Assembly (NCBI RefSeq): GCF_009932475.1
Contig: NZ_BJOV01000001.1
Coordinates: 186,001-250,000, forward strand
Source: Gordonia spumicola
GTDB lineage: Bacteria > Actinomycetota > Actinomycetes > Mycobacteriales > Mycobacteriaceae
Direction: 5' to 3'
Length of the DNA: 64,000 nucleotides
Below, one piece after another: positions 1 through 64,000 of the stretch (position 1 is the stretch's first letter; the number at the start of each line of letters is the position of its first letter). The position numbers were made by a program, and so were the translations under genes. The notes beneath the pieces are model-generated. The model was not told where the DNA came from. It saw nothing but the letters and a program-made list of their open reading frames with translations, and did not search any database.

Positions 1-382
1 CGTGAACCTGCAGTTCGTCAACCCGCGCGGTCGGTACCTGCCCAACCAGGACGAGCCCCGCATGCTGTGGACGAATCCGCCCGCACGGTGCTACGAGCCC
101 GCGAGCAACGGACGCCCGTTCCCGCAGTACCCGGGCGGCGGCATCCCCGACGGCTCGTACCAGGTGCCGTCCCGTAACGCAGGCCCGACCACGTGGCCCG
201 ACCTGCCGCAGCCGCAGTTCAGCGGCACCCCGTCCGGCACGGTCTACGACGACCCCGACTACGTCAAGCAGATGCAGATCGTCTACGGCGCCTCGAGCGG
301 TGTGGAGCCTGCGGACGTCCCGACGTGGGTCACCTACATCGGTGGAGGATCAGTGCACGGAACGCAGGTGGCGATCAAGTGA
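1..382 (+). CDS. mceA: MceA-family protein, C-terminal fragment (5' end outside window)
   Basis: The window opens inside this gene; only about the last 127 codons are present, ending in TGA at 380-382. The fragment is rich in Pro, Gly, Asn and Tyr, as the low-complexity tails of many Mce proteins are. It holds no MlaD core domain of its own. The identity rests on position: the next gene overlaps it by 4 nt (GTGA) and is a clear MceB, and MceA precedes MceB in mce operons. MceA is a secreted or membrane-anchored subunit of the Mce lipid-import complex in the cell envelope. A start cannot be assigned. Confidence 0.75.
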   Translation, partial: VNLQFVNPRGRYLPNQDEPRMLWTNPPARCYEPASNGRPFPQYPGGGIPDGSYQVPSRNAGPTTWPDLPQPQFSGTPSGTVYDDPDYVKQMQIVYGASSGVEPADVPTWVTYIGGGSVHGTQVAIK

Positions 383-1467
383 GATCACTGACAGCCCCCC
401 TCATCAAGCTGGTGGTGTTCGCGGTGGTCACCGCGATCGCGACCGCCATGCTCGGACTGACGATCGCCAATGCGGGCGGCAGCGGCCGGACCGGCTTCAA
501 GGCGGTGTTCTCCGACGCCGCGATGCTCAATCCCGGTGACGACGTCCGCATCGCGGGCGTCCGGGTCGGCCAGGTCGACAGCGTGGAGATCACCAACCAG
601 AACCAGGCGCTGGTGACGTTCAACGTCGACCGCGACTCGCTGCCGGCGAGCACCAACATCTACATCCGCTACCGCAACCTCACCGGCCTGCGGTACGTGG
701 CTCTGGAGAAGGGCGTCGGCGACGCCGGACAGAACGTCGGCGAGGGCTACACCTTCGGCACCGATCCCAAGGTCAAGAACACCCATCCCGCGGTGAACCT
801 GACCGAGCTGTTCAACGGCTTCCGTCCGCTGTTCAAGCAGATCACCCCGGACGACATGAACACCCTGGCCGAGACGGTCATCAAGGTGTTCCAGGGCGAC
901 ATGGACACGACGATCAGCCAGCTGATCACGCAGACGTCGTCGCTGACGAACGCGCTCGCCGACAAGGACCAGGTGATCGGCGACATGATCACCAACCTGA
1001 CCAAGGTCCTCGAGACGGTCAACCGCAACGACGACCAGTTCACCAGCCTGCTCGACAACACCGAGAAGCTGGTGACCGGGCTGGCCGCACAGCGCGGCTC
1101 GGTCGGTTCGGCGATCACGTCGGTCTCGAACCTGACGACCGTGATGGGCTCGATCCTGTCGAAGACCCGCCCCGCCATCCAGGGCGACATCGCGGGCCTC
1201 AAGACGGTGTCCGATCAGCTCAACTCGCGTACCGACGACATCGAGAAGGCTCTGACGAACCTCCCGGTGAAGCTGCAGAAGATCGGCCGCGCCGCCACCT
1301 TCGGCTCGTGGTTCCAGTTCTACCTCTGCGGAATCGACGTCGTCGCGGGCAACGGCAAGTCGACGCTGCTGACGCAGCCCGCCGTCGGCCTTCCTGACAT
1401 CAACCACGTCCTGTACACCAGTGCCGCCACGCGGTGCTGGAAGGACAACAAGCGACCGGGGGAGTGA
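379..1467 (+). CDS. mceB: Mce family protein MceB
   Basis: This 362-aa protein is a subunit of an Mce lipid importer acting in the cell envelope. It starts with GTG at 379, overlapping the mceA stop (GTGA). An N-terminal hydrophobic anchor (about residues 8-30) is followed by an MlaD-type domain with the family pattern of a GDDVRIAGVRVGQV motif near residue 53, then a long helical Mce domain. The C-terminus has the GSWFQFYLCGID-like segment and a late Cys pair typical of MceB. It is translationally coupled within mceA-F. The transported lipid cannot be read from the sequence. Confidence 0.93.
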   Translation: MRSLTAPLIKLVVFAVVTAIATAMLGLTIANAGGSGRTGFKAVFSDAAMLNPGDDVRIAGVRVGQVDSVEITNQNQALVTFNVDRDSLPASTNIYIRYRNLTGLRYVALEKGVGDAGQNVGEGYTFGTDPKVKNTHPAVNLTELFNGFRPLFKQITPDDMNTLAETVIKVFQGDMDTTISQLITQTSSLTNALADKDQVIGDMITNLTKVLETVNRNDDQFTSLLDNTEKLVTGLAAQRGSVGSAITSVSNLTTVMGSILSKTRPAIQGDIAGLKTVSDQLNSRTDDIEKALTNLPVKLQKIGRAATFGSWFQFYLCGIDVVAGNGKSTLLTQPAVGLPDINHVLYTSAATRCWKDNKRPGE

Positions 1468-1469
1468 CA

Positions 1470-2546
1470 ATGACCACAGAGCCGAACACACCCGCCGGCC
1501 AGGAGCAGGACGAGGCCCCGAAGAAGAGCAGGCGTTTCGCCGGCCGTCGCAGTGCCACGGGCATCGGCGGGCTCGGCGTGCTGATCCTCGTCATGATCGC
1601 GGTGGCGTCCTTCTACCTGAAGGACCTTCCGCTGCTCGGCGCGGGAGCGCAGTACACGGCGTCGTTCTCGGAGGCCGCCGGACTCAAGCCGGGCAATGAG
1701 GTCCGCGTCGCGGGCATCAAGGTCGGCGAGGTCACCGGCGTCGAACTCGACGGCGACCGCGTGGACGTCCACTTCCGTGCCAACAACACGTGGATCGGCG
1801 ACCAGTCGCAGCTCTCGATCCAGATCAAGACGGTCCTCGGACAGAAGTACCTCGCGGTGAACCCGCGCGGCAGCGAGCTGGCCGACCCGAGTGTGAAGTT
1901 CACCGACACGGTGGCTCCGTACGACGTCATCGAGGCGTTCGGCGACGCGGCCAACCAGATCGAGAACGTCGACACCGACAACGTCGCGAAGAGCCTTCGC
2001 ACGCTGTCGAACGCCTTCTCGGGCACGGCGGGCGACATCGGGCCGTCGTTGGAGGGCATCTCGCGACTGTCGAACACGATCGCGAGCCGCGACCAGGAAG
2101 TGCAGCGACTGCTGCGTGCGACGAAGGACTCCTCGAAGATCCTCGCCGACCGCAACCAGGAGTTCACCCGCCTCATCGCGGGTGCGGGCACCCTGCTGCA
2201 GGAGCTCAACCACCGCCAGGACGACATCTCCGCTCTCCTCGCGAGCACGACGACGCTGAGCCGCGCGCTCACCGGCATCGTCCGTGACAACGAGAACCAG
2301 ATCGGTCCGGCCCTCGACTCGCTCAAGGGCGTCACCGACATGCTGACCCGCCAGAACCAGAACCTGCGCGACACGATCACGTACATGGCGCCGTTCTACC
2401 GCCTGTACGCGAACGTCCTCGGCAACGGCCGCTGGTTCGAGTCGGCCGTGACGAACCTCCTGCCGCCTGCCCTGCCGCAGCAGAACACGACGCGTCCGCC
2501 GAACATGCAGAAGAACCTCAACAACGGCGGAATGGGGGTCCGATGA
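1470..2546 (+). CDS. mceC: Mce family protein MceC
   Basis: This is a 358-aa Mce subunit. I chose ATG 1470, 2 nt after the mceB stop and preceded by the purine-rich GGGGGAG at about 1459-1465. The first 30 residues are charged and cytoplasmic, followed by one transmembrane helix (about residues 30-50). The MlaD domain follows with a KPGNEVRVAGIKVGEV motif and GQKYLAV, then a helical region ending in APFYRLYANVLGNGRWF, typical of MceC. It overlaps mceD by 4 nt (ATGA). The role is as for the other Mce subunits: part of the hexameric lipid-shuttling assembly bridging membrane and outer envelope. Confidence 0.92.
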   Translation: MTTEPNTPAGQEQDEAPKKSRRFAGRRSATGIGGLGVLILVMIAVASFYLKDLPLLGAGAQYTASFSEAAGLKPGNEVRVAGIKVGEVTGVELDGDRVDVHFRANNTWIGDQSQLSIQIKTVLGQKYLAVNPRGSELADPSVKFTDTVAPYDVIEAFGDAANQIENVDTDNVAKSLRTLSNAFSGTAGDIGPSLEGISRLSNTIASRDQEVQRLLRATKDSSKILADRNQEFTRLIAGAGTLLQELNHRQDDISALLASTTTLSRALTGIVRDNENQIGPALDSLKGVTDMLTRQNQNLRDTITYMAPFYRLYANVLGNGRWFESAVTNLLPPALPQQNTTRPPNMQKNLNNGGMGVR

Positions 2547-3787
2547 CCACCGACGGCAACGACAAGGGCCTGTTCTCCAAGAAGAACATCGTCTTCGGCG
2601 CTCTCGGCGCAGTCCTCCTGCTGATCGTCGGCACCGCGGGCTGGTGGGCGTCGACCCTCATCGGGACGACGACGGTCCACGCGACATTCAGCAGCGCCGT
2701 CGGCATCTACGAGGGCAGCAACGTCCGCGTGCTCGGCGTCGACGTCGGCAAGGTCACCAAGGTGACGCCGAACGGCGAGACCGTCGACGTCGACATGCGC
2801 GTCAACCGCGGCGTGAAGCTGCCGGAGAACGTCGGTGCGGTGCAGATCATCCCGTCGATCGTCGCCGACCGCTACATCCAGCTGACGCCGGCCTTCAGCG
2901 GCGGACCGGAGGCGGGCAGCGAGATCAACCTCGGCACCGATCGCACCAATGTGCCGGTGGAGATCGACTCGATCTACAGGAATCTGCAGAAGCTGTCGGT
3001 GTCGCTCGGTCCGGACGGCGCGAACAAGAACGGCGCGGTCACCGACTTCGTGTCGACGTTCGCCAAGAATCTCGACGGCAACGGCTCCAAGCTCGGTGAC
3101 GCGATCACCAACCTGTCGAAGGCGGCGACGACGCTGTCGGACGGTCGCGGCGACCTGTCGACGACGATCAAGAACCTGAACGTCTTCGTCGGAGCACTCC
3201 GCGAGAACGACTCCCAGGTGCGTCAGTTCAACACTCAGATGGCGTCGTTCAACACCTTCATGGCGGGCGAGCGCAACCAGCTGGGCAAGGCGCTCGACAC
3301 CCTGTCGTACGCGCTCGGCGACGTCGCGACGTTCATCAGCGACAACAACGACAAGCTCGGCGACGCGATCCGCGATCTGCAGCCGACCGGTCAGGCTCTC
3401 CTCGACAACAAGAAGCACCTGCTGGAGATCTTCACCGTCCTGCCGGTCACCATCTCCAACCTGATCAACGCGTACGACGCGGAGTCGGGAACCGTCGCGA
3501 TGCGTCTGAACCTGACAGATCTGCAGAACCCGCTCGCCGCTCAGTGCCGCTTCCTCGATCTGAAGAACCTGATGCCGGGCAACCCGCTCGCCATCGACTT
3601 CAGCAAGAAGATGGCTCCGCTGATCGACGGCTGCAAGAGCCTGACGAAGCAGATCGGCGAAGGCGTCCTCGAGCCGATGCTGCCGATCCTTCCGTTCGGC
3701 ATCATGAGCGCCAAGAAGCAGCAGCAGAATCCGGCGCCGGGCACCAGCAAAGGCAACCCCGACCCGCGACTCCCCGGAGGCAACTGA
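2543..3787 (+). CDS. mceD: Mce family protein MceD
   Basis: This is a 414-aa Mce subunit that starts at an ATG overlapping mceC (ATGA). A short basic N-terminus leads into a transmembrane helix (about residues 14-33). The MlaD domain has YEGSNVRVLGVDVGKV, and SIVADRYIQLTP follows. A long helical domain comes next, and the tail after about residue 385 is Pro/Gly/Lys-rich and probably disordered. The order and the tight overlap on both sides place it as MceD. Confidence 0.92.
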   Translation: MTTDGNDKGLFSKKNIVFGALGAVLLLIVGTAGWWASTLIGTTTVHATFSSAVGIYEGSNVRVLGVDVGKVTKVTPNGETVDVDMRVNRGVKLPENVGAVQIIPSIVADRYIQLTPAFSGGPEAGSEINLGTDRTNVPVEIDSIYRNLQKLSVSLGPDGANKNGAVTDFVSTFAKNLDGNGSKLGDAITNLSKAATTLSDGRGDLSTTIKNLNVFVGALRENDSQVRQFNTQMASFNTFMAGERNQLGKALDTLSYALGDVATFISDNNDKLGDAIRDLQPTGQALLDNKKHLLEIFTVLPVTISNLINAYDAESGTVAMRLNLTDLQNPLAAQCRFLDLKNLMPGNPLAIDFSKKMAPLIDGCKSLTKQIGEGVLEPMLPILPFGIMSAKKQQQNPAPGTSKGNPDPRLPGGN

Positions 3788-5118
3788 TGAAGCTCACGCT
3801 GAACAAGCGCGCGCGGGCCGTCGCCGTCGGCGCCGTCATGGCGACCGTTGTGTCCGTCACGTCGGCGTGTGCGGGAATCCAGTCGGTTCCGCTGCCCGGC
3901 GGCGTCGACGTGGGCGACAACCCGCGCGAGTACCGCATCCAGTTCGCGAACATCCTCGACCTGGTCCCGCAGTCGATGGTGAAGATGGACGGCATCCCCG
4001 TCGGTCAGGTCACCAAGATCGAGGTCCCCGAGGACTCGTGGGATGCGGTGGTGACCGTCAAGGTCAAGAACTCCGTCGACCTGTCGGACAAGGCCAACGC
4101 GGCCGTCCAGCAGACCAACCTGCTCGGCGAGAAGTTCGTGGCACTGTCGGAGCCGGACGGCGTCACCTCGGCGACGCCGCGTCAGCCGGAGTCGCAGATG
4201 ATCATGTCGGACAACGGCCGGACCAGGACGACGACCGACATCGAGCAGCTCCTCGGGGCACTGTCGATGCTGCTGAACGGCGGCGGCATCAACCAGCTCG
4301 AACCGATCGTCACCGCGATCAACGAGTCGATCGGCACCGACCCGGGCCGCTTCGCGTCGCTGCTCCGCCAGACGGAGACGCTCATCACCGGTTTGAACGC
4401 GCAGAAGGACGACATCATCCGCGCCATCGACGGCGTGAGCGAACTGTCGGCGCGGGCGAACAACCAGACGGCGCAGATCGAACGCATCCTGAACGAGCTG
4501 CCTGCAGGCGTCCAGGTGTTGGAGGAGCAGCGTCCGCAGTTCGTCGACCTGCTCACCAAGCTCGACGACCTCGGTCAGGTCGGCACCGACATCCTCGGCA
4601 AGGCGCACGATCAGATCATCACCGACCTGAAGGCGCTGCGCCCGATCCTCACCGAGCTCGGCAAGTCGGCGCAGGACGCGGTCACCGCGCTCCCGCTGAT
4701 GCTGACGCACCCGTACCCCGATGATCTGCTCCCCGCGGTCCAGGGCGACTCGACGAACCTGTTCATGACCCTCGACTTGCGGCTGCTGAACCAGCTGGAA
4801 GCGCTTGGCGTCGGTCAGGGGACCCCGAAGTACAGCCCGCCGAAGGTTCGCCCGCCGAACGTCGACCAGAGCAATCCGTACATCAACGGAAACGGTCCGC
4901 GCTGGGGCTGGCCGACCATCAGCCTGCTCCCGCCCGCACCGAATTCGAAGAAGGGTCCGAACACGCCCCCGTCGGGCGGTCGCTACCCGGCCAGCGCTTC
5001 GTCGAAGAAGAAGTCGTCGAAGAAGCCGAAGAACCAGTACACCGCTCTGCCGTCGGACGGTGACGGCTCCGACTTCATGGCGGGCACCATCGCTCTCGTG
5101 AAGGGGGACGACGCATGA
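3787..5118 (+). CDS. mceE: Mce family lipoprotein MceE (LprK-like)
   Basis: This is a 443-aa lipoprotein subunit. ATG 3787 overlaps the mceD stop (TGATG). A signal peptide ends in a lipobox with SVTSAC, placing the lipidated Cys at residue 28, the expected hallmark of MceE/Lpr proteins. The MlaD domain (MVKMDGIPVGQVTKI, then LLGEKFVAL) and a helical Mce domain follow. The last 60 residues are basic, with a Lys/Ser-rich run, which is odd for an exported tail and may bind anionic envelope polymer (inference). It overlaps mceF (ATGA). Confidence 0.93.
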   Translation: MKLTLNKRARAVAVGAVMATVVSVTSACAGIQSVPLPGGVDVGDNPREYRIQFANILDLVPQSMVKMDGIPVGQVTKIEVPEDSWDAVVTVKVKNSVDLSDKANAAVQQTNLLGEKFVALSEPDGVTSATPRQPESQMIMSDNGRTRTTTDIEQLLGALSMLLNGGGINQLEPIVTAINESIGTDPGRFASLLRQTETLITGLNAQKDDIIRAIDGVSELSARANNQTAQIERILNELPAGVQVLEEQRPQFVDLLTKLDDLGQVGTDILGKAHDQIITDLKALRPILTELGKSAQDAVTALPLMLTHPYPDDLLPAVQGDSTNLFMTLDLRLLNQLEALGVGQGTPKYSPPKVRPPNVDQSNPYINGNGPRWGWPTISLLPPAPNSKKGPNTPPSGGRYPASASSKKKSSKKPKNQYTALPSDGDGSDFMAGTIALVKGDDA

Positions 5119-6356
5119 TCAGCCGCCTTGTCAAGATCCAGTTGATCGTGTTCGCCGTCATCGGTGTTCTCGCGATCGTCTACGTCGGCGGCAAGTACGC
5201 CCGCCTCGACAAGCTCGCGGGCCTGTCGACCTACAAGGTGACCCTGCCGATGGAGGACGCGGGCGGCATCTTCCCGAACGCCGAGGTCACCTACCGCGGC
5301 GTGCCCGTCGGCCTCGTCGGGGACATGCGCATGACCAACACCGGCGTCGAGGTGACGCTGAACATGAATTCGAGCGCCGCCGAGGTCCCGGCGTCGGCGA
5401 AGGCCGTCGTCGCGAACCGGTCGGCGATCGGTGAGCAGTTCATCGACCTGCAGCCCAAGAACGGCGACGGCCCGTTCCTCCAGGACGGCGACACCATCAA
5501 GGAGTACTCGCTGCCGCCGAAGCTGCAGAACGTCATCGCCGACACCATCTCGCTGACCAAGACGGTTCCGGTCGACGATCTGAAGACCGTCGTCACCGAA
5601 CTCGGCAAGGCCTTCAACGGCCAGGGCGAGAACCTGAGCCGACTCGTCGACTCCCTCGACAAGCTGTCGCAGAGCGGTGTCGAGAACCTCGACGACACGA
5701 TCTCGCTGATCAAGAATTCGAACGTGGTGCTCGGCACGCAGGCCGAGCAGTCGGACCAGATCCTCGCGTGGTCGAAGAATCTGGAACTCGTGACCGCGAC
5801 GCTCGCGGGCTCGGATCCGGCCGTCCGGCGGATCCTCTCGAACGGTCCGCGCGCGGCATCGGCCCTCTCGACGTTCATCCAGGACAACGGCGACGACGCG
5901 GGCAAGCTGATCCACCAGCTCGGGGCCACCGTGAACTACGTCGAGCCGGCGTCGTTCGCGACCGGCGCCACGTTCGCGATGCTGTCGGCGCTGTCGGCCG
6001 GCAGCCATTCCGCGTCCCCCGGCGACGGTCAGATCCACTTCGGCATCGTGCTGGAGACGGGCAACCCGGCCAGCTGCACCAGGGGCTACGAGAGCACCGA
6101 CGCGATCATCGCGGAGATGAAGAAGCGCAACCCCGACTTCGACATCAACTACGACGACTTCCCGTTCAACACCAACGCGAACTGTGACGTGCCGGTCGGC
6201 AACCCGACCGCGGTCCGCGGCGCGCGCCGGGCGGTGCTGGCGAACCCCGACTTCGCACAGCCCTGGGACAACAAGCCGAAGAAGGATCCCGACAAGTTGA
6301 ACCTGAACCCGCTCGCCAACCAGTTGGCCGGGCTCATGGGTGTTCATACGAAGTAG
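5115..6356 (+). CDS. mceF: Mce family protein MceF
   Basis: This is the last of the six Mce subunits (413 aa). ATG 5115 overlaps mceE. A transmembrane anchor lies at about residues 8-27. The MlaD domain has FPNAEVTYRGVPVGLV and SAIGEQFIDLQP, followed by the helical Mce domain with a C-terminal Cys-containing segment. Downstream is an 80-bp gap with a hairpin before the two Mce-associated genes. No MceG-type ATPase or second mce locus is present; yrbE permease genes would be expected upstream of the window. Confidence 0.92.
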   Translation: MISRLVKIQLIVFAVIGVLAIVYVGGKYARLDKLAGLSTYKVTLPMEDAGGIFPNAEVTYRGVPVGLVGDMRMTNTGVEVTLNMNSSAAEVPASAKAVVANRSAIGEQFIDLQPKNGDGPFLQDGDTIKEYSLPPKLQNVIADTISLTKTVPVDDLKTVVTELGKAFNGQGENLSRLVDSLDKLSQSGVENLDDTISLIKNSNVVLGTQAEQSDQILAWSKNLELVTATLAGSDPAVRRILSNGPRAASALSTFIQDNGDDAGKLIHQLGATVNYVEPASFATGATFAMLSALSAGSHSASPGDGQIHFGIVLETGNPASCTRGYESTDAIIAEMKKRNPDFDINYDDFPFNTNANCDVPVGNPTAVRGARRAVLANPDFAQPWDNKPKKDPDKLNLNPLANQLAGLMGVHTK

Positions 6357-6371
6357 CTCGACGAGACGGCT

Positions 6372-6397
6372 CGCCGACAGCCACCACGGTGTCGGCG
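6372..6397 (+). terminator. Hairpin between mceF and the Mce-associated genes
   Basis: An 8-bp stem (CGCCGACA / TGTCGGCG) closes a 10-nt loop 16 nt after the mceF stop. No U-run follows, so it is more likely an attenuator or mRNA-processing structure than a full terminator. Confidence 0.4.
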
Positions 6398-6422
6398 GGC
6401 CGTTCGCGTTTCCACCGGAAGG

Positions 6423-6428
6423 TACAGT
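6423..6428 (+). promoter_or_regulatory. -10-like TACAGT for the Mce-associated pair
   Basis: TACAGT lies 8 nt before ATG 6437, with no Shine-Dalgarno between. This suggests an internal, nearly leaderless promoter that would let the two downstream genes be expressed apart from mceA-F. No convincing -35 is visible. Confidence 0.35.
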
Positions 6429-6436
6429 GGCGCACG

Positions 6437-7276
6437 ATGAAATCTGACGATGATAAGCGGGAGGAGACGGCCGACGAGGTCGTCGCCGACGATGCCGCGA
6501 GCACGGAGACTGTCGGTCTGACGAAGTCGGACGATGCCGAGAGCGTCCCCGTCGAGCTGTCGAAGACGGACGAGGCGGACGACGTCGACGATTCCGCGGA
6601 CGAAGCCGACGCCGAAACCGCCGACGACGCCGACGACGCCGAGGGCTCGGACTCGTCCGACTCGGAGACCGAGACGGTGGCGACCGCGGTGGACGATGCG
6701 TCGAGTCGACACTGGCTGGCATCGGCCGCGCTCGCAGCGGCGTCCGCGGCCCTCGTGGCCGCCGTCGTGTGCCTCGGCTACTTCGGTTACGTCGGCATCC
6801 GCGCCTACGCCGTCGACTCCCAGCGCGACCAGGTGCGCAGCGGAGCCGTCGACGGCGCCGAACAGGCCATCCTCAACACCTTCACCGTCGATCCCGCGCA
6901 TATGGACGCGTGGCAGAAGCGCGTGGCGTCCTCGTTGACCGGCGACGCGTTGAAGCAGGCCGTCGACGAGTCGGCGCAGGGCGTGATCAAGCAGGTCGAG
7001 GCCGCCAAGGACAAGGCCAACTCGATCAAGGTCCGCATCATCAGCAGCGCCGCGACCGAAGTGAACGCCGACGAGGAGACCGCCAAGGTGCTCGTCCTCT
7101 CGGAGGCGACCGCCTCGAGCGCGCCGGACCAGCCGACCGGGCAGTCGTACCTCGTGACGATGGTCAAGGCGGACGGGCTGTGGAAGGCGTCGGTGATCGT
7201 GCCGCTGTCCGGGATCGCGTACGACGACAGCAGTTCGACGCCGATCCTCAACAACAACCAGGGTGGAGGCAACTGA
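6437..7276 (+). CDS. Mce-associated membrane protein with acidic cytoplasmic tail
   Basis: This 279-aa protein is predicted to be anchored by one membrane segment (about residues 93-120). Residues 1-90 are extremely acidic (long Asp/Glu/Ala runs) and should stay cytoplasmic. The outer domain (about 125-279) has the NTF2-like shape of Mam/Mas proteins that follow mceF in many actinomycetes, including an AEQAILNTFTVDP segment. Such proteins are thought to stabilise or assist Mce complexes. It overlaps the next gene (TGATG). Family assignment comes from position and architecture; the precise role is not known. Confidence 0.8.
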   Translation: MKSDDDKREETADEVVADDAASTETVGLTKSDDAESVPVELSKTDEADDVDDSADEADAETADDADDAEGSDSSDSETETVATAVDDASSRHWLASAALAAASAALVAAVVCLGYFGYVGIRAYAVDSQRDQVRSGAVDGAEQAILNTFTVDPAHMDAWQKRVASSLTGDALKQAVDESAQGVIKQVEAAKDKANSIKVRIISSAATEVNADEETAKVLVLSEATASSAPDQPTGQSYLVTMVKADGLWKASVIVPLSGIAYDDSSSTPILNNNQGGGN

Positions 7277-8019
7277 TGGCCGCCGGTCCGAACAAGCCTC
7301 GCCGCACGCCGAAGGTCGCGGGTCGCAGCACGTCGCGGGTGGAGCTCTCGGCGAACGCCACCGCCAAGCTCGCGCAGCAGGCCAAGGACGAGTACGAGAC
7401 GCCGACGGCGGTCGCCTCGGGTGTCGAGCGCAAGCGTCAGAGGGCCGACGCCGAGAAGGCGGCGGTCGAGCGCAAGCGCGCGGTCACCGACGTCGAACCC
7501 GGCGTGAACAACACGTCCGGGACGTACCGTCTCGCGGCGATCCTGGCCGCCGCGGCGGTCGTGGTCGGCGTCATCGCCACGATTCTCGCGTTCCACCCCG
7601 GCGCCGAGGTGTCGGACAACCGCGCGTTCGTCGACCAGGGGGAGACCGATCGTGTGCTCTCCGCGGCTCGGGACGGCGCGTGCAGCCCGTTCACGTTCGA
7701 CTACCGCAAGCTCGACGCGTGGACCTCGAACTTCGAATCGAAGCTCACCGGCGAAGCGCTCGACGTGATCCGCAAGTACGCGAAGACGTCGAAGGAACTC
7801 GCCGTGCAGACGCAGAGCGCGTCGGACTGCCGGGTGGACGTGGTCGGGCTGTCCGATCTGACCGCGACCAGGGCTGTGGTTCTGACCGACATGATCGTGA
7901 GCACCACCAAGGCGGGCGCGATCGACCAGTCGGCGATGCCGCATGTGCGATTGACCCTGGTCAGAGACCCCGCCAATGGCGATGACAACTGGTTGATCAG
8001 CAATATCGAAGCCCTCTGA
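7276..8019 (+). CDS. Mce-associated membrane protein with basic cytoplasmic tail
   Basis: This 247-aa protein is the second Mce-associated protein, translationally coupled to the first. The N-terminal 80 residues are Lys/Arg-rich, the reverse of the acidic tail of its neighbour. One transmembrane helix lies at about residues 84-106 and an extracytoplasmic NTF2-like domain follows (VDQGETDRVLSAARDGACSP onward). Two Cys residues in the outer domain, roughly 55 residues apart, could form a disulfide. It is the last gene of the mce operon; a short hairpin and then the rpoB promoter follow. Confidence 0.78.
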   Translation: MAAGPNKPRRTPKVAGRSTSRVELSANATAKLAQQAKDEYETPTAVASGVERKRQRADAEKAAVERKRAVTDVEPGVNNTSGTYRLAAILAAAAVVVGVIATILAFHPGAEVSDNRAFVDQGETDRVLSAARDGACSPFTFDYRKLDAWTSNFESKLTGEALDVIRKYAKTSKELAVQTQSASDCRVDVVGLSDLTATRAVVLTDMIVSTTKAGAIDQSAMPHVRLTLVRDPANGDDNWLISNIEAL

Positions 8020-8161
8020 CGTCGAGCGGGCGCCGGCGTCCGGAAGAGAAATCTGATCGGATTCCGCGCGTTCGCTTGACGAGGGGACCCTTCCGGGTCC
8101 AATCTGTCAGCAACCGATTGCACAGGCAGGCAGCCGAGGGGCGTCGGTTTCGCGCCAGGGG
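8020..8161 (+). other. Intergenic region upstream of the rpoB promoter, with a small hairpin at 8085-8100
   Basis: There is no gene here. A 6-bp hairpin GGACCC-TTCC-GGGTCC at 8085-8100 could weakly terminate mce-operon transcription, but it has no U-tract. TTGACG at 8076-8081 with CAATCT at 8100-8105 (18-nt spacer) could be a weak second promoter for rpoB. Nothing else is recognisable. Confidence 0.4.
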
Positions 8162-8192
8162 TTGACAGGACCCCTCACATTTCTGGTATAGT
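8162..8192 (+). promoter_or_regulatory. rpoBC promoter with extended -10
   Basis: A perfect -35 TTGACA at 8162-8167 and TATAGT at 8187-8192 are separated by 19 nt. TG at 8184-8185 gives an extended -10 (TGG-TATAGT), which would offset the long spacer. Transcription would begin near 8198-8200. This gives a leader of about 160 nt (to 8358) that holds no recognised gene; short dyads such as TCACCACGGTGA occur in it. Confidence 0.75.
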
Positions 8193-8345
8193 TGGACGTT
8201 GCGCTGGCTGCCTCCTGTCTACTGTTGTCTTTCCGCCGGTCACCACGGTGATCGTCACGGATTCACGTCGTTCTTCAGGTTGTTTCGCCACGCAGTGGCC
8301 CCACGGCCAATGGCTACTACGCCACGCACCGAGAAACTTCGTGTT

Positions 8346-8352
8346 GGAAGGA
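8346..8352 (+). promoter_or_regulatory. Ribosome-binding site fixing the rpoB TTG start
   Basis: GGAAGGA lies 6 nt before TTG 8359. This strong Shine-Dalgarno decides the start over the in-frame ATG at 8248 and GTG at 8341, neither of which has one. The same arrangement is recalled from mycobacterial rpoB. Confidence 0.75.
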
Positions 8353-8358
8353 CGCATC

Positions 8359-11300
8359 TTGGCTCTCGACCGCCAGTCCACCTCAACCACAGCGGGTATC
8401 ATCCCGGGCGCACCGCATCGCGCCTCATTCGCCAAGATCGACGAGCCTCTGGAGGTTCCGGGTCTGCTGGACGTCCAGCTCGACTCGTTCGACTGGCTCG
8501 TCGGAACGCCGGAATGGCGCGCGAAGGCGATCGCCCGAGGTGAAGAGAACCCGGTCGGCGGACTCGAGGAAGTCCTCCGCGAACTCTCGCCGATCGAGGA
8601 CTTCTCGTCCTCGATGTCGCTGTCCTTCTCCGATCCGCACTTCGACGAGGTCAAGGCCTCGGTCGACGAGTGCAAGGACAAGGACATGACGTACGCGGCT
8701 CCGCTGTTCGTCACCGCGGAGTTCATCAACAACAACACGGGCGAGATCAAGTCGCAGACCGTCTTCATGGGCGACTTCCCGATCATGACCGACAAGGGCA
8801 GCTTCGTCATCAACGGCACCGAGCGTGTCGTCGTCAGCCAGCTGGTCCGCAGCCCCGGTGTGTACTTCGACGCCACCATCGACAAGGCCACGGAGAAGAC
8901 CCTCCACTCGGTGAAGGTGATCCCGGGTCGCGGCGCGTGGCTCGAGTTCGACGTCGACAAGCGCGACACCGTCGGCGTCCGCATCGACCGCAAGCGTCGT
9001 CAGCCGGTCACCGTGCTGCTGCAGGCCCTCGGCATGACCCGCGAGGAGATCACCGAGCGCTTCGGCTTCTCCGAGATCCTCATGTCGACGCTCGAGAAGG
9101 ACTCCACGTCCAACCAGGACGAGGCGCTCCTCGAGGTGTACCGCAAGCTGCGTCCGGGCGAGCCGCCGACCAAGGAGTCGGCCGAGAGCCTGCTGGAGAA
9201 CCTGTTCTTCCGCGAGAAGCGCTACGACCTGGCGCGCGTCGGCCGTTACAAGATCAACAAGAAGCTCGGCCTCACCGCGAACCCGATGTTCGGCGAGTCG
9301 GTCCTGACCCGCGAGGACATCGTCGCGACGGTCGAGTACCTGGTGCGCCTGCACGAGGCCGATCCGAACATCATCTCGAACATGACCGTCCCCGGCGGCG
9401 TCGAGGTCCCGGTCGAGGTCGACGACATCGACCACTTCGGCAACCGTCGCCTCCGCACGGTCGGCGAGCTGATCCAGAACCAGATCCGCGTCGGCCTGTC
9501 GCGCATGGAGCGTGTCGTCCGCGAGCGCATGACCACGCAGGACGCCGAGGCGATCACGCCGCAGACCCTGATCAACATCCGTCCCGTCGTGGCGGCGATC
9601 AAGGAGTTCTTCGGAACCAGCCAGCTGTCGCAGTTCATGGACCAGAACAACCCGCTGTCTGGCCTGACCCACAAGCGTCGCCTGTCGGCGCTCGGCCCCG
9701 GCGGTCTGTCGCGTGAGCGCGCGGGCCTCGAGGTCCGCGACGTCCACCCGTCGCACTACGGCCGCATGTGCCCGATCGAGACCCCGGAAGGCCCGAACAT
9801 CGGCCTGATCGGTTCACTGTCGGTCTACGCCCGCGTGAACCCGTTCGGTTTCATCGAGACCCCGTACCGCAAGGTCGTCGACGGTGTCGTCACCGACGAG
9901 ATCGCCTACATGACCGCCGATGAAGAGGATCGTTACCTCATCGGTCAGGCCAACACGAACTACGACGCCGACGGTCGTATCACCGACGAGCGCGTCCTGG
10001 TCCGCATCAAGGGCGCCGAGGTCGAGTTCGTCCCGGCCGCCTCGGTGGAACTGCTCGACGTCTCGCCGCGCCAGATGGTGTCGGTCGCGACCGCGATGAT
10101 CCCGTTCCTCGAGCACGACGACGCCAACCGTGCCCTGATGGGCGCCAACATGCAGCGTCAGGCGGTTCCGCTGGTCCGCAGCGAGTCGCCGCTCGTCGGC
10201 ACCGGCATGGAGCTGCGCGCCGCGGTCGACGCGGGCGACGTCATCGTCACCGGCAAGACCGGTGTGGTGGAGGAGGTCTCGGCCGACTTCATCACCGTGA
10301 TGGCCGACGACGGCACGCGTGACAGCTTCCGTCTGCGCAAGTTCGAGCGTTCGAACCACGGCACCTGCGCCAACCAGGTCCCGATCGTCGACGAGGGTCA
10401 GCGCGTCGAGGCCGGTCAGGTCCTCGCCGACGGCCCCTGCACCGATCAGGGCGAGATGGCGCTCGGCAAGAACCTGCTCGTGGCGATCATGCCGTGGGAG
10501 GGCCACAACTACGAGGACGCGATCATCCTGTCGCAGCGCCTCGTCGAAGAGGACACTCTCACCTCGATCCACATCGAGGAGCACGAGATCGACGCCCGCG
10601 ACACCAAGCTCGGTGCCGAGGAGATCACTCGTGACATCCCGAACGTCTCCGACGAGGTCCTCGCCGATCTCGACGAGCGTGGCATCGTGCGCATCGGCGC
10701 CGAGGTCCGCGACGGCGACGTGCTGGTCGGCAAGGTCACCCCGAAGGGCGAGACCGAGCTGACCCCGGAGGAGCGTCTGCTCCGCGCGATCTTCGGTGAG
10801 AAGGCCCGCGAAGTCCGCGACACCTCGCTCAAGGTGCCGCACGGCGAGACCGGCAAGGTCATCGGCGTGCGCGTGTTCAGCCGCGAGGACGACGACGACC
10901 TGGCGCCCGGCGTCAACGAGCTCGTCCGCGTCTACGTCGCGCAGAAGCGCAAGATCCAGGACGGCGACAAGCTCGCCGGTCGGCACGGCAACAAGGGCGT
11001 CATCGGCAAGATCCTCCCGCAGGAGGACATGCCGTTCCTGCCCGACGGCACGCCCGTCGACATCATCCTGAACACGCACGGCGTCCCGCGTCGTATGAAC
11101 ATCGGTCAGATCCTCGAGACCCACCTGGGTTGGGTCGCGAAGGCCGGCTGGAACATCGACACCGACAAGCTGGAGGAGGAGTGGGCCAAGCGCCTGCCCG
11201 CCGACATGCTGTCGGCCGAGCCGAACACGAACACCGCGACCCCGGTGTTCGACGGCGCCAAGGACGACGAGCTGGCGGGTCTGCTCGGCTCGACGCTCCC

Positions 11301-11859
11301 GAACCGCGACGGCGACGTCATGGTGGGCCCCGACGGCAAGGCGGAGCTGTTCGACGGTCGCTCCGGCGAGCCGTTCCCGTACCCCGTGTCGGTCGGCTAC
11401 ATGTACATCATCAAGCTGCACCACCTGGTCGACGACAAGATCCACGCTCGTTCGACCGGTCCGTACTCGATGATCACGCAGCAGCCGCTCGGCGGTAAGG
11501 CGCAGTTCGGTGGACAGCGCTTCGGTGAGATGGAGTGCTGGGCGATGCAGGCGTACGGCGCCGCCTACACCCTGCAGGAACTGCTGACCATCAAGTCGGA
11601 CGACGTCGTCGGCCGCGTGAAGGTCTACGAGGCGATCGTCAAGGGCGAGAACATCCCCGAACCGGGCATCCCCGAGTCGTTCAAGGTGCTCCTGAAGGAG
11701 CTCCAGTCGCTCTGCCTCAACGTGGAGGTGCTGTCGTCCGACGGCGCGGCCATCGAGATGGCCGACACCGACGACGAGGATCTCGAGCGCGCTGCTGCCA
11801 ATCTCGGCATCAACCTGTCGCGCAACGAGAACGCCACCGTCGACGACCTCGCGAACTAG
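8359..11859 (+). CDS. rpoB: DNA-directed RNA polymerase subunit beta
   Basis: This 1166-aa protein is the beta subunit of RNA polymerase. It is near-colinear with mycobacterial RpoB from the [22 protein letters not shown] segment to the C-terminal [15 protein letters not shown]. The rifampicin pocket (around [20 protein letters not shown] and [11 protein letters not shown]) carries the susceptible residues Asp428, His438 and Ser443, the equivalents of the main resistance positions, so no rifampicin-resistance change is seen there. The later [16 protein letters not shown] segment that contacts beta-prime is intact. It uses TTG as start, and rpoC follows after 20 nt. Confidence 0.98.
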
Positions 11860-11879
11860 ACCAGGAAGGTCAAAAGACA

Positions 11880-15836
<3,957 letters not shown>

Positions 15837-15848
15837 CCTGAGTTCACG

Positions 15849-15887
15849 ACGAACCCCCGCCCGATTCGGTCGGGCGGGGGTTTCGTC
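15849..15887 (+). terminator. Intrinsic terminator of rpoBC
   Basis: AACCCCCGCCCGA (15852-15864) pairs perfectly with TCGGGCGGGGGTT (15870-15882) around a 5-nt loop. It begins 15 nt after the rpoC stop and is followed by a short T-rich stretch. Confidence 0.9.
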
Positions 15888-16002
15888 GTATGGGGCCGAC
15901 AACAAGGGCGGAGGACCCGACCGGCACGAGAACTCCGGTTCTGGCACAGATATGCGCCCGGGTGCGACACAATGCGGCGAGTAGCAAACGCCAGGAGGTC
16001 GC

Positions 16003-17361
16003 ATGCAGTCGTGGTCGGAGATCGTCGCCGACGTCGAACGGAACTGGGTGATCTACGCGTCCATGCCCGTCATCGCGGCGCTGATCGGCTGGGGCACCAA
16101 GATCGTCGCTATCCGGATGATGTTCCGGCCGCATCGGTTCAAGGGCATCGGACGGCTCGGATGGCAGGGCATCATCCCCAAACGCGCCCCGGAGATGGTC
16201 GCCGTCCTCTGCGAAACGCTCACCGGTCGGCTGATCTCGTCGTCGGAGATCGTGCAGCGGATCGACGGCGTCGAGCTCGCGGCGCTGATCGACAGGCCGA
16301 TGCGTGCGGAGGTCGCCCGCATCGTGAACACGATCGCGCCCGAGTTCCAACCGACCGTCTGGCACGCGCTGCCCGAGCCGGCCCGAGACGCGGTGATCGA
16401 GCGGGCCCAGCGAGTGTCGCCCGACGTCGTCGTCGCCATCGCGGACGCGTTGACCGAGCGGATCGACGAGGTGTTCGACCTGCAGACGATGGTGACGCAG
16501 GAGTTCCTGTCCGATCCCGAGACGCTGGAGAAGATGTTCTCCGAGGTCGGGCGTCGCGAGTTCGCGTTCATCCGGCGCAGTGGTCTGGTCTTCGGTTTCC
16601 TGATCGGTCTCGTCCAGGTGTTGGTGTGGGCGCTGTTCCACAACCCGTGGGTCATGCCGCTGTTCGGTCTGTTCACCGGTTGGTTCACCGACTGGGCCGC
16701 GCTGCGCCTGATCTTCAATCCGAAGGAGCCGACGAAGTACTTCGGCGTCATCACCTGGCAGGGTCTGTTCCTCAAGCACCGCATCCCGGTGTCGGAGGAG
16801 TACGCGGTACTGATCGCGTCTCGCGTGCTGACCACGGAGAAACTGATGAGGGGAGTGTTCGACGGGCCGCAGCGGGCCGCGCTGATCGACCTCGTCGCCG
16901 AGATCCTGGAGGAGGAGGTGCGCGACCAACTGGGCGACGTGTCGAAGACGTTGCGGCGTGAGGTCGGCGATCTCAAGGCGCTCGACTCGATCGGCTTCGG
17001 CGGTCTGTCGGTCGGCGGGCTGCTGGGCGTCGCCACCGATGCGTTGAACACGCCGCTGAAGGCGGTCACATCGCTCGGCCTGGACACGATCGAACTGGGA
17101 CCGATGTGCCAGGCGGCGGCCGCCGACATGGTGGAGGTCCTGCCGTCGGTGATGGCGGGAGCAGAGGACTATCTGACGCGGACGCTCGACATCGAGACGA
17201 TCATGGCGGAGAAGATGAAGGCGATGACGCCGGAGGAGTTCGAGGGCGTGCTGCGTCCGGCGTTCCAGGCCGACGAGCGCACACTGATCATCGTCGGCGC
17301 CGTCCTGGGCTTCATGGTCGGTGAGTTGCAGGTGCTGCTCGTCGAACACTTCACGGTGTGA
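16003..17361 (+). CDS. DUF445 family membrane protein
   Basis: This is a 452-aa DUF445 protein of unknown function. ATG 16003 has an AGGAGG Shine-Dalgarno 6 nt upstream. It has an N-terminal hydrophobic segment (about residues 16-36), a central one (about 193-215) and a C-terminal one (about 425-445). An internal duplication is visible: GWGTKIVAIRMMF...GWQGIIPKR near residue 28 and GWFTDWAALRLIF...TWQGLFLKHR near residue 226. The region between 15888 and 16002 holds no other recognised feature. Confidence 0.85.
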   Translation: MQSWSEIVADVERNWVIYASMPVIAALIGWGTKIVAIRMMFRPHRFKGIGRLGWQGIIPKRAPEMVAVLCETLTGRLISSSEIVQRIDGVELAALIDRPMRAEVARIVNTIAPEFQPTVWHALPEPARDAVIERAQRVSPDVVVAIADALTERIDEVFDLQTMVTQEFLSDPETLEKMFSEVGRREFAFIRRSGLVFGFLIGLVQVLVWALFHNPWVMPLFGLFTGWFTDWAALRLIFNPKEPTKYFGVITWQGLFLKHRIPVSEEYAVLIASRVLTTEKLMRGVFDGPQRAALIDLVAEILEEEVRDQLGDVSKTLRREVGDLKALDSIGFGGLSVGGLLGVATDALNTPLKAVTSLGLDTIELGPMCQAAAADMVEVLPSVMAGAEDYLTRTLDIETIMAEKMKAMTPEEFEGVLRPAFQADERTLIIVGAVLGFMVGELQVLLVEHFTV

Positions 17362-17377
17362 ACTGAATCACAACGCA

Positions 17378-17419
17378 TTGCGTAAATCATTACGCAGCGC
17401 ATAGTGTTTGAGTTACGCA
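17378..17419 (+). promoter_or_regulatory. Promoter with overlapping TGCGTAA/TTACGCA operator
   Basis: A perfect 7-bp inverted repeat TGCGTAA-ATCA-TTACGCA lies at 17379-17396. A third half-site TTACGCA sits at 17413-17419. A plausible -35 (TTGCGT, 17378-17383) and -10 (CATAGT, 17400-17405, 16-nt spacer) overlap the dyad, so a bound protein would block transcription. The PhaR-like regulator encoded 500 bp downstream is the obvious candidate: known PhaR sites also have TGC...GCA ends (inference). Confidence 0.6.
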
Positions 17420-17475
17420 AACGCAGAAAGAACCTGGCGGATGCGAAACCCGGACATCACCGCAAGGAGAACATC

Positions 17476-17778
17476 ATGACTGCATCGAACAAGGCCGCCG
17501 AGACCACCGCCACCGACGCGAAGGTCGCCGACGCCGTCATCACCGACTTCCTCACCACCGTCATCGAGTCGACCCGCGACCTCGTCGACAATCTCCTCGA
17601 GTCGGCGGGCACCGTCGAGCGCAACGTCCGCGAGCGCGCCGACGACGCCCGCGAGAAGCTGACCGGCGACGACGCCGTCGACGCCCTGCGCACCCAGATC
17701 CAGAACCTGTCCGACCAGGTCGAGAAGTTCGCCAACCTTCGCCTGTCGTCGGAGAAGAAGGCCGACGCCGACAAGTGA
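17476..17778 (+). CDS. Small helical phasin-like protein
   Basis: This is a 100-aa protein from ATG 17476, with AAGGAG at 17464-17469. It is almost wholly alpha-helical by composition (Ala, Asp, Glu, Lys, Val) with an amphipathic pattern. No signal peptide or membrane span is visible. It lies just upstream of a PhaR-type regulator and behind a dyad operator, the context of a phasin, the coat protein of polyhydroxyalkanoate granules. HbhA-like adhesins share this composition but carry a Lys/Ala/Pro tail that is absent here. No PHA synthase gene lies in the window, so granule binding is an inference. Confidence 0.6.
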   Translation: MTASNKAAETTATDAKVADAVITDFLTTVIESTRDLVDNLLESAGTVERNVRERADDAREKLTGDDAVDALRTQIQNLSDQVEKFANLRLSSEKKADADK

Positions 17779-17785
17779 TCGGCCC

Positions 17786-17840
17786 CGCCGAACGTCGAGA
17801 AGTCCGGGATGCTCCGTCGGAGCGCCCGGACGTTTCGGCG
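17786..17840 (+). terminator. Long hairpin between the phasin-like gene and the regulator
   Basis: An inner stem GTCCGGG / CCCGGAC (17802-17808, 17825-17831) encloses GCTCC / GGAGC. An outer stem CGCCGAACGTC (17786-17796) pairs with GACGTTTCGGCG (17829-17840) with one bulge; inner and outer stems share bases, so they are alternatives. It is a likely terminator or attenuator that lets the upstream gene be expressed above the regulator. Confidence 0.6.
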
Positions 17841-17882
17841 TCATGACCAGCCGCATCTCGACCCGCATCCCCGAGGAGAATC

Positions 17883-18380
17883 ATGGCCGACGACGAGCCG
17901 TACCTGATCAAGCGCTACTCCAACCGCAAGCTCTACGACTCGGTCCGGCGCAAGTTCACCACCCTCGACGAGGTCGCCAAGCTCCTGGAGTCGGGTATCC
18001 GGGTGCTGATCCGCGACCATGACACCGGCGTCGACCGTACGGACGAGGTGCTCGCGCAGGTTCTGCGTCGTCGAGTGAAGGGGGCTCCCGGAGGGGTGAG
18101 CCTGCTCTCGGACCTGCTGCGCGCGCCCGTCGACGTCGCGAAGACCGTCGTCGACGCGACGGGTCTCGACACGGAGCTGCGCCGCGCCGTCGGCGAGCCC
18201 GCCGCGGCCGAACCTCCCGTCGAACCGGCCTCGGACGAGCCGGACCCCGCGGCGGTCATGGAGCGTCAGGCCGCCGAGATCCGCGAACTGCGCGACCAGG
18301 TCTCGACACTCACCCAGGCGGTCACCATGCTCATCGAGCATCAGACCGCGGCCGCCTCCCCGCCGCCCGCGGACGACTGA
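17883..18380 (+). CDS. PhaR-like polyhydroxyalkanoate synthesis regulator
   Basis: This is a 165-aa protein with an N-terminal PHB/PHA accumulation regulator DNA-binding domain (residues about 5-65: YLIKRYSNRKLYDS then TLDEVAKLLESG and RDHDTG). The middle is Ala/Pro/Glu-rich and a predicted coiled coil follows near the end (AEIRELRDQVSTLTQAVTML). GAGGAG precedes ATG 17883. PhaR proteins repress phasin genes until PHA granules titrate them away. The upstream dyad at 17379-17396 fits that circuit. It is convergent with 18439, with a 64-bp hairpin between. Confidence 0.8.
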   Translation: MADDEPYLIKRYSNRKLYDSVRRKFTTLDEVAKLLESGIRVLIRDHDTGVDRTDEVLAQVLRRRVKGAPGGVSLLSDLLRAPVDVAKTVVDATGLDTELRRAVGEPAAAEPPVEPASDEPDPAAVMERQAAEIRELRDQVSTLTQAVTMLIEHQTAAASPPPADD

Positions 18381-18390
18381 TCCGAGCGTT

Positions 18391-18454
18391 CCCGCGGTAC
18401 TTCTGGTCGGTGCTCATCGGCGGGACGATGAGCGTTGACTAGAAGTGTCGCGGG
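18391..18454. repeat. 64-bp palindromic repeat, copy A
   Basis: This is an imperfect hairpin whose arms read CCCGCGGTACTTCTGGTC... and ...GACTAGAAGTGTCGCGGG, with an inner GCTCATCG / CGATGAGC stem. It is clearly related to the copies at 19427-19490 and 22649-22710. It sits between two convergent genes. The last codons and the TAG stop of the minus-strand gene (18439-18441) lie inside it. Confidence 0.8.
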
Positions 18455-19368
18455 ACCAGTCGGGCCGCTTCGAGCCGCGGACGAACCCGAGCGGCGACCT
18501 CGTGTCGCTCGAGTGCGACCCAATCCCAGCGCACGACGTCGAATCCCATGTCGCGTAACGCGTTCTCTCGGTCCTTTTCGCGCATGACGGCGTCACCGAT
18601 ACTCTCGCCGGGCTTCAGGTTCGCGAGGTACTTGGCGCGACCGTCGAACTCACCGATCACCAGGCCATCCCAGTCGTAGTCGCTGTAGTAGACACGGTCG
18701 GCGACCCGCACCTCGACTTGCAGGTCGGGCACGGGAAGCGAGGCCTCGATCAACTGCGCGCGCCCCCAGGACTCACCTGGGTTCGCCGACCGCCCGTCCG
18801 CCAATCGCAGAGCCGCGCGCACCTTGTCCGAACCTCGACGGCGCCGCGAATCGAGTGCGTCCCGGAGTTCGTCGCGGGTGACCCCGAGACGGAGCGCGGA
18901 ATCGAGGACCGCGAGCGCTCCCGCGAAGTCGGTACCGGCCGCCACGTCCACAGCGGTCGTCGGCAGGTCCGTGACCAACAGTCCGTCGATCCTCGTCACC
19001 TCGGCGAACGTCGTACGGGTGTGGATGTGCCTCGTCGCCAGTCGTTTGCCGTGCGCGCCAGATTCCACGGACTCATGGAGGCGGGTGAGGTCAGGCTTGA
19101 GCATCTCGATCCGCTGGATCGCCGCCGCCGATTGATGACTGAGGATCAGGCCCGGCGTGCGCGCCGCGATCGTCAGGCATCGTCGACGGTAGACCTCCTG
19201 AATCAGGCGCCACGGCTCGTCCGGGAGACTGGATCTCGGAATGTACATGCCGCGGCAGGCGACGACGAGTTCGCCGCAGCGAACCGCCTGTCGGATCTCC
19301 GCATCTGTGCGGCCGGCCTCGAGCGCGGCAGCACGTTCGACGACTCCGTTGATATCGGTGGTCCACAT
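18439..19368 (-). CDS. AbiEi-like antitoxin-domain protein with DUF559-type C-terminus
   Basis: This is a 309-aa protein; I used the ATG at 19368, though a TTG four codons upstream is possible. The N-terminal 50 residues (RAAALEAGRTDAEIRQAV then ACRGMYIPR) match the winged-helix type IV AbiEi antitoxin domain. The C-terminus has a nuclease-like D-x(n)-ExDGxxK pattern (SDYDWDGLVIGEFDGRAKY), as in DUF559/Vsr-like folds. No AbiEii nucleotidyltransferase toxin is adjacent, so it is an orphan as seen for many actinobacterial copies. It lies between 64-bp repeat copies A and B, which may mark its history as a mobile unit (inference). Confidence 0.65.
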   Translation of the reverse strand: MWTTDINGVVERAAALEAGRTDAEIRQAVRCGELVVACRGMYIPRSSLPDEPWRLIQEVYRRRCLTIAARTPGLILSHQSAAAIQRIEMLKPDLTRLHESVESGAHGKRLATRHIHTRTTFAEVTRIDGLLVTDLPTTAVDVAAGTDFAGALAVLDSALRLGVTRDELRDALDSRRRRGSDKVRAALRLADGRSANPGESWGRAQLIEASLPVPDLQVEVRVADRVYYSDYDWDGLVIGEFDGRAKYLANLKPGESIGDAVMREKDRENALRDMGFDVVRWDWVALERHEVAARVRPRLEAARLVPRHF

Positions 19369-19426
19369 GCCGCCAATCAAAGCCGGAATCGCCGGGTCTG
19401 ACTACTACGTTGTCCACAGGGCACCT

Positions 19427-19490
19427 CCCGCGGCACTTCTAGTCAACGCTCATCGTCCCGCCGATGAGCCCTGACTAGAAGTGCCGCGGG
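19427..19490. repeat. 64-bp palindromic repeat, copy B
   Basis: This is the best-paired copy: CCCGCGGCACTTCTAGTCA... pairs with ...TGACTAGAAGTGCCGCGGG, with an inner CTCATCG / CGATGAG stem and a short loop. It begins 59 bp upstream of the AbiEi-like gene and lies immediately after the SRPBCC stop, where it could terminate that minus-strand transcript. Confidence 0.85.
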
Positions 19491-19496
19491 AAGTCG

Positions 19497-19937
19497 TCAG
19501 GCCAGGGATTCGGCGCGGGAGCCGACGGCCGCGGTCACGGCGGCGAACTTGGCGACCAGTTCCTTGCCGAACATGGCCTTCACCAGTCCGGAGAGCGGGC
19601 CGGTGATCTCGAAATGACTCTCGTATCGACTCCGGCCGTCGCCGAGGTCGACGACCGTGTGTCGGCGCAGGCTGCGGACCAGCCCGAACGGTGCGGGTTT
19701 CATCGAGTAGGCGAAGCCGACTCCCGGGGTGACGTCCACGATGTACTCGCGTTTCGACTTCAGACCGCCGGGGCCGAGCTCGAATCGCATGTCGATGGGC
19801 GAGCCGGGTTCCAGGGTCGATGAGCACTCGACTTGAAACGGATTCCATTCGCCGTACGACGCGAAGTCGGTGAGAACTCGCCACACCGTCGCGGCGGGGG
19901 CGTTGATGTCGACAGAACTGTCGGTGACCAGTGACAT
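19497..19937 (-). CDS. SRPBCC (START/Bet v1-like) family protein
   Basis: This is a 146-aa cytosolic protein with the polyketide-cyclase/START fold pattern: DINAPAATVWRVLTDFASYGEWNPF at residues 9-33, a central LEPGSPIDMRFELGPGG strand region and a C-terminal long helix (LVKAMFGKELVAKFAAVTAAV). Such proteins bind small hydrophobic ligands; no catalytic residues can be assigned. It is divergent from the secreted-protein gene at 20078 across a 140-bp gap. A weak TTGTTA (20010) / GATAGT (20035) pair there could serve the plus-strand gene. Confidence 0.8.
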   Translation of the reverse strand: MSLVTDSSVDINAPAATVWRVLTDFASYGEWNPFQVECSSTLEPGSPIDMRFELGPGGLKSKREYIVDVTPGVGFAYSMKPAPFGLVRSLRRHTVVDLGDGRSRYESHFEITGPLSGLVKAMFGKELVAKFAAVTAAVGSRAESLA

Positions 19938-20077
19938 GACGCCATTTTAGAACGTGTTCCACGTCTGAATCGTGCCGGGTTGGCGACGACCTCCGGCATG
20001 AAATCGTCGTTGTTAACAAAACGGACGCCTCGCCGATAGTCCTAGGAATGCGTTGTAAGTCACACAAGGGGGGAACT

Positions 20078-22636
20078 GTGTCTCAATCCGTCAATCGTGC
20101 TCAACGTCGCGCACGTGCCCGGGAAACCTTCCGCCGCGAGCATCGGCTCCGCAACGGCCTCGTCGCACTCGGGGCCGTCGCCGCGCTCGGCGCGGGAACC
20201 GTCGGGGCGACGGGCGTCGCGTATGCCGCGCCCGCGGCTCCGGCCGCATCGTCGTCGGTCGACATGGGATCGCTCGACTTCGGTGCGATCCTCGGCATGC
20301 TCGACGACCCGATGCTCGGCCAGTTCATCGAGGGATGCCGCACCGGCTCCCTCGCTTCGGGCCCGGACTCGTCCACGAGCACCGAGTACGACCCGGCCGA
20401 TCCGCCGCTCGCGATCGCCGACTGCAGCGGCTCCAACGGCACGGGCATCGCGCTCGTCCTGCCCGAGAGCATCGAGGTCGGCCAGGCCGCACAGGGCATG
20501 GAGATGGACCTCGGCGCCGACATCAACCTGCTGCTCGTCAAGTACAAGATGGGCAAGCGCAACCTCCTCGAGGTGCTCGGCGGCGTCGTCCTCGGCAGCG
20601 ACACCGTCAAGGGGCTCGCGAAGGCCGCGGTCGGCATCAGCGTCGACCCCGGTGCATTCGACAAGTACAAGACGTACGACGCCGTGAAGCGCGACGCCGC
20701 GCTGCCGGTGAACCCGGCGTCGAAGGATCTGTGCGTGCAGGCCGACGGCTCGACGAAGAACCCGGTCCTCGGCGGCTGTTTCCTGGTCGGCGGCACTCTC
20801 GTCAAGAAGGGCGCCGACCTCAACCTGTCCAAGCGCACCGAAGCGCTCAAGATGGCCGAGTACCTCACCGGCCACAAGTACGACTACACGAAGCCGCAGG
20901 ACCTGCCCGCGCCGGTCAAACCGATCGGCAAGTCGGTCATCTCCGGTGACGGCGTCAACATCGCCCTGTCGATGCGCGGCGCGACCGCCATCGCGCAGAC
21001 GCGCAGCGCGATCGCGCTGGCGATGGCCGGAGCCGATCATGGTCGGACGTCCACCGCGTCGGCCGACCTCGGCATCGCGATGGGCGTCAACATGGACACC
21101 GACGACATCGTCTTCACCTGGTTCGGACAGAAGCTCGACTTCACGAAGCTCCGCGACTCCGGCCTGCTGACGTCCGACATCGCAGGATCCGCGGGCGCGG
21201 ACGCCGACGGCATGCTCGACATGATCGACGGCATCAACGGCAACCTGCCCGGTCTCAAGGAGGTCGCCTGCTTCGGCCTCGACACGACGGCCACCGCAGA
21301 AGGCCTCGGAACGTGCAGCAACTACCTCGGCACGTTCGACTACTACAAGGACCTGCGTCCGGTGACCGACGGCGGCCATCGTCAGACGCAGTACGGCCTC
21401 ACCGACGTGACGTCGCTGTTCATGGGCAACGACGCCCTGCTCAAGCAGTTCGCGCCGATGCTCGGAGGCGACGGCGACCTCGGCGGGGTCATGGACACCC
21501 CGTTCATGGGCGACCTCCTCAAGGCACTGACCTCCGAGGACAGTCGTCTCAAGTTCGCGAAGGACTTCGTCCGCTACACGCAGGACGTCGAGACGACGTT
21601 CGCGAAGGAGCCGGTGTTCGAGGCCGACGGCGTGACGCCCAAGCTCGACGACAACGGCAAACCGGTGATGAAGGTCAAGACCGCTCCGCGAATGGTCGGC
21701 GTCACACACCTCGTCGACGAGGAGTACGACTCGCCGGTGATGGTCCAGGACCGCGACGCCGACGGGGTGCTGCTCTGGGTCGACGCCAAGGGCGCACCGG
21801 TCGCCGAGGGCGCCGCGGGAGCGAAGCCCAAGATGGTGCAGAAGGTGGAGAACGGCGTCCCGGTCACGGAGAAGAAGACCCGGAAGGTCGCCGCCCCGAC
21901 GATGGTCTGGGTCGACGCGGCGGGAGCCGAAGTCGCCGAGGGCACCGCCGGGGCCACGCAGGTCCAGAAGACCGAGCAGGCCAAGGACGACAAGGGCGCG
22001 CCGATCTTCGATCCGGTGATCGAGAGGACGACCACCGCGCACTGGCTGACCAGCGACTACGGTCTGCGTGAGCCGCTGGTGATCCAATGGCTCGGCCACG
22101 AGCTGGTGTTCTTCCCGGCCGTCGAGGTCAACGGGACCACGCGACCCAACCTGATCGGGCTGCCGGAGATCCGCCGGATCACCGATGACGCGGAGACGGG
22201 CCTCCTCCCGAAGATCAAGCTCGTCCAGTGGGACAACCCGTTCGGTCTCGGCACGCTCACCGTCAACCCGTTCGACCCGATCGGGATGTTGACCGGCTAC
22301 ATCAAGTCGGTCACGATCGTCGACGATCTGAAGGGCGTGGGCGATCTCGTCGGTGCGCTGACCCCGAAGACCGATTCGGGCGCCACGACGCCCGACACCG
22401 ACACGACGCCCGCCGTCGACGAGACGACCCCGGCGGCAGACACCGCAGCCACGACGGTCGTGCCGTCGGACAAGGCTCCCGCCGAGGCTCCGACGTCCGA
22501 TCCGGTCGTGACAACGCCGGTCGAGACCCCGGAACCGGTCGTCACACAGGAAACGGCTCCGGTCGAGGAGCCCGCCGTCGTCGACGAGCCCGTCGTCGAC
22601 ACGACGCCGGAACCGGAACTCGCACCCGCGAGCTGA
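20078..22636 (+). CDS. Large secreted protein of unknown function with Pro/Thr/Val-rich tail
   Basis: This 852-aa protein starts at GTG 20078, which has a purine-rich AAGGGGGGAA just upstream. The long signal peptide has an Arg-rich n-region (residues 1-27) and a hydrophobic core, with likely cleavage after AYA near residue 50. I do not recognise the mature domain. It has about four Cys, and a degenerate repeat of about 44 residues (WVDAKGAPVAEGAAGA near 566 and WVDAAGAEVAEGTAGA near 610). Residues from about 765 to the end are a low-complexity Thr/Pro/Val/Glu tail like a cell-wall spacer. No LPXTG motif is seen. It may be a surface or cell-wall protein (inference). Repeat copy C follows. Confidence 0.7.
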   Translation: MSQSVNRAQRRARARETFRREHRLRNGLVALGAVAALGAGTVGATGVAYAAPAAPAASSSVDMGSLDFGAILGMLDDPMLGQFIEGCRTGSLASGPDSSTSTEYDPADPPLAIADCSGSNGTGIALVLPESIEVGQAAQGMEMDLGADINLLLVKYKMGKRNLLEVLGGVVLGSDTVKGLAKAAVGISVDPGAFDKYKTYDAVKRDAALPVNPASKDLCVQADGSTKNPVLGGCFLVGGTLVKKGADLNLSKRTEALKMAEYLTGHKYDYTKPQDLPAPVKPIGKSVISGDGVNIALSMRGATAIAQTRSAIALAMAGADHGRTSTASADLGIAMGVNMDTDDIVFTWFGQKLDFTKLRDSGLLTSDIAGSAGADADGMLDMIDGINGNLPGLKEVACFGLDTTATAEGLGTCSNYLGTFDYYKDLRPVTDGGHRQTQYGLTDVTSLFMGNDALLKQFAPMLGGDGDLGGVMDTPFMGDLLKALTSEDSRLKFAKDFVRYTQDVETTFAKEPVFEADGVTPKLDDNGKPVMKVKTAPRMVGVTHLVDEEYDSPVMVQDRDADGVLLWVDAKGAPVAEGAAGAKPKMVQKVENGVPVTEKKTRKVAAPTMVWVDAAGAEVAEGTAGATQVQKTEQAKDDKGAPIFDPVIERTTTAHWLTSDYGLREPLVIQWLGHELVFFPAVEVNGTTRPNLIGLPEIRRITDDAETGLLPKIKLVQWDNPFGLGTLTVNPFDPIGMLTGYIKSVTIVDDLKGVGDLVGALTPKTDSGATTPDTDTTPAVDETTPAADTAATTVVPSDKAPAEAPTSDPVVTTPVETPEPVVTQETAPVEEPAVVDEPVVDTTPEPELAPAS

Positions 22637-22648
22637 CGAGCGATCCGG

Positions 22649-22710
22649 ACGCGGCAGTTCTGGTCGCCGCTCCTCGTCCCGACGAGGAGCGTGCGCCGGA
22701 GCTGCCGCGT
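22649..22710. repeat. 64-bp-family palindromic repeat, copy C (62 bp)
   Basis: The arms ACGCGGCAGTTCTGGTCGCC and GGAGCTGCCGCGT flank an inner GCTCCTCGTC / GACGAGGAGC stem. It shares the layout and much of the sequence of copies A and B, with compensatory changes in the inner stem. It lies between convergent genes and would act as a bidirectional terminator. Confidence 0.75.
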
Positions 22711-22719
22711 TCTGCTGTG

Positions 22720-23685
22720 CTACGCGCCGATCGCCCGCGCGATCATCGGCCACGAGTTCACGAGGTCGGCCTTGAACAGGCCCCAGGTGTGGACCCCGTC
22801 GGGGCGGGCCACGAAGCGGTGGGGGATCCGGAGGCTCGACAACCGGCTCGCCATGTTGCGCGTGCATGCGAGGGCGAGGGCCTCGATGACGTTCCCGCCG
22901 ATGAGGCCGCTGCCGTTCTGCAGCAGGCTCCCGTCGACGGGGCCCGCGATGCCCGAGCCCGCGGACAGGTAGACGGCCTTGCCGCGCAACTTGTTCGCGT
23001 TGAGGATCGGGTCGTGGCGCGCCCACGTCGGATTTCCGGGCGGACCCCACATGTTGACGACGTTGCCGCCGCCGCGCGCGACGATCGCGGTGTTGGCGAG
23101 GACACCGAGCGGGTCGGTCGTCGAGGGGCATCCGCTGTAGGAGGCGACGGCCCGGTACCGCCACGGTGCGTGCGTCACGATGTCGAGGGCGGGACCGGCC
23201 GACATCGACACCCCGGAGATCCCGTTGCGGCCGTTCGTGCGATACGTGCTGTCGACGACGGCCGGGAGTTCGCGGTTGATGTACGTCTCCCATTTGTTGA
23301 CGCCGAGGACCGGGTCGGGCGCGTTCCAGTCGGTCCACATCGAGTTGCGTCCACCGATGGGTAGGACGACGTTCACCCGTTTGCCGCGGAAGAACCGCTC
23401 GACACCGGCGTTGTTGAACCACGAGATCCCGTCTTCGGCGCCTCCCGCGCCGGGCAGCATGTAGAAGACGGGAAGGCCCGCGGGGGAGCCGGCGGGGCGG
23501 ATCACGTGACTACGGAGAACGCGGCGCATCGACGGCGAGTACACGGAGATGAGGTCCACGGTCGGACCCACGCGTTGGACGCCGACGAGGCGGGGCGCGG
23601 CGTCGGCCTGGGCCGGAGTGAGGGCGGTGGCGAGGAGCGCGAGGATCGCGGCGAGAACACCCGCCCGCATGGTGACTCCGGTCAT
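22720..23685 (-). CDS. Secreted antigen-85-like esterase/mycolyltransferase
   Basis: This is a 321-aa alpha/beta hydrolase. A signal peptide ends near Ala30. The oxyanion region is LPGAGG (residues 78-82), the nucleophile Ser160 sits in GVSMSAG, and a catalytic His is expected in DGVHTWG near residue 300. The early FYMLPGAGGAEDGISWFNN and MWTDWNAP segments resemble the antigen 85/mycolyltransferase family, which moves mycolic acids onto trehalose and arabinogalactan outside the membrane. General secreted esterase is the alternative. ATG 23685 has GGGGGA upstream; an in-frame ATG five codons in is possible. Confidence 0.8.
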   Translation of the reverse strand: MTGVTMRAGVLAAILALLATALTPAQADAAPRLVGVQRVGPTVDLISVYSPSMRRVLRSHVIRPAGSPAGLPVFYMLPGAGGAEDGISWFNNAGVERFFRGKRVNVVLPIGGRNSMWTDWNAPDPVLGVNKWETYINRELPAVVDSTYRTNGRNGISGVSMSAGPALDIVTHAPWRYRAVASYSGCPSTTDPLGVLANTAIVARGGGNVVNMWGPPGNPTWARHDPILNANKLRGKAVYLSAGSGIAGPVDGSLLQNGSGLIGGNVIEALALACTRNMASRLSSLRIPHRFVARPDGVHTWGLFKADLVNSWPMIARAIGA

Positions 23686-23790
23686 GATCGTCCCCCTGTG
23701 TGCTCCATCTCGCTCACACTAGTCGTGGTCGCGAATCGGACCAAAGCGTCGTCACTGTTCCGTTGTCAGATCGCGACCTGGTCCATTGCC

Positions 23791-23796
23791 TACAGT
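23791..23796 (+). promoter_or_regulatory. -10-like TACAGT of a leaderless dinB2 transcript
   Basis: TACAGT ends 6 nt before GTG 23803 and no Shine-Dalgarno intervenes, so transcription would begin at the start codon. No LexA-type SOS box is evident in the roughly 100-bp gap upstream. Confidence 0.5.
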
Positions 23797-23802
23797 GGAC
23801 TC

Positions 23803-24924
23803 GTGGCCCAGCACACAGGGACGGACCAGCCTGCGACGCGTTTCCGCAGGTTGCTGCACATCGACCTGGACCAGTTCCAGGTGTCGGCCGAGCGGCTGCG
23901 TCGCCCCGACCTCGTCGGGGCTCCGGTGATCGTCGGGGGCGATGGCGATCCGTCCCGGCCGAGACAGGTGGTGACGTGTGCGTCGTACGAGGCGCGCGCA
24001 GCGGGCGCCCGAGCGGGGCTGCCGATGCCCGCCGCTCGCCGCAAATGCCCCGACGCGGTGTTCCTCCCGTTGGACATGGAGTTCTATGAAGAGACGTCGG
24101 CGGCGGTGATGGACGTGATCCGGTCGTTCGGTCATCCGGTCGAGGTGTGGGGCTGGGACGAGGCGTACATCGGCGTCGACCCGCGGGACGAGCCGGCCAC
24201 ACTCGACGCACACGGGGTCACCGAGCTGGCGCACTCCGTCAGACGAGCCGTCCGCGATCGGACGGGGCTGCCGTGCTGTCTCGGGATCTCCGACAACAAG
24301 CAGCGCGCGAAGATGGCCGCCGGGTTCGCCAAGGCGGCGGTCCGCGAGCCGGACGCGCCGGACGAGGCGAGGGTGTTCACTCTCGACGACGGCAACTGGA
24401 ACGAGTTGATGGGTCCGAGGCCCACGCGCGATCTGTGGAGCGTCGGACCGAAGACGGCGAGGAAGCTCGCCGACCGCGGGATCGACACCGTCGCCCAGCT
24501 GCAGGCCGTCGACAGGGACGATCTGATCGCGTTGTTCGGGCCCAGCCAGGGCAACTGGTTGTACGTCCTCTGCCGCGGCGGTGGCGACGACGCGATCGCG
24601 ACCGCGCCGTGGATCGCGAAGTCGCATTCGAAGTCGAATACGTATCCCGCGGATCTGACCTCGCGCGACGACCTGTCGGCGGCGGCGGGGGAGCTGACGC
24701 GCGAGGTGCTCGATCAGGTGATCCAGGAGGGGCGGATTCCGTTCCGGGTGGGCCTCACGGTGCGCACGTCGACGTTCTACACGCGAACCAAGATGCGCAA
24801 GCTCGCGGCGCCCGGCACCGACTACGATGCGATCGCACCCGTCGTCGCCGACCTGCTCGACGCGTTCGATCTCGATCGTCCCGTCCGGCTGCTCGCCGTC
24901 CGACTCGAACTGCTCGACCCGTGA
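23803..24924 (+). CDS. dinB2: Y-family DNA polymerase IV, DinB2 type
   Basis: This is a 373-aa translesion polymerase. GTG 23803 is chosen because the Y-family core starts at residue 18. Catalytic acidic residues are seen in LHIDLDQF (Asp21, Asp23 vicinity) and GWDEAYIG (Asp and Glu). GISDNKQRAKMAAGFAK, LWSVGPKTARKLADRGI (helix-hairpin-helix) and the little finger ending in RPVRLLAVRLELLD match mycobacterial DinB2 (recalled as Rv3056) rather than DinB1. No C-terminal beta-clamp motif is visible. The steric-gate position (DLDQF then residue 26) is Gln, where DinB2 has Leu and most homologues Phe or Tyr. Confidence 0.9.
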   Translation: MAQHTGTDQPATRFRRLLHIDLDQFQVSAERLRRPDLVGAPVIVGGDGDPSRPRQVVTCASYEARAAGARAGLPMPAARRKCPDAVFLPLDMEFYEETSAAVMDVIRSFGHPVEVWGWDEAYIGVDPRDEPATLDAHGVTELAHSVRRAVRDRTGLPCCLGISDNKQRAKMAAGFAKAAVREPDAPDEARVFTLDDGNWNELMGPRPTRDLWSVGPKTARKLADRGIDTVAQLQAVDRDDLIALFGPSQGNWLYVLCRGGGDDAIATAPWIAKSHSKSNTYPADLTSRDDLSAAAGELTREVLDQVIQEGRIPFRVGLTVRTSTFYTRTKMRKLAAPGTDYDAIAPVVADLLDAFDLDRPVRLLAVRLELLDP

Positions 24925-24933
24925 GGAACTCCG

Positions 24934-25361
24934 ATGGCTGAACCGAAGACGAAACCGACAGATGCGAGCGTCGACGCGTTCCTCGACGCCGCGACGCCGG
25001 CGCGTCGCCGTGCCGACGGCCTGGTCCTGGTCGACCTGTTCCGCGAGGTCACCGGGGTCGACCCGGTCATGTGGGGTCCGTCGATGGTCGGCTTCGGGCG
25101 CTACCGGTACATCTCGCCCGTCAACCCACGGACCCGCGGCGACTGGCCGAAGACCGCGTTCTCACCCCGCAAGGCGAGCCTTTCGCTGTACGGGCTCAAG
25201 GATCTGCCCGAGGGCGCCGCGCTGCTCCCCGAACTCGGCGTGTACACCGAAGGCATGGGGTGTGCGTGTACGTCAAGAAACTCGACGACATCGACCTCGG
25301 CGTCCTCCGGCGTCTCGTCGCCATCGCCTGGTCGCGAACCGACGACCCCGAACCGGCCTGA
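24934..25361 (+). pseudogene. DUF1801 family protein, frameshifted near its C-terminus
   Basis: ATG 24934 opens a DUF1801 protein (LVDLFREVTGVDPVMWGPSMVGFGRYRY then FSPRKASLSLYGL). The frame fails at GGTGTGCGTG (about 25259-25268). In the +2 frame the expected end follows: CVYVKKLDDIDLGVLRRLV and a stop at 25359-25361. One extra TG (TGTG at 25261-25264) accounts for it. The unshifted frame instead runs to 25437 as non-homologous residues over the antisense ankyrin gene. It is either a true mutation or an assembly error. DUF1801 proteins have no firm function. Confidence 0.8.
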
Positions 25362-25394
25362 CATTCCGTCTGCCGAACGGGACCGATGGTCCGA

Positions 25395-26201
25395 TCAGCG
25401 GCGCGGTCGGTCGAACTCGGCGACGACCGCGGTCTGACCACGGTTCACGGCGTGCTGTCGCGGGGTGACGTGATCGAAGTCGGCGATCGACGGGTCCGCG
25501 CCCGCGTCGAGCAGTCGACGGACCGTCTCGACGTGGGGAGCGTCGCCGTCGCCGAGGACCACGGCTTCCAGGAGTGCGGTCCAGCCCGATTTGTTGACCA
25601 CGTCGAGCGGCACGCGGGCGTCGATGAGGATCGCCACGGTCGACACGTGAGCGTGCTCGGATGCCGGGATGAGCGCGGTGCCGCCGTACCGGTTGAGGCT
25701 GGTGACGTCGGCGCCGTGACGCAGGGTCGCGCGCAGTATGTCGTCGAATCCCTCGGCGCCCGCGTACAGGAACGCGGAATCCTGCAGGTCGTCCTTGGCG
25801 TTCGGATCGGCTCCCGCGTCCAGCAGCGCGATAGCGCTCGCGGCGTGCCGATTCTTGGTGGCCGCGACCAGCGGTGTCCGACCGTGCGCGCCACGCGATT
25901 CGAGGTCGGCGCCGTCGGCGATGGCCCGGCGCACACCGTCGACGTCGCCCGTGAGTGCCGCGACGTGGAGCCGGGCGGTGGCCGCGGGGTCGACCCGCTT
26001 CGAGGCGGGCGCTGTGGTGGCGGTCGGCGACACCGTGGTCGCGGGCGTCGATGTGGTGGCCGAGGCTCCGGATGGTGAGCCGGAATCGGAGCAGCCGGTG
26101 ACGGCGGTGGCGGCGACGACCGCGGCGGCGACGACGGCCGCGGCGGCGACGACGGCCGACAGTCTTATCGTCGACGATCCCGTCGACCCGGGGCGCTTCA
26201 C
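25395..26201 (-). CDS. Ankyrin-repeat lipoprotein
   Basis: This is a 268-aa exported protein. GTG 26201 overlaps the deaminase stop (GTGA). A signal peptide with a long Ala/Val core ends in a lipobox AVTGC, with lipid attached at Cys37. A Thr/Ser/Pro/Ala linker runs to about residue 70. Ankyrin repeats follow: GRTPLVAATKNRHAASAIALLDAGADPN, then repeats built on GADVTSLNRYGGTALIPASE, VPLDVVNKSGWTALLEAV and LLDAGADPSIADFDHVTP. It likely mediates protein-protein contact at the outer membrane face. It is the last of a four-gene operon. Confidence 0.88.
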   Translation of the reverse strand: MKRPGSTGSSTIRLSAVVAAAAVVAAAVVAATAVTGCSDSGSPSGASATTSTPATTVSPTATTAPASKRVDPAATARLHVAALTGDVDGVRRAIADGADLESRGAHGRTPLVAATKNRHAASAIALLDAGADPNAKDDLQDSAFLYAGAEGFDDILRATLRHGADVTSLNRYGGTALIPASEHAHVSTVAILIDARVPLDVVNKSGWTALLEAVVLGDGDAPHVETVRRLLDAGADPSIADFDHVTPRQHAVNRGQTAVVAEFDRPRR

Positions 26202-26683
26202 GGCGTGACTCCGGCCGACCTCGCGTGCAGGGCGCGCAGCTCGTCGGTGAACTCGGGGACCGGTCCGAATGCGTCGACGCCGGGCGCGACGTCGGCGATC
26301 GACAGGGGAGCGACCGGCGATTCGGGCAGCCCCCACTCGCTTCGCCAACGGGTGAGCTGCGCGGTGCTGCCCGCGTAGACGATCCGGCCGAGTCCGACCC
26401 ACGCGTGGGCTGCCGAGCACATCGCGCAATGCTCACCCGAGGTGTAGGTGACCGACGCCGCACGCTGGTCGGGCGTCATGTTCTGCACCGCCCACTCGAC
26501 GATCGTCAGTTCCGGGTGCCGAGTCGAGTCGCCGCCGGACACGCGGTTACGGTCTTCGAACACCACCTGGTCGTCGGCGTCGACGAGGAGGGAGCCGAAG
26601 GCTTCGTCTCCCGCCTCGACGGCTTCCCGAGCGAGCTCGACACAGCGGCGGAGGTGGGCGTGATCTGTGGGAGTCAGAGTCAT
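26198..26683 (-). CDS. Nucleoside/guanine deaminase family protein
   Basis: This is a 161-aa member of the cytidine/deoxycytidylate deaminase superfamily. The zinc site has HPE (in STRHPELTIVEWA, near residue 57) and HCAMC (in SGEHCAMCSAAHAWVGL, near residue 85), in place of the common HAE and PCxxC. The remaining pattern, LVDADDQVVFEDRN and a C-terminal helix, is normal, so activity is plausible. The substrate (guanine, cytosine or a nucleoside) cannot be told. It lies 9 nt after the phosphatase gene and overlaps the ankyrin gene. Confidence 0.82.
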   Translation of the reverse strand: MTLTPTDHAHLRRCVELAREAVEAGDEAFGSLLVDADDQVVFEDRNRVSGGDSTRHPELTIVEWAVQNMTPDQRAASVTYTSGEHCAMCSAAHAWVGLGRIVYAGSTAQLTRWRSEWGLPESPVAPLSIADVAPGVDAFGPVPEFTDELRALHARSAGVTP

Positions 26684-26692
26684 CCCTCGACG

Positions 26693-27175
26693 CTATCGCG
26701 GAATTCTGAGTGCTTTCAGTGCCGTCGCCGAATCGACGTCGAGCCCGATCCGGTCCCACGGCACACCGACCTCGACGACCGCGTAGGCCGACGTCGGGAA
26801 CTCGTCGATCGCGGCCTCCGGGTCGAGGGTGAGCGCGGTCTCCGGCATGCCCGGGAAGTGGCCCACCACGAGCAGCGTCGCGGCGTCGGACGGAGCGTGA
26901 ACGCGGATCGTCTCGAACAGTTCGTCCGGCGTGCAGCCGTAGATGTCGTCGATGTACTGGACGTCGGCGTCGATGCCGGTGCGTTCGAGTGTCTGCCGGG
27001 TGCGTTCGGCGGTGGAGCACAGGACGGCGTCGACGGAGTACCCGTCGTCCCGAATCCAGTCGCCCGCCAACGCGGCCTGTCTGCGGCCCCGGTCGTTCAA
27101 CGGCCGATCGTGGTCGGGGACGCCGAGCGGGTAGTCGCTCTTGCCGTGGCGGAGCAGGATCAGCGTGCGACTCAC
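26693..27175 (-). CDS. SixA-like histidine phosphatase
   Basis: This is a 160-aa member of the histidine phosphatase superfamily. GTG 27175 overlaps the upstream gene by 4 nt. The catalytic RHG is at residues 9-11 (LILLRHGKSDYP). The second His is in VVGHFPGMPETAL, and DRPLNDRGRRQAALAGDWI is the standard SixA region. SixA enzymes remove phosphate from phosphohistidine proteins; the physiological target here is unknown. Confidence 0.87.
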   Translation of the reverse strand: MSRTLILLRHGKSDYPLGVPDHDRPLNDRGRRQAALAGDWIRDDGYSVDAVLCSTAERTRQTLERTGIDADVQYIDDIYGCTPDELFETIRVHAPSDAATLLVVGHFPGMPETALTLDPEAAIDEFPTSAYAVVEVGVPWDRIGLDVDSATALKALRIPR

Positions 27176-27441
27176 GCTGCGCCCGCGGTGCGCCGCAGCA
27201 TCGGGTCGGCGGCCATCGTGCGCAGGATCTGCGCCGTCGCACGCCATGCCGCACCCTCCTGCGAGTAGTAGCCGTGGGCGTCGAGGTCCCCGGCGGCCGC
27301 CGCCTCGTCGGCCAACTCCGCCAGCTCGAGGTGCTCGTCGAAGCATCGGGTGGTCAACGAGACGAGCCGTTCACCTCGGCATGCGGCGTCCACGTCGGAC
27401 GTGCTCAGCGTCATCAGACGTTCCAGGTCACTGCGGTACAT
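27172..27441 (-). CDS. Small conserved hypothetical protein
   Basis: This is an 89-aa helical, soluble protein from ATG 27441; a GTG at 27525 would add 28 residues but has no Shine-Dalgarno. It is rich in Ala, Leu, Asp, Glu, with no signal peptide or membrane span and no motif I recognise (SDLERLMTLSTSDVDAACRG, then DEHLELAELADEAAAAGDL). It is the first gene of the minus-strand operon with the phosphatase, deaminase and ankyrin lipoprotein. Confidence 0.6.
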   Translation of the reverse strand: MYRSDLERLMTLSTSDVDAACRGERLVSLTTRCFDEHLELAELADEAAAAGDLDAHGYYSQEGAAWRATAQILRTMAADPMLRRTAGAA

Positions 27442-27562
27442 GACCTCACCGTAGAACCGACCCCCGACAAATCCGGGCAACAACACGGTCGGATCATTCG
27501 GATCGACCACCCGGATTGGAATCACGACGGGCGCAACAGTGGGTGCGGACCGGGCGCGAACC

Positions 27563-27568
27563 TACCGT
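27563..27568 (+). promoter_or_regulatory. -10-like TACCGT before the OsmC gene
   Basis: TACCGT lies 8 nt before ATG 27577, with no clear Shine-Dalgarno. It is a likely near-leaderless promoter. Confidence 0.4.
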
Positions 27569-27576
27569 CGAGAACC

Positions 27577-28128
27577 ATGACGACATCTCAGATCAGCATC
27601 ACGCACGCCATCCCCGACAGCGGTACCGAACTCAACACTATCGCCGCACAGACCGCGAATGCCGTGGCCGCGAACCCGGCGAATGCGGCCGCGGTCTTCG
27701 CGGCGTCCGCCACCGCCGGTGAGGGAGTGTCCAGTCAGGTCGGCATCCGATCGTTCAGCGTGACCGTCGACGAGCCGCCCGTGCTCGGCGGCCGCGACAC
27801 CGCGCCGAACCCCGTCGAGTTCTATCTCGCCTCGCTCCTGTCCTGCCAGGTCGTCACCTACCGCTTCTGGGCCGAGCGGCTCGGCGTGACCCTCGACTCG
27901 TTGGCCCTGCACGCCGAAGGCGATCTCGACGTCCGCGGCTTCTTCGGCCTCGACGACGACGTCCGCCCCGGTTTCACGCAGGTGCGCGTGACGGTCGACG
28001 TCGCCGGACCGGACGCGCCCGAACGCTACCGTGAGCTCCACGACATCGTCGACAAGCATTGCCCGGTGCTCGATCTCACGGTGAATCAGACTCCGGTCAC
28101 GACGGATCTGCGGATCGCGGACGCGTGA
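27577..28128 (+). CDS. OsmC family peroxiredoxin-like protein
   Basis: This is a 183-aa OsmC/Ohr-fold protein. The two reactive cysteines are in LLSCQVVTYRFWAE (near residue 92) and KHCPVLDLT (near residue 162), the standard spacing. The N-terminal 60 residues are an extension rich in Ala/Asn. OsmC proteins reduce organic hydroperoxides with thiol cofactors. It is divergent from the minus-strand operon that starts at 27441. Confidence 0.88.
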   Translation: MTTSQISITHAIPDSGTELNTIAAQTANAVAANPANAAAVFAASATAGEGVSSQVGIRSFSVTVDEPPVLGGRDTAPNPVEFYLASLLSCQVVTYRFWAERLGVTLDSLALHAEGDLDVRGFFGLDDDVRPGFTQVRVTVDVAGPDAPERYRELHDIVDKHCPVLDLTVNQTPVTTDLRIADA

Positions 28129-28199
28129 GACCGGCCGGACGACGGTCGCGTCCGCCGCTGTCGTCCGGTCACCCCGCACGTGAGGCGATCATCGACCGA

Positions 28200-28205
28200 T
28201 ACGCT
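28200..28205 (+). promoter_or_regulatory. -10-like TACGCT before the DMT transporter
   Basis: TACGCT ends 7 nt before ATG 28213, consistent with a leaderless transcript. Confidence 0.35.
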
Positions 28206-28212
28206 TGTAGGG

Positions 28213-29058
28213 ATGCATACCTGGGCCCCTGCGCTGTTGGCGATCGCCGCCGCGCTGCTGATCGCCGGAGGCACCGTGCTGCGGCAGCGGTCCTCGGCGT
28301 CGAGCGGTGCGATCACCCGCGGTTGGTGGTTCGGGGCCGGTATCGCGCTGACGGGATTCGCCTTTCAGGCGACGGCCCTCGGCCTCGGGTCGATCCTGCT
28401 CGTCCAGCCGCTCGTCGTGTTGGCGGTGTTGTTCGCGCTGCCGTTGGAGGCGTGGGCCGACCACCGGCACCCGCACCGTCACGAGTGGATGTGGGGAGCG
28501 CTGCTCGTCACCTGCGTGGTCGTGTTCCTGATCATCGCGCGCCCGGTCGCGAGCGACCGTCCGCCACAGGTGGTGATCATGGGGATCACGATCGGCGCGA
28601 TCATCGCCGGGCTCATCGGGCTCGTCGCGGTCGCCGAACGCAGCTGCAACCGCCACCACAAGGCGTTGTACTACGGACTGGCGTCCGGCGCGTTGTTCGG
28701 TGTGTCGGCGGTCCTCATCAAGGCCGTCACGTATCGGATCGTCGACGATCCGCTCTCGGTGTTCACCAAGTACGAGATCTACCTGCTGGTCCCCGTCGTG
28801 GTGCTGGCGGTCGTCGCGCAGCAACGGGGCTTCGGTTCCGGCGACTTGCAGACGTCGTTCCCCGCGATGAACGTGATGGAACCGGCGGTCGCGATGGTGC
28901 TCGGCGTGGTCCTGCTCGGCGAGAACATCGCGGTGGGCCTGCCCGCGGCTGTGGTCCTCGGCACGATCCTCGCGCTCTCCGTCGTCGCCGTCGTGAAACT
29001 GGCCCAACATGCAGCGATCCGCGGTGACCAACGGACGTCGGTCACCGCGGATGCGTGA
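28213..29058 (+). CDS. DMT superfamily (EamA-like) membrane transporter
   Basis: This is a 281-aa protein with about nine predicted transmembrane helices in two halves, typical of small drug/metabolite transporters (FQATALGLGSILLVQPLVVL in the first half, MNVMEPAVAMVLGVVLLGE in the second). The conserved Glu before a VLGVVLLGE helix fits the EamA type. The substrate is unknown. It ends 10 bp before the stop of the convergent flavodoxin gene, leaving almost no room for a terminator. Confidence 0.82.
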   Translation: MHTWAPALLAIAAALLIAGGTVLRQRSSASSGAITRGWWFGAGIALTGFAFQATALGLGSILLVQPLVVLAVLFALPLEAWADHRHPHRHEWMWGALLVTCVVVFLIIARPVASDRPPQVVIMGITIGAIIAGLIGLVAVAERSCNRHHKALYYGLASGALFGVSAVLIKAVTYRIVDDPLSVFTKYEIYLLVPVVVLAVVAQQRGFGSGDLQTSFPAMNVMEPAVAMVLGVVLLGENIAVGLPAAVVLGTILALSVVAVVKLAQHAAIRGDQRTSVTADA

Positions 29059-29068
29059 GTGAAACGGT

Positions 29069-29521
29069 TCAGGCGGCGTCGATGACGGCCTTCAGATTCT
29101 CGGCCCACTCCTCGGCGGCCTTCGCGGGCTTCTCGGTGCTCGACGCGTCGTGACGGTAGTGCTCGCCGACCTCGACCGCGCCCCGCGCGACCAGCTTGTC
29201 GGCGATGATCTCGCCACCGCGGTTGAACGTGTCGTCGTACACGGTGTCGCCGAGCCCGAACACCGAGAAACGCAGACCCGCGAGATCGGGCTTCTCCTCG
29301 TCCAGCTCGTCGGCGAACGGAAGCGCGCTCGAGGGCAGTTCGCCTTCGCCGTACGTCGAGCAGACGATCACCAGGAAGTCGTCGGTGTTCAGATCCTCGG
29401 CCGCGTACTCGGCCATGTCGTAGATCGCCGGGTCGTGATCGGCGGCCAGGACGTCAGCGATCGCGTCGGCGACGAGCTCACCGGTGCCGGTCTCGGTGCC
29501 GTAGAGGATGACAGCTGCCAT
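29069..29521 (-). CDS. Flavodoxin-like FMN protein
   Basis: This is a 150-aa short-chain flavodoxin. The FMN phosphate loop is GTETGTGE (residues 8-15). The STYGEGELPSSA segment (near 69) and FGLGDTVYDDTF (near 105) are the flavin-binding loops. It carries electrons in the cytosol, possibly from ferredoxin-NADP reductase. I chose ATG 29521 with AGGAGA upstream; an earlier in-frame start at 29578 lacks support. Confidence 0.88.
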   Translation of the reverse strand: MAAVILYGTETGTGELVADAIADVLAADHDPAIYDMAEYAAEDLNTDDFLVIVCSTYGEGELPSSALPFADELDEEKPDLAGLRFSVFGLGDTVYDDTFNRGGEIIADKLVARGAVEVGEHYRHDASSTEKPAKAAEEWAENLKAVIDAA

Positions 29522-29626
29522 GGTCGGGGATCTCCTGTTGTTGAGGGGGAACGACGCAGAATACGGTAGCGTAACCAACTCGCGTCGTCGAATCTCCGAC
29601 CAGGGACTTTAGGCCTGTGACGTGGC

Positions 29627-30145
29627 TCAGTTGAGTTTCCAGTGATTCGTTTCCGGCTTGTCGGTGACGAAATAGGTCACCGACCCGGTCTCGCCGTCCG
29701 CGCTGGTTGCGGGGCAGTCGATCTGGGTGTTCGCCGGTTGCGCTTTGAATCCCGAACCGCAGTCGACGCTCGCGCCCGGCACCTGCTCGTCCAAGGCCCG
29801 CGTCAGTTTCGTCGTGAGGTCGGACATGGAGAACAGGAAGTCGACTGTCTGGTACTTGATATCGCCGGAGTCGCTCGTCACAGTCACATCGATACGGACG
29901 TCGGTGCCGGAGGCCTTCGCCGTGCACTGGAACTTCGTTCCGACGGCGGGGTCCTTGCCGGGGTCGTCGCACGTGATGGAGTCGACCTTGGAGCCGACGG
30001 TCGCATACTCCGTGTTCAGGGTCGTAGTTATCTCGTTCTTCAGCTTGTCCTGATCGATCGTCGTTCCGCCGACCGAGAAGCTGCACGACGCGAGCAACGG
30101 GGTGACGACGAAGGCGGACAGGGCCAGGACGCGCATGTTCTTCAC
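29627..30145 (-). CDS. DUF4333 family lipoprotein
   Basis: This is a 172-aa exported lipoprotein with lipobox LLASC (Cys21). Two DUF4333-like repeats follow: one with SKVDSITCDDPGKDPAVGTKFQC and one with SVDCGSGFKAQPANTQIDC, each with a Cys pair likely disulfide-bonded. The function is unknown. GTG 30145 lies 6 nt after a TACCGT on the minus strand (30157-30152), so the mRNA is probably leaderless. Confidence 0.82.
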   Translation of the reverse strand: MKNMRVLALSAFVVTPLLASCSFSVGGTTIDQDKLKNEITTTLNTEYATVGSKVDSITCDDPGKDPAVGTKFQCTAKASGTDVRIDVTVTSDSGDIKYQTVDFLFSMSDLTTKLTRALDEQVPGASVDCGSGFKAQPANTQIDCPATSADGETGSVTYFVTDKPETNHWKLN

Positions 30146-30292
30146 ACGTCGACGGTAGAACTGGTCGCCGTGCGGAGAGCGCGGATTCGTCGGACTGTCG
30201 CCTGATCGGCGGATAGGGCGCGGGACTGCACAGCACTTCGTCCCGCGTGGGCGTTAAGCTGTCATTCCCTCCTATAGGAAAGGTGCACGGAA

Positions 30293-30682
30293 GTGGACTG
30301 GAGTTCGTTCTGGGGTGTGCTGTGGTACACCGTGTTGGTTTTCGCGTTCGTCGCCTACCTGATCGTGCTGTTCCAGGTGCTGACGGACCTGTTCCGTGAT
30401 CACACGCTCGGCTCGGGTGCCAAGGTGCTGTGGATCATCGGCCTCATCGTCCTGCCGTACCTGACGGCGTTCGTGTACGTGGTCGCCCGCGGCAAGGGCA
30501 TGACCGAACGTTCGCGTGCGACGGCGCTCGCCGTCGACAAGGCGAATCAGGAGTACATCCGCAACGCTGCGGGCAAGGCGTCGCCCGCCGAGCAGATCGC
30601 GACCGCGAAGTCGCTGCTCGACGCGGGCGTGGTGTCGCAGGAGGAGTACGACACCCTCAAGGCCAAGGCCCTCGCGTCCTGA
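30293..30682 (+). CDS. PLDc_N and SHOCT domain membrane protein
   Basis: This is a 129-aa protein with two transmembrane helices (about residues 8-30 and 44-66) matching the phospholipase D N-terminal (PLDc_N) domain. A C-terminal SHOCT motif follows (EQIATAKSLLDAGVVSQEEYDTLKAKAL, 99-126). No catalytic phospholipase domain is present. GTG 30293 follows AGGAAAGG at about 30276. Such proteins are common in actinobacteria and have no assigned role. Confidence 0.82.
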   Translation: MDWSSFWGVLWYTVLVFAFVAYLIVLFQVLTDLFRDHTLGSGAKVLWIIGLIVLPYLTAFVYVVARGKGMTERSRATALAVDKANQEYIRNAAGKASPAEQIATAKSLLDAGVVSQEEYDTLKAKALAS

Positions 30683-30701
30683 CCTGCGCTCATCGAGCAC
30701 G

Positions 30702-30736
30702 ACGGCGATCCCCGCTCCGGCGGGGATCGCCGTTTC
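30702..30736 (+). terminator. Intrinsic terminator after the SHOCT protein gene
   Basis: ACGGCGATCCCCG (30702-30714) pairs perfectly with CGGGGATCGCCGT (30721-30733) around CTCCGG, followed by TTCT. It is 20 nt after the stop. Confidence 0.9.
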
Positions 30737-30829
30737 TCGTCGGGGCGCATGTCGTCGCCCGCGAATTGTCGCCGCAGGCAGATAGTGTTGGTGGCGACGG
30801 CACACGTCTGCCGGGGAGAGGGGACGGCA

Positions 30830-31705
30830 TTGGCGACGCGCATCGACAGTTGGATATGGGCGATCCGACTGACCAAGACCCGGTCCGCCGCGGGTGCGGC
30901 CTGCCGCGCGGGTCACGTCCGCCTCAACGGGGTCACGGCCAAGCCGTCGGCGCAGGTGTCGATCGGCGACCGCGTCACCTACCGTGCCGACGGTCGGGAA
31001 CGGATCGTCGAGGTCACCGGACTGATCGCCAAACGCGTGTCCGCGCCGCTCGCCGCGGAGAACTACATCGACCACAGTCCACCGCCGCCTCCCCGTGAGG
31101 TGATCGCTGCGATCCCGCGCAGGGACTCGGGTGCGGGCCGACCGACCAAACGCGAACGACGCCAGCTCGACCAGTTCCGCGGCGGCGCGTTCCTCGTGGT
31201 CATCGCGGCCGTCGTCATGCTCCTCGTCGGCGCGTGCGGCGACGACTCGTCGGACTCCGCCGACAGCACAGCGGAGCCCAAGACCGGCACCGGACCAGAT
31301 TTCGACAGGTGCGGCGGCCTCACGACCGAGGACGTAGCCCGGCTCACCACCATCACCGGTATGACCCTCGCCATCGACAACCCGTCCACCTGCGAGTGGC
31401 GCAACGGGCCGTCGCGCGCGGCGACCGCGTCGTTCAACTGGTACCGCGGCTCGCCGATCGGACGCGAACGGGGAACCGAGCAGCTCTCGCGCGATCACAC
31501 CCAGGACCACAGCGTCGGCGGACAGCCTGGGTTCATCGCGAGCTCGGGCGCCATCTGCGAAGTCGGTGTCGCGTGGGACGCAGACTTCATCGAGATATCG
31601 CTGCGCGCACCGACGACGCTCGACGGCGAATCGACGATGCCGACCGACAAGGTCTGCGACGGGGCGAAGGCCCTCGCCGACTTCGTGGTGAAGAGGGCGT
31701 CATGA
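30830..31705 (+). CDS. S4 RNA-binding domain fused to a DUF3558 lipoprotein domain
   Basis: This is a 291-aa single reading frame. Residues 1-118 form an Hsp15/RqcP-like S4 domain protein (RIDSWIWAIRLTKTRSAAGA...AGHVRLNG, then the usual C-terminal GRPTKRERRQLDQFRG). Normally such proteins end there. Here the frame continues into GGAFLVVIAAVVMLLVGAC (residues 118-136), a membrane segment with a lipobox-like VGAC, then a DUF3558 domain (FDRCGGLTTEDVARLT, CEWRNGPSRAATASFNWY). TTG 30830 follows GGGAGAGGGGA. Internal in-frame GTG 31196 or ATG 31217 could start a separate lipoprotein but would lack a basic n-region and a clear Shine-Dalgarno. Confidence 0.7.
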   Translation: MATRIDSWIWAIRLTKTRSAAGAACRAGHVRLNGVTAKPSAQVSIGDRVTYRADGRERIVEVTGLIAKRVSAPLAAENYIDHSPPPPPREVIAAIPRRDSGAGRPTKRERRQLDQFRGGAFLVVIAAVVMLLVGACGDDSSDSADSTAEPKTGTGPDFDRCGGLTTEDVARLTTITGMTLAIDNPSTCEWRNGPSRAATASFNWYRGSPIGRERGTEQLSRDHTQDHSVGGQPGFIASSGAICEVGVAWDADFIEISLRAPTTLDGESTMPTDKVCDGAKALADFVVKRAS

Positions 31706-32253
31706 CTTCGACGATCCGAAAAGCGATCACCCTCGCCGCCTTCGCCCTGGCAGTGGTTCTGGGCGTCGCGTCATGCACGGTCGACGGAACACCCGTCCGT
31801 CAGGGACGTGACGTCGGCACCGACACCGGACACGTCGACACCGACAAGTTCGAGAAGCTCCTCGCCGAATGCGAGATCCTGCCCGCCACGCAGATCGCGA
31901 AGGCGGTCGGCGGGTCCATCGCCTCGCCTGGATTCTTCGGAGCGAACTGCCGGTGGGTCGTGACGACGCCCGCGGTCGTCGACGTCACGTTCAACTGGTT
32001 CGAGTGGGGCGACTTCAACCACGAGAAGGACACCGCCAAGAGACTCGGGTTCACCACCGACAACATCCAGGTGCAGAGCAGCGCGGCGTTCACCGCCCGC
32101 GACCCGAAGCGTCCCGCGGTCTGCGGTGTCACCGCCAAGGCCCCGATGGGCGGGATCTACACCTGGTGGGTCGAGCCGTCGACGGCGTCGGCAGGCGACG
32201 CGTGCGCCGCGCCGATCAAACTGATGGAACTGATCCTCACCGGCTCGTACTGA
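31702..32253 (+). CDS. DUF3558 family lipoprotein
   Basis: This is a 183-aa exported lipoprotein. ATG 31702 overlaps the upstream stop (ATGA). A signal peptide ends in lipobox GVASC (Cys25). The DUF3558 domain has FEKLLAECEILPATQIAKAVGG, NCRWVVTTPAVVDVTFNWFEWG and AVCGVTAKA, with four mature Cys. It is paralogous to the C-terminal half of the preceding fusion protein. DUF3558 is mainly an actinobacterial surface domain of unknown role. Confidence 0.87.
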   Translation: MTSTIRKAITLAAFALAVVLGVASCTVDGTPVRQGRDVGTDTGHVDTDKFEKLLAECEILPATQIAKAVGGSIASPGFFGANCRWVVTTPAVVDVTFNWFEWGDFNHEKDTAKRLGFTTDNIQVQSSAAFTARDPKRPAVCGVTAKAPMGGIYTWWVEPSTASAGDACAAPIKLMELILTGSY

Positions 32254-32310
32254 TCTCGGGTCGTCCTCGCAGCGCGCGCTTGTGTCCCGTGCCAGGCGGG
32301 GCCCAGCGCA

Positions 32311-32360
32311 GTTAAGGGGTGAATCGGTGTCGCGTGGTGACACCGATTCGCCCCTTAAGC
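32311..32360. terminator. Bidirectional terminator hairpin
   Basis: TTAAGGGGTGAATCGGTGTC pairs with GACACCGATTCGCCCCTTAA (one G-T wobble) around a 7-nt loop, between two convergent genes. The A- and T-rich ends allow function on both strands. Confidence 0.85.
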
Positions 32361-32371
32361 GTCAAATCAAT

Positions 32372-33193
32372 CTAGTCGCGGGGTATGACTGCGACCGAGA
32401 CGGACGCCGCGGTGACCAGGGCGTCGTCGTCGCCGGGGATCAACAGCCACAGGAGCAGGCAGTCGTCGAGGCGCTGACGGCGGACGGTGATCGGGACGCC
32501 CGGCGTCACCGGGCGCAGATACTCGATGACGGCGCGGTGGGGACCGTCGAGCAGATCGAGGTGATCGACCAGTTCGTCCTCGACGGCCGCGAAGTAGGCG
32601 GCGTTGTTGAGATGGCGGAACGGATCGAAGTCGGTGACGCGCAGGACGTGCTCGCGGTCGGGCAGGTCGACGTCCGACGCCGGCGGAGCCTCGCCCGGGT
32701 TCATCGCCTTCCAGCGGAGACGATGCTCGTCGGTCATCTCGGTGAGGGTTCGCATCGCGGTGTCGCTGATGCGGGCGGGCATTCCGCTCTCGGTCATGTT
32801 GATCCAGAACGCGTTGGTCTCCACGTGTCCGCCGGGTCGCGGCTCGGGATTGAACCGATTGGTCTGGGCCGTGCCACGGATCGTCACCCGCATGTCGGTC
32901 CATCGGGTCGAGAACGCGCCGCACCAGCGTTCCACCCGGAAGTCCGACGGCCAGGTCAGCGGCTCGAAGACGTCGATGACGGTCCGGCGGATGATCCAGA
33001 ACGGGTCGGTGTCGGCGAAATCGGTGACGGCGATGTTGTCGTTGGCGACGTCCTGCAGATAGCGGGCCAGGCCGTCGAGGCGCACGCGCATCTCCTGATC
33101 GATGTCGCCGGTCCGCACCCGGTAGTCGGCCGCGTAGAACGGCGCTCCGGTTCGTCGGACGGTCATCGGTTCGTATGGATACGGTGTGCTCAC
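32372..33193 (-). CDS. Acyl-ACP thioesterase family protein (double hotdog)
   Basis: This is a 273-aa protein with two hotdog domains as in FatA-type acyl-ACP thioesterases. The first half has YRVRTGDIDQEMRVRLDGLARYLQDVAND and WIIRRTVIDV. The second has DFDPFRHLNNAAYFAAVEDEL, with HLNN as the likely active-site patch. It would release fatty acids from ACP or CoA. GTG 33193 has GAGGAAG upstream. Confidence 0.85.
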   Translation of the reverse strand: MSTPYPYEPMTVRRTGAPFYAADYRVRTGDIDQEMRVRLDGLARYLQDVANDNIAVTDFADTDPFWIIRRTVIDVFEPLTWPSDFRVERWCGAFSTRWTDMRVTIRGTAQTNRFNPEPRPGGHVETNAFWINMTESGMPARISDTAMRTLTEMTDEHRLRWKAMNPGEAPPASDVDLPDREHVLRVTDFDPFRHLNNAAYFAAVEDELVDHLDLLDGPHRAVIEYLRPVTPGVPITVRRQRLDDCLLLWLLIPGDDDALVTAASVSVAVIPRD

Positions 33194-33329
33194 GGTCAGC
33201 TTCCTCTCGTATCGGTCGCGGCGTGTGCCTGTGGTCTCGATGCGTCAGGCCGCTTACGCTAGGCTCAAGGCAAAACTAGAACACGTTCACCCTGTGGCTT
33301 GCAGCTACCCGGCCGACGGAGGAAGACCG

Positions 33330-34988
33330 ATGGCGCACGTAATCACCCGCCCCTGCTGTAACGACGGTACGTGCGTAGCCGTCTGCCCGGTCAACTGTAT
33401 CCATCCGACGCCGGACGAGCCGGACTTCTTGACCGCGGAGATGCTGTACATCGACCCGGAGACCTGCATCGACTGCGGCGCCTGCATCGACGAGTGCCCG
33501 GTCAACGCGATCTTCCCCGACGACCAGCTCGCCGCCAAGGACGAGCCCTACCTGCAGATCAACGCCGACTACTACAAGGACCACGACGTCGACGGCGGCC
33601 TCGTCAAGCATCCGAAGCCGCCCGCGCTGCCCGACGGCGAGGGACTGCGCGTCGCGATCGTCGGCGCCGGACCGGCCGCGTTCTACGCGGCCGAGGAACT
33701 CGTCAAGAAGCGGCAGATCCAGGTCGACATGTTCGACCGCCTCCCGACGCCGTACGGCCTGGTCCGAGCGGGCGTCGCGCCCGACCATGCCAAGACCAAA
33801 GGCGTCGAGTCGTCGTTCGGCATGGTCGAGAAGAAGCAGAACTTCACCTATCACCTGAATGTGGAGGTCGGCACGCACATCACCGGCGACGAACTGCGGG
33901 AACGCTACGGTGCGGTCCTGTACGCGGTCGGTGCACCCCACGACCGCAGGCTCGGCATCGACGGTGAGGACCTCGCCGGATCGATCGCCGCCACCGACTT
34001 CGTCGCCTGGTACAACGGGCACCCCGACTACGCGGACCGCACGTTCGACCTGTCGGCCGACCGCGTCGTCGTCATCGGCAACGGCAACGTGGCGCTCGAC
34101 GTGGCGCGCATCCTCGTGACCGATCCCGACGAGTTGGCGCGGACCGACATCGCCGATCACGCACTCGACGCGTTGCGCGGGTCGGCGATCCGGGAGGTCG
34201 TCGTCATGGGTCGCCGCGGCGTCGAGCACGGCGCGTTCACCAACGGTGAGCTGCTGTCGCTGAACGAACTCGACGGCGTCGACATCGTCATGCCGGACGA
34301 GCTCGTCCTGTCCGAGGAGACCGCGGCCGCCGAAGCCGACGACTCGCTGGACTCCGTGATCGCCACCAAGATTCGCATCGCCCGGGAGTTCGCCGACCGT
34401 CCGCGGGGCGGCGACCGGCGCATCGTCTTCGAGTTCCTCACCTCGCCGACGTCGATCATCGGGGCCGACGGCGTCGAGAAGGTCGCCTTCGTGCGCAACC
34501 GGTACATCGGCGGCGGGGTCATCGAGCAGACCGGTGAGGTCGGCGAGATCGATGCGGGAATGGTCGTCCGCTCGGTCGGCTACCGCGGACGCCCGATCGC
34601 GGGCCTGCCGTTCGACGAGGTGAAGGCCGTCGTCCCCAACGACGACAGTCGAGTCCTCGACGCGACCGGAGGCTCGCCGATCCCCGGACTGTACGTCGCG
34701 GGCTGGATCAAGCGCGGCCCGACGGGCGGCATCGGCCGCAACAGGTACTGCGGCGAGGAGGCCGCCAAGGCGATCATCGCCGACTTCGCCGCGGGCGTCG
34801 TTCGGAATCCGGACAAGGACGCGTCCGACGTCGTCGATCTCGTCACCACGCGGGGAGCCCACCGAGTGGACCTCGCCGGGTGGAAGGCCATCGACGCCGC
34901 GGAACGGTCGGCGGGCCGGGAGTCGGGACGCCGCAGAGTGAAGCTGGTGACCGTCGACGCCCTCGAAGCCGCGGCAGACGGGCAGTGA
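33330..34988 (+). CDS. fprB: Ferredoxin-fused ferredoxin/flavodoxin-NADP reductase FprB
   Basis: This is a 552-aa fusion. Residues 1-75 are a 7Fe-type ferredoxin with Cys9/10, 15, 19, 23 for one cluster and Cys46, 49, 52, 56 (CIDCGACIDEC) for the other. From about 105 it is an adrenodoxin-reductase-type FNR: FAD loop IVGAGPAAFYAAEEL, LVRAGVAPDHAKTKGV, and NADP loop VIGNGNVALDVARIL. It passes electrons between NADPH and ferredoxins, so it could serve the P450 or other redox genes here. ATG 33330 has GGAGGAAG at about 33319-33326. The stop overlaps the next gene. Confidence 0.92.
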   Translation: MAHVITRPCCNDGTCVAVCPVNCIHPTPDEPDFLTAEMLYIDPETCIDCGACIDECPVNAIFPDDQLAAKDEPYLQINADYYKDHDVDGGLVKHPKPPALPDGEGLRVAIVGAGPAAFYAAEELVKKRQIQVDMFDRLPTPYGLVRAGVAPDHAKTKGVESSFGMVEKKQNFTYHLNVEVGTHITGDELRERYGAVLYAVGAPHDRRLGIDGEDLAGSIAATDFVAWYNGHPDYADRTFDLSADRVVVIGNGNVALDVARILVTDPDELARTDIADHALDALRGSAIREVVVMGRRGVEHGAFTNGELLSLNELDGVDIVMPDELVLSEETAAAEADDSLDSVIATKIRIAREFADRPRGGDRRIVFEFLTSPTSIIGADGVEKVAFVRNRYIGGGVIEQTGEVGEIDAGMVVRSVGYRGRPIAGLPFDEVKAVVPNDDSRVLDATGGSPIPGLYVAGWIKRGPTGGIGRNRYCGEEAAKAIIADFAAGVVRNPDKDASDVVDLVTTRGAHRVDLAGWKAIDAAERSAGRESGRRRVKLVTVDALEAAADGQ

Positions 34989-36310
34989 GTCGTCTCGACG
35001 GCGCTCGACGGGCCGGGGGCGGCGCTCGACGGGCCGGAGAACCCGACGGGGCGCTGCGGATCGCACTGCTGTCGTACCGGAGCAAGGCGCACTGCGGGGG
35101 ACAGGGCGTCTACGTCCGTCACCTGTCGCGTGAGCTCGCGATGCTCGGACACGACGTCGAGATCTTCTCGGGCCAGCCGTATCCGGAGCTCGATCAGTCG
35201 GCGATCGACGCCGGGGTGACCCTCACGAAGGTCCCCAGCCTCGACCTGTACGGGGAGCCCGATCCGTTCCGGACGCCGAGGCTGCGCGAGTTCCGCGACT
35301 GGATCGACTGGATCGAGGTGGCCGCCATGTGGACTGCCGCCTTCGGCGAACCGCTGACGTTCAGCCTCCGTGCCGCACGGTTGCTGCGATCGCGGCGTGC
35401 CGACTTCGACGTCGTCCACGACAACCAGTGCCTCGGCTACGGGCTGCTGTCGATCAAACGGGCGGGATTCCCGCTGGTCGCGACGATTCACCACCCGATC
35501 ACGCAGGATCGTGCGCTCGCCGTCCGCGCCGCGAACGGGCTGAAGAAGATCAGCGCGTGGCGCTGGCATTCGTTCCTCGCGATGCAGGGCCGCGTCGCCC
35601 GCCGGATACCGTCGCTGCTGACCGTGTCGAAGAGCAGCGATGAGGACATCCGTCGGGCGTTCAAGGTGTCCGACGGCGCCATCGCCACCATCCCGCTCGG
35701 CGTCGACACCGACGTCTTCGCGCCGCGCGGCGAACGTGTACCGGGGCGGATCGTGTGCGTCGCGAGCGCCGACGCGCCGCTCAAGGGCGTGTCGTACCTG
35801 CTCGAAGCGGTCGCCAAGGTCGCGGCCGAACGGCACGTCGAACTGACGCTGGTGTCCAAGCTCGACCCCGACGGTCCGTCGGCGCGCCTCATCGACGACC
35901 TCGCGATCGCCGACAAGGTGACCGTCGTGTCCGGGGTGGACGACGACGAGCTCGCCGCACTGCTCGCGAGCGCCGAGATCGCGTGCGTGCCGTCGCTGTA
36001 CGAGGGCTTCTCGCTGCCCGCCGTCGAGCACATGAGCTGCGGGACGGCCCTTGTCGCGACCCGTGCGGGTGCGATCCCCGAGGTGGTCGGTCGGAACGAG
36101 GAGGCCGCGATCCTCGTCGAACCGCGCGACGCGGGCGCATTGGCGCAGGCGTTCGTCCGCCTCCTCGACGACCCGGACCTGCGCGCTCGTCTCGGTGACG
36201 GGGGCCGCTCGCGGGTCAGTGCACAGTTCAGCTGGTCGGCCGTCGCGGCCGCCACCGCCGAGCGCTACCGCGCGGCGATCCGATCAACCGAGGGAGCACA
36301 CGAATGCTGA
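34985..36310 (+). CDS. GT4 family glycosyltransferase
   Basis: This is a 441-aa retaining glycosyltransferase (GT-B fold). GTG 34985 overlaps fprB (GTGA). The real fold starts near residue 22 (LRIALLSYRSKAHCGGQGVYVRHLSREL). The donor-binding ExxxxxxxE motif is EGFSLPAVE near residue 341. SLLTVSKSSDEDIRRAF and IPLGVDTDVF are typical GT4. The first 22 residues are encoded by a 21-bp tandem repeat. It is coupled to the next two genes. The sugar and acceptor are unknown. Confidence 0.88.
   Translation: MSRLDGARRAGGGARRAGEPDGALRIALLSYRSKAHCGGQGVYVRHLSRELAMLGHDVEIFSGQPYPELDQSAIDAGVTLTKVPSLDLYGEPDPFRTPRLREFRDWIDWIEVAAMWTAAFGEPLTFSLRAARLLRSRRADFDVVHDNQCLGYGLLSIKRAGFPLVATIHHPITQDRALAVRAANGLKKISAWRWHSFLAMQGRVARRIPSLLTVSKSSDEDIRRAFKVSDGAIATIPLGVDTDVFAPRGERVPGRIVCVASADAPLKGVSYLLEAVAKVAAERHVELTLVSKLDPDGPSARLIDDLAIADKVTVVSGVDDDELAALLASAEIACVPSLYEGFSLPAVEHMSCGTALVATRAGAIPEVVGRNEEAAILVEPRDAGALAQAFVRLLDDPDLRARLGDGGRSRVSAQFSWSAVAAATAERYRAAIRSTEGAHEC
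35002..35043 (+). repeat. 21-bp tandem repeat in the 5' end of the GT4 gene
   Basis: Two units of 21 bp begin with CGCTCGACGGGCCGG, the second degenerate at its end. The same module occurs in tandem at the 5' end of the cyp51 gene (57615), in a different reading frame. Confidence 0.75.
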
Positions 36311-37017
36311 CCGTCGACTTCGACCGCCTCAACGTGGGCCCCGGCGTCCGCGCGATCGACATCGGCGCAGGTCAGGGTCGTCACTCGTATGAGATGTTGC
36401 GGCGCGGAGCCGATGTGACCGCGTTCGACCAGAACGCGAAGGACATGTCCGACGTCTCCGACATGTTCGGGGCTCTCGTCGCCGCCGGGGAGGTCCCCGA
36501 GTCCGGAAACGCGACGACACGCGTCGGAGACGCCCTCGGATTGCCGTACGACGACGCGTCGTTCGACGTGGTGCTGATGTCGGAGATCCTCGAGCACATC
36601 CCGAACGACGAGGCCGCGATCGCCGAGATGGTGCGCATCCTCAAGCCCGGCGGACTCGCCGCCGTCACGGTGCCGCGGTTCTGGCCGGAGAAGGTGTGCT
36701 GGGCGCTGTCGGACGAGTACCACGAGGTGGAGGGCGGTCACGTCCGGATCTACCGGGAGTCGGAACTGGCGTCGAAGCTCCGATCGGCGGGCCTCGAGGT
36801 GACCGGAAGCGGGCACGCGCACGCCCTGCATGCGCCGTACTGGTGGCTCAAATGCGCAGTCGGCGTCGACAACGATGAGAACCCGCTCGTTCGCGGCTAT
36901 CACAAGATGCTGGTGTGGGACATGATGAGCAAGCCGTGGGTCACGCGCGTCGGCGAACAACTGCTCAACCCCATCGTCGGCAAGTCGGTCGCCATCTACC
37001 TGCGCAAACCAGCCTGA
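36304..37017 (+). CDS. Class I SAM-dependent methyltransferase
   Basis: This is a 237-aa methyltransferase overlapping the GT4 gene by 7 nt. Motif I is AIDIGAGQGRHSYEMLRRG (18-36). An acidic post-I residue is in VTAFDQN, and motif II is in FDVVLMSEILEHIPNDEAAI. The C-terminal YWWLKCAVGV segment and neighbouring hydrophobic stretches suggest contact with a lipid or membrane substrate (inference). Confidence 0.87.
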   Translation: MLTVDFDRLNVGPGVRAIDIGAGQGRHSYEMLRRGADVTAFDQNAKDMSDVSDMFGALVAAGEVPESGNATTRVGDALGLPYDDASFDVVLMSEILEHIPNDEAAIAEMVRILKPGGLAAVTVPRFWPEKVCWALSDEYHEVEGGHVRIYRESELASKLRSAGLEVTGSGHAHALHAPYWWLKCAVGVDNDENPLVRGYHKMLVWDMMSKPWVTRVGEQLLNPIVGKSVAIYLRKPA

Positions 37018-37021
37018 GACG

Positions 37022-38080
37022 ATGGCGATCCCCCACATCGACGGCGTTCTGGACGCGCGTGCCGTGCGCGCGACCGGGGCCGCGATCGCGCGGATGCAGG
37101 AGTCGTCGGGCGCCCTGCCGTGGTTCCCCGGTGGCAAGACCGACCCGTGGGATCACGTCGAATCGGCGATGGCGTTGTCGGCCACCGGGTTCCGCGGCGA
37201 AGCCGAGGCCGCGTACGAATGGTCGCGGCGGACGCAACGAGCCGACGGGTCGTGGCCGATGGAACTGCGCGACGGCGTCGTCGTCGACCCGGGCGTGGAC
37301 AGCAACTTCTGCGCCTACATCGCGGTCGGTGTCTGGCACCACTTCCTGATCGTCGACGACGCGGCGTTCCTTCGCCGAATGTGGCCGACGGTCCGGTCGG
37401 CGCTCGACCGCACGTTGGTGTTCGCCCGCGACGACGGGGCCTTCCGCTGGGCCGCCGACTTCCGGACCGGCGCGATGTTCGAGAACGTGCTGATCACCGG
37501 CAACGCCAGCATCCATTCGGCGCTGCGCTGCGGTGTGGAGATCGCCTCGATCCTCGACGAGCCCGCCGAGCGCTGGCTGCGGGCCGCGGACCGCCTGGCC
37601 GACCTGTTCGACCGCTGGCGTCGAGACCGGTCGGTTCTCGACCCGGCGTCCACTCACTCGATGGACTGGTACTATCCGGTGCTCGGCGGCGTGGTCCGTG
37701 GCGACGCCGGTCGGGACCTGATCGACTCGCGGTGGTCGGATTTTGTCGTCGACGGTCTCGGTGCGCGGTGCGTCGACGACCATCCGTGGGTGACAGGCGC
37801 GGAGACGTGTGAGTTGGCGCTGGCTGTCGAAGCGATCGGCGACACCGACCGTGCGGCGGCGCTCGTGGAGTCGATCCAGCATCTGCGGGACGACGACGGG
37901 TCGTACTGGACCGGTCTGGTGTTCTCCGACGGCAAACGCTGGCCGGTGGAACAGAGCTGCTGGACGTCGGCCGCGGTGGTGCTCGCCGCGGACGCGATCA
38001 GCGGGGCGACGCCCGCGGGCGGCATCTTCCGCGACATCGCTCTGGGGGCTGTCGTCTCCGCTTCGCGGAGGCTAGACTGA
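37022..38080 (+). CDS. Alpha/alpha-toroid protein (prenyltransferase/squalene-cyclase-like)
   Basis: This is a 352-aa protein starting 4 nt after the methyltransferase stop. Repeats with the QW-like pattern are visible: QRADGSWPMELRDG near residue 75, DDDGSYWTGLVFSDGKRWPVEQSCWTSAAVVLAAD near 300. This fits the (alpha/alpha)6 barrel of terpene cyclases and prenyltransferases. The DXDD acid motif of squalene cyclases is not seen, so cyclase activity is doubtful; glycan-active toroids are another option. It is the last gene of the fprB-GT4-methyltransferase-toroid series. Confidence 0.7.
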   Translation: MAIPHIDGVLDARAVRATGAAIARMQESSGALPWFPGGKTDPWDHVESAMALSATGFRGEAEAAYEWSRRTQRADGSWPMELRDGVVVDPGVDSNFCAYIAVGVWHHFLIVDDAAFLRRMWPTVRSALDRTLVFARDDGAFRWAADFRTGAMFENVLITGNASIHSALRCGVEIASILDEPAERWLRAADRLADLFDRWRRDRSVLDPASTHSMDWYYPVLGGVVRGDAGRDLIDSRWSDFVVDGLGARCVDDHPWVTGAETCELALAVEAIGDTDRAAALVESIQHLRDDDGSYWTGLVFSDGKRWPVEQSCWTSAAVVLAADAISGATPAGGIFRDIALGAVVSASRRLD

Positions 38081-38085
38081 GCGTA

Positions 38086-38114
38086 TTGGACAGCTGTCCA
38101 GTCTTGCGTCTAGT
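38086..38114 (+). promoter_or_regulatory. Promoter with perfect 14-bp palindromic operator
   Basis: TGGACAGCTGTCCA (38087-38100) is a perfect palindrome. TTGGAC (38086-38091) and TCTAGT (38109-38114) form a -35/-10 pair with a 17-nt spacer overlapping it. An alternative -10 is TAGACT at 38072, which would place the palindrome just downstream of the start point. The palindrome closely matches the dyad before the TetR gene at 54926-54939. Confidence 0.65.
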
Positions 38115-38125
38115 CAGGAGTATCC

Positions 38126-38965
38126 GTGGACTTCGGAATCGTGCAGTTCACCAGCGACCTCGGTCTGCGCCCGCACGAGCTCGCCCCGCTCGTCGAAGAG
38201 GCCGGTTTCGCCGCCTACTACGTTCCCGAGCACAGTCACATCCCGACCAAACGCGAGGCCGCGCACCCGAGGACCGGCGACGACACGCTTCCCGACGAGC
38301 GCTACACCCGTACCCTCGATCCGTGGACGTCCCTCGCATCGGCGGCGGCGGTCACCTCGCGCATCGAACTGTCGACGGCCGTGTGCCTGCCGGTGCAGTC
38401 CGACCCGTTGACGCTCGCCAAGACCCTCGCCACGCTCGATCACATCTCCGACGGCCGATTGTCGATCGGCGTCGGCTTCGGCTGGAATCTCGACGAACTC
38501 GCCGACCATCACGTTCCGGCGGGACGTCGTCGGACGATGCTCCGTGAGTACCTCGAGGCCATGCGCGCCCTCTGGACGCAGGACGAGGCCGAGTATCACG
38601 GCGAGTTCGTCGAGTTCGGCCCGAGCTGGGCGTACCCCAAGCCGTCGAAGCCGATCGCGGTGACGGTCGGGGCGGCGGGCACCGAGAAGAACTTCAAGTG
38701 GATCGCGCGCAGCGCCGACGGCTGGATCACGACGCCGGGCGAGACCGACATCGACGAGTCGGTCCGGCTGCTCCAGAAGATCTGGGCCGACGCCGGTCGT
38801 GAGGACCGACCGCAGGTGGTGGCCCTCGACATGCGTCCCGACGCGGAGCGCCTCGCCCGCTGGCGTGACCTCGGCGTTACCCGAGTCCTCTACGGCCTCC
38901 CCGACAAGGACGCCGACACGGCCCGCGCCTACCTCGCGAAACTGGCGGCCAAACTCTCCCTCTGA
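38126..38965 (+). CDS. F420-dependent luciferase-like (LLM class) oxidoreductase
   Basis: This is a 279-aa TIM-barrel flavin/F420 oxidoreductase. Family marks are FAAYYVPEHSHIP, RIELSTAVCLPVQSDPLTLAKTLATLD and GRLSIGVGFGWNLDEL (near residue 112), as in the TIGR03619 group. The F420-binding type is judged from overall similarity. GTG 38126 has AGGAG 7 nt upstream. A palindromic operator overlaps its promoter, so it is likely repressed by a TetR-type protein. The substrate is unknown. Confidence 0.85.
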   Translation: MDFGIVQFTSDLGLRPHELAPLVEEAGFAAYYVPEHSHIPTKREAAHPRTGDDTLPDERYTRTLDPWTSLASAAAVTSRIELSTAVCLPVQSDPLTLAKTLATLDHISDGRLSIGVGFGWNLDELADHHVPAGRRRTMLREYLEAMRALWTQDEAEYHGEFVEFGPSWAYPKPSKPIAVTVGAAGTEKNFKWIARSADGWITTPGETDIDESVRLLQKIWADAGREDRPQVVALDMRPDAERLARWRDLGVTRVLYGLPDKDADTARAYLAKLAAKLSL

Positions 38966-38990
38966 CCTCCCGACCGGGGCTGACTGCGGG

Positions 38991-39647
38991 CTACGACCGC
39001 ACGAGGACGCGGAGGGAGCCGTGGACGGCGACTTCGGCGAACGCGCCGGAGTCGAGGGCCTGGCGGTAGATCTCGTACGGCGGACGACCGCCGTCGGCGG
39101 GATCGGGGAAGACGTCGTGGATCAGCAGCGCGCCGCCCGGGCGCACCCAGCGCGCCCAGCCGTCGTAGTCGTTCTGCGCTGCCTCCATCGAGTGGCCGCC
39201 GTCGATGAACACGAAGTCGACGGCGCGACCCCACACGCGGGAGGCCGCAGTCGACGGCGCGATCAACGCCAGGACGGTCTGCTCCAACCCCGCGTCGAAC
39301 ATGGTCCGACGGAACCGCGCCGCGGTGTCGAGGAGACCCGCATGCGGATCGACGAGCCCGGTGTCGTGATACTCCCACCCCGGCTGATGCTCCTCCGATC
39401 CGCGATGGTGATCGACGGTGACGATCAGTGCGCCGTGACGTTCCGCGGCGTCGCCCAGATACACCGTGGACTTGCCGCAGTACGTGCCGATCTCGACCCC
39501 TAGGCCGACCGAATCAGGTTGTGAGAGATAGTGATCCGCGACGGAATGCAGGGCGTCTGCCTCATCGTGGGGCATGAATCCGGGGGCGGCGTCGGCGACG
39601 GTGAGACGTTCGTCGGGCAGAGCCGACGGGCGTGTGGGCGAAGACAT
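38991..39647 (-). CDS. Class I SAM-dependent methyltransferase (TylF/cephalosporin hydroxylase-like fold)
   Basis: This is a 218-aa protein. SAM-binding motif I is LGVEIGTYCGKSTVYLGDAA (49-68), followed by IVTVDHHRGSEEH. VDFVFIDGGHSMEAAQNDYDGWA and PGGALLIHDVFPDP are typical of the Methyltransf_24 group. The substrate cannot be predicted. ATG 39647 is divergent from the quinone oxidoreductase gene 45 bp away. Confidence 0.8.
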   Translation of the reverse strand: MSSPTRPSALPDERLTVADAAPGFMPHDEADALHSVADHYLSQPDSVGLGVEIGTYCGKSTVYLGDAAERHGALIVTVDHHRGSEEHQPGWEYHDTGLVDPHAGLLDTAARFRRTMFDAGLEQTVLALIAPSTAASRVWGRAVDFVFIDGGHSMEAAQNDYDGWARWVRPGGALLIHDVFPDPADGGRPPYEIYRQALDSGAFAEVAVHGSLRVLVRS

Positions 39648-39679
39648 GGATCGATCGTACGGGTGGCGCGGATTACAGC

Positions 39680-39685
39680 TACGGT
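39680..39685 (+). promoter_or_regulatory. -10-like TACGGT before the quinone oxidoreductase gene
   Basis: TACGGT ends 7 nt before ATG 39693 and there is no Shine-Dalgarno, consistent with a leaderless mRNA. Confidence 0.45.
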
Positions 39686-39692
39686 GAAACCC

Positions 39693-40661
39693 ATGAAGGC
39701 TCAAGTGATCGTCAGCGAGACCGGCCCCGGCGGCCTCGAACTCCAGGAACTCCCCGCACCGCAGGCGAGTCCCGGCCAGTACCTGATCGACGTCCGATCG
39801 TGCGGCGTGTGCTTCCCGGACCTGCTGATGAGTCAGGGCAAGTATCAGTTGCGTCCACCGCTGCCGTTCACGCCGGGCACCGAGGTCGCGGGCGTGGTGG
39901 CGTCGGCGCCCGACGGCGGGGCTTACAGCGTCGGCGACCGCGTGGTCGTCGCATCCATGCTCGGCGGCTTCGGCGAACAGATCACCGTCGTCGAACAGCA
40001 GTTGTTCCCGCTCCCTGACGCCCTGACCTTCGACGAGGGCGCCGCACTCGGCATCAACTTCCAGACGGCGCTGTTCGCGCTCAAGCTCCGCGCACAGACC
40101 GCGCCCGGCGAAGTCGTGGCCGTCCTCGGTTCGGCCGGCGGCGTCGGTGTCGCATCGATCCTCGTCGCGAAGGCCATGGGCGCCAAGGTGATCGCCGTCG
40201 TCCACCGCACCGGGCAAGAGGAGATGCTCCGGGGACTCGGCGCCGACGAGGTGGTCCAGCTCGACGACGGCTGGAAGGACAAGGTCCTCGAACTGTCCGA
40301 CGGCGGCGTCGACGTGCTCATCGACCCGGTCGGCGGCGAGGTGTTCGACGAGGCCCTCCGCACCGTCGGACCCGACGGTCGCTACGTCGTCATCGGATTC
40401 GCCGCGGGCGGCATCCCGACCGTGAAACTGAACCGTGTGCTGTTCCGCAACATAGCCGTCGTCGGCGCGGCCTGGGGCGAGTACATCCGCACCCATCCGG
40501 ACGTTCCAGGACTGCTGCACGACGAACTCGTCGAGATGATCGACGCGGGCATGCGCCCGCCGGTGAACCACCTCTACGCTCTCGAAGACCTCCCGGCCGC
40601 CCTCACCGACCTCGCCGAAGGCCGCGTCAAGGGCAAGGCCGTCGTCCGAGTGTCGGAGTAG
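39693..40661 (+). CDS. NADPH:quinone oxidoreductase family protein
   Basis: This is a 322-aa medium-chain dehydrogenase/reductase of the zinc-independent quinone oxidoreductase type. The N-terminal catalytic fold has RSCGVCFPDLLMSQGKYQ and PFTPGTEVAGVV. The nucleotide-binding loop is VLGSAGGVGVASI (about 146-158), with no zinc-ligand cluster. LYALEDLPAALTDLAEGRVKGKAVV is the family C-terminus. It reduces quinones or enones with NADPH. Confidence 0.88.
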   Translation: MKAQVIVSETGPGGLELQELPAPQASPGQYLIDVRSCGVCFPDLLMSQGKYQLRPPLPFTPGTEVAGVVASAPDGGAYSVGDRVVVASMLGGFGEQITVVEQQLFPLPDALTFDEGAALGINFQTALFALKLRAQTAPGEVVAVLGSAGGVGVASILVAKAMGAKVIAVVHRTGQEEMLRGLGADEVVQLDDGWKDKVLELSDGGVDVLIDPVGGEVFDEALRTVGPDGRYVVIGFAAGGIPTVKLNRVLFRNIAVVGAAWGEYIRTHPDVPGLLHDELVEMIDAGMRPPVNHLYALEDLPAALTDLAEGRVKGKAVVRVSE

Positions 40662-40662
40662 A

Positions 40663-41307
40663 TCAGGGCGTCAGATCCAGGCGCTTCCACGCGTGGTCGC
40701 GGTACGGCGAGTCGTTGCCGGTGAGCCAGCCGTGCATCGCGCTCGCGACGTGGGCGGCGGTCGGGACCTCGGTCGCGAAGTGCCTGTCGGCGGATCCCGC
40801 CCGATATTCGAGTGCGAACACGTCGTCGGCGTCCCGACGGCTCTGCATGTACGTGTTCAGAGCGGTTTCGACGATGACGAAGTCGTCGACGGCCATGCGT
40901 GAGACGAAGAAGTCGACCGACTCCGGGCTGAGCACGTCGAATGTGCCGTCACGGTGTGTCGTCATGCGGGCCGGAATCGCGCGGCGCGGGTCGAGCAGCA
41001 GACCGTTCTGCGGATCGTAGACGGCGAACCCCGCGGCGAACGCCAACGGCACGACGGCGTCGCGCGCTTCCTGGATCGACGAGTAGGGAGACGGGACGAA
41101 CACGCAGTCGCCCTCGGCGTCGATCGGTGCGACGGACAGGAAGCCGTCCTCGCCGGAGCGCTCGGACGCGGTGCTCACCGCGTCGGCCAACCGCTGTGCG
41201 TGCGGATCGTTCGACGTGTCGGTGTCGAGCGTCGCCGAGCCATGCGCGTACGCGGCCTCGGGAGTGGGGCAGCGGTCGGCCGGGATCAGCCAGAGGTCGT
41301 AGCTCAC
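40663..41307 (-). CDS. Conserved hypothetical protein
   Basis: This is a 214-aa soluble acidic protein with no recognised domain. GTG 41307 is chosen because it gives the SYDLWLIPADRCPTPEAAY beginning and lies 7 nt after a TACAGT on the minus strand; an ATG at 41394 is less likely. No signal peptide or membrane span is seen. It ends 1 bp from the convergent quinone oxidoreductase gene, so no terminator separates them. Confidence 0.7.
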   Translation of the reverse strand: MSYDLWLIPADRCPTPEAAYAHGSATLDTDTSNDPHAQRLADAVSTASERSGEDGFLSVAPIDAEGDCVFVPSPYSSIQEARDAVVPLAFAAGFAVYDPQNGLLLDPRRAIPARMTTHRDGTFDVLSPESVDFFVSRMAVDDFVIVETALNTYMQSRRDADDVFALEYRAGSADRHFATEVPTAAHVASAMHGWLTGNDSPYRDHAWKRLDLTP

Positions 41308-41314
41308 GTCCTCG

Positions 41315-41320
41315 ACTGTA
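41315..41320 (-). promoter_or_regulatory. -10-like TACAGT before the hypothetical gene
   Basis: On the minus strand, TACAGT (41320 to 41315) is followed by 7 nt and then GTG 41307; a leaderless arrangement. Confidence 0.45.
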
Positions 41321-41405
41321 TCGGGCGTCGTGGCGACGGGCGTGAGCGTCGAATTCGTGCCAATCGGATCATCGGATCTGTCCAGAAAGCGCATAACGAT
41401 CGGTG

Positions 41406-41428
41406 TGTGACTGTCGTCACGCTAGGGT
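41406..41428 (+). promoter_or_regulatory. CRP/GlxR-like site and -10 before the Liv transporter operon
   Basis: TGTGA-CTGTCG-TCACG (41406-41421) matches the CRP-family consensus TGTGA-N6-TCACA at 9 of 10 positions. TAGGGT (41423-41428) could be the -10, so a bound factor would overlap the promoter. About 107 nt of leader to ATG 41535 would follow, with AAGGGACA as a Shine-Dalgarno. Confidence 0.5.
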
Positions 41429-41534
41429 CCGATCTCAAGTCGAACGGACCGCGCGAATGCGACGTCGTCGTCGACTTCCTGGCTGGTGAGAAACGTTCTC
41501 GCCGCAGGTCGACTCCCACCCGAAGGGACACCGA

Positions 41535-42779
41535 ATGCACTCTCCCCGCAGATTCCGTCGAGCTTTTCGGACCGCGGCCGTCCTCGGCGCGACCGGCGCA
41601 CTTCTCGCAGGCGGCCTCACCGCCTGCTCGTCCGACTCGGACGACAGCGCAGCCAGCAGCGGGCCGACCGTCGAACTGACCGAGAAGGCGGCCACCGGTG
41701 AGGCGATCAAGATCGGCGTGATCAGTTCCGAAGGCGGCCCGGTGTCGGCTCCGGCGCCGCGTGAGGCGGCCGAGGCCGCCGTCCGATACCTGAACGACAA
41801 TGCGGGCGGCGTCAACGGGCACAAGATCGACCTGGTGGTCTGCAAGCAGCACGAGGAGGCCGCTTCCGCGACGGCCTGTGCCAACGAGATGGTCGAGAAG
41901 AAGGTCGCCGCGGTGATCAGTCCCTTCAGCTCGATGGGCGCCGTCATCGGGCCGATCATCGTCGGAGCGAAGATTCCGTACATCTCGCAGGCCCCGGTGT
42001 CGGCGATCGAATACGGGCTGCCCGGCGCGTACATGCTCTCCGGCGGCGGCTACGCGGTGCTCGCCGGTCAGGCGGCGCACGCGGCCAAGAACAAGTACAA
42101 GAAGGTCACCGTGATCATCGGCGACACCGGCGACGCGGCCGCGTCGATCGGCAAGCTCGGCGGCGCGATCTTCAAGCAGGTCGGCGTCGAGTTCAAGGTC
42201 GTGACCGTTCCGACGTCCACCGCGGACGTGGTGCCGGTCATCACCGCCGGACTGGCCGACAAGCCGGACGCGGTGTCGATCCTCGGTGACGCCAAACAGT
42301 GCAGCACCGCCATCAAGGCGCTCCAGACCGTCGCGCCCGACATCAAGAAGTACCTGATCACCAGCTGCCTCGACTCCAACGTCACGGACGCCACCGGCGA
42401 AGACGCGATCGAAGGCTCGGTCGCGTTCACGACGGTGAACCCGATGACCGACGATCCGACCGTCAACCTGTTCCGCAGCGTGCTCGCGAAGTACTCGCCG
42501 TCCACCGACATCCGTGGTCTCGCGTACCTCGGGTACCAGCCGATCATGTCGATCGCCGAGGCGGGCAAGGCCCTCCCGGCAGGGCCCGTCACCGCCGAAC
42601 AGATCCACGCGGCGCTGAAGGGCGCCAAGGATCTCCCGGTCCCGGCGGCACCCGGCCTGACCTTCACATGTGACGGCAAGCAGGTTCCGCAGATGCCGAC
42701 CCTGTGCGGAAAGTCGATCCTCGTGAGCGACATCGGGGCCGACTTGGCGTTCGAGAACACCGTCGTAGAGAACAAGTAA
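41535..42779 (+). CDS. ABC transporter substrate-binding lipoprotein, branched-chain amino acid type
   Basis: This is a 414-aa periplasmic-binding-type lipoprotein with lipobox GLTAC (Cys31). The Peripla_BP_6/LivJ-type fold is seen from residue 58 (IKIGVISSEGGPVSAPAPREAAEAAVRYLNDNAGGVNGH) through KKVAAVISPFSSMGAVIGPI and VTVIIGDTGDAA. The ligand could be an amino acid, amide or other small acid. It is followed at 59 bp by the fused permease/ATPase gene, with a hairpin in between. Confidence 0.9.
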   Translation: MHSPRRFRRAFRTAAVLGATGALLAGGLTACSSDSDDSAASSGPTVELTEKAATGEAIKIGVISSEGGPVSAPAPREAAEAAVRYLNDNAGGVNGHKIDLVVCKQHEEAASATACANEMVEKKVAAVISPFSSMGAVIGPIIVGAKIPYISQAPVSAIEYGLPGAYMLSGGGYAVLAGQAAHAAKNKYKKVTVIIGDTGDAAASIGKLGGAIFKQVGVEFKVVTVPTSTADVVPVITAGLADKPDAVSILGDAKQCSTAIKALQTVAPDIKKYLITSCLDSNVTDATGEDAIEGSVAFTTVNPMTDDPTVNLFRSVLAKYSPSTDIRGLAYLGYQPIMSIAEAGKALPAGPVTAEQIHAALKGAKDLPVPAAPGLTFTCDGKQVPQMPTLCGKSILVSDIGADLAFENTVVENK

Positions 42780-42790
42780 GCATCGTGAAC

Positions 42791-42821
42791 TCCGGGGGTT
42801 GCAGTTGATGCGGCCCCCGGA
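42791..42821 (+). terminator. Intercistronic hairpin in the Liv operon
   Basis: TCCGGGGG (42791-42798) pairs with CCCCCGGA (42814-42821) across a 15-nt loop. There is no U-run. This kind of structure after a binding-protein gene usually stabilises that mRNA segment and lowers downstream expression. Confidence 0.55.
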
Positions 42822-42838
42822 TTCATGTGAGGGAGCCC

Positions 42839-45559
42839 ATGACTTCTCATCTCGCCAACTTCGTCCTCGGACTCGGCAACGGCGCCGTGTACGCGGCGCT
42901 CGGTCTCGCCCTGGTGATGACCTTCAAGAGCTCCGGGGTGGTCAACTTCGCCACCGGAGCCGTCGCCCTGTACGCCGCGTACACGTACGCGTTCCTGCGG
43001 AAGGGTGAACTGCTCGTCCCCATCCCGGGGCTGGAACCGACAGTCGACGTCGGTGGCAAATGGGGTGTCGTTCCCGCCTTCATCGTGGCGGTGCTCCTCG
43101 CGGGGCTCCTCGGAGTCCTCCTCTACGTGGCGGTCTTCCGGCCGATGAGGAATGCGCCGGTCCTCGCAAAGGCCGTCGCGGCGATCGGCATCATGCTGGT
43201 CCTGCAGTCGTTGTTGAACATTCAGGTCGGTGAGAACGCTCCGTCGGTGAAGCCGATCTTCCCCGAAGGGACGTTCTCCATCGGCGACGCCGTGGTCCCG
43301 ACCGATCGGATGTGGCTGACCGCCGTCATCGTCGGGCTGGGCGTGGTCTCGGGCCTGGTCCTCAAGTACACCCGCTTCGGCATCGCGACCGAAGCGGCGG
43401 CCGAGTCGGAGAAGGGTGCGCTCGTCACCGGGCTCTCGCCGGATCGGATCGCCGTCACCAACTGGGGACTGTCGTCGATGACAGCGGCGGTCGGCGGTGT
43501 CGTGATCTCCCCGATCGTGCCGCTCAGTCCGATCGCGTACACGATGTTCATCGTCCCGGCGCTCGCGGCCGCGCTCGTCGGGAACTTCACCAGCGTCGCC
43601 GTCACCGTCGGTGCGGGGCTCGCGATCGGCATGCTGTCGTCCGAAGCCACCTACCTGCAGGTGACGATCGACGCGATGCCGGACGCGGGCGTCGCCGAAG
43701 CGGTGCCGCTCCTCTTGATCGTGGTGTTCCTGCTCGTGCGCGGTGAGCCGATGCCGGGCCGCGGCGCCGTGATTCGAAGCGACCTCGGCCGTGCTCCTCG
43801 CCCCGATCGGATCGTGGTCCCGGCCGTCGTCGGCGGCGCGATCATGCTCGTCGCGCTGCTGCTGACCGAGGGCAGCGTGCGGCTCGCCCTCGTCATGTCG
43901 ATGATTCTGGCCGTCGTCGCGCTCTCCCAGGTCGTCATCACCGGATACGCGGGCCAGGTGTCGCTCGCCCAGTTGACCCTCGCGGGTGCCAGCGCGTTTG
44001 CGCTCAACCGGTTCAGTGAGGACCTCGGGGTGCCGTTCCCCATCGCACCGATACTCTCGGCCCTGGTCGCGGCCGCCATCGGCGTGATCGTCGGGCTGCC
44101 CGCGCTGCGGGTGCGGGGACTGCCGCTGATGGTCGCCACGCTCGCCCTGGCGGTGTTCCTCGAGGCGTTCTGGTTCCGCAATCCGTCGCTCAACGGAGGA
44201 ATGGCCGGCGCGCCGGTCCGAACGCCGACCCTCTTCGGCATGGATCTCGGGATCGGTGTCGGTGAAGGCGCCCCGAAGACGGGATTCAGCGTCCTGTGCC
44301 TCATCGTCCTCGTCGGCGTCGCCGTCGGTGTCGCGCTCCTACGTCGGAGCAGGCTCGGTGCAGCGATGCTCGCCGTCCGCGCGAACGAGCGATCGGCGGC
44401 GGCGATCGGAATCAACGTCGGTGCGACCAAACTCGCCGCGTTCGGGATCTCGTCGTTCATCGTCGGACTCGGCGGCGCGCTGATCGCCTATCAGCAGAAC
44501 AATCTCGCCAACCCGGCGTCCTTCTCGGCGCTCGGAGGCATCGGTCTCTTCGCAGTCGTCTACATCGCGGGAGTCACGTCGCTGACCGGCGGACTGCTCG
44601 CGGGCTTCCTCGGCACGGGCGGACTCGTCTTCTACCTCGTCGACAGGTATCTCTCCCTCGACGATTGGTACATGCTGATCAGCGGGGTCCTCCTCGTTGT
44701 GACGGTGATCGTCAACCCGGACGGCATCGCCGGTGCACTGGGGCGGATCAGGCTTCCCGGGTGGCTGACGAAGTCGACCGGGGTGCCGATTCCCGCGGCA
44801 GCTCCGACGCCGCGTCCTTCCGGCGACCACACGATCGGCGAACCGCTGCTCACCGTCACAGACGTCGGGGTGTCGTACGGTTCGGTGCAGGCCGTCGACG
44901 GTGTGACATTCGAGGTCCGGGAGGGTGAGATCGTCGGATTGATCGGCCCGAACGGCGCGGGAAAGACCACCCTCGTCGACGCGATCAGCGGTTTCGCACC
45001 GTCGAGCGGACACGTCGAACTCGGCGGCGTCCGTCTCACCGGCTTGGTTCCGCACCGGCGTGGCCGCGCCGGCCTCGGACGGACGTTCCAGGACATCGAA
45101 CTGTACGACGAACTCTCCGTGTCCGAGAACGTCTACGTCGCGGCGCCGCGGGCGGGAGCCGCCGACGCCGTCGCACGCACGCTTGCACTGTTGGAGATCA
45201 CCGAGCTGGCCGATCGGCCGGCGGCGGATCTGTCTCAAGGGCAACGACAGCTCGTGTCCGTCGCGCGTGTGCTCGTCGCGTCGCCGCGTGTCGCACTGCT
45301 CGACGAGCCGGCCGCCGGGCTGGACAGCACGGAGAGCCGTTGGCTCGGCGAACGGCTGTCCGCGGTCCGGGCCGACGGCGGTTCGATGCTGCTGATCGAC
45401 CACGACATGGACCTCGTCCTGTCACTGTGCGATCGGATCATCGTGCTCGATCTCGGTCGGGTGATCGCCTCCGGAACGCCGGACGAGATCCGCACCGACG
45501 AGCGTGTGGTGCAGGCATATCTGGGCGCCCCGGCCGGCGCCGACCAGGAGGCTCGGTGA
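42839..45559 (+). CDS. Fused LivH-LivM-LivG: two ABC permeases and an ATPase in one polypeptide
   Basis: This is a 906-aa protein. Residues 1-300 are a LivH-type permease (LALVMTFKSSGVVNFATGA). Residues about 320-620 are a LivM-type permease (VITGYAGQVSLAQLTLAGASAF, RLGAAMLAVRANERSAAAIGIN). From about 670 it is an ABC ATPase: Walker A GPNGAGKTT near 703, signature LSQGQRQ near 799, Walker B VALLDEPAAGLD near 818. ATG 42839 has AGGGAG just upstream; a GTG four codons earlier is possible. It forms the membrane part of the importer with LivF, which overlaps its stop. Confidence 0.92.
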   Translation: MTSHLANFVLGLGNGAVYAALGLALVMTFKSSGVVNFATGAVALYAAYTYAFLRKGELLVPIPGLEPTVDVGGKWGVVPAFIVAVLLAGLLGVLLYVAVFRPMRNAPVLAKAVAAIGIMLVLQSLLNIQVGENAPSVKPIFPEGTFSIGDAVVPTDRMWLTAVIVGLGVVSGLVLKYTRFGIATEAAAESEKGALVTGLSPDRIAVTNWGLSSMTAAVGGVVISPIVPLSPIAYTMFIVPALAAALVGNFTSVAVTVGAGLAIGMLSSEATYLQVTIDAMPDAGVAEAVPLLLIVVFLLVRGEPMPGRGAVIRSDLGRAPRPDRIVVPAVVGGAIMLVALLLTEGSVRLALVMSMILAVVALSQVVITGYAGQVSLAQLTLAGASAFALNRFSEDLGVPFPIAPILSALVAAAIGVIVGLPALRVRGLPLMVATLALAVFLEAFWFRNPSLNGGMAGAPVRTPTLFGMDLGIGVGEGAPKTGFSVLCLIVLVGVAVGVALLRRSRLGAAMLAVRANERSAAAIGINVGATKLAAFGISSFIVGLGGALIAYQQNNLANPASFSALGGIGLFAVVYIAGVTSLTGGLLAGFLGTGGLVFYLVDRYLSLDDWYMLISGVLLVVTVIVNPDGIAGALGRIRLPGWLTKSTGVPIPAAAPTPRPSGDHTIGEPLLTVTDVGVSYGSVQAVDGVTFEVREGEIVGLIGPNGAGKTTLVDAISGFAPSSGHVELGGVRLTGLVPHRRGRAGLGRTFQDIELYDELSVSENVYVAAPRAGAADAVARTLALLEITELADRPAADLSQGQRQLVSVARVLVASPRVALLDEPAAGLDSTESRWLGERLSAVRADGGSMLLIDHDMDLVLSLCDRIIVLDLGRVIASGTPDEIRTDERVVQAYLGAPAGADQEAR

Positions 45560-46296
45560 TGACGGTGTTGGCGTGTGACGATCTCGACTGCGGGTACTTC
45601 CAGGACAACCCGTGTGTGCGCGGCGTCGACCTGGCGGTCGACGAAGGCCAGGTGATCGCGCTCCTCGGGCCGAACGGTGCGGGTAAGACGACTCTGCTGG
45701 AAACTCTCGCCGGACTGGTCCCGCGGATCGGCGGCACGGTCTCGGTCAAGGGGACTCCGGTGAAGTCCGGAGACGCGAGGCGCGCGGTGCGAGCGGGGAT
45801 GGTGCTGGTACCCGATGATCGAGCCCTCTTCAAGAACCTCACCACCGAGCAGAACCTTGCGCTCGCGATCCCGCAACGAACGATCGGCGGCCTGGTGTCG
45901 AACCGGCGGAGCGTCGCAGAGGGAGTGGCTCAGACCGTGAGCCGATTCCCGGCGCTGGAGAAGCGACTCAAGGTGAAAGCCGGTCAGTTGTCGGGTGGCG
46001 AACAACAGATGCTCGCCATTTCGCGCGCGTTGCTGCAGCGCCCGAACGTCCTGCTGATCGACGAGTTGAGCATGGGCCTGGCACCGGTGATCGTCGAATC
46101 TATTCTTCCGGTGCTGCGTGAGGTCGCCGCGTCGGACGGCACCGCGGTGATCCTCGTCGAGCAGCACGTCCGGCTCGCCCTCGACGTGGCCGACCGGGCG
46201 CTCGTCCTCGTCCACGGCGACATCGTCATCGACGAGTCCGCGGCATCGTTGGCAGCGGATCCGGGGCGCTTGGAGAAGGCGTACCTCGGCGGCTGA
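45559..46296 (+). CDS. LivF-type ABC transporter ATP-binding protein
   Basis: This is a 245-aa ATPase. ATG 45559 overlaps the previous stop (TGATG). Walker A GPNGAGKTT lies near residue 37, signature LSGGEQQ near 144, Walker B VLLIDELSMGLAP near 164 and the H-loop His in VILVEQH. It pairs with the ATPase domain of the fused LivHMG to drive import. Confidence 0.92.
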   Translation: MTVLACDDLDCGYFQDNPCVRGVDLAVDEGQVIALLGPNGAGKTTLLETLAGLVPRIGGTVSVKGTPVKSGDARRAVRAGMVLVPDDRALFKNLTTEQNLALAIPQRTIGGLVSNRRSVAEGVAQTVSRFPALEKRLKVKAGQLSGGEQQMLAISRALLQRPNVLLIDELSMGLAPVIVESILPVLREVAASDGTAVILVEQHVRLALDVADRALVLVHGDIVIDESAASLAADPGRLEKAYLGG

Positions 46297-46318
46297 GGTC
46301 GGGCGGCGCGGCTGCTGG

Positions 46319-46879
46319 TCACCAGAACTGGTACCAGGCGAGATGGTCGGGGTGCAGTCCGGTCGTGTACAGCAGGCCACGGCGACCGCGGTAGGCGGTG
46401 ACGGGGGTGCCGATCCGGTATCGGGCTATGAGCGCGTTCACATCGTCGCGGTCGCGGGCGTTGAAGCTGAACCGACGGGTCAGCGTCACCTGCTCCCGTG
46501 ACTTCAGTGCCGGGTCGGTGGGGTCGGCGGCGAACCGGATCGTGATCGACACGATCACGATGTCGGCGCCCCGAGGGTTCGGGCGGAACGTGTTCGAGAC
46601 GTCGACCACGGTCCCGTCCCGGCGGTCCCCGACAGCGACGATCCGTCGTCGCAGCAGAGCCACGCCGCTCCGCACCAGTCGTCTGTAACCCCAGAGCCCG
46701 ACGGTCCCGCAGACGAATCCGACGAGCACCATCGCGTTGCCGCTGAACGAATACGTGGCGGCCAGCGACAGGCCGAAGCAGGCGATCGCGACGACGGGCA
46801 TGCCGATCACGTAGGCGACGGCGGCGCAGACGGCGGGCCATCGGTGCTCGGCGGAGCGCATCGGTGCGGTACGCGACAT
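46319..46879 (-). CDS. DUF3592-like membrane protein
   Basis: This is a 186-aa protein with two N-terminal transmembrane helices (about 12-60), then a soluble domain (GTVVDVSNTFRPNPRGADIVIVSI, then SREQVTLTRRFSFNARD) like the DUF3592 beta domain, which binds or senses envelope factors of unknown kind. ATG 46879 is used. It is convergent with livF across 22 bp. Confidence 0.7.
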   Translation of the reverse strand: MSRTAPMRSAEHRWPAVCAAVAYVIGMPVVAIACFGLSLAATYSFSGNAMVLVGFVCGTVGLWGYRRLVRSGVALLRRRIVAVGDRRDGTVVDVSNTFRPNPRGADIVIVSITIRFAADPTDPALKSREQVTLTRRFSFNARDRDDVNALIARYRIGTPVTAYRGRRGLLYTTGLHPDHLAWYQFW

Positions 46880-46905
46880 GGGGTCGACCGTACGCCGGCG
46901 ACGGG

Positions 46906-47934
46906 TCAGCGATCGCGGTCGCGCACCGCTCGGGCCAGTCGGGCGAGGATGGCGGGATCGGCCGAGTACGGGGTGTTGAAGCCCAGCCGGTCCACATAGG
47001 GGCCGTAGCGTCGGAGCAGTTCCGCCGCGCCGTCGCGCGGATCGTCGACGGTGACGGCGATCGAGTCGACGAGTTCGTCTGGGACCTGTCGACCCATCGC
47101 CTGCCAGTCTCCCGACTTCGACATCGCGTGGAGCATCGGATGCAGGTCCGCGAACCCGACCGACGCGAGGATCGGCTGATACGCGGGTGTCGACGCGTAG
47201 AAGGCGATCTGCGTCCGGACCGCTGCCCGAGCCGCCGCCGTCTCCTGGGCCGTGTCGCCGATGATCACCATCGCCGAATGGTGGACGGCCGTGCGCCCCC
47301 TGCCCGACGACTCGGCCCCCTGCGCCAACGACGGGAGAGTCGTGTCGCGGAGGAACTCGGGTGTGCACAGCGGGTGAGAGAGGAAGCCGTCCGCCACCCG
47401 TCCCGCGACGCGTGTCATCGCAGGACCGACCCCGGCCAGCCACACCGGCGGCGGCCCGAAGCCGTCGACTTCGGACGGGCTCGGGCGGAACAGCGGCGGC
47501 ATCAACGTGTGCTGATAGAAGTCGCCGCGATGGTCGAGCCGCCCACCGGTCGTCCACGAGTCCCAGATGGCGCGAACCGCCGACACCATGTCGAGCATCC
47601 GGTCGGCCGGTCGACTCCACGGCATCGAGTACCGACGGGTTATGTGCGGCCGGATCTGAGTGCCGAGGCCGAGAATGAAGCGCCCCCGCGAGTACGCCTG
47701 AAGGTCCCATCCGAGTGTCGCCAGCAGCAGCGGATTGCGGCCGAACGCGACCGCGATCGACGTCCCGAGCATCACCCGATCGGTGTGCTCGGCGGCCAAC
47801 AGGAGTGGAAGGAACGGGTCGTGTGCTCCCTCGAATGTCCAGACGGCGTCGTACCCGGACTCCTCTGCGCCGGCCGCGGCCGCACCCATCTCCGCCAGCG
47901 GGCATGCGATGGTGGTGTCGATCAGCACCGTCAC
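46906..47934 (-). CDS. F420-dependent LLM class oxidoreductase, TIGR03617-like
   Basis: This is a 342-aa luciferase-like TIM barrel. Features are EESGYDAVWTFEGAHDPF (near residue 25), VMLGTSIAVAFGRNPLLLATLGWDL and SRGRFILGLGTQIRPHITRRY, the sequence style of mycobacterial TIGR03617 proteins. GTG 47934 overlaps the amidohydrolase stop (GTGA), so the two are translated together and may act in one catabolic step. Confidence 0.85.
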   Translation of the reverse strand: MTVLIDTTIACPLAEMGAAAAGAEESGYDAVWTFEGAHDPFLPLLLAAEHTDRVMLGTSIAVAFGRNPLLLATLGWDLQAYSRGRFILGLGTQIRPHITRRYSMPWSRPADRMLDMVSAVRAIWDSWTTGGRLDHRGDFYQHTLMPPLFRPSPSEVDGFGPPPVWLAGVGPAMTRVAGRVADGFLSHPLCTPEFLRDTTLPSLAQGAESSGRGRTAVHHSAMVIIGDTAQETAAARAAVRTQIAFYASTPAYQPILASVGFADLHPMLHAMSKSGDWQAMGRQVPDELVDSIAVTVDDPRDGAAELLRRYGPYVDRLGFNTPYSADPAILARLARAVRDRDR

Positions 47935-48863
47935 ACCGGCCGCACGTCGAAGAGGCGGGCGGCGTTGTCGTGCAGGACGCCGCGGACCCAGTCGTCGCCG
48001 AGGTCGAGGCGGACGATCGCATCCAGTGCGTGGCGGTAGCCGTACGGGATGTTCGGGAAGTCGCTGCCGAAGAGGATCTTGTGCCCCAGCGCCGTCAGTC
48101 GCGGCATCAACGTCCGCGGGTACGGTGCGCCTTCCTCGGAGAAGTCGGTGAACGACATCGTCGTGTCCAGGCGGACGTTCTCGTACTGCTCCGCGAGGTC
48201 GAGGAACTGCACGTATTCCGGCGTGCCCATGTGCGCGACGATCAGCGGGAGGGTCGGGAAGCGCGACAGCAGCGTCCGGATCGGTTCGGGGCCCGTGTGC
48301 CTGCCGGGTGCGGGACCCGATCCGCAGTGGATGACGACGGGGATCTGCGCGTCGTCGACGAGGCCCCACACGTCGTCGAGCATCGGGTCGAGCGGCGAGT
48401 AGTCGCCCACCTGGATGTGCGACTTGAACACTCGCGTGCCCGCGTCCACCGCGGCGGAGACGTATGCGCCGGCGCCGGGTTCGGGATAGAACGTCGACGT
48501 GTGCAGGCAGTCGGGGTGCGTCGCCGCGAACTCGACGGCCCACGAGTTCAACCACTGTGCCATCGCGGGCTTGTGCGGATAGATCATCGACGAGTACGCG
48601 AGGACCCCGAACGAACGGAGCGCGTCGACGCGGGCCTCCTCGTTTGCGCGGTAGGTGATCGGCCAGTCGCGACCCAGCATGGGGCCGGCCGAGTCGAAGT
48701 ACGCCCACACCTTGTCCATCACGCGACCGGGCATGAAATGCGTGTGGACGTCGATGATGCCGGGGAGACCCAGCCGCTGCCACATGTCCCGGACGGCGTC
48801 GACTTCGGCGGGGGAGAACGGGGCGATGTCGCGATCGTCACACATGAGACCGACGCTACCCAT
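47931..48863 (-). CDS. Amidohydrolase 2 family metal-dependent hydrolase
   Basis: This is a 310-aa TIM-barrel hydrolase of the ACMS-decarboxylase/amidohydrolase-2 group. Metal ligands are suggested by DVHTHF (near 39), VIHCGSGP (near 180), IVAHMG and the late Asp in LFGSDFPNIPYG. ATG 48863 has GGAGG 6 nt upstream. An ATG six codons in, behind TAGCGT, is a leaderless alternative. It may decarboxylate or hydrolyse an aromatic acid; no substrate can be named. Confidence 0.83.
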   Translation of the reverse strand: MGSVGLMCDDRDIAPFSPAEVDAVRDMWQRLGLPGIIDVHTHFMPGRVMDKVWAYFDSAGPMLGRDWPITYRANEEARVDALRSFGVLAYSSMIYPHKPAMAQWLNSWAVEFAATHPDCLHTSTFYPEPGAGAYVSAAVDAGTRVFKSHIQVGDYSPLDPMLDDVWGLVDDAQIPVVIHCGSGPAPGRHTGPEPIRTLLSRFPTLPLIVAHMGTPEYVQFLDLAEQYENVRLDTTMSFTDFSEEGAPYPRTLMPRLTALGHKILFGSDFPNIPYGYRHALDAIVRLDLGDDWVRGVLHDNAARLFDVRPV

Positions 48864-48988
48864 CACGGACCTCCGGCGGGTCGCCGGGTCGGATCCTCCG
48901 CGCCGACCACCGTGCCCCACATCCGGACGTCCACGGTGGGATACGATCGCCCTCCACCGGACCGACGACTGTGCTGGAGGGACTGCCG

Positions 48989-49654
48989 ATGGGCGCGATG
49001 ATCGTCGACGTGCTGCCCGCGGCCGTCGGAGTCGCGACGTCGCCCGTGCTGTTGATCGCGGTCGTCCTCGTCCTGTTGAGCGAGCGGGCGCGGCCCGCGA
49101 GCATCGCGTTCGCCGCGGGCTCGGTCGGGACGATCGCGACGATCACCGGTGCCGCCGCAGTCCTCGGCGGGGCCGCCGACCCGGACGCGTCGTCGCCGAT
49201 GTTCATGTACTGGGTCAAACTGCTCGGCGGTGCGGTGCTCGTGGTGTTCGGCATCCGGCGCTGGCGCGGCAGGCACGAGTCGACGGAACAGCCCGCATGG
49301 ATGGCCTCGCTCGCCCACACGACCCCGGCGAAGGCCCTGCTGGCCGGGATCGTCGTGACGGCGGCCAACCCGAAGCACCTGGTGTTCTTCGTGGCCGCCG
49401 GAGTGGGCATCGGAGCAGCGGGCCTCGGTGCCGCCCGGGAGTCGCTGGGCGTCGCGGTCTTCGTGCTCCTCGCCGGGTCGTCGATGCTCCTCCTGGTCTT
49501 CGGGTGCTTGATCGCCCCGGCGTGGGCCGCGCCCCGCCTCGTCGCGGTCCGCACGTGGCTCGAGCACCACACCGCCGCCCTGATCGCGGTGATCCTGATC
49601 GTCCTCGGCGTGATCCTCGTCGGTCAGGGACTCGGCGGGCTGGTGTCCCGATGA
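48989..49654 (+). CDS. GAP family (Sap-like) membrane protein
   Basis: This is a 221-aa protein with six predicted transmembrane helices. The opening VDVLPAAVGVATSPVLLIAVVLVLLS and the motif VTAANPKHLVFFVAAGVGIGAA match the GAP/Sap family; recalled mycobacterial members export glycopeptidolipid or sulfolipid. ATG 48989 has GGAGGG 8 nt upstream. It overlaps the FGE gene (ATGA). The cargo is unknown. Confidence 0.82.
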   Translation: MGAMIVDVLPAAVGVATSPVLLIAVVLVLLSERARPASIAFAAGSVGTIATITGAAAVLGGAADPDASSPMFMYWVKLLGGAVLVVFGIRRWRGRHESTEQPAWMASLAHTTPAKALLAGIVVTAANPKHLVFFVAAGVGIGAAGLGAARESLGVAVFVLLAGSSMLLLVFGCLIAPAWAAPRLVAVRTWLEHHTAALIAVILIVLGVILVGQGLGGLVSR

Positions 49655-50511
49655 CGGTCGACGCCATGACCCGAATCGACGGCGGCGAGTTCGACATGGG
49701 ATCGGACGACTTCTTCCCGGAGGAACGGCCCGTCCACCGCAGGAGGGTCGACGGGTTCTGGATCGACACGACGCCGGTCACCGTCGCCGAGTTCGCTGAG
49801 TTCGTCGACGCCACCGGGTACGTGAGCGTCGCGGAACGACCCATCGACCCGGCCCGGTATCCGGGCGTCGACCCCGCGCTTCTCGTCCCCGGCGGCCTCG
49901 TGTTCGTGCGACCCGATCGGCCGGTCCCCCTCGACGACTGGAGCCGCTGGTGGGCGTACCGTCCGGGCGCCCGGTGGCGGCGCGACGGGGCCGGCGATCA
50001 CCCGGTGACGCAGATCGCCTTCGAGGACGCGCAGGCCTTCGCGACCTGGGCGGGCAAGTCGTTGCCGACCGAGGCCGAGTGGGAGTTCGCCGCGCGCGGC
50101 GGAACGGTCGGGACCGTCTACGCGTGGGGCGACGACGTCGCACCCGACGGCCGCCGCATGGCGAACACGTGGGTCGGCAGGTTCCCGAGCGAGTTCATCC
50201 CCGGCGACGGGCAGCACGCCGAACCCGGCACGACTCCGGTCGGGACGTACCCGCCGAACGGATACGGCCTGTCCGACATGATCGGGAACGTGTGGGAGTG
50301 GACCGTCGACGAATATCGCGACCGACACGTGTCGTCGTGCTGCGGGCCGTCGTCGCCGATGTCCGACGGCGTCGTCCGCCGCGTCATCAAGGGCGGCTCG
50401 CACCTGTGCGCCCCGAACTACTGCCTCCGCTACCGGCCCGCCGCCCGTCAGTCGCAGGACGACGACACGTCCACCTCGCACATCGGGTTCCGCTGCGTCG
50501 TCCGCGACTGA
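49651..50511 (+). CDS. Formylglycine-generating enzyme (FGE/SUMF1 type)
   Basis: This is a 286-aa FGE-sulfatase domain protein. It starts with MTRIDGGEFDMGSD and has DHPVTQIAFEDAQAFATWAGKSLPTEAEWEFAARGG and the closing GNVWEWTVDE. The copper-binding catalytic Cys pair is present: Cys253 and Cys258 in CAPNYCLRYR, followed by HIGFRC. Both are required for aerobic oxidation of a sulfatase active-site Cys to formylglycine, so this looks like a true FGE rather than an EgtB-like relative. No sulfatase is nearby; its substrate must lie elsewhere in the genome. Confidence 0.88.
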   Translation: MTVDAMTRIDGGEFDMGSDDFFPEERPVHRRRVDGFWIDTTPVTVAEFAEFVDATGYVSVAERPIDPARYPGVDPALLVPGGLVFVRPDRPVPLDDWSRWWAYRPGARWRRDGAGDHPVTQIAFEDAQAFATWAGKSLPTEAEWEFAARGGTVGTVYAWGDDVAPDGRRMANTWVGRFPSEFIPGDGQHAEPGTTPVGTYPPNGYGLSDMIGNVWEWTVDEYRDRHVSSCCGPSSPMSDGVVRRVIKGGSHLCAPNYCLRYRPAARQSQDDDTSTSHIGFRCVVRD

Positions 50512-50549
50512 GTACCAGCGATTGTCACGAGGTGTCGACTCGACGCCTC

Positions 50550-50608
50550 GGCTGGCGCCTCGGTGTCGGCTCAACCAGCGTGGGGTGGGCTCCTCTGGTG
50601 GTTGAGCC
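50550..50608. repeat. Intergenic palindrome bounded by GGCTCAACC / GGTTGAGCC
   Basis: GGCTCAACCA (50568-50577) pairs with TGGTTGAGCC (50599-50608) across a 21-nt loop. The 27 bp at 50550-50576 recur exactly at 61086-61112. It lies between convergent genes and probably terminates both. Confidence 0.75.
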
Positions 50609-50626
50609 CTTCCCGGTTCGCTGGAA

Positions 50627-51307
50627 CTACGGAGTCGGTTTGTCGGCGGTCGGGGTGTCGTGGCCGGTGATGGCGGCGGAGATCTGGTCGCGGGAGGGGA
50701 AGCTCTTCGGCCGGATCATGACGGCGTCGGCCTCCACGGTGACGCCGTCGGCGTCCGACAGTTCGCCGTGCACGAACGTCTTCCGGCCCTCAGTGCCGGT
50801 CACCCGACCAGTCAGCGTCACCGGGCCGAGGGGCGTCGGACGCAGATAGCGGACCGTCAGCGTGCCGGTGAAACTAGGCATGTTGTCGGCCGCGGCCGTC
50901 TCCCCGACCAACTGGTCGAGGAGCAGCGCCGCGATTCCGCCGTGCACATGCCCGCCCGGACCCTCGTACGCGGCGCCGAGCACCACGTCACCGCGCGTCA
51001 CGCCGTCGACCTTGGACAGTCGCAGCGGCGGCGCGACAGCGTTGCGGGCGCCGGTCGCGGCATTGCCCCACGGCATGCCGGTGAAGTCGCGGGTGAACGC
51101 GACGCCGTATCCCTTGTCCTTCTGGCGGGCCCGGAGGCGGGTGACGATCGCCTCGATCGCCGTGCGTGCGGCGATCAGTTCGGCGTCGTCGACCTCCGTG
51201 CGGATCACCGCGTCCACCAGGTCGCGGACGGAGTCGGTGAGCGGTTCGACGATCGACAGCCGACGTGCGATCTCGGCGTCGTCGATGTCTTCGAGGCGGA
51301 AGTCCAT
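50627..51307 (-). CDS. PaaI family thioesterase
   Basis: This is a 226-aa single-hotdog thioesterase with an N-terminal helical extension of about 80 residues. The active-site region is YEGPGGHVHGGIAALLLDQLVGETA, and TLTVRYLRPTPLGPVTLTGRV follows. Such enzymes hydrolyse acyl-CoA thioesters. It is the distal gene of a five-gene minus-strand series, 11 nt after the CMD-like gene. Confidence 0.87.
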   Translation of the reverse strand: MDFRLEDIDDAEIARRLSIVEPLTDSVRDLVDAVIRTEVDDAELIAARTAIEAIVTRLRARQKDKGYGVAFTRDFTGMPWGNAATGARNAVAPPLRLSKVDGVTRGDVVLGAAYEGPGGHVHGGIAALLLDQLVGETAAADNMPSFTGTLTVRYLRPTPLGPVTLTGRVTGTEGRKTFVHGELSDADGVTVEADAVMIRPKSFPSRDQISAAITGHDTPTADKPTP

Positions 51308-51318
51308 GTCTGCAGACA

Positions 51319-51705
51319 CTATTCGGCTCGCTGGGCGCGGCGGTGCTTCTTGATGACCTCGCCGAACATCATCGTCATGCCGGTGCCGAGGGGCCAGCCG
51401 ACGTAGTAGCAGAGGAACAGGCCGATCTCGTTCAGCTCGTCGGGCGTGAGTTCGCCGTTGCCGAGCGCCGCGGTGGCTTGGATCTCGGCGATGTCCTTCA
51501 TTCCGTTCGCGGCGAGCGCGCCGAGCAGGATCAGGCGTCGATCGCGGTGGGTGAGGCCGGGGCGGCTCCACACTTCGCCGAACACCTGGTCGGCGGTGTG
51601 CGCGAAGAAGTCGCCGGGGCCGTCGGCCATCTCCCAGCCGTACACCTCCGACATCATCGCCAGACCCTTGCGGCGCTGTTCGGTCATCTCGGGCTGGTCG
51701 GTCAT
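51319..51705 (-). CDS. Carboxymuconolactone decarboxylase family protein
   Basis: This is a 128-aa helical protein of the CMD/AhpD-like family: FFAHTADQVFGEVWSRPGLTHRDRRLILLGALAA then IQATAALGNGELTPDELNEI. The AhpD CXXC redox pair is absent (one Cys, in LFLCYYVG), so peroxidase activity is unlikely. It overlaps the dehydrogenase gene (ATGA). The position matches what I recall of M. tuberculosis Rv0771. Confidence 0.85.
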   Translation of the reverse strand: MTDQPEMTEQRRKGLAMMSEVYGWEMADGPGDFFAHTADQVFGEVWSRPGLTHRDRRLILLGALAANGMKDIAEIQATAALGNGELTPDELNEIGLFLCYYVGWPLGTGMTMMFGEVIKKHRRAQRAE

Positions 51706-52577
51706 GATGCTCCTTCGGTGCGGGGGACGCCGAGTCCCGTCGCGAGATCGGTGAGGGCCTGGCGGCCGAGGGGGAGGTCGACGCCGAGCGAGTCGGCGAG
51801 CTGCAGGGCCAGGCGCAGATCCTTCTCGCCGAGGTCCCGCACGTGGGTGAACACGCCGTGCCAGAAGTCGTCCGGAGCGATCGGCGCGGTCGTGTCGCGG
51901 AGCATGATCGCGCCCGCACCGCCCGTGATCGCATCGGTGTGTCGGACGACGCGTCCGAGTTTCGCGATGTCGATGCCCGCCGCTTCGGCGAGCCGGGCCG
52001 CCTCCGTGGTCGCCGTGAACGACACGAAGTGCAGCAGATTCCTGGCGAGTTTCATGCGGGTGCCGTCGCCCGGCAGGTCGCCCGCGTGGACGATCATGTC
52101 GCCGGCGAGTGCGAGGGCGGGTTTGGCGCGGTCGTAGGCCGCGCGGTCGCCGCCGACCATGATCGCGAGCCTGCCCTCCTTGGCTCCGACGGCTCCGCCG
52201 GAGATCGGTGCGTCGAGCACTGTGACGCCGGAGGCCGCGCATCGCGCGGCGAGGTCGGCCGCGGTCTCCGGGGCGATCGTCGAGTGCACGACGATCATCG
52301 ACCCCGACGCGAGGGTCGGGAGGAGGCCGTCGACGACGTCGCGGACCTGTGCGTCGTCGCGGACGCAGATGCTCACCAGGTCGGACGCGGCGCCGAGCGA
52401 TGCGGGCGAGTCGGCCGCGGCCGCCCCGGCCTCGGTGAGCTCGGCGACGGCTGTCGGGTCGACGTCGTACACGGTGAGCCCGCCGGGCGCGGCGACGAAC
52501 CGGGCGGCCATCGGGCGGCCGATGTTGCCGAGTCCCGCATAGCCCAGCCGCAGTGTCGAGTCGGCGGAGTGTGTCAC
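51702..52577 (-). CDS. 3-hydroxyisobutyrate dehydrogenase-like NAD(P) oxidoreductase
   Basis: This is a 291-aa beta-hydroxyacid dehydrogenase. The Rossmann loop is GYAGLGNIGRPMAARF (13-28). The substrate motif DAPISGGAVGAKEG (near 120) and catalytic Lys in GDGTRMKLARNLLHF (near 170) are present. It oxidises a 3-hydroxy acid or aldehyde-acid. GTG 52577 overlaps the SDR stop. The recalled homologue by position is Rv0770. Confidence 0.87.
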   Translation of the reverse strand: MTHSADSTLRLGYAGLGNIGRPMAARFVAAPGGLTVYDVDPTAVAELTEAGAAAADSPASLGAASDLVSICVRDDAQVRDVVDGLLPTLASGSMIVVHSTIAPETAADLAARCAASGVTVLDAPISGGAVGAKEGRLAIMVGGDRAAYDRAKPALALAGDMIVHAGDLPGDGTRMKLARNLLHFVSFTATTEAARLAEAAGIDIAKLGRVVRHTDAITGGAGAIMLRDTTAPIAPDDFWHGVFTHVRDLGEKDLRLALQLADSLGVDLPLGRQALTDLATGLGVPRTEGAS

Positions 52578-53317
52578 GAGCGGATGACCTGTCCGCCGTC
52601 GACGTTGAAGATCTGTCCGGTGATCCAGGACGCCTCGTCGGACAGCAGGAACAGACACATGCCGACGAGGTCGTCGGGGGTTCCCATGCGGCCGATCGGC
52701 AGCTTGGAGACCATGTCCTTCACGATGGCTTCGGGGGTGCTGTTCCGGGTGGCCTCGGTGTCGATCGGGCCGGGGGCGATGGCGTTGATCCGGACGCGCT
52801 GTCCGCCGAGTTCGACGGCCAACTGCTGGGTGAGACCGTTGACGCCGACCTTGGCGAGGCCGTAGAAGCCGCTGTACACCCAGGCTGCCGTCGACGACTG
52901 GTTGACGATCGCGCCGCCGTGCCGCATGTGCGTGTAGCAGGCGCGCGTGACGTTGAGCGCGCCGTCGAGGTTCACGCTCATGAACGTCTTGTAGTAGTCC
53001 CACGGGACGGTGGTGAGGAAGTCGAGCTTCATGCCGCCGTAGATCGCGGCGTTGTTGACCAGCGCGTCGATGCGGCCGTGCGCGTCGACGACTGTCTTCG
53101 CGAGGTTCGCCGCCGAGTCGGGGTCGGAGACGTCGGTGTGGACGTACATGCCGCCGATGGAGTCGGCGACCGCCTGTCCGGCCTCGTCGTTGACGTCGGC
53201 CACGACGACCTTCGCGCCTTCCGCCGCCAACGCCCGCGCGTAGGCCTCGCCGATGCCGCCCGCCGCTCCGGTCACGATCGCGACCTTGTCGGTGAACCTG
53301 TTGTTTCGATCAGTCAT
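52574..53317 (-). CDS. SDR family oxidoreductase
   Basis: This is a 247-aa classical short-chain dehydrogenase. The NAD loop is TGAAGGIG (about 16-23). NNAA is in the expected place, and the catalytic Ser and Tyr-x3-Lys are in NQSSTAAWVYSGFYGLAKVGVNGL. It ends in QIFNVDGGQVIRS, usual for this class. ATG 53317 has AAGGAG upstream. The recalled homologue by position is Rv0769. Confidence 0.88.
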   Translation of the reverse strand: MTDRNNRFTDKVAIVTGAAGGIGEAYARALAAEGAKVVVADVNDEAGQAVADSIGGMYVHTDVSDPDSAANLAKTVVDAHGRIDALVNNAAIYGGMKLDFLTTVPWDYYKTFMSVNLDGALNVTRACYTHMRHGGAIVNQSSTAAWVYSGFYGLAKVGVNGLTQQLAVELGGQRVRINAIAPGPIDTEATRNSTPEAIVKDMVSKLPIGRMGTPDDLVGMCLFLLSDEASWITGQIFNVDGGQVIRS

Positions 53318-53355
53318 GTGTGTCTCCTTGTTGCTGGGTCTGTCGTCTTGTCGCG

Positions 53356-53402
53356 ATGGTTTCGACACGTCTCCGCTTTCGCTCCGACGGCTCAACCACC
53401 AT
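53356..53402. repeat. GGTTGAGCC/GTCGAAACC repeat, copy within the minus-strand operon
   Basis: Read on the minus strand, it begins ATGGTGGTTGAGCC and ends GTGTCGAAACCAT around a GGAGCGAAAGCGGAG centre. It occupies the 117-bp gap between the ALDH and SDR genes. Close relatives lie at 63505-63553 and 63665-63713. Confidence 0.75.
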
Positions 53403-53434
53403 GGAGGATCCGCCGGGCCGGAAGAGCGGGGCCG

Positions 53435-54895
53435 TCAGGCGGGCCGGGCGACGGCCTTGGTCTCGAGGTACTCCTCGAAACCGGCCACCCCCATCTCGCG
53501 CCCGATGCCTGATTGTTTGTAGCCGCCGAAGGGGACGTCGGCGGAGTACCAGATGCCGCCGTTGACGCCCATGGTTCCGGTGCGGACGCCGTCGACGACG
53601 GCGTCGAGGCGGTCGGGGTCGGCGCCCCACACGGCGCCGGAGAGCCCATACGGGGAGTCGTTGGCGATGTCGATCGCGTCCTGGTCGCCGTCGTGCGGGA
53701 GGATCACCAGGACGGGGCCGAAGATCTCCTCTCGGGCGACGCGGGAGGAGTTGTCGAGCCCGGAGACGAGGGTCGGGGAGACGAAGTAGCCGGGCCGTTC
53801 GGGACGGTCGCCGCCGGTCTCGAGGGTGCCGCCTTCCTCGAGGGCGAGTCGGATGTAGCTCTCGACGCGGTCGCGTTGGCGTGCCGAGATGACGGGCCCG
53901 CAGACGGTTCCGGGTTTGGTCGGGTCGTCGGCGCGCAGGCCGGCGAGGGCGTTGCGGGTGATCTCGGTGGCCTCGGCCAGCTTCTCCCGCGGCACGACGA
54001 GGCGGGTGGTGATGGCGCAGCCCTGGCCCGCGTGAGTGACCACCGAGAAGGCGGCCATCGCGCAGGCGGCGTTCAGGTCGGCGTCGTCGAGGACGAGGAA
54101 CGCCGACTTGCCGCCGAGTTCGAGGAACACCTTCTTGAGGGTGGGCGCGGCGTCGGCCATGACGGCGCGTCCGGTGGCGGTGGAGCCGGTGAAGGAGACG
54201 ATGTCGACGCGCGGGTCGGTGGAGAGTAGGGCGCCGAGGCTGTGGTCGTCTCCGGTGACGATGTTGATGACGCCCGCCGGGAAGTCGGTCTCCTCGGCGA
54301 TCACCTTGCCGACGAGGGCGGCGCACCACGGAGTGTCGGGTGCGGCTTTGAGGACGACTGTGCAGCCGGCGGCGAGGGCCGGGCCGATCTTGGCGAAGTT
54401 GATCTGGTGGGGGAAGTTCCACGGCGTGATGGCTCCGACGACGCCTGCGGCTTCGGAGCGGATCTCGCGGCGGTTGGGGATGCCCATCGGTTTCGCTTCG
54501 CCGAGGTCGCGGCGCCATTCGTAGGTCTCGGCGAGATCGGCGAAGTAGCCGAGGTCGGTGACGGGCCCGACGAGTTGCGGGCCGTGGGTGAGGAAGACGG
54601 GGCAGCCGACTTCGGCGACGGTGAGTTCGCGGAGTTCGTCGGTGTGGGCGAGGAGGGCGTCGCGGAGCTGGCGCAGGCAGCGTGCGCGGAATGCGTGGTC
54701 GCGTGACCAGTTCGTGTTGTCGAAGGCCTTCCGGGCGGCCGCGATGGCGGCGTCCATGTCGTCGGCGGTGGCGTTCGCGGCCTGGCCGATGACCTGTTCG
54801 GTGGCGGGGTTGATCACGTCGAACGTGCCGCCGGAGCCGGGGCGCAGTTCGCCGTCGATCAGGAGATCGCTGCTGGTGGTGGGACGTAGCGGCAT
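53435..54895 (-). CDS. Aldehyde dehydrogenase family protein
   Basis: This is a 486-aa NAD(P)-dependent aldehyde dehydrogenase. ITPWNFPHQINFAKIGPALAAG, FTGSTATGRAV (cofactor), the catalytic Glu in LELGGKSAF and the nucleophile Cys in THAGQGCAITTR are all present, as is the late EEIFGPVLVI. ATG 54895 is used; GTG 54910 is possible. It diverges from the TetR gene across the operator at 54926. The recalled homologue by position is Rv0768 (aldA). Confidence 0.9.
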   Translation of the reverse strand: MPLRPTTSSDLLIDGELRPGSGGTFDVINPATEQVIGQAANATADDMDAAIAAARKAFDNTNWSRDHAFRARCLRQLRDALLAHTDELRELTVAEVGCPVFLTHGPQLVGPVTDLGYFADLAETYEWRRDLGEAKPMGIPNRREIRSEAAGVVGAITPWNFPHQINFAKIGPALAAGCTVVLKAAPDTPWCAALVGKVIAEETDFPAGVINIVTGDDHSLGALLSTDPRVDIVSFTGSTATGRAVMADAAPTLKKVFLELGGKSAFLVLDDADLNAACAMAAFSVVTHAGQGCAITTRLVVPREKLAEATEITRNALAGLRADDPTKPGTVCGPVISARQRDRVESYIRLALEEGGTLETGGDRPERPGYFVSPTLVSGLDNSSRVAREEIFGPVLVILPHDGDQDAIDIANDSPYGLSGAVWGADPDRLDAVVDGVRTGTMGVNGGIWYSADVPFGGYKQSGIGREMGVAGFEEYLETKAVARPA

Positions 54896-54925
54896 CGGAT
54901 GGTCACTCACTTCCGGAATCAGTTC

Positions 54926-54939
54926 TGGACACCTGTCTA
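54926..54939. promoter_or_regulatory. TetR-type operator dyad between the ALDH and TetR genes
   Basis: TGGACACCTGTCTA is a near-palindrome (TGGACA / TGTCYA). It lies in the divergent promoter region and can control both arms. Its half-sites match the perfect palindrome at 38087-38100. For the TetR gene, TAGTGT (54961-54966) ends 7 nt before ATG 54974, a leaderless arrangement. Confidence 0.65.
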
Positions 54940-54973
54940 GACTTCGTTTCAAACCTAGAGTAGTGTGGCTCAC

Positions 54974-55558
54974 ATGTCCACCCCCGTCGAAATCGAATCC
55001 ACCCGCCGCAGACTCACTCCGGCACAGGCGGAGAAGATCGCGAAGATGGCAGACGCCGCAGTCGAGATCGTCTCCGCCGACGGCTTCGACAAGCTGTCGG
55101 TCCGCGAAGTCGCCAAACGGGCGGGTGTCGCGCCCGCCACCGCCTACACCTACTTCAGCTCCAAGAGCCACCTCGTGGCCGAGGTGTTCTGGCGCAGGCT
55201 CGCCGTCGGCGTCCCCGAGCCCGACCCGTCGCTGCCCGCGATGGAGCGGGTGGCGCAGGTGCTGCGGGGCGTGTCGATGGTCGTCGCGGGCGACGGCCAG
55301 CTCGGCGGCGCCGTGACGGTCGCGCTGCTCGGCGACGACCCCGAGTCCGAGCACTTGCGCTGGCGCATCGGCGGGTTCATCCACGATCGGCTCGCCACCG
55401 CCGTCGGCGACGACGTCGACAACGCCGCCGAGGTGATCGACGCCCTGCAGATGCTGTACGCGGGCGGACTCGTCACCGCGGGGATGGGACATCTGAGCTA
55501 CGAAGCGACCTCCGAGCGGCTCGTCGCGGCCGCTCGCCTACTGATGGGACAACGATGA
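54974..55558 (+). CDS. TetR family transcriptional regulator
   Basis: This is a 194-aa regulator. The helix-turn-helix is at about residues 21-65 (ADGFDKLSVREVAKRAGVAPATAYTYFSSKSHLVAEVF). The C-terminal ligand domain is unassigned. It heads the plus-strand arm (P450, SDR, CYP51, ferredoxin) with overlapping genes. Autoregulation through the dyad at 54926 is likely. By position it corresponds to recalled Rv0767c. Confidence 0.9.
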   Translation: MSTPVEIESTRRRLTPAQAEKIAKMADAAVEIVSADGFDKLSVREVAKRAGVAPATAYTYFSSKSHLVAEVFWRRLAVGVPEPDPSLPAMERVAQVLRGVSMVVAGDGQLGGAVTVALLGDDPESEHLRWRIGGFIHDRLATAVGDDVDNAAEVIDALQMLYAGGLVTAGMGHLSYEATSERLVAAARLLMGQR

Positions 55559-56805
55559 CCGTCACCATGCCGGGGATGCAGAACCACATCCCCTTCGACC
55601 CGTACGACTACGACTTCCACGAGGACCCGTACCCGACGTACGCGCGGCTGCGCGCCGATGCGCCCGTCTACCGGAACACCGACGGCGACTTCTGGGCGCT
55701 CGCCCGTCACGAGGACGTCGCCGAGGCGTTCCGTGACAACGTCCGGCTGTCGAACAGTTGGGGCGTGTCGATGGACGCGGCGTCGTACAACGAGAACGCC
55801 GAGTACGCGATGAGCTTCCTCGCGATGGACGATCCGCGCCATCTGCGACTGCGCAAACTCGTGTCGAAGGGCTTCACGCCGCGTCGCGTGTCGGAACTGG
55901 CCTCGCGGATATCCGAACTGACCGCCAAACACTGGGACCGCTGCCTGCAGATGGGGGAGTTCGACTTCGTCCACGACTTCGCGGGTCTGCTTCCGATGGA
56001 CGTCGTCTCCGAACTCCTCGGCGTCGGCGAATCCGACCGGGCGCACCTGCGCACGCAGTCCGACCTGTTGATCCACCGCGAGGAGGGCGTCACCGACGTC
56101 CCGAAGGCCGCCGTCCACGCCTACCTCGACCTGCACGGGTACTACACGTCGCTGCTCGCCGAGCGACGTAAGAACCCGGGTGACGACCTGGTCTCGGCGC
56201 TGACGACCGCCGAACTCGTCGACGGCGGCGAACGGACCGCGCTGACCGACCAGGAGATCATCGGCTTCATGATGCTGATGGTGGTCGCGGGCAACGAGAC
56301 CACCACGAAACTGCTCGCCAACTCCGTGTTCTGGGGTGCTCGGCGACCGAATCAGGTGGCTCCGGTGATCACCGCCTCCACGTCGACCGATGCGGCACTC
56401 GACGCTGTCGCACCGTGGGTGCAGGAGACTCTGCGGTACGACACGTCGACCCAGATGCTGCTGCGTCGCGTCGTCGAGGACGTCGAGTACGGGGGCTACA
56501 CGATCCCCGCGGGCGACCGTGTCCTGCTCCTCGTCGGGTCGGCCAACCGCGACGAGGAAGTGTTCGGGCCCGACGCCGCCGAGTACGTCATCGGTCGTGA
56601 GAGCTCACGCACCATCCTCAGCTTCGGCCTCGGCACCCACTTCTGCCTCGGCGCGCACCTCGCCCGCCTCGAAACCGAGATCGGCCTCGCTCAGATCGCC
56701 CGGACGGTCAGCGCGTTCGACGTCGACGTCGAACGGTCCAACCGTGTCCACTCGGTGAACGTCCGCGGGTTCGCGGATCTCCCCATGACCGTGAAGGCTC
56801 GGTGA
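55555..56805 (+). CDS. Cytochrome P450 (CYP123-position homologue)
   Basis: This is a 416-aa P450. The I-helix is VVAGNETTTKLLANS, the ExxR motif is in QETLRYDTS, and the haem ligand is Cys364 in FGLGTHFCLGAHLA. All catalytic features are intact. It overlaps the TetR stop (ATGA) and the SDR start. In recalled M. tuberculosis gene order this position is cyp123 (Rv0766c). The substrate is unknown; the adjacent ferredoxin is the likely electron donor. Confidence 0.9.
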   Translation: MTVTMPGMQNHIPFDPYDYDFHEDPYPTYARLRADAPVYRNTDGDFWALARHEDVAEAFRDNVRLSNSWGVSMDAASYNENAEYAMSFLAMDDPRHLRLRKLVSKGFTPRRVSELASRISELTAKHWDRCLQMGEFDFVHDFAGLLPMDVVSELLGVGESDRAHLRTQSDLLIHREEGVTDVPKAAVHAYLDLHGYYTSLLAERRKNPGDDLVSALTTAELVDGGERTALTDQEIIGFMMLMVVAGNETTTKLLANSVFWGARRPNQVAPVITASTSTDAALDAVAPWVQETLRYDTSTQMLLRRVVEDVEYGGYTIPAGDRVLLLVGSANRDEEVFGPDAAEYVIGRESSRTILSFGLGTHFCLGAHLARLETEIGLAQIARTVSAFDVDVERSNRVHSVNVRGFADLPMTVKAR

Positions 56806-57599
56806 CCCGGATGGGATTCGCACCTCACCCAGAACGCCGCCCCGTGCTCGTCGCGGGCGCGTCGTCCGGCATCGGAGAGGCCACCGCGAAAGCGCTCGCG
56901 GAACTCGGACATCCCGTCGCCCTCGGGGCCCGTCGCGTCGAGAAGTGCGCCGAGACCGCGGCCGCGATCGTCGACGCAGGCGGTGAGGCGATCGCCGTTG
57001 CGCTCGACGTGACCGACAACGACTCCGTCGTCGCCGCATACGACGAGGCCACGAAGGCCCTCGGCGACATCGAGATCGTCGTCTCGGGTGCGGGCGATCT
57101 GCAGATCGGTCGCGCCCACGAGATGGACGTCGACGAGTGGGCGGCGCAGATCGACGTGCACCTCGTCGGCGCCTATCGCTTGTACCGGGCGGCCGTGCCG
57201 TCGATGATCGAGCGTCGCCGCGGCGACTTCGTCTTCATCAGCTCCGACGTCGTCTCCCATCCGCGACCGTGGTCGTCGGCGTACGTCGCCGCCAAGTACG
57301 GCGTCGAAGGACTCGCCGCCACCGCGCACATGGAGCTGGAGGGGACCGGCGTCCGCGCCGGCCTCGTCCGCCCCGGTCAGACGTTGACCGGAATGGGCAT
57401 GAACCTCGACCAGAAGGCCACCGAGGCCATGCTGAACGACTGGATCGCGTTCGGTCTCGCCCGTCACGGGAACTTCATGCGCCCGGAGAACCTCGCCCAC
57501 GCGGTGGTCTCGATGATCACGCTGCCGCCCGGCGCACACATGAAAGCCGTCGACGTCGAAGCCGAAGGCAAGCTCGCTCGACCGAAGGAGAACTCATGA
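56802..57599 (+). CDS. SDR family oxidoreductase of the cyp51 operon
   Basis: This is a 265-aa short-chain dehydrogenase. The NAD(P) loop is AGASSGIGEATAKAL (18-32). Catalytic Ser and Tyr-x3-Lys are in ISSDVVSHPRPWSSAYVAAKYGVEGL. GTG 56802 overlaps the P450 stop, and the end overlaps cyp51. NSGAG-type cofactor motif is altered to VSGAG. By position it matches recalled Rv0765c. Confidence 0.87.
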   Translation: MTRMGFAPHPERRPVLVAGASSGIGEATAKALAELGHPVALGARRVEKCAETAAAIVDAGGEAIAVALDVTDNDSVVAAYDEATKALGDIEIVVSGAGDLQIGRAHEMDVDEWAAQIDVHLVGAYRLYRAAVPSMIERRRGDFVFISSDVVSHPRPWSSAYVAAKYGVEGLAATAHMELEGTGVRAGLVRPGQTLTGMGMNLDQKATEAMLNDWIAFGLARHGNFMRPENLAHAVVSMITLPPGAHMKAVDVEAEGKLARPKENS

Positions 57600-59071
57600 C
57601 AGGCATCTCGACTCCGCTCGATGGGCCGGGTGGAACGCTCGACGGGCCGGGTGGAACGCTCGATGGGCAGGGAGTGCGGACTGCACCCCGCGTGTCCGGC
57701 GGAACCGGAGAACACGGTCACCTCGACGAGTTGGCGACCGACCCGATCGGGCTGTTCCGGCGAGTCCTCGACGAGTGCGGCGACGTCGGCTACTTCCAGC
57801 TCGCCGACCGGGACGTGGTGCTCGTGTCGGGTGCGGCGGCCAATGAGGAGTTCTTCCGCGCCCCCGACGAAGTGCTCGACCAGGGCGCCGCGTACCCGTT
57901 CATGACGCCGATCTTCGGCGAGGGCGTCGTCTTCGACACCAGTCCGGAACGCCGATCGGAGATGCTGCACAATCAGGCGCTCAAGGGCGCCCACATGAAG
58001 CAGCACGCGGTGACGATCCCTGACGAGGTGGAGCGGATCATCGCCGACTGGGGTGACGAGGGCGAGATCGATCTGCTGGAGTTCTTCGCCGAACTGACGT
58101 TGTACACGTCGTCGTCGTGCCTGATCGGGCGCAAGTTCCGCGAGGAGCTGTCCGGCCACATCGCACACCTGTACCACGAACTCGAGAAGGGCACCGACCC
58201 CATCGCGTACGTGGACATGCACGCCGACATCGAGAGCTTCCGCCGCCGCGACGCCGCGCGCGCCGAACTCGTCGAGTTCATCGGCGGGGTGATGGAACGA
58301 CGGACCGCGAACCCGCCGACCGACAAGGACGATCGAGACCTGCTCGACGTCCTCGTCTCCCTGAAGAACGACGACGGCACGTACATGTTCAGCGCCGACA
58401 CGGTCACCGGCATCTTCATCTCGATGATGTTCGCAGGCCATCACACGACGTCGGGCACCGCCGCGTGGACGTTGATCGAACTGCTCAAGCACCCCGACTA
58501 TCTCGCGCAGGTCACCGACGAGTTGGACGGCATCTACGCGGACGGCACCGAGTACTCGTTCGCGGCGATGCGTCAGATCCCCAAGCTCGAAGGCGCGCTC
58601 AAAGAGGCACTGCGCCTGCATCCGCCGCTCATCATCCTGATGCGCATGGTGCAGGAGGCGTTCGAGGTCGGCGGCGTGACAGTTGCGAAGGGCCAGTCGA
58701 TCGCCGTCTCGCCCGCGGTGTCGAACCGGTTGCCCGGTGACTTCCCCGATCCCGACGCGTTCGATCCCGACCGGTACGCCGACGGTCGCCAGGAAGACCT
58801 GGTGAACCGGTGGACGTGGATCCCGTTCGGCGCGGGCCGCCATCGCTGTGTGGGAGCCCAGTTCGCGATGATGCAGCTCAAAGCCATCTTCTCGGTGCTG
58901 CTGCGCAACTACGAGTTCTCCCTCGCGCAGGACCCCGACAGTTACCGCAACGACCACTCGAAGATGGTCGTCCAACTGCAGCAGCCGTGCCGCGTGGCGT
59001 ACCGGCGCCGGGAGCAAGGCGAGCGGGCCGAATCCGATCAGCGTCGCGCTGCCGCGTCCGGAGGGAACTGA
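57596..59071 (+). CDS. cyp51: Sterol 14-alpha-demethylase, cytochrome P450 CYP51
   Basis: This is a 491-aa P450 very like mycobacterial CYP51: AYPFMTPIFGEGVVFD (B'/BC region), I-helix MFAGHHTTSGTAAW, ExxR in KEALRLHPPLIILMR, and haem Cys418 in PFGAGRHRCVGAQF. It has about 30 extra N-terminal residues before PRVSGGTGEHGHLDEL, produced by a Gly/Pro-rich 21-bp tandem repeat, plus a short C-terminal extension. ATG 57596 overlaps the SDR stop; a start after the repeat cannot be excluded. CYP51 removes the 14-alpha methyl of sterols, though the physiological substrate in actinomycetes is uncertain. Confidence 0.94.
   Translation: MTGISTPLDGPGGTLDGPGGTLDGQGVRTAPRVSGGTGEHGHLDELATDPIGLFRRVLDECGDVGYFQLADRDVVLVSGAAANEEFFRAPDEVLDQGAAYPFMTPIFGEGVVFDTSPERRSEMLHNQALKGAHMKQHAVTIPDEVERIIADWGDEGEIDLLEFFAELTLYTSSSCLIGRKFREELSGHIAHLYHELEKGTDPIAYVDMHADIESFRRRDAARAELVEFIGGVMERRTANPPTDKDDRDLLDVLVSLKNDDGTYMFSADTVTGIFISMMFAGHHTTSGTAAWTLIELLKHPDYLAQVTDELDGIYADGTEYSFAAMRQIPKLEGALKEALRLHPPLIILMRMVQEAFEVGGVTVAKGQSIAVSPAVSNRLPGDFPDPDAFDPDRYADGRQEDLVNRWTWIPFGAGRHRCVGAQFAMMQLKAIFSVLLRNYEFSLAQDPDSYRNDHSKMVVQLQQPCRVAYRRREQGERAESDQRRAAASGGN
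57615..57677 (+). repeat. 21-bp tandem repeat at the 5' end of cyp51
   Basis: Three units start at 57615, 57636 and 57657; each begins CGCTCGAYGGGC, the third diverging. They encode LDGPGGT repeats. The same module occurs at 35002-35043 in the GT4 gene. Confidence 0.8.
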
Positions 59072-59074
59072 GCG

Positions 59075-59266
59075 ATGCGCGTCGTCGTGGATCTGGACCT
59101 GTGCCAGGGGCACGGGATGTGCGAACTCGAAGCGCCCGACGTGTTCGAGGCGGGACGTGACAGCGTCGACCTGCTCGACGAGAACCCTGATGAATCGCGG
59201 CGCGCCGACGTGGAGGCCGCCGTCCGCTACTGCCCGACCCAAGCCCTGAAGATCGTGGAGGATTGA
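59075..59266 (+). CDS. 3Fe-4S ferredoxin of the CYP51 system
   Basis: This is a 63-aa ferredoxin 3 nt after cyp51. Cluster ligands are Cys10 and Cys16 (CQGHGMC) and Cys53 (YCPTQAL). The fourth cysteine of a 4Fe type is replaced by His13, as in other actinobacterial P450-linked ferredoxins. It would pass electrons to CYP51 and perhaps to the upstream P450. By position it matches recalled Rv0763c. Confidence 0.92.
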   Translation: MRVVVDLDLCQGHGMCELEAPDVFEAGRDSVDLLDENPDESRRADVEAAVRYCPTQALKIVED

Positions 59267-59267
59267 C

Positions 59268-59825
59268 ATGCCGTTCGACCGCAGTGAACTCGATGAGATG
59301 AAGACCCGGTGGCTCGATGCCAACATCGAGGCGGAGAAGGCGGGCGACTGGCGCCCGCTCGCCGAGTTCTACACCGAAGACGCCACCTACGGCTGGAATT
59401 ACGGTCCGGAGAAGGACTTCATGGCCGTCGGTCGTGAGGAGATCCGGGAGATCGCGCTCGGCCAGGAGATGGAAGGGCTCGAAGGCTGGATCTACCCGTA
59501 CCAGGCGTGGGTGATCGACGAGCAGACCGGCGACATGATCGGCCTGTGGCGGCAGATCAATGAAGGCACGCGGGCCGACGGCTCGAACTACGGCGTGCAC
59601 GGGATCGGCGGCAGCTGGTTCAAGTACGGCGGGAACTTCCAGTTCAAGTGGCAGCGCGACTTCTTCGACTTCGGCAACGTCTCGGCGCTTTTCCTGGAGA
59701 TGCTGACCAACCAGGCGTGCAGCGACGGGATGCTCAAGCGCATCGAGAAGTCGGCGCCGGGCACCCTCCCCGGTTGGTACCCGCGCGGCACCGCGCCGGT
59801 CGACCTGTGGGATCAGGACAAGTGA
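59268..59825 (+). CDS. NTF2/SnoaL-like conserved protein of the cyp51 cluster
   Basis: This is a 185-aa soluble protein 1 nt after the ferredoxin stop. The start RWLDANIEAEKAGDWRPLAEFYTEDATYGWNYGP is the classic NTF2-like/SnoaL-like opening; FQFKWQRDFFDFGNVSALF follows. It could be a binding or isomerase-like partner; no catalytic residues can be assigned. It overlaps the next gene (GTGA). By position it resembles recalled Rv0762c. Confidence 0.75.
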   Translation: MPFDRSELDEMKTRWLDANIEAEKAGDWRPLAEFYTEDATYGWNYGPEKDFMAVGREEIREIALGQEMEGLEGWIYPYQAWVIDEQTGDMIGLWRQINEGTRADGSNYGVHGIGGSWFKYGGNFQFKWQRDFFDFGNVSALFLEMLTNQACSDGMLKRIEKSAPGTLPGWYPRGTAPVDLWDQDK

Positions 59826-61063
59826 TCGACAAGCTCTCGCACGACCGGCTCGCGACGCTGGTCCCCGAACTGCTCCTGACCGGGCAGCTCATCGACCGGA
59901 GCGGGATGGCCCATCTGATCGCGGCGTTCGGCCGCGAGGGGATGGGCGAGGTGGCGATCGAGGAGTGGATGGCGGCCAGCCCGGTCTACACCGGCCGCAT
60001 GCGCGAGGCGCTCGGCATCGACGGCGACGGCGTCGCCGACATGATCAAGTGCCTGCAACTCGACATCGGCGCCCCGCCTCAGTTCATGGACTTCCGGTAC
60101 CGGATCGACGACGAGTATCACGGGTCGTTCGTCCTCGATCACTGCGGCGCGCTGCTCGACGTGGAGCCGATGGGCGACGAGTACGTGACCACGATGTGCC
60201 ACACGATCGAGGATCCGACGTTCGACGCGACGGCCATCGCGACCAACCGCCGCGCCCGGATCCGGCCGGTGCACCGTCCGCCGCGTCGTCCCGTCGATCG
60301 CGCTCCGCACTGCGAATGGACGATCACGATCGAACCGGACCGCGACGAACTGCCGTTGCCGGAGGTCACCGAGCCGATGCTCGCCACGCGTGCCGCGACG
60401 ATCGCGTTGACTCCCATCGACCCCGACGCGGCCGACGGCCTCGTCGACTACCGAGGGCCGGTCGTCGACGATCTCGCGTTCGGCGAGTGGTCGAGCACGG
60501 CGCTGGTCCGCATCATCGAGGAGGTGATGCTGCAGCACCAGTTGTTGTCGTTGGGGTTCCTCGCCTCGGTGCGGCGTCGGACCGATCACGCCGCGGCGGA
60601 CGACATCCTCGACAAGCAGCTCATCGGCATCGCGGGCATCGCGTCCGAGCGGGTGGCCGCCGCGGTGTTGGGGTCACGGTCGGACGCCGCCGCGCTGGTC
60701 GACGCCCTGAACCTGAACCCGGTGTTCGGACCGGCGCAGTACACGGGAGTGCGCGCCGAACTGGTCGGCGACGACGTGCAGGTGCGGATTCCGAACGCCT
60801 CGGCGGCGGTCGCCGACGGCGGCTGGATGCGTCTTCTCGTGTCGGGCCGGCTCGGGTCGCTGCAGTCCGCGGCCACCGCGATCGACCCGACGTGGGTGGT
60901 CGGGGAGTCGGTGGAGGTCGGCGACGCCACGGTGGTCCGCATCGGACGTGGGGAACCTCAGCGGGAATCCGGGGAAGTCGCCATCGTCCGCTTCTCCGCG
61001 GGCTCGTCCTTCACCTTCACCGACCGCGGCCCGTCCCGCCCCCTCCCACTGACGGTGGTCTGA
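59822..61063 (+). CDS. Conserved protein of unknown function, last gene of the cyp51 operon
   Basis: This is a 413-aa soluble protein. GTG 59822 overlaps the previous stop. The N-terminal half (VPELLLTGQLIDRSGMAHLIAAFGREGM, then FVLDHCGALLDVEPMGDEYVTTMCHTIEDPTFDATAIATN) has a conserved His/Cys pattern reminiscent of ATC-hydrolase-like domains; the match is from memory and weak. The C-terminal half (QRESGEVAIVRFSAGSS at its end) is unassigned. Strict coupling suggests it serves the same pathway as CYP51. Confidence 0.65.
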   Translation: MIDKLSHDRLATLVPELLLTGQLIDRSGMAHLIAAFGREGMGEVAIEEWMAASPVYTGRMREALGIDGDGVADMIKCLQLDIGAPPQFMDFRYRIDDEYHGSFVLDHCGALLDVEPMGDEYVTTMCHTIEDPTFDATAIATNRRARIRPVHRPPRRPVDRAPHCEWTITIEPDRDELPLPEVTEPMLATRAATIALTPIDPDAADGLVDYRGPVVDDLAFGEWSSTALVRIIEEVMLQHQLLSLGFLASVRRRTDHAAADDILDKQLIGIAGIASERVAAAVLGSRSDAAALVDALNLNPVFGPAQYTGVRAELVGDDVQVRIPNASAAVADGGWMRLLVSGRLGSLQSAATAIDPTWVVGESVEVGDATVVRIGRGEPQRESGEVAIVRFSAGSSFTFTDRGPSRPLPLTVV

Positions 61064-61070
61064 CCCGTCT

Positions 61071-61122
61071 CCTGCACGGTGGTTGGGCTGGCGCCTCGGT
61101 GTCGGCTCAACCGACGTGCAGG
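61071..61122. terminator. Hairpin between the cyp51 operon and the thiolase gene
   Basis: CCTGCAC and GTGCAGG form the base of the stem; the inner GTGGTTGGGC / GCTCAACC continue it. It includes the 27 bp shared with 50550-50576. It lies between convergent genes and belongs to the GGTTGAGCC-type palindromes. Confidence 0.7.
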
Positions 61123-61133
61123 AGGGTCGACCG

Positions 61134-62349
61134 TCAGCTCAGTCGTTCGAGGACCATCGCCATGCCCTGGCCGCCGCCGACGCACATGGTCTCCAGGCCG
61201 TACTGCTTGTCGTGGGTCGTGAGGTTGTTCAGGAGCGTCGCGGTGATGCGCACCGGTCATGCCGAAGGGATGGCCGAGGGCGATCGCGCCGCCGGAGACG
61301 TTCAACTTGTCCTCGTCGATCGCCAGCTCGCGCGCCGAACCGAGCACCTGGACCGCGAACGCCTCGTTGATCTCCACGAGGTCGATGTCGTCGATCGTCA
61401 GGCCCGCGATGTCGAGGGCCCGCTTGGACGCCTCGATCGGGCCGAGGCCCATGATCTCCGGCGACAGGCCCGAGACGCCGGTCGACACGACGCGGGCCAG
61501 CGGGGTGAGACCGAGGTCCTTGGCCTTGGTGTCGGACATGATCACCAGTGCCGCGGCGCCGTCGTTGAGCGGGCAGGCGTTGCCCGCGGTGACCGTGCCG
61601 TCGGGCCGGAACACCGGCTTCAGGGCGCTGATGCCCTCGTAGGTGGTACCCGCGCGGGGGCCGTCGTCCTTCGACACGACCGTGCCGTCGGGGAGAGTGA
61701 CCGGGGTGATCTCGCGGTCGAAGAAGCCCGATGCGATCGCCGCCTCGGCGCGGTTCTGCGACCGGACGGCCCAATGGTCCTGCTCCTCGCGGCTGATGCC
61801 GGTGATCTGGGCGACGTTCTCGGCGGTCTGACCCATCGCGATGTAGGCGTCCGGGAGGTTCCCGGCCTCACGCGGATCCACCCACTGCTGTCCGCCGGCC
61901 GCGAGTTCGGCGGTGCGAGCCTGGGCGTCGGCGTAGATCGGGTTCTGCGTGTCGGGCAGGGAATCGGAGGTTCCCTTCACGAACCGGGACACCGTCTCGA
62001 CACCCGCCGAGATGAAGACGTCGCCCTCGCCTGCCTTGATCGCGTGCAACGCCATGCGCGTGGTCTGCAACGACGACGAGCAGTACCGGGTGATCGTGGT
62101 GCCGGGGATCGCGTCGTGGCCGAGCGCGATCGCGACGTTGCGGCCCAGGTTGAAGCCCTGCTCGCCGCCGGGCAGACCGCAGCCGAGGAGGAGGTCGTTG
62201 ACGTCGCGCGGGTCGAGAGCGGGGACCTTGTCGAGCGCGGCCCGGACCATCTGGGCGGCCAGATCGTCGGGGCGCATGCCGACGAGCGAGCCCTTCATGG
62301 CGCGGCCGATCGGGGAACGGGCGATGGAAACGATGACGGCTTCGGGCAT
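61134..62349 (-). pseudogene. Thiolase (acetyl-CoA C-acyltransferase, FadA3-like) with a 2-nt deletion
   Basis: ATG 62349, behind AGGAGG, begins a thiolase: ARSPIGRAMKGSLVGMRPDD, nucleophile Cys90 in RYCSSSLQTTRMA, and GGAIALGHPFGMTGA with the catalytic His. After that the frame is lost: GGTGCGCATCACC (about 61243-61255) needs two more nt (GCGCGC instead of GCGC). In the restored frame the proper end appears: RITATLLNNLTTHDKQYG, then CVGGGQGMAMVLERLS and a stop at 61134. The unshifted frame runs to 60958 as nonsense. It is either a true loss of the C-terminal catalytic Cys or a sequencing error. Confidence 0.85.
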
Positions 62350-62379
62350 GAGGGCCTCCTGGTCGACGAGATATCGCAA

Positions 62380-62412
62380 TATGCGGACGCATAGTTTCTA
62401 TGCGATTGCATA
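62380..62412. promoter_or_regulatory. Paired TATGCG-type dyads between the thiolase and SDR genes
   Basis: TATGCGGACGCATA (62380-62393, perfect 6-bp arms) and TATGCGATTGCATA (62399-62412) have centres 19 bp apart, on nearly the same helix face. TATAGT (62411-62416) may be the plus-strand -10. A regulator bound here would control both divergent genes. No regulator for it is in the window. Confidence 0.6.
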
Positions 62413-62526
62413 TAGTGGGCCAGACCGACGATCCGTTGTCAATAGCCCGTTCGGCGGCCCGTACACGGTGCCGTTGAGGTATGACTCGACGGGGGAACGT
62501 CCCGTGAGACGAACAGGAGAAGACTC

Positions 62527-63318
62527 GTGAAGGTTGCAGGAAAGGTCGCTGTGGTCACCGGAGCCGGCGGCGGCATCGGTGCGGCGATCGCGCGGAAACT
62601 CGTCGACGAAGGCGCGAAAGTCGTGCTCACGGACCTGCACGACGACGGGTTGAACGCCGTCGTCGCCGAGTTGGGCGACGCCGCGGTTGGTCTCGGTGGT
62701 GACGCCTCCGCGGCGGACCACATCGCCGCCGTCATCGCGCTTGCCGAGGAGTCGTTCGGACCGGTCGGCCTCTACTTCGCCAATGCGGGCGTCGGCATCG
62801 GATCGGAGCTCGAGTTCGACGACGCCGTGTGGGACACGGTGATCGACGTGAACCTCCGCGCTCACATCCGTGCCGCCCAGCAGCTGATTCCGGGGTGGGT
62901 GGATCGAGGCGAAGGCTACTTCGTCAGTACCGCGTCGGCCGCCGGACTCCTCACCCAGATCGGGTCCGCGCCGTACTCGGTCACCAAACACGCCGCCGTC
63001 GGATTCGCCGAATGGCTGTCGGTGACCTACGGCGACCAGGGAGTCCGCGTCAGCTGCCTGTGTCCGATGGGCGTCAACACGAAGCTGCTCACCGACGACG
63101 CGTCGCTGTCGCCGACCGCGGCCCGCGCCGTCACGACGGCCGGTGCCGTGCTGGAGCCGTCCGACGTCGCCGACGCCGTCCTCGAGGCGATGGACGCCGA
63201 GCGGTTCTTGATCCTCCCGCACCCCGAAGTGCTCGACATGTACCGCCACAAGGGCGCCGACTACGACCGCTGGATCCGTGGCATGCGGCGGTTCCAGAAG
63301 GCGCTGCGCGGCGACTGA
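62527..63318 (+). CDS. SDR family oxidoreductase
   Basis: This is a 263-aa short-chain dehydrogenase. NAD(P) loop TGAGGGIGAAIARKL (11-25), NAG in YFANAGVGIG, and catalytic Ser and Tyr-x3-Lys in STASAAGLLTQIGSAPYSVTKHAAVGF. GTG 62527 has AGGAGA 6 nt upstream. It is divergent from the thiolase gene and shares its dyad operators, hinting at a common lipid or sterol degradation role (inference). Confidence 0.88.
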   Translation: MKVAGKVAVVTGAGGGIGAAIARKLVDEGAKVVLTDLHDDGLNAVVAELGDAAVGLGGDASAADHIAAVIALAEESFGPVGLYFANAGVGIGSELEFDDAVWDTVIDVNLRAHIRAAQQLIPGWVDRGEGYFVSTASAAGLLTQIGSAPYSVTKHAAVGFAEWLSVTYGDQGVRVSCLCPMGVNTKLLTDDASLSPTAARAVTTAGAVLEPSDVADAVLEAMDAERFLILPHPEVLDMYRHKGADYDRWIRGMRRFQKALRGD

Positions 63319-63458
63319 CGCCGGTGTCGACGGGGCGAGCTCCTGCTTGTTCCTGGCTGTTGAGCGCAATCTCTTCCGGTCGTTGAGCGAGCTTGCGAGT
63401 CGAAGCGTCTTCTCGGTTCTATGGTCGATTCGGCTGGTTAGACGCTTCGGCTCGCTGC
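63319..63458. repeat. Intergenic region with a GAGCGAGC/GTCGAAGC hairpin
   Basis: There is no gene. GAGCGAGCTTGCGAGTCGAA followed by GCGTC (about 63385-63410) is partly complementary to GACGCTTCGGCTCGCTGCGC (about 63441-63460). It is a variant of the TTGAGC...GTCGAA palindromes and probably ends the SDR transcript. Confidence 0.55.
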
Positions 63459-63504
63459 GCTAGTGTCCCGAATCGTTAGTCCGTTGAATAAGTATTCGCG
63501 CCCA

Positions 63505-63553
63505 ATGGTGGTTGAGCCGGGCCGGAGCGATAGCGGAGGGCCGCGTCGAAACC
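63505..63553. repeat. GGTTGAGCC/GTCGAAACC repeat, plus-orientation copy
   Basis: It begins ATGGTGGTTGAGCCGGGCC and ends CCGCGTCGAAACC, with centre GGAGCGATAGCGGAGG. It is nearly the reverse complement of 63665-63713. Confidence 0.75.
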
Positions 63554-63556
63554 CGG

Positions 63557-63591
63557 CGACAGTAGCTGGAACTGCGGTCCAGCTACTGTCG
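63557..63591. repeat. Perfect 14-bp stem hairpin inside the MITE-like element
   Basis: CGACAGTAGCTGGA pairs perfectly with TCCAGCTACTGTCG around ACTGCGG. There is no U-run; it sits between the two oppositely oriented repeats. Confidence 0.8.
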
Positions 63592-63664
63592 AATCGTTCC
63601 CACGAAACAGGTGTGACCAGTAATTTCGATAGACTCTGTCACTGAGTTTCAGCCGACCTCACCA

Positions 63665-63713
63665 GGTTTCGACACGGGCCTCCGCTATCGCTCCGGCCCG
63701 GCTCAACCACCAT
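63665..63713. repeat. GGTTGAGCC/GTCGAAACC repeat, minus-orientation copy
   Basis: It reads GGTTTCGACACGGGCC... to ...GGCTCAACCACCAT, the inverted partner of 63505-63553 with matching CCTCCGCTATCGCTCC centre. Confidence 0.75.
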
Positions 63714-63836
63714 GAGGACTCGAATAGTTATGCAACGAGTTTACGGTTCGGGACACTAGCTCAATGATCGGGCGGGTGGCGACTGTGCGAGTCACTGCTC
63801 GCTCGTGGCGGGTGGGAGCTGAACGTCCCTGACGCC

Positions 63837-64000
63837 TCAGACGTCGAAGCGGGCGTCGGCGGTCGCGCGAGCGAGGAGGGTTCCCTCGTCGTCGCGGAGT
63901 TCGGCGTCGAAGATCGACAGGCGCTTGCCGAGTTTCACGGGAGTGACGCGGGCGTGGACGCCGCGGCCGTCGACTGCGGGGGAGCGCAGGAAAGCGACCG
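63837..64000 (-). CDS. PaaI family thioesterase, C-terminal fragment (5' end outside window)
   Basis: This is the last 54 codons of a minus-strand gene that continues past the window, with TGA at 63839-63837. The visible residues (VAFLRSPAVDGRGVHARVTP, then LGKRLSIFDAELRDDEG and LLARATADARFDV) are the closing strands of a hotdog thioesterase: aFLRP-like entry, KLGKRL turn and ATADARF end. The start and active site are off the window. Between 63761 and 63836 nothing is recognised. Confidence 0.75.
   Translation of the reverse strand, partial: VAFLRSPAVDGRGVHARVTPVKLGKRLSIFDAELRDDEGTLLARATADARFDV

Follow-up and report, generated by a model that had tools for sequence, protein, structure and literature searches.

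The closest described relatives of the S4 part of the protein considered here are the S4-domain proteins Hsp15 (HslR) and RqcP (YabO). In Escherichia coli, Hsp15 is described as stabilising P-site tRNA on stalled 50S subunits, and the S4-domain pair given as defining the Hsp15 group is Arg2 and Asp4 (Bacillus subtilis RqcP numbering; PMC11317155). The same source assigns to the RqcP class the motif K14-R15-R16 and a C-terminus no more than 110 residues from Arg2, and names Arg2 and Arg16 of RqcP as essential (PMC11317155). The Streptomyces Hsp15 (SCO1991) is reported as enriched among ribosome-associated proteins under tetracycline (PMC7157823), and one review describes actinobacteria as being without RqcH and RqcP (PMC8327144).

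In Gordonia spumicola, an Hsp15-like S4 protein runs uninterrupted through a lipobox into a DUF3558 domain. The gene lies within a window of 64,000 nucleotides, the whole stretch of DNA analysed (contig NZ_BJOV01000001.1, positions 186,001 to 250,000), and coordinates below are positions in this window. The presence of a ribosome-rescue factor and an exported lipoprotein in one chain is unexpected. No earlier description of the fusion was found in the literature on DUF3558 lipoproteins, Gordonia S4 lipoproteins and Hsp15 fusions, and a literature search for lipoproteins with an N-terminal cytoplasmic domain or signal anchor cut by signal peptidase II likewise returned none.

Gene structure

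The features of the fusion gene and its surroundings are collected in Table 1. An earlier note, made from the letters of this DNA, had described one unbroken frame joining an S4 protein complete to its tail, a lipobox at Cys136 and a DUF3558 domain, followed by a DUF3558 gene with its own signal peptide. All of this holds: the frame runs open from a TTG start to a TGA stop, both Pfam domains score above their cut-offs, the Hsp15 homology reaches residue 116-119 with its RPxK..RR tail, the Cys of the VGAC lipobox is present in all 56 intact fusions, and the next gene encodes a DUF3558 protein that has its own signal peptide.

Table 1. Position of the fusion gene, its parts and nearby features in the window.
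Feature	Position	Strand	Evidence or remark
Hsp15-like S4 / lipobox helix / DUF3558 fusion gene	30830..31705	+	291 aa plus stop; unbroken
S4 RNA-binding domain, residues 4-49	30839..30976	+	PF01479, 37.9 bits vs cut-off 22.8
Whole Hsp15-like part, residues 1-119, RPTKRERR tail included	30830..31186	+	phmmer to PDB and model-vs-structure match
GRPTKRERR tail, residues 103-111, putative basic n-region of fused signal sequence	31136..31162	+	near-invariance, low dN/dS
Predicted single helix, residues 107-134, from Hsp15 tail into hydrophobic segment	31148..31231	+	AlphaFold2 model
Lipobox Cys136 (VGAC)	31235..31237	+	Cys in 56/56 intact fusions
DUF3558 match, residues 131-288	31220..31693	+	PF12079, 80.5 bits vs cut-off 34.1 (Pfam gathering)
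Shine-Dalgarno-like purine stretch preceding TTG 30830	30812..30824	+	sequence
TAGTGT, weak -10-like hexamer of TANNNT type, 47 nt before fusion start	30783..30788	+	sequence
Second, stand-alone DUF3558 lipoprotein with own signal peptide	31702..32253	+	4-nt overlap with fusion

The frame also offers an upstream ATG at 30749, but the TTG at 30830 is favoured as the start, since relatives begin at the same residue and a Shine-Dalgarno-like stretch precedes it. The codon aligned with this TTG in the 56 intact Gordonia fusions is ATG in 38, GTG in 11, TTG in three and a non-start codon in four. A TANNNT hexamer occurs within 100 nt upstream of the fusion in 30 of the 56 genomes and is missing there in 26, and a sigma-70 consensus scan of 30600-32400 found no promoter. 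An AlphaFold2 model of the fusion, made like the alignment used throughout (alignment A1) from 47 of the 56 intact Gordonia sequences, comprises an S4 fold, one helix, a linker and a DUF3558 fold; its mean pLDDT is 81.9 and its pTM 0.47, so that the arrangement of the domains is uncertain.

Behind the fusion, 52 of the 56 genomes have a lipoprotein-like frame that overlaps it by the same 4 nt. In two genomes, G010 (L020/L051) and G006 (L021/L050), tandem DUF3558 copies stand behind the fusion, and since one of them is ~44% identical to the fused domain, this suggests local duplication. Upstream on the same strand (30293-30682) lies a small membrane-type protein with a SHOCT match above cut-off and a PLDc_N-like match just below it. 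A palindrome at 32303-32366, between convergent genes, has a 22-pair inner stem (-44.1 kcal/mol, z -8.0) and recurs at nine further places in the genome with 80-93% identity (17 matches listed, seven being other-strand readings); it is a dispersed palindromic repeat, perhaps a mobile or terminator-type element.

Conservation across Gordonia and beyond

Whether the fusion is conserved had been left by the earlier note to a search of related genomes, which found this frame uninterrupted in 56 of 59 Gordonia genomes, one per species. A match is present in 58 of them, two having split frames and one (G074) none; fusion identity in relatives is 52-78%. G074 carries one DUF3558 match elsewhere, and its lack of the fusion is either a true absence or an assembly gap. 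Of the 58 matching genomes, the 56 with an intact frame enter the counts of Cys, starts, promoters and dN/dS, with the named duplicates (L031-L038) and repeated loci (L050, L051, L073) left out. Among named records, eight, every one of them from Gordonia, match the whole fusion (residues 1-290 or 1-291), and the other three matches are from Kitasatospora and cover residues 2-119 only. Among the matches listed for 401 genomes sampled from the family (53 Gordonia and 348 others, a split counted from rows; at most six candidates scored per genome), none outside Gordonia is an unbroken fusion, and the nearest of these, G093, has one TGA between S4 and DUF3558. No further fusion appears among the matches listed for a class sample of 394 genomes. 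In a tree of the first 85 S4 residues (98 for L074; 58 Gordonia and 20 outgroup rows), Gordonia falls on one side of a single branch with support of 98/91, a rough value from few columns, consistent with a single origin of the fusion.

The two split genomes, G018 (L047) and G021 (L048), both inside the fused clade of the S4 tree, have their S4 and DUF3558 halves in different frames, with the change in the same proline-rich stretch. The two frame changes differ in kind, neither lipoprotein half has a start codon at codons -45 to -14 before the Cys, and the split could reflect an error of assembly, slippage or a recent loss. Perhaps the fusion can be dispensed with; alternatively, assembly errors or gaps may account for the split and missing cases. 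These two relatives are the one observation that speaks for a sequencing or assembly artefact or a strain pseudogene, a reading whose probability is close to negligible, as 56 genomes of as many species agree and the eight named Gordonia records match end to end; for this window, an artefact is refuted by the same genomes and records. Selection along the frame was estimated from 73 close pairs of intact Gordonia fusions in seven segments. The dN/dS is 0.13 in the S4 core, 0.18 in residues 61-99, 0.02 in the tail (100-111), 0.23 at the joint, 0.48 in the hydrophobic part, 0.30 in the linker and 0.26 in DUF3558. All seven values, that of the joint included, are below 1, which shows the frame to be evolving as a coding sequence without interruption at the joint. 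The S4-lipobox-DUF3558 fusion is confirmed as real and not a local error.

Origin from two neighbouring genes

Twenty outgroup loci of the same family, taken from the strongest matches, have the S4 gene without the fusion; a DUF3558 gene lies directly behind it in 13 and is absent there in seven. The outgroup S4 proteins end ...KRERRETDRLRGR-stop or alike. The 13 loci with an adjacent DUF3558 gene (L074-L082, L086-L089), used for the promoter count, include near copies (L075-L078; L080/L086/L087; L088/L089) and represent about seven independent cases. In all 13, TA[C/G]ACT and a spacer of exactly 7 nt precede the GTG of the lipoprotein gene, which is in frame with that gene's own signal peptide and lipobox. 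The S4 stop codon forms the first part of the hexamer in L082, and the hexamer starts 2 nt after the stop in L074. In Mycobacterium tuberculosis, 73% of primary start sites are reported to have TANNNT centred 7-12 bp upstream (PMC3898074); the spacing in the outgroups is that of leaderless promoters.

None of the 56 Gordonia junctions (141-156 nt each) contains TANNNT. Because windows of 150 nt in these frames seldom hold the hexamer in any case (17 of 840), its absence points to promoter loss, not to selection against the motif. Given a leaderless-type start in every one of the 13 outgroup loci and no TANNNT at any Gordonia junction, the S4 stop was lost together with the promoter, start and n-region of the lipoprotein, with a single deletion as the simplest account. 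A Gordonia ancestor would have lost the DNA between hsp15 and the downstream DUF3558 lipoprotein gene, comprising the S4 stop, the leaderless-type promoter with its start, and the signal-peptide n-region of the lipoprotein, and a single polypeptide would have been made ever since. The earlier note had proposed loss of the stop between two neighbours. Descent from two neighbouring genes stands, but the event is neither recent nor local, being shared by 56 of 59 genomes, and went beyond the stop, since the lipoprotein has also lost its leaderless-type promoter, its start codon and its n-region.

Read-through of an ancestral stop was considered and rejected. The two genes share a frame in seven of the 13 outgroup loci (L074-L078, L080, L081) and occupy different frames in six (L079, L082, L086-L089); near-identical S4 genes differ in this respect (L080 vs L086 and L087), so there is no conserved read-through. 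L074 (genome G093) has a different fusion in the same cluster: its S4 gene stands alone, but the two DUF3558 domains that follow are joined in one 332-aa frame.

Translation of the lipoprotein half

A single open frame could still yield two products by internal initiation, near 31196-31217 or upstream, with the open frame as a by-product of tight packing. The start scan covered codons -45 to -14 before the Cys; starts at -13 or nearer, in the hydrophobic part, were listed and left uncounted. At least one in-frame start codon occurs in this interval in 39 of the 56 intact fusions, most often at -19 (17/56; 16 ATG and one TTG), as internal initiation would have it. However, no internal start position is common to all 56, and in 17 the interval holds no ATG, GTG or TTG, which excludes separate starts there; this share (30%) is close to the 29% that codon use predicts, so no selection against starts is shown. 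In this window, the sole start codon in the interval is a GTG at -45. Pairing with the anti-Shine-Dalgarno sequence averages -6.1 kcal/mol at 52 S4 starts and a weak -1.1 at 51 internal starts, 10% of which reach -5 kcal/mol; the mean at 604 internal codons frame-wide is -2.3 kcal/mol. The junctions, as noted above, are free of TANNNT. The codons at 31196 and 31217, where separate initiation had earlier been envisaged, are codons -13 and -6 before the Cys, inside the hydrophobic stretch; initiation there would give no n-region and is unlikely, there being no start common to all relatives. A separate lipoprotein start is unsupported by the scans of the 56 intact fusions for start codons, Shine-Dalgarno pairing and TANNNT plus start, and two products by internal initiation are highly improbable.

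The Hsp15-like S4 part

Homology to Hsp15 extends over residues 3-116 or 3-119, RPxK..RR tail included (phmmer against PDB; 5z81, E 3e-13; 1dm9, E 5.5e-11), and the RqcP/YabO match is weaker (E 0.0026). The modelled S4 part superimposes on 5z81 with Z 16.1 (rmsd 1.7, 95 aligned), on 1dm9 with Z 15.7 and on 8ap4 with Z 13.6. Residues R4 and D6, invariant in all 47 aligned fusions, are the Arg2/Asp4 pair of Hsp15 in B. subtilis RqcP numbering. The C-terminal basic tail RPxK..RR is present, although as a family mark it is a reading of the alignment; in GRPTKRERR, eight of nine residues are invariant across the 47 fusions and E109 is nearly so. Against the NCBIfam Hsp15 equivalog NF007673, the fusion reaches 45.8 bits, below the cut-off of 148. 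Nor is there a free soluble end after the tail, from which the frame continues for 172 residues, and in 56 of 59 genomes it passes into DUF3558.

The invariant triplet at the site of the RqcP K-R-R motif is K16-T17-R18 (47/47), and from Arg4 there are 115 residues to residue 119 and 287 to the true end, outside the RqcP limit of 110. RqcH (NFACT_N) was found above cut-off in none of the 59 Gordonia genomes, 13 of which have partial matches of 19-22 bits against a cut-off of 31; this agrees with the review cited above (PMC8327144). On these sequence grounds, K-T-R in place of K-R-R and no RqcH above cut-off in 59 genomes, the S4 part, initially described as Hsp15/RqcP-like, is nearer Hsp15 than RqcP.

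By phmmer register, R4 and R18, both invariant in the 47 aligned fusions, correspond to Arg2 and Arg16 of RqcP. As the matches to these essential arginines are invariant and the Streptomyces Hsp15 is enriched at ribosomes, the S4 part probably retains its ability to bind ribosomes. Its Hsp15 function might instead have been lost, leaving an oversized signal-peptide n-region and nothing else, a view that can appeal to the loss of a free C-terminus; it is a very faint prospect, given that dN/dS in the S4 core (0.13) is below that of the DUF3558 part (0.26) and that R4 and R18 are invariant.

Four S4 matches in this genome are above cut-off, the fusion being one and the others lying in frames of 202, 309 and 374 aa. 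From these lengths, and because the fusion query finds no second place in the genome, we infer these three to be uS4 and a pair of larger enzymes, not Hsp15-like proteins. Neither the profile search for S4 nor the search with the fusion protein gave a second Hsp15-like copy in this genome among the matches listed. Genus-wide, one weak match of the S4 part elsewhere was recorded, in genome G032 (residues 19-103, 33%, E 2.2e-4).

Joint, lipobox and proposed processing

The order at the Gordonia joint is KRERR, a few residues, the hydrophobic stretch and the Cys. In all 56 intact fusions, KRERR and the lipobox Cys are 22-27 residues apart and the 17 residues before the Cys have a mean hydropathy of 1.4-2.8; the Cys itself is invariant in the 47 aligned. 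The strict lipobox [LVI][ASTVI][GAS]C fits 34 of the 56, or 50 if G is allowed at -2, and six are unusual (GSAC in four, ATGC in one, FSSC in one). In the AlphaFold2 model, block means of pLDDT are 64-72 for residues 101-130 and 48 for 131-140, and the linker (residues 135-148) is of low confidence, under 50. The arrangement departs from a short N-terminal signal peptide in that the Cys stands at residue 136, after a predicted folded S4 domain, and the 116-residue stretch ahead of the hydrophobic part is far longer than the usual lipoprotein n-region.

The preferred reading, held with a little over even confidence, is that one polypeptide enters the membrane and is then probably cleaved at Cys136, giving an Hsp15 with a tail anchor and a lipoprotein at the cell surface. 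The earlier note had named two fates for a true fusion, tethering to the membrane or a cut by signal peptidase II, and both stay among the readings weighed here. The N-terminal S4 domain would remain cytosolic, the KRERR tail of Hsp15 would provide the fused signal sequence with its positively charged n-region, and the following ~16-20 residues would insert N-in/C-out, with export of the DUF3558 domain. Lgt and LspA would most likely lipidate and cleave at Cys136, so that residues 1-135 remain as a tail-anchored Hsp15 on the inner side of the membrane and the rest becomes a surface lipoprotein. Three LspA-family matches are present in the genome (G000:C5:1620514-1620933, 505510-505926, 1206964-1207362); many bacteria have one LspA. 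Because no other Hsp15-like S4 protein was found in the genome, the ribosome binding of Hsp15 would be done at the membrane, its natural clients being 50S subunits stuck on the translocon. We infer membrane insertion, cleavage and membrane-bound ribosome rescue by the fusion from this set of observations.

Cleavage by LspA might be followed by release, a site-2 protease freeing Hsp15 to the cytosol and the fusion serving as a neutral means of expressing two proteins. Two M50-family protease matches are present in the genome, one of them above cut-off at 178 bits, and both halves of the fusion are constrained in dN/dS; in pheromone production, signal peptides are described as site-2 protease substrates (PMC10202637). 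The conserved spacing from tail to Cys fits membrane insertion but says nothing of release, and a released Hsp15 is considered rather improbable.

The exported part has, besides the lipobox Cys, four Cys that are invariant in the 47 aligned fusions (C161, C188, C243 and C276). Its model aligns to Dip2269 (3v7b, Z 12.5), TiME (7cu8, Z 11.8), the extracellular sensor domain of PknH (4esq, Z 11.6, rmsd 3.5, 126 aligned), PsbP (Z 9.3), LpqN (6e5d, Z 8.7) and Mog1 (Z 8.7). The kinase PknH consists of a cytosolic domain, one span and a sensor domain of similar fold. The alignment to PknH, the four further invariant Cys, as found in exported disulfide-bearing domains, and the single helix that joins the S4 and DUF3558 parts in the model could together indicate an uncleaved one-span receptor of PknH-like layout, with DUF3558 as envelope sensor and Hsp15 as cytosolic output. 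Such a receptor is unlikely, however: the lipobox Cys, needless for a plain signal anchor, is kept in 56/56, PknH is one of several matches of a common fold whose likeness shows no function, and the low-confidence linker at residues 135-148 intervenes between the parts.

If the preferred reading of insertion and cleavage at Cys136 is followed further, it would mean that the only Hsp15 has moved to the membrane for good and that the cut-off signal peptide is a working RNA-binding protein beside the translocon, so that each surface lipoprotein made yields one rescue factor for export-stalled 50S subunits; the PknH-like domain may report envelope stress. This extension is tentative, plausible enough to state and clearly short of even confidence. 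Gordonia offers a natural test of whether Hsp15 acts on ribosomes at the membrane, since the fusion is retained in the genus and this genome yielded no free Hsp15-like copy. One genus, set against its relatives, would also illustrate how the C-terminal tail of one protein can become the signal-peptide n-region of another as a leaderless-type promoter is lost.

Comparison with known systems

The S4 part shares with Hsp15 (HslR) its homology, including the RPxK..RR tail, its fold and the Arg/Asp pair. The matched PDB chains are 104-142 aa long, whereas in the fusion the tail runs into a predicted membrane helix and a putative exported domain. With RqcP (YabO) it has in common the S4 fold (7aqc, Z 13.6) and R4/R18 at the positions of the essential arginines, but it carries K-T-R where RqcP has K-R-R, and all 59 Gordonia genomes are without RqcH above cut-off. 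The envelope domains Dip2269, TiME, PknH sensor and LpqN share the fold of the DUF3558 part at a sequence identity of 6-13% in those four; the fusion differs from them in that it has no kinase and its predicted cytosolic part is an RNA-binding domain. With the actinobacterial DUF3558 lipoproteins, the fused copy shares the domain, the lipobox and the conserved Cys. The neighbour at 31702 is an ordinary member of this group and every one of the 13 outgroup neighbours has its own N-terminal signal peptide, whereas the fused copy is without one and would have the Hsp15 tail as its n-region.
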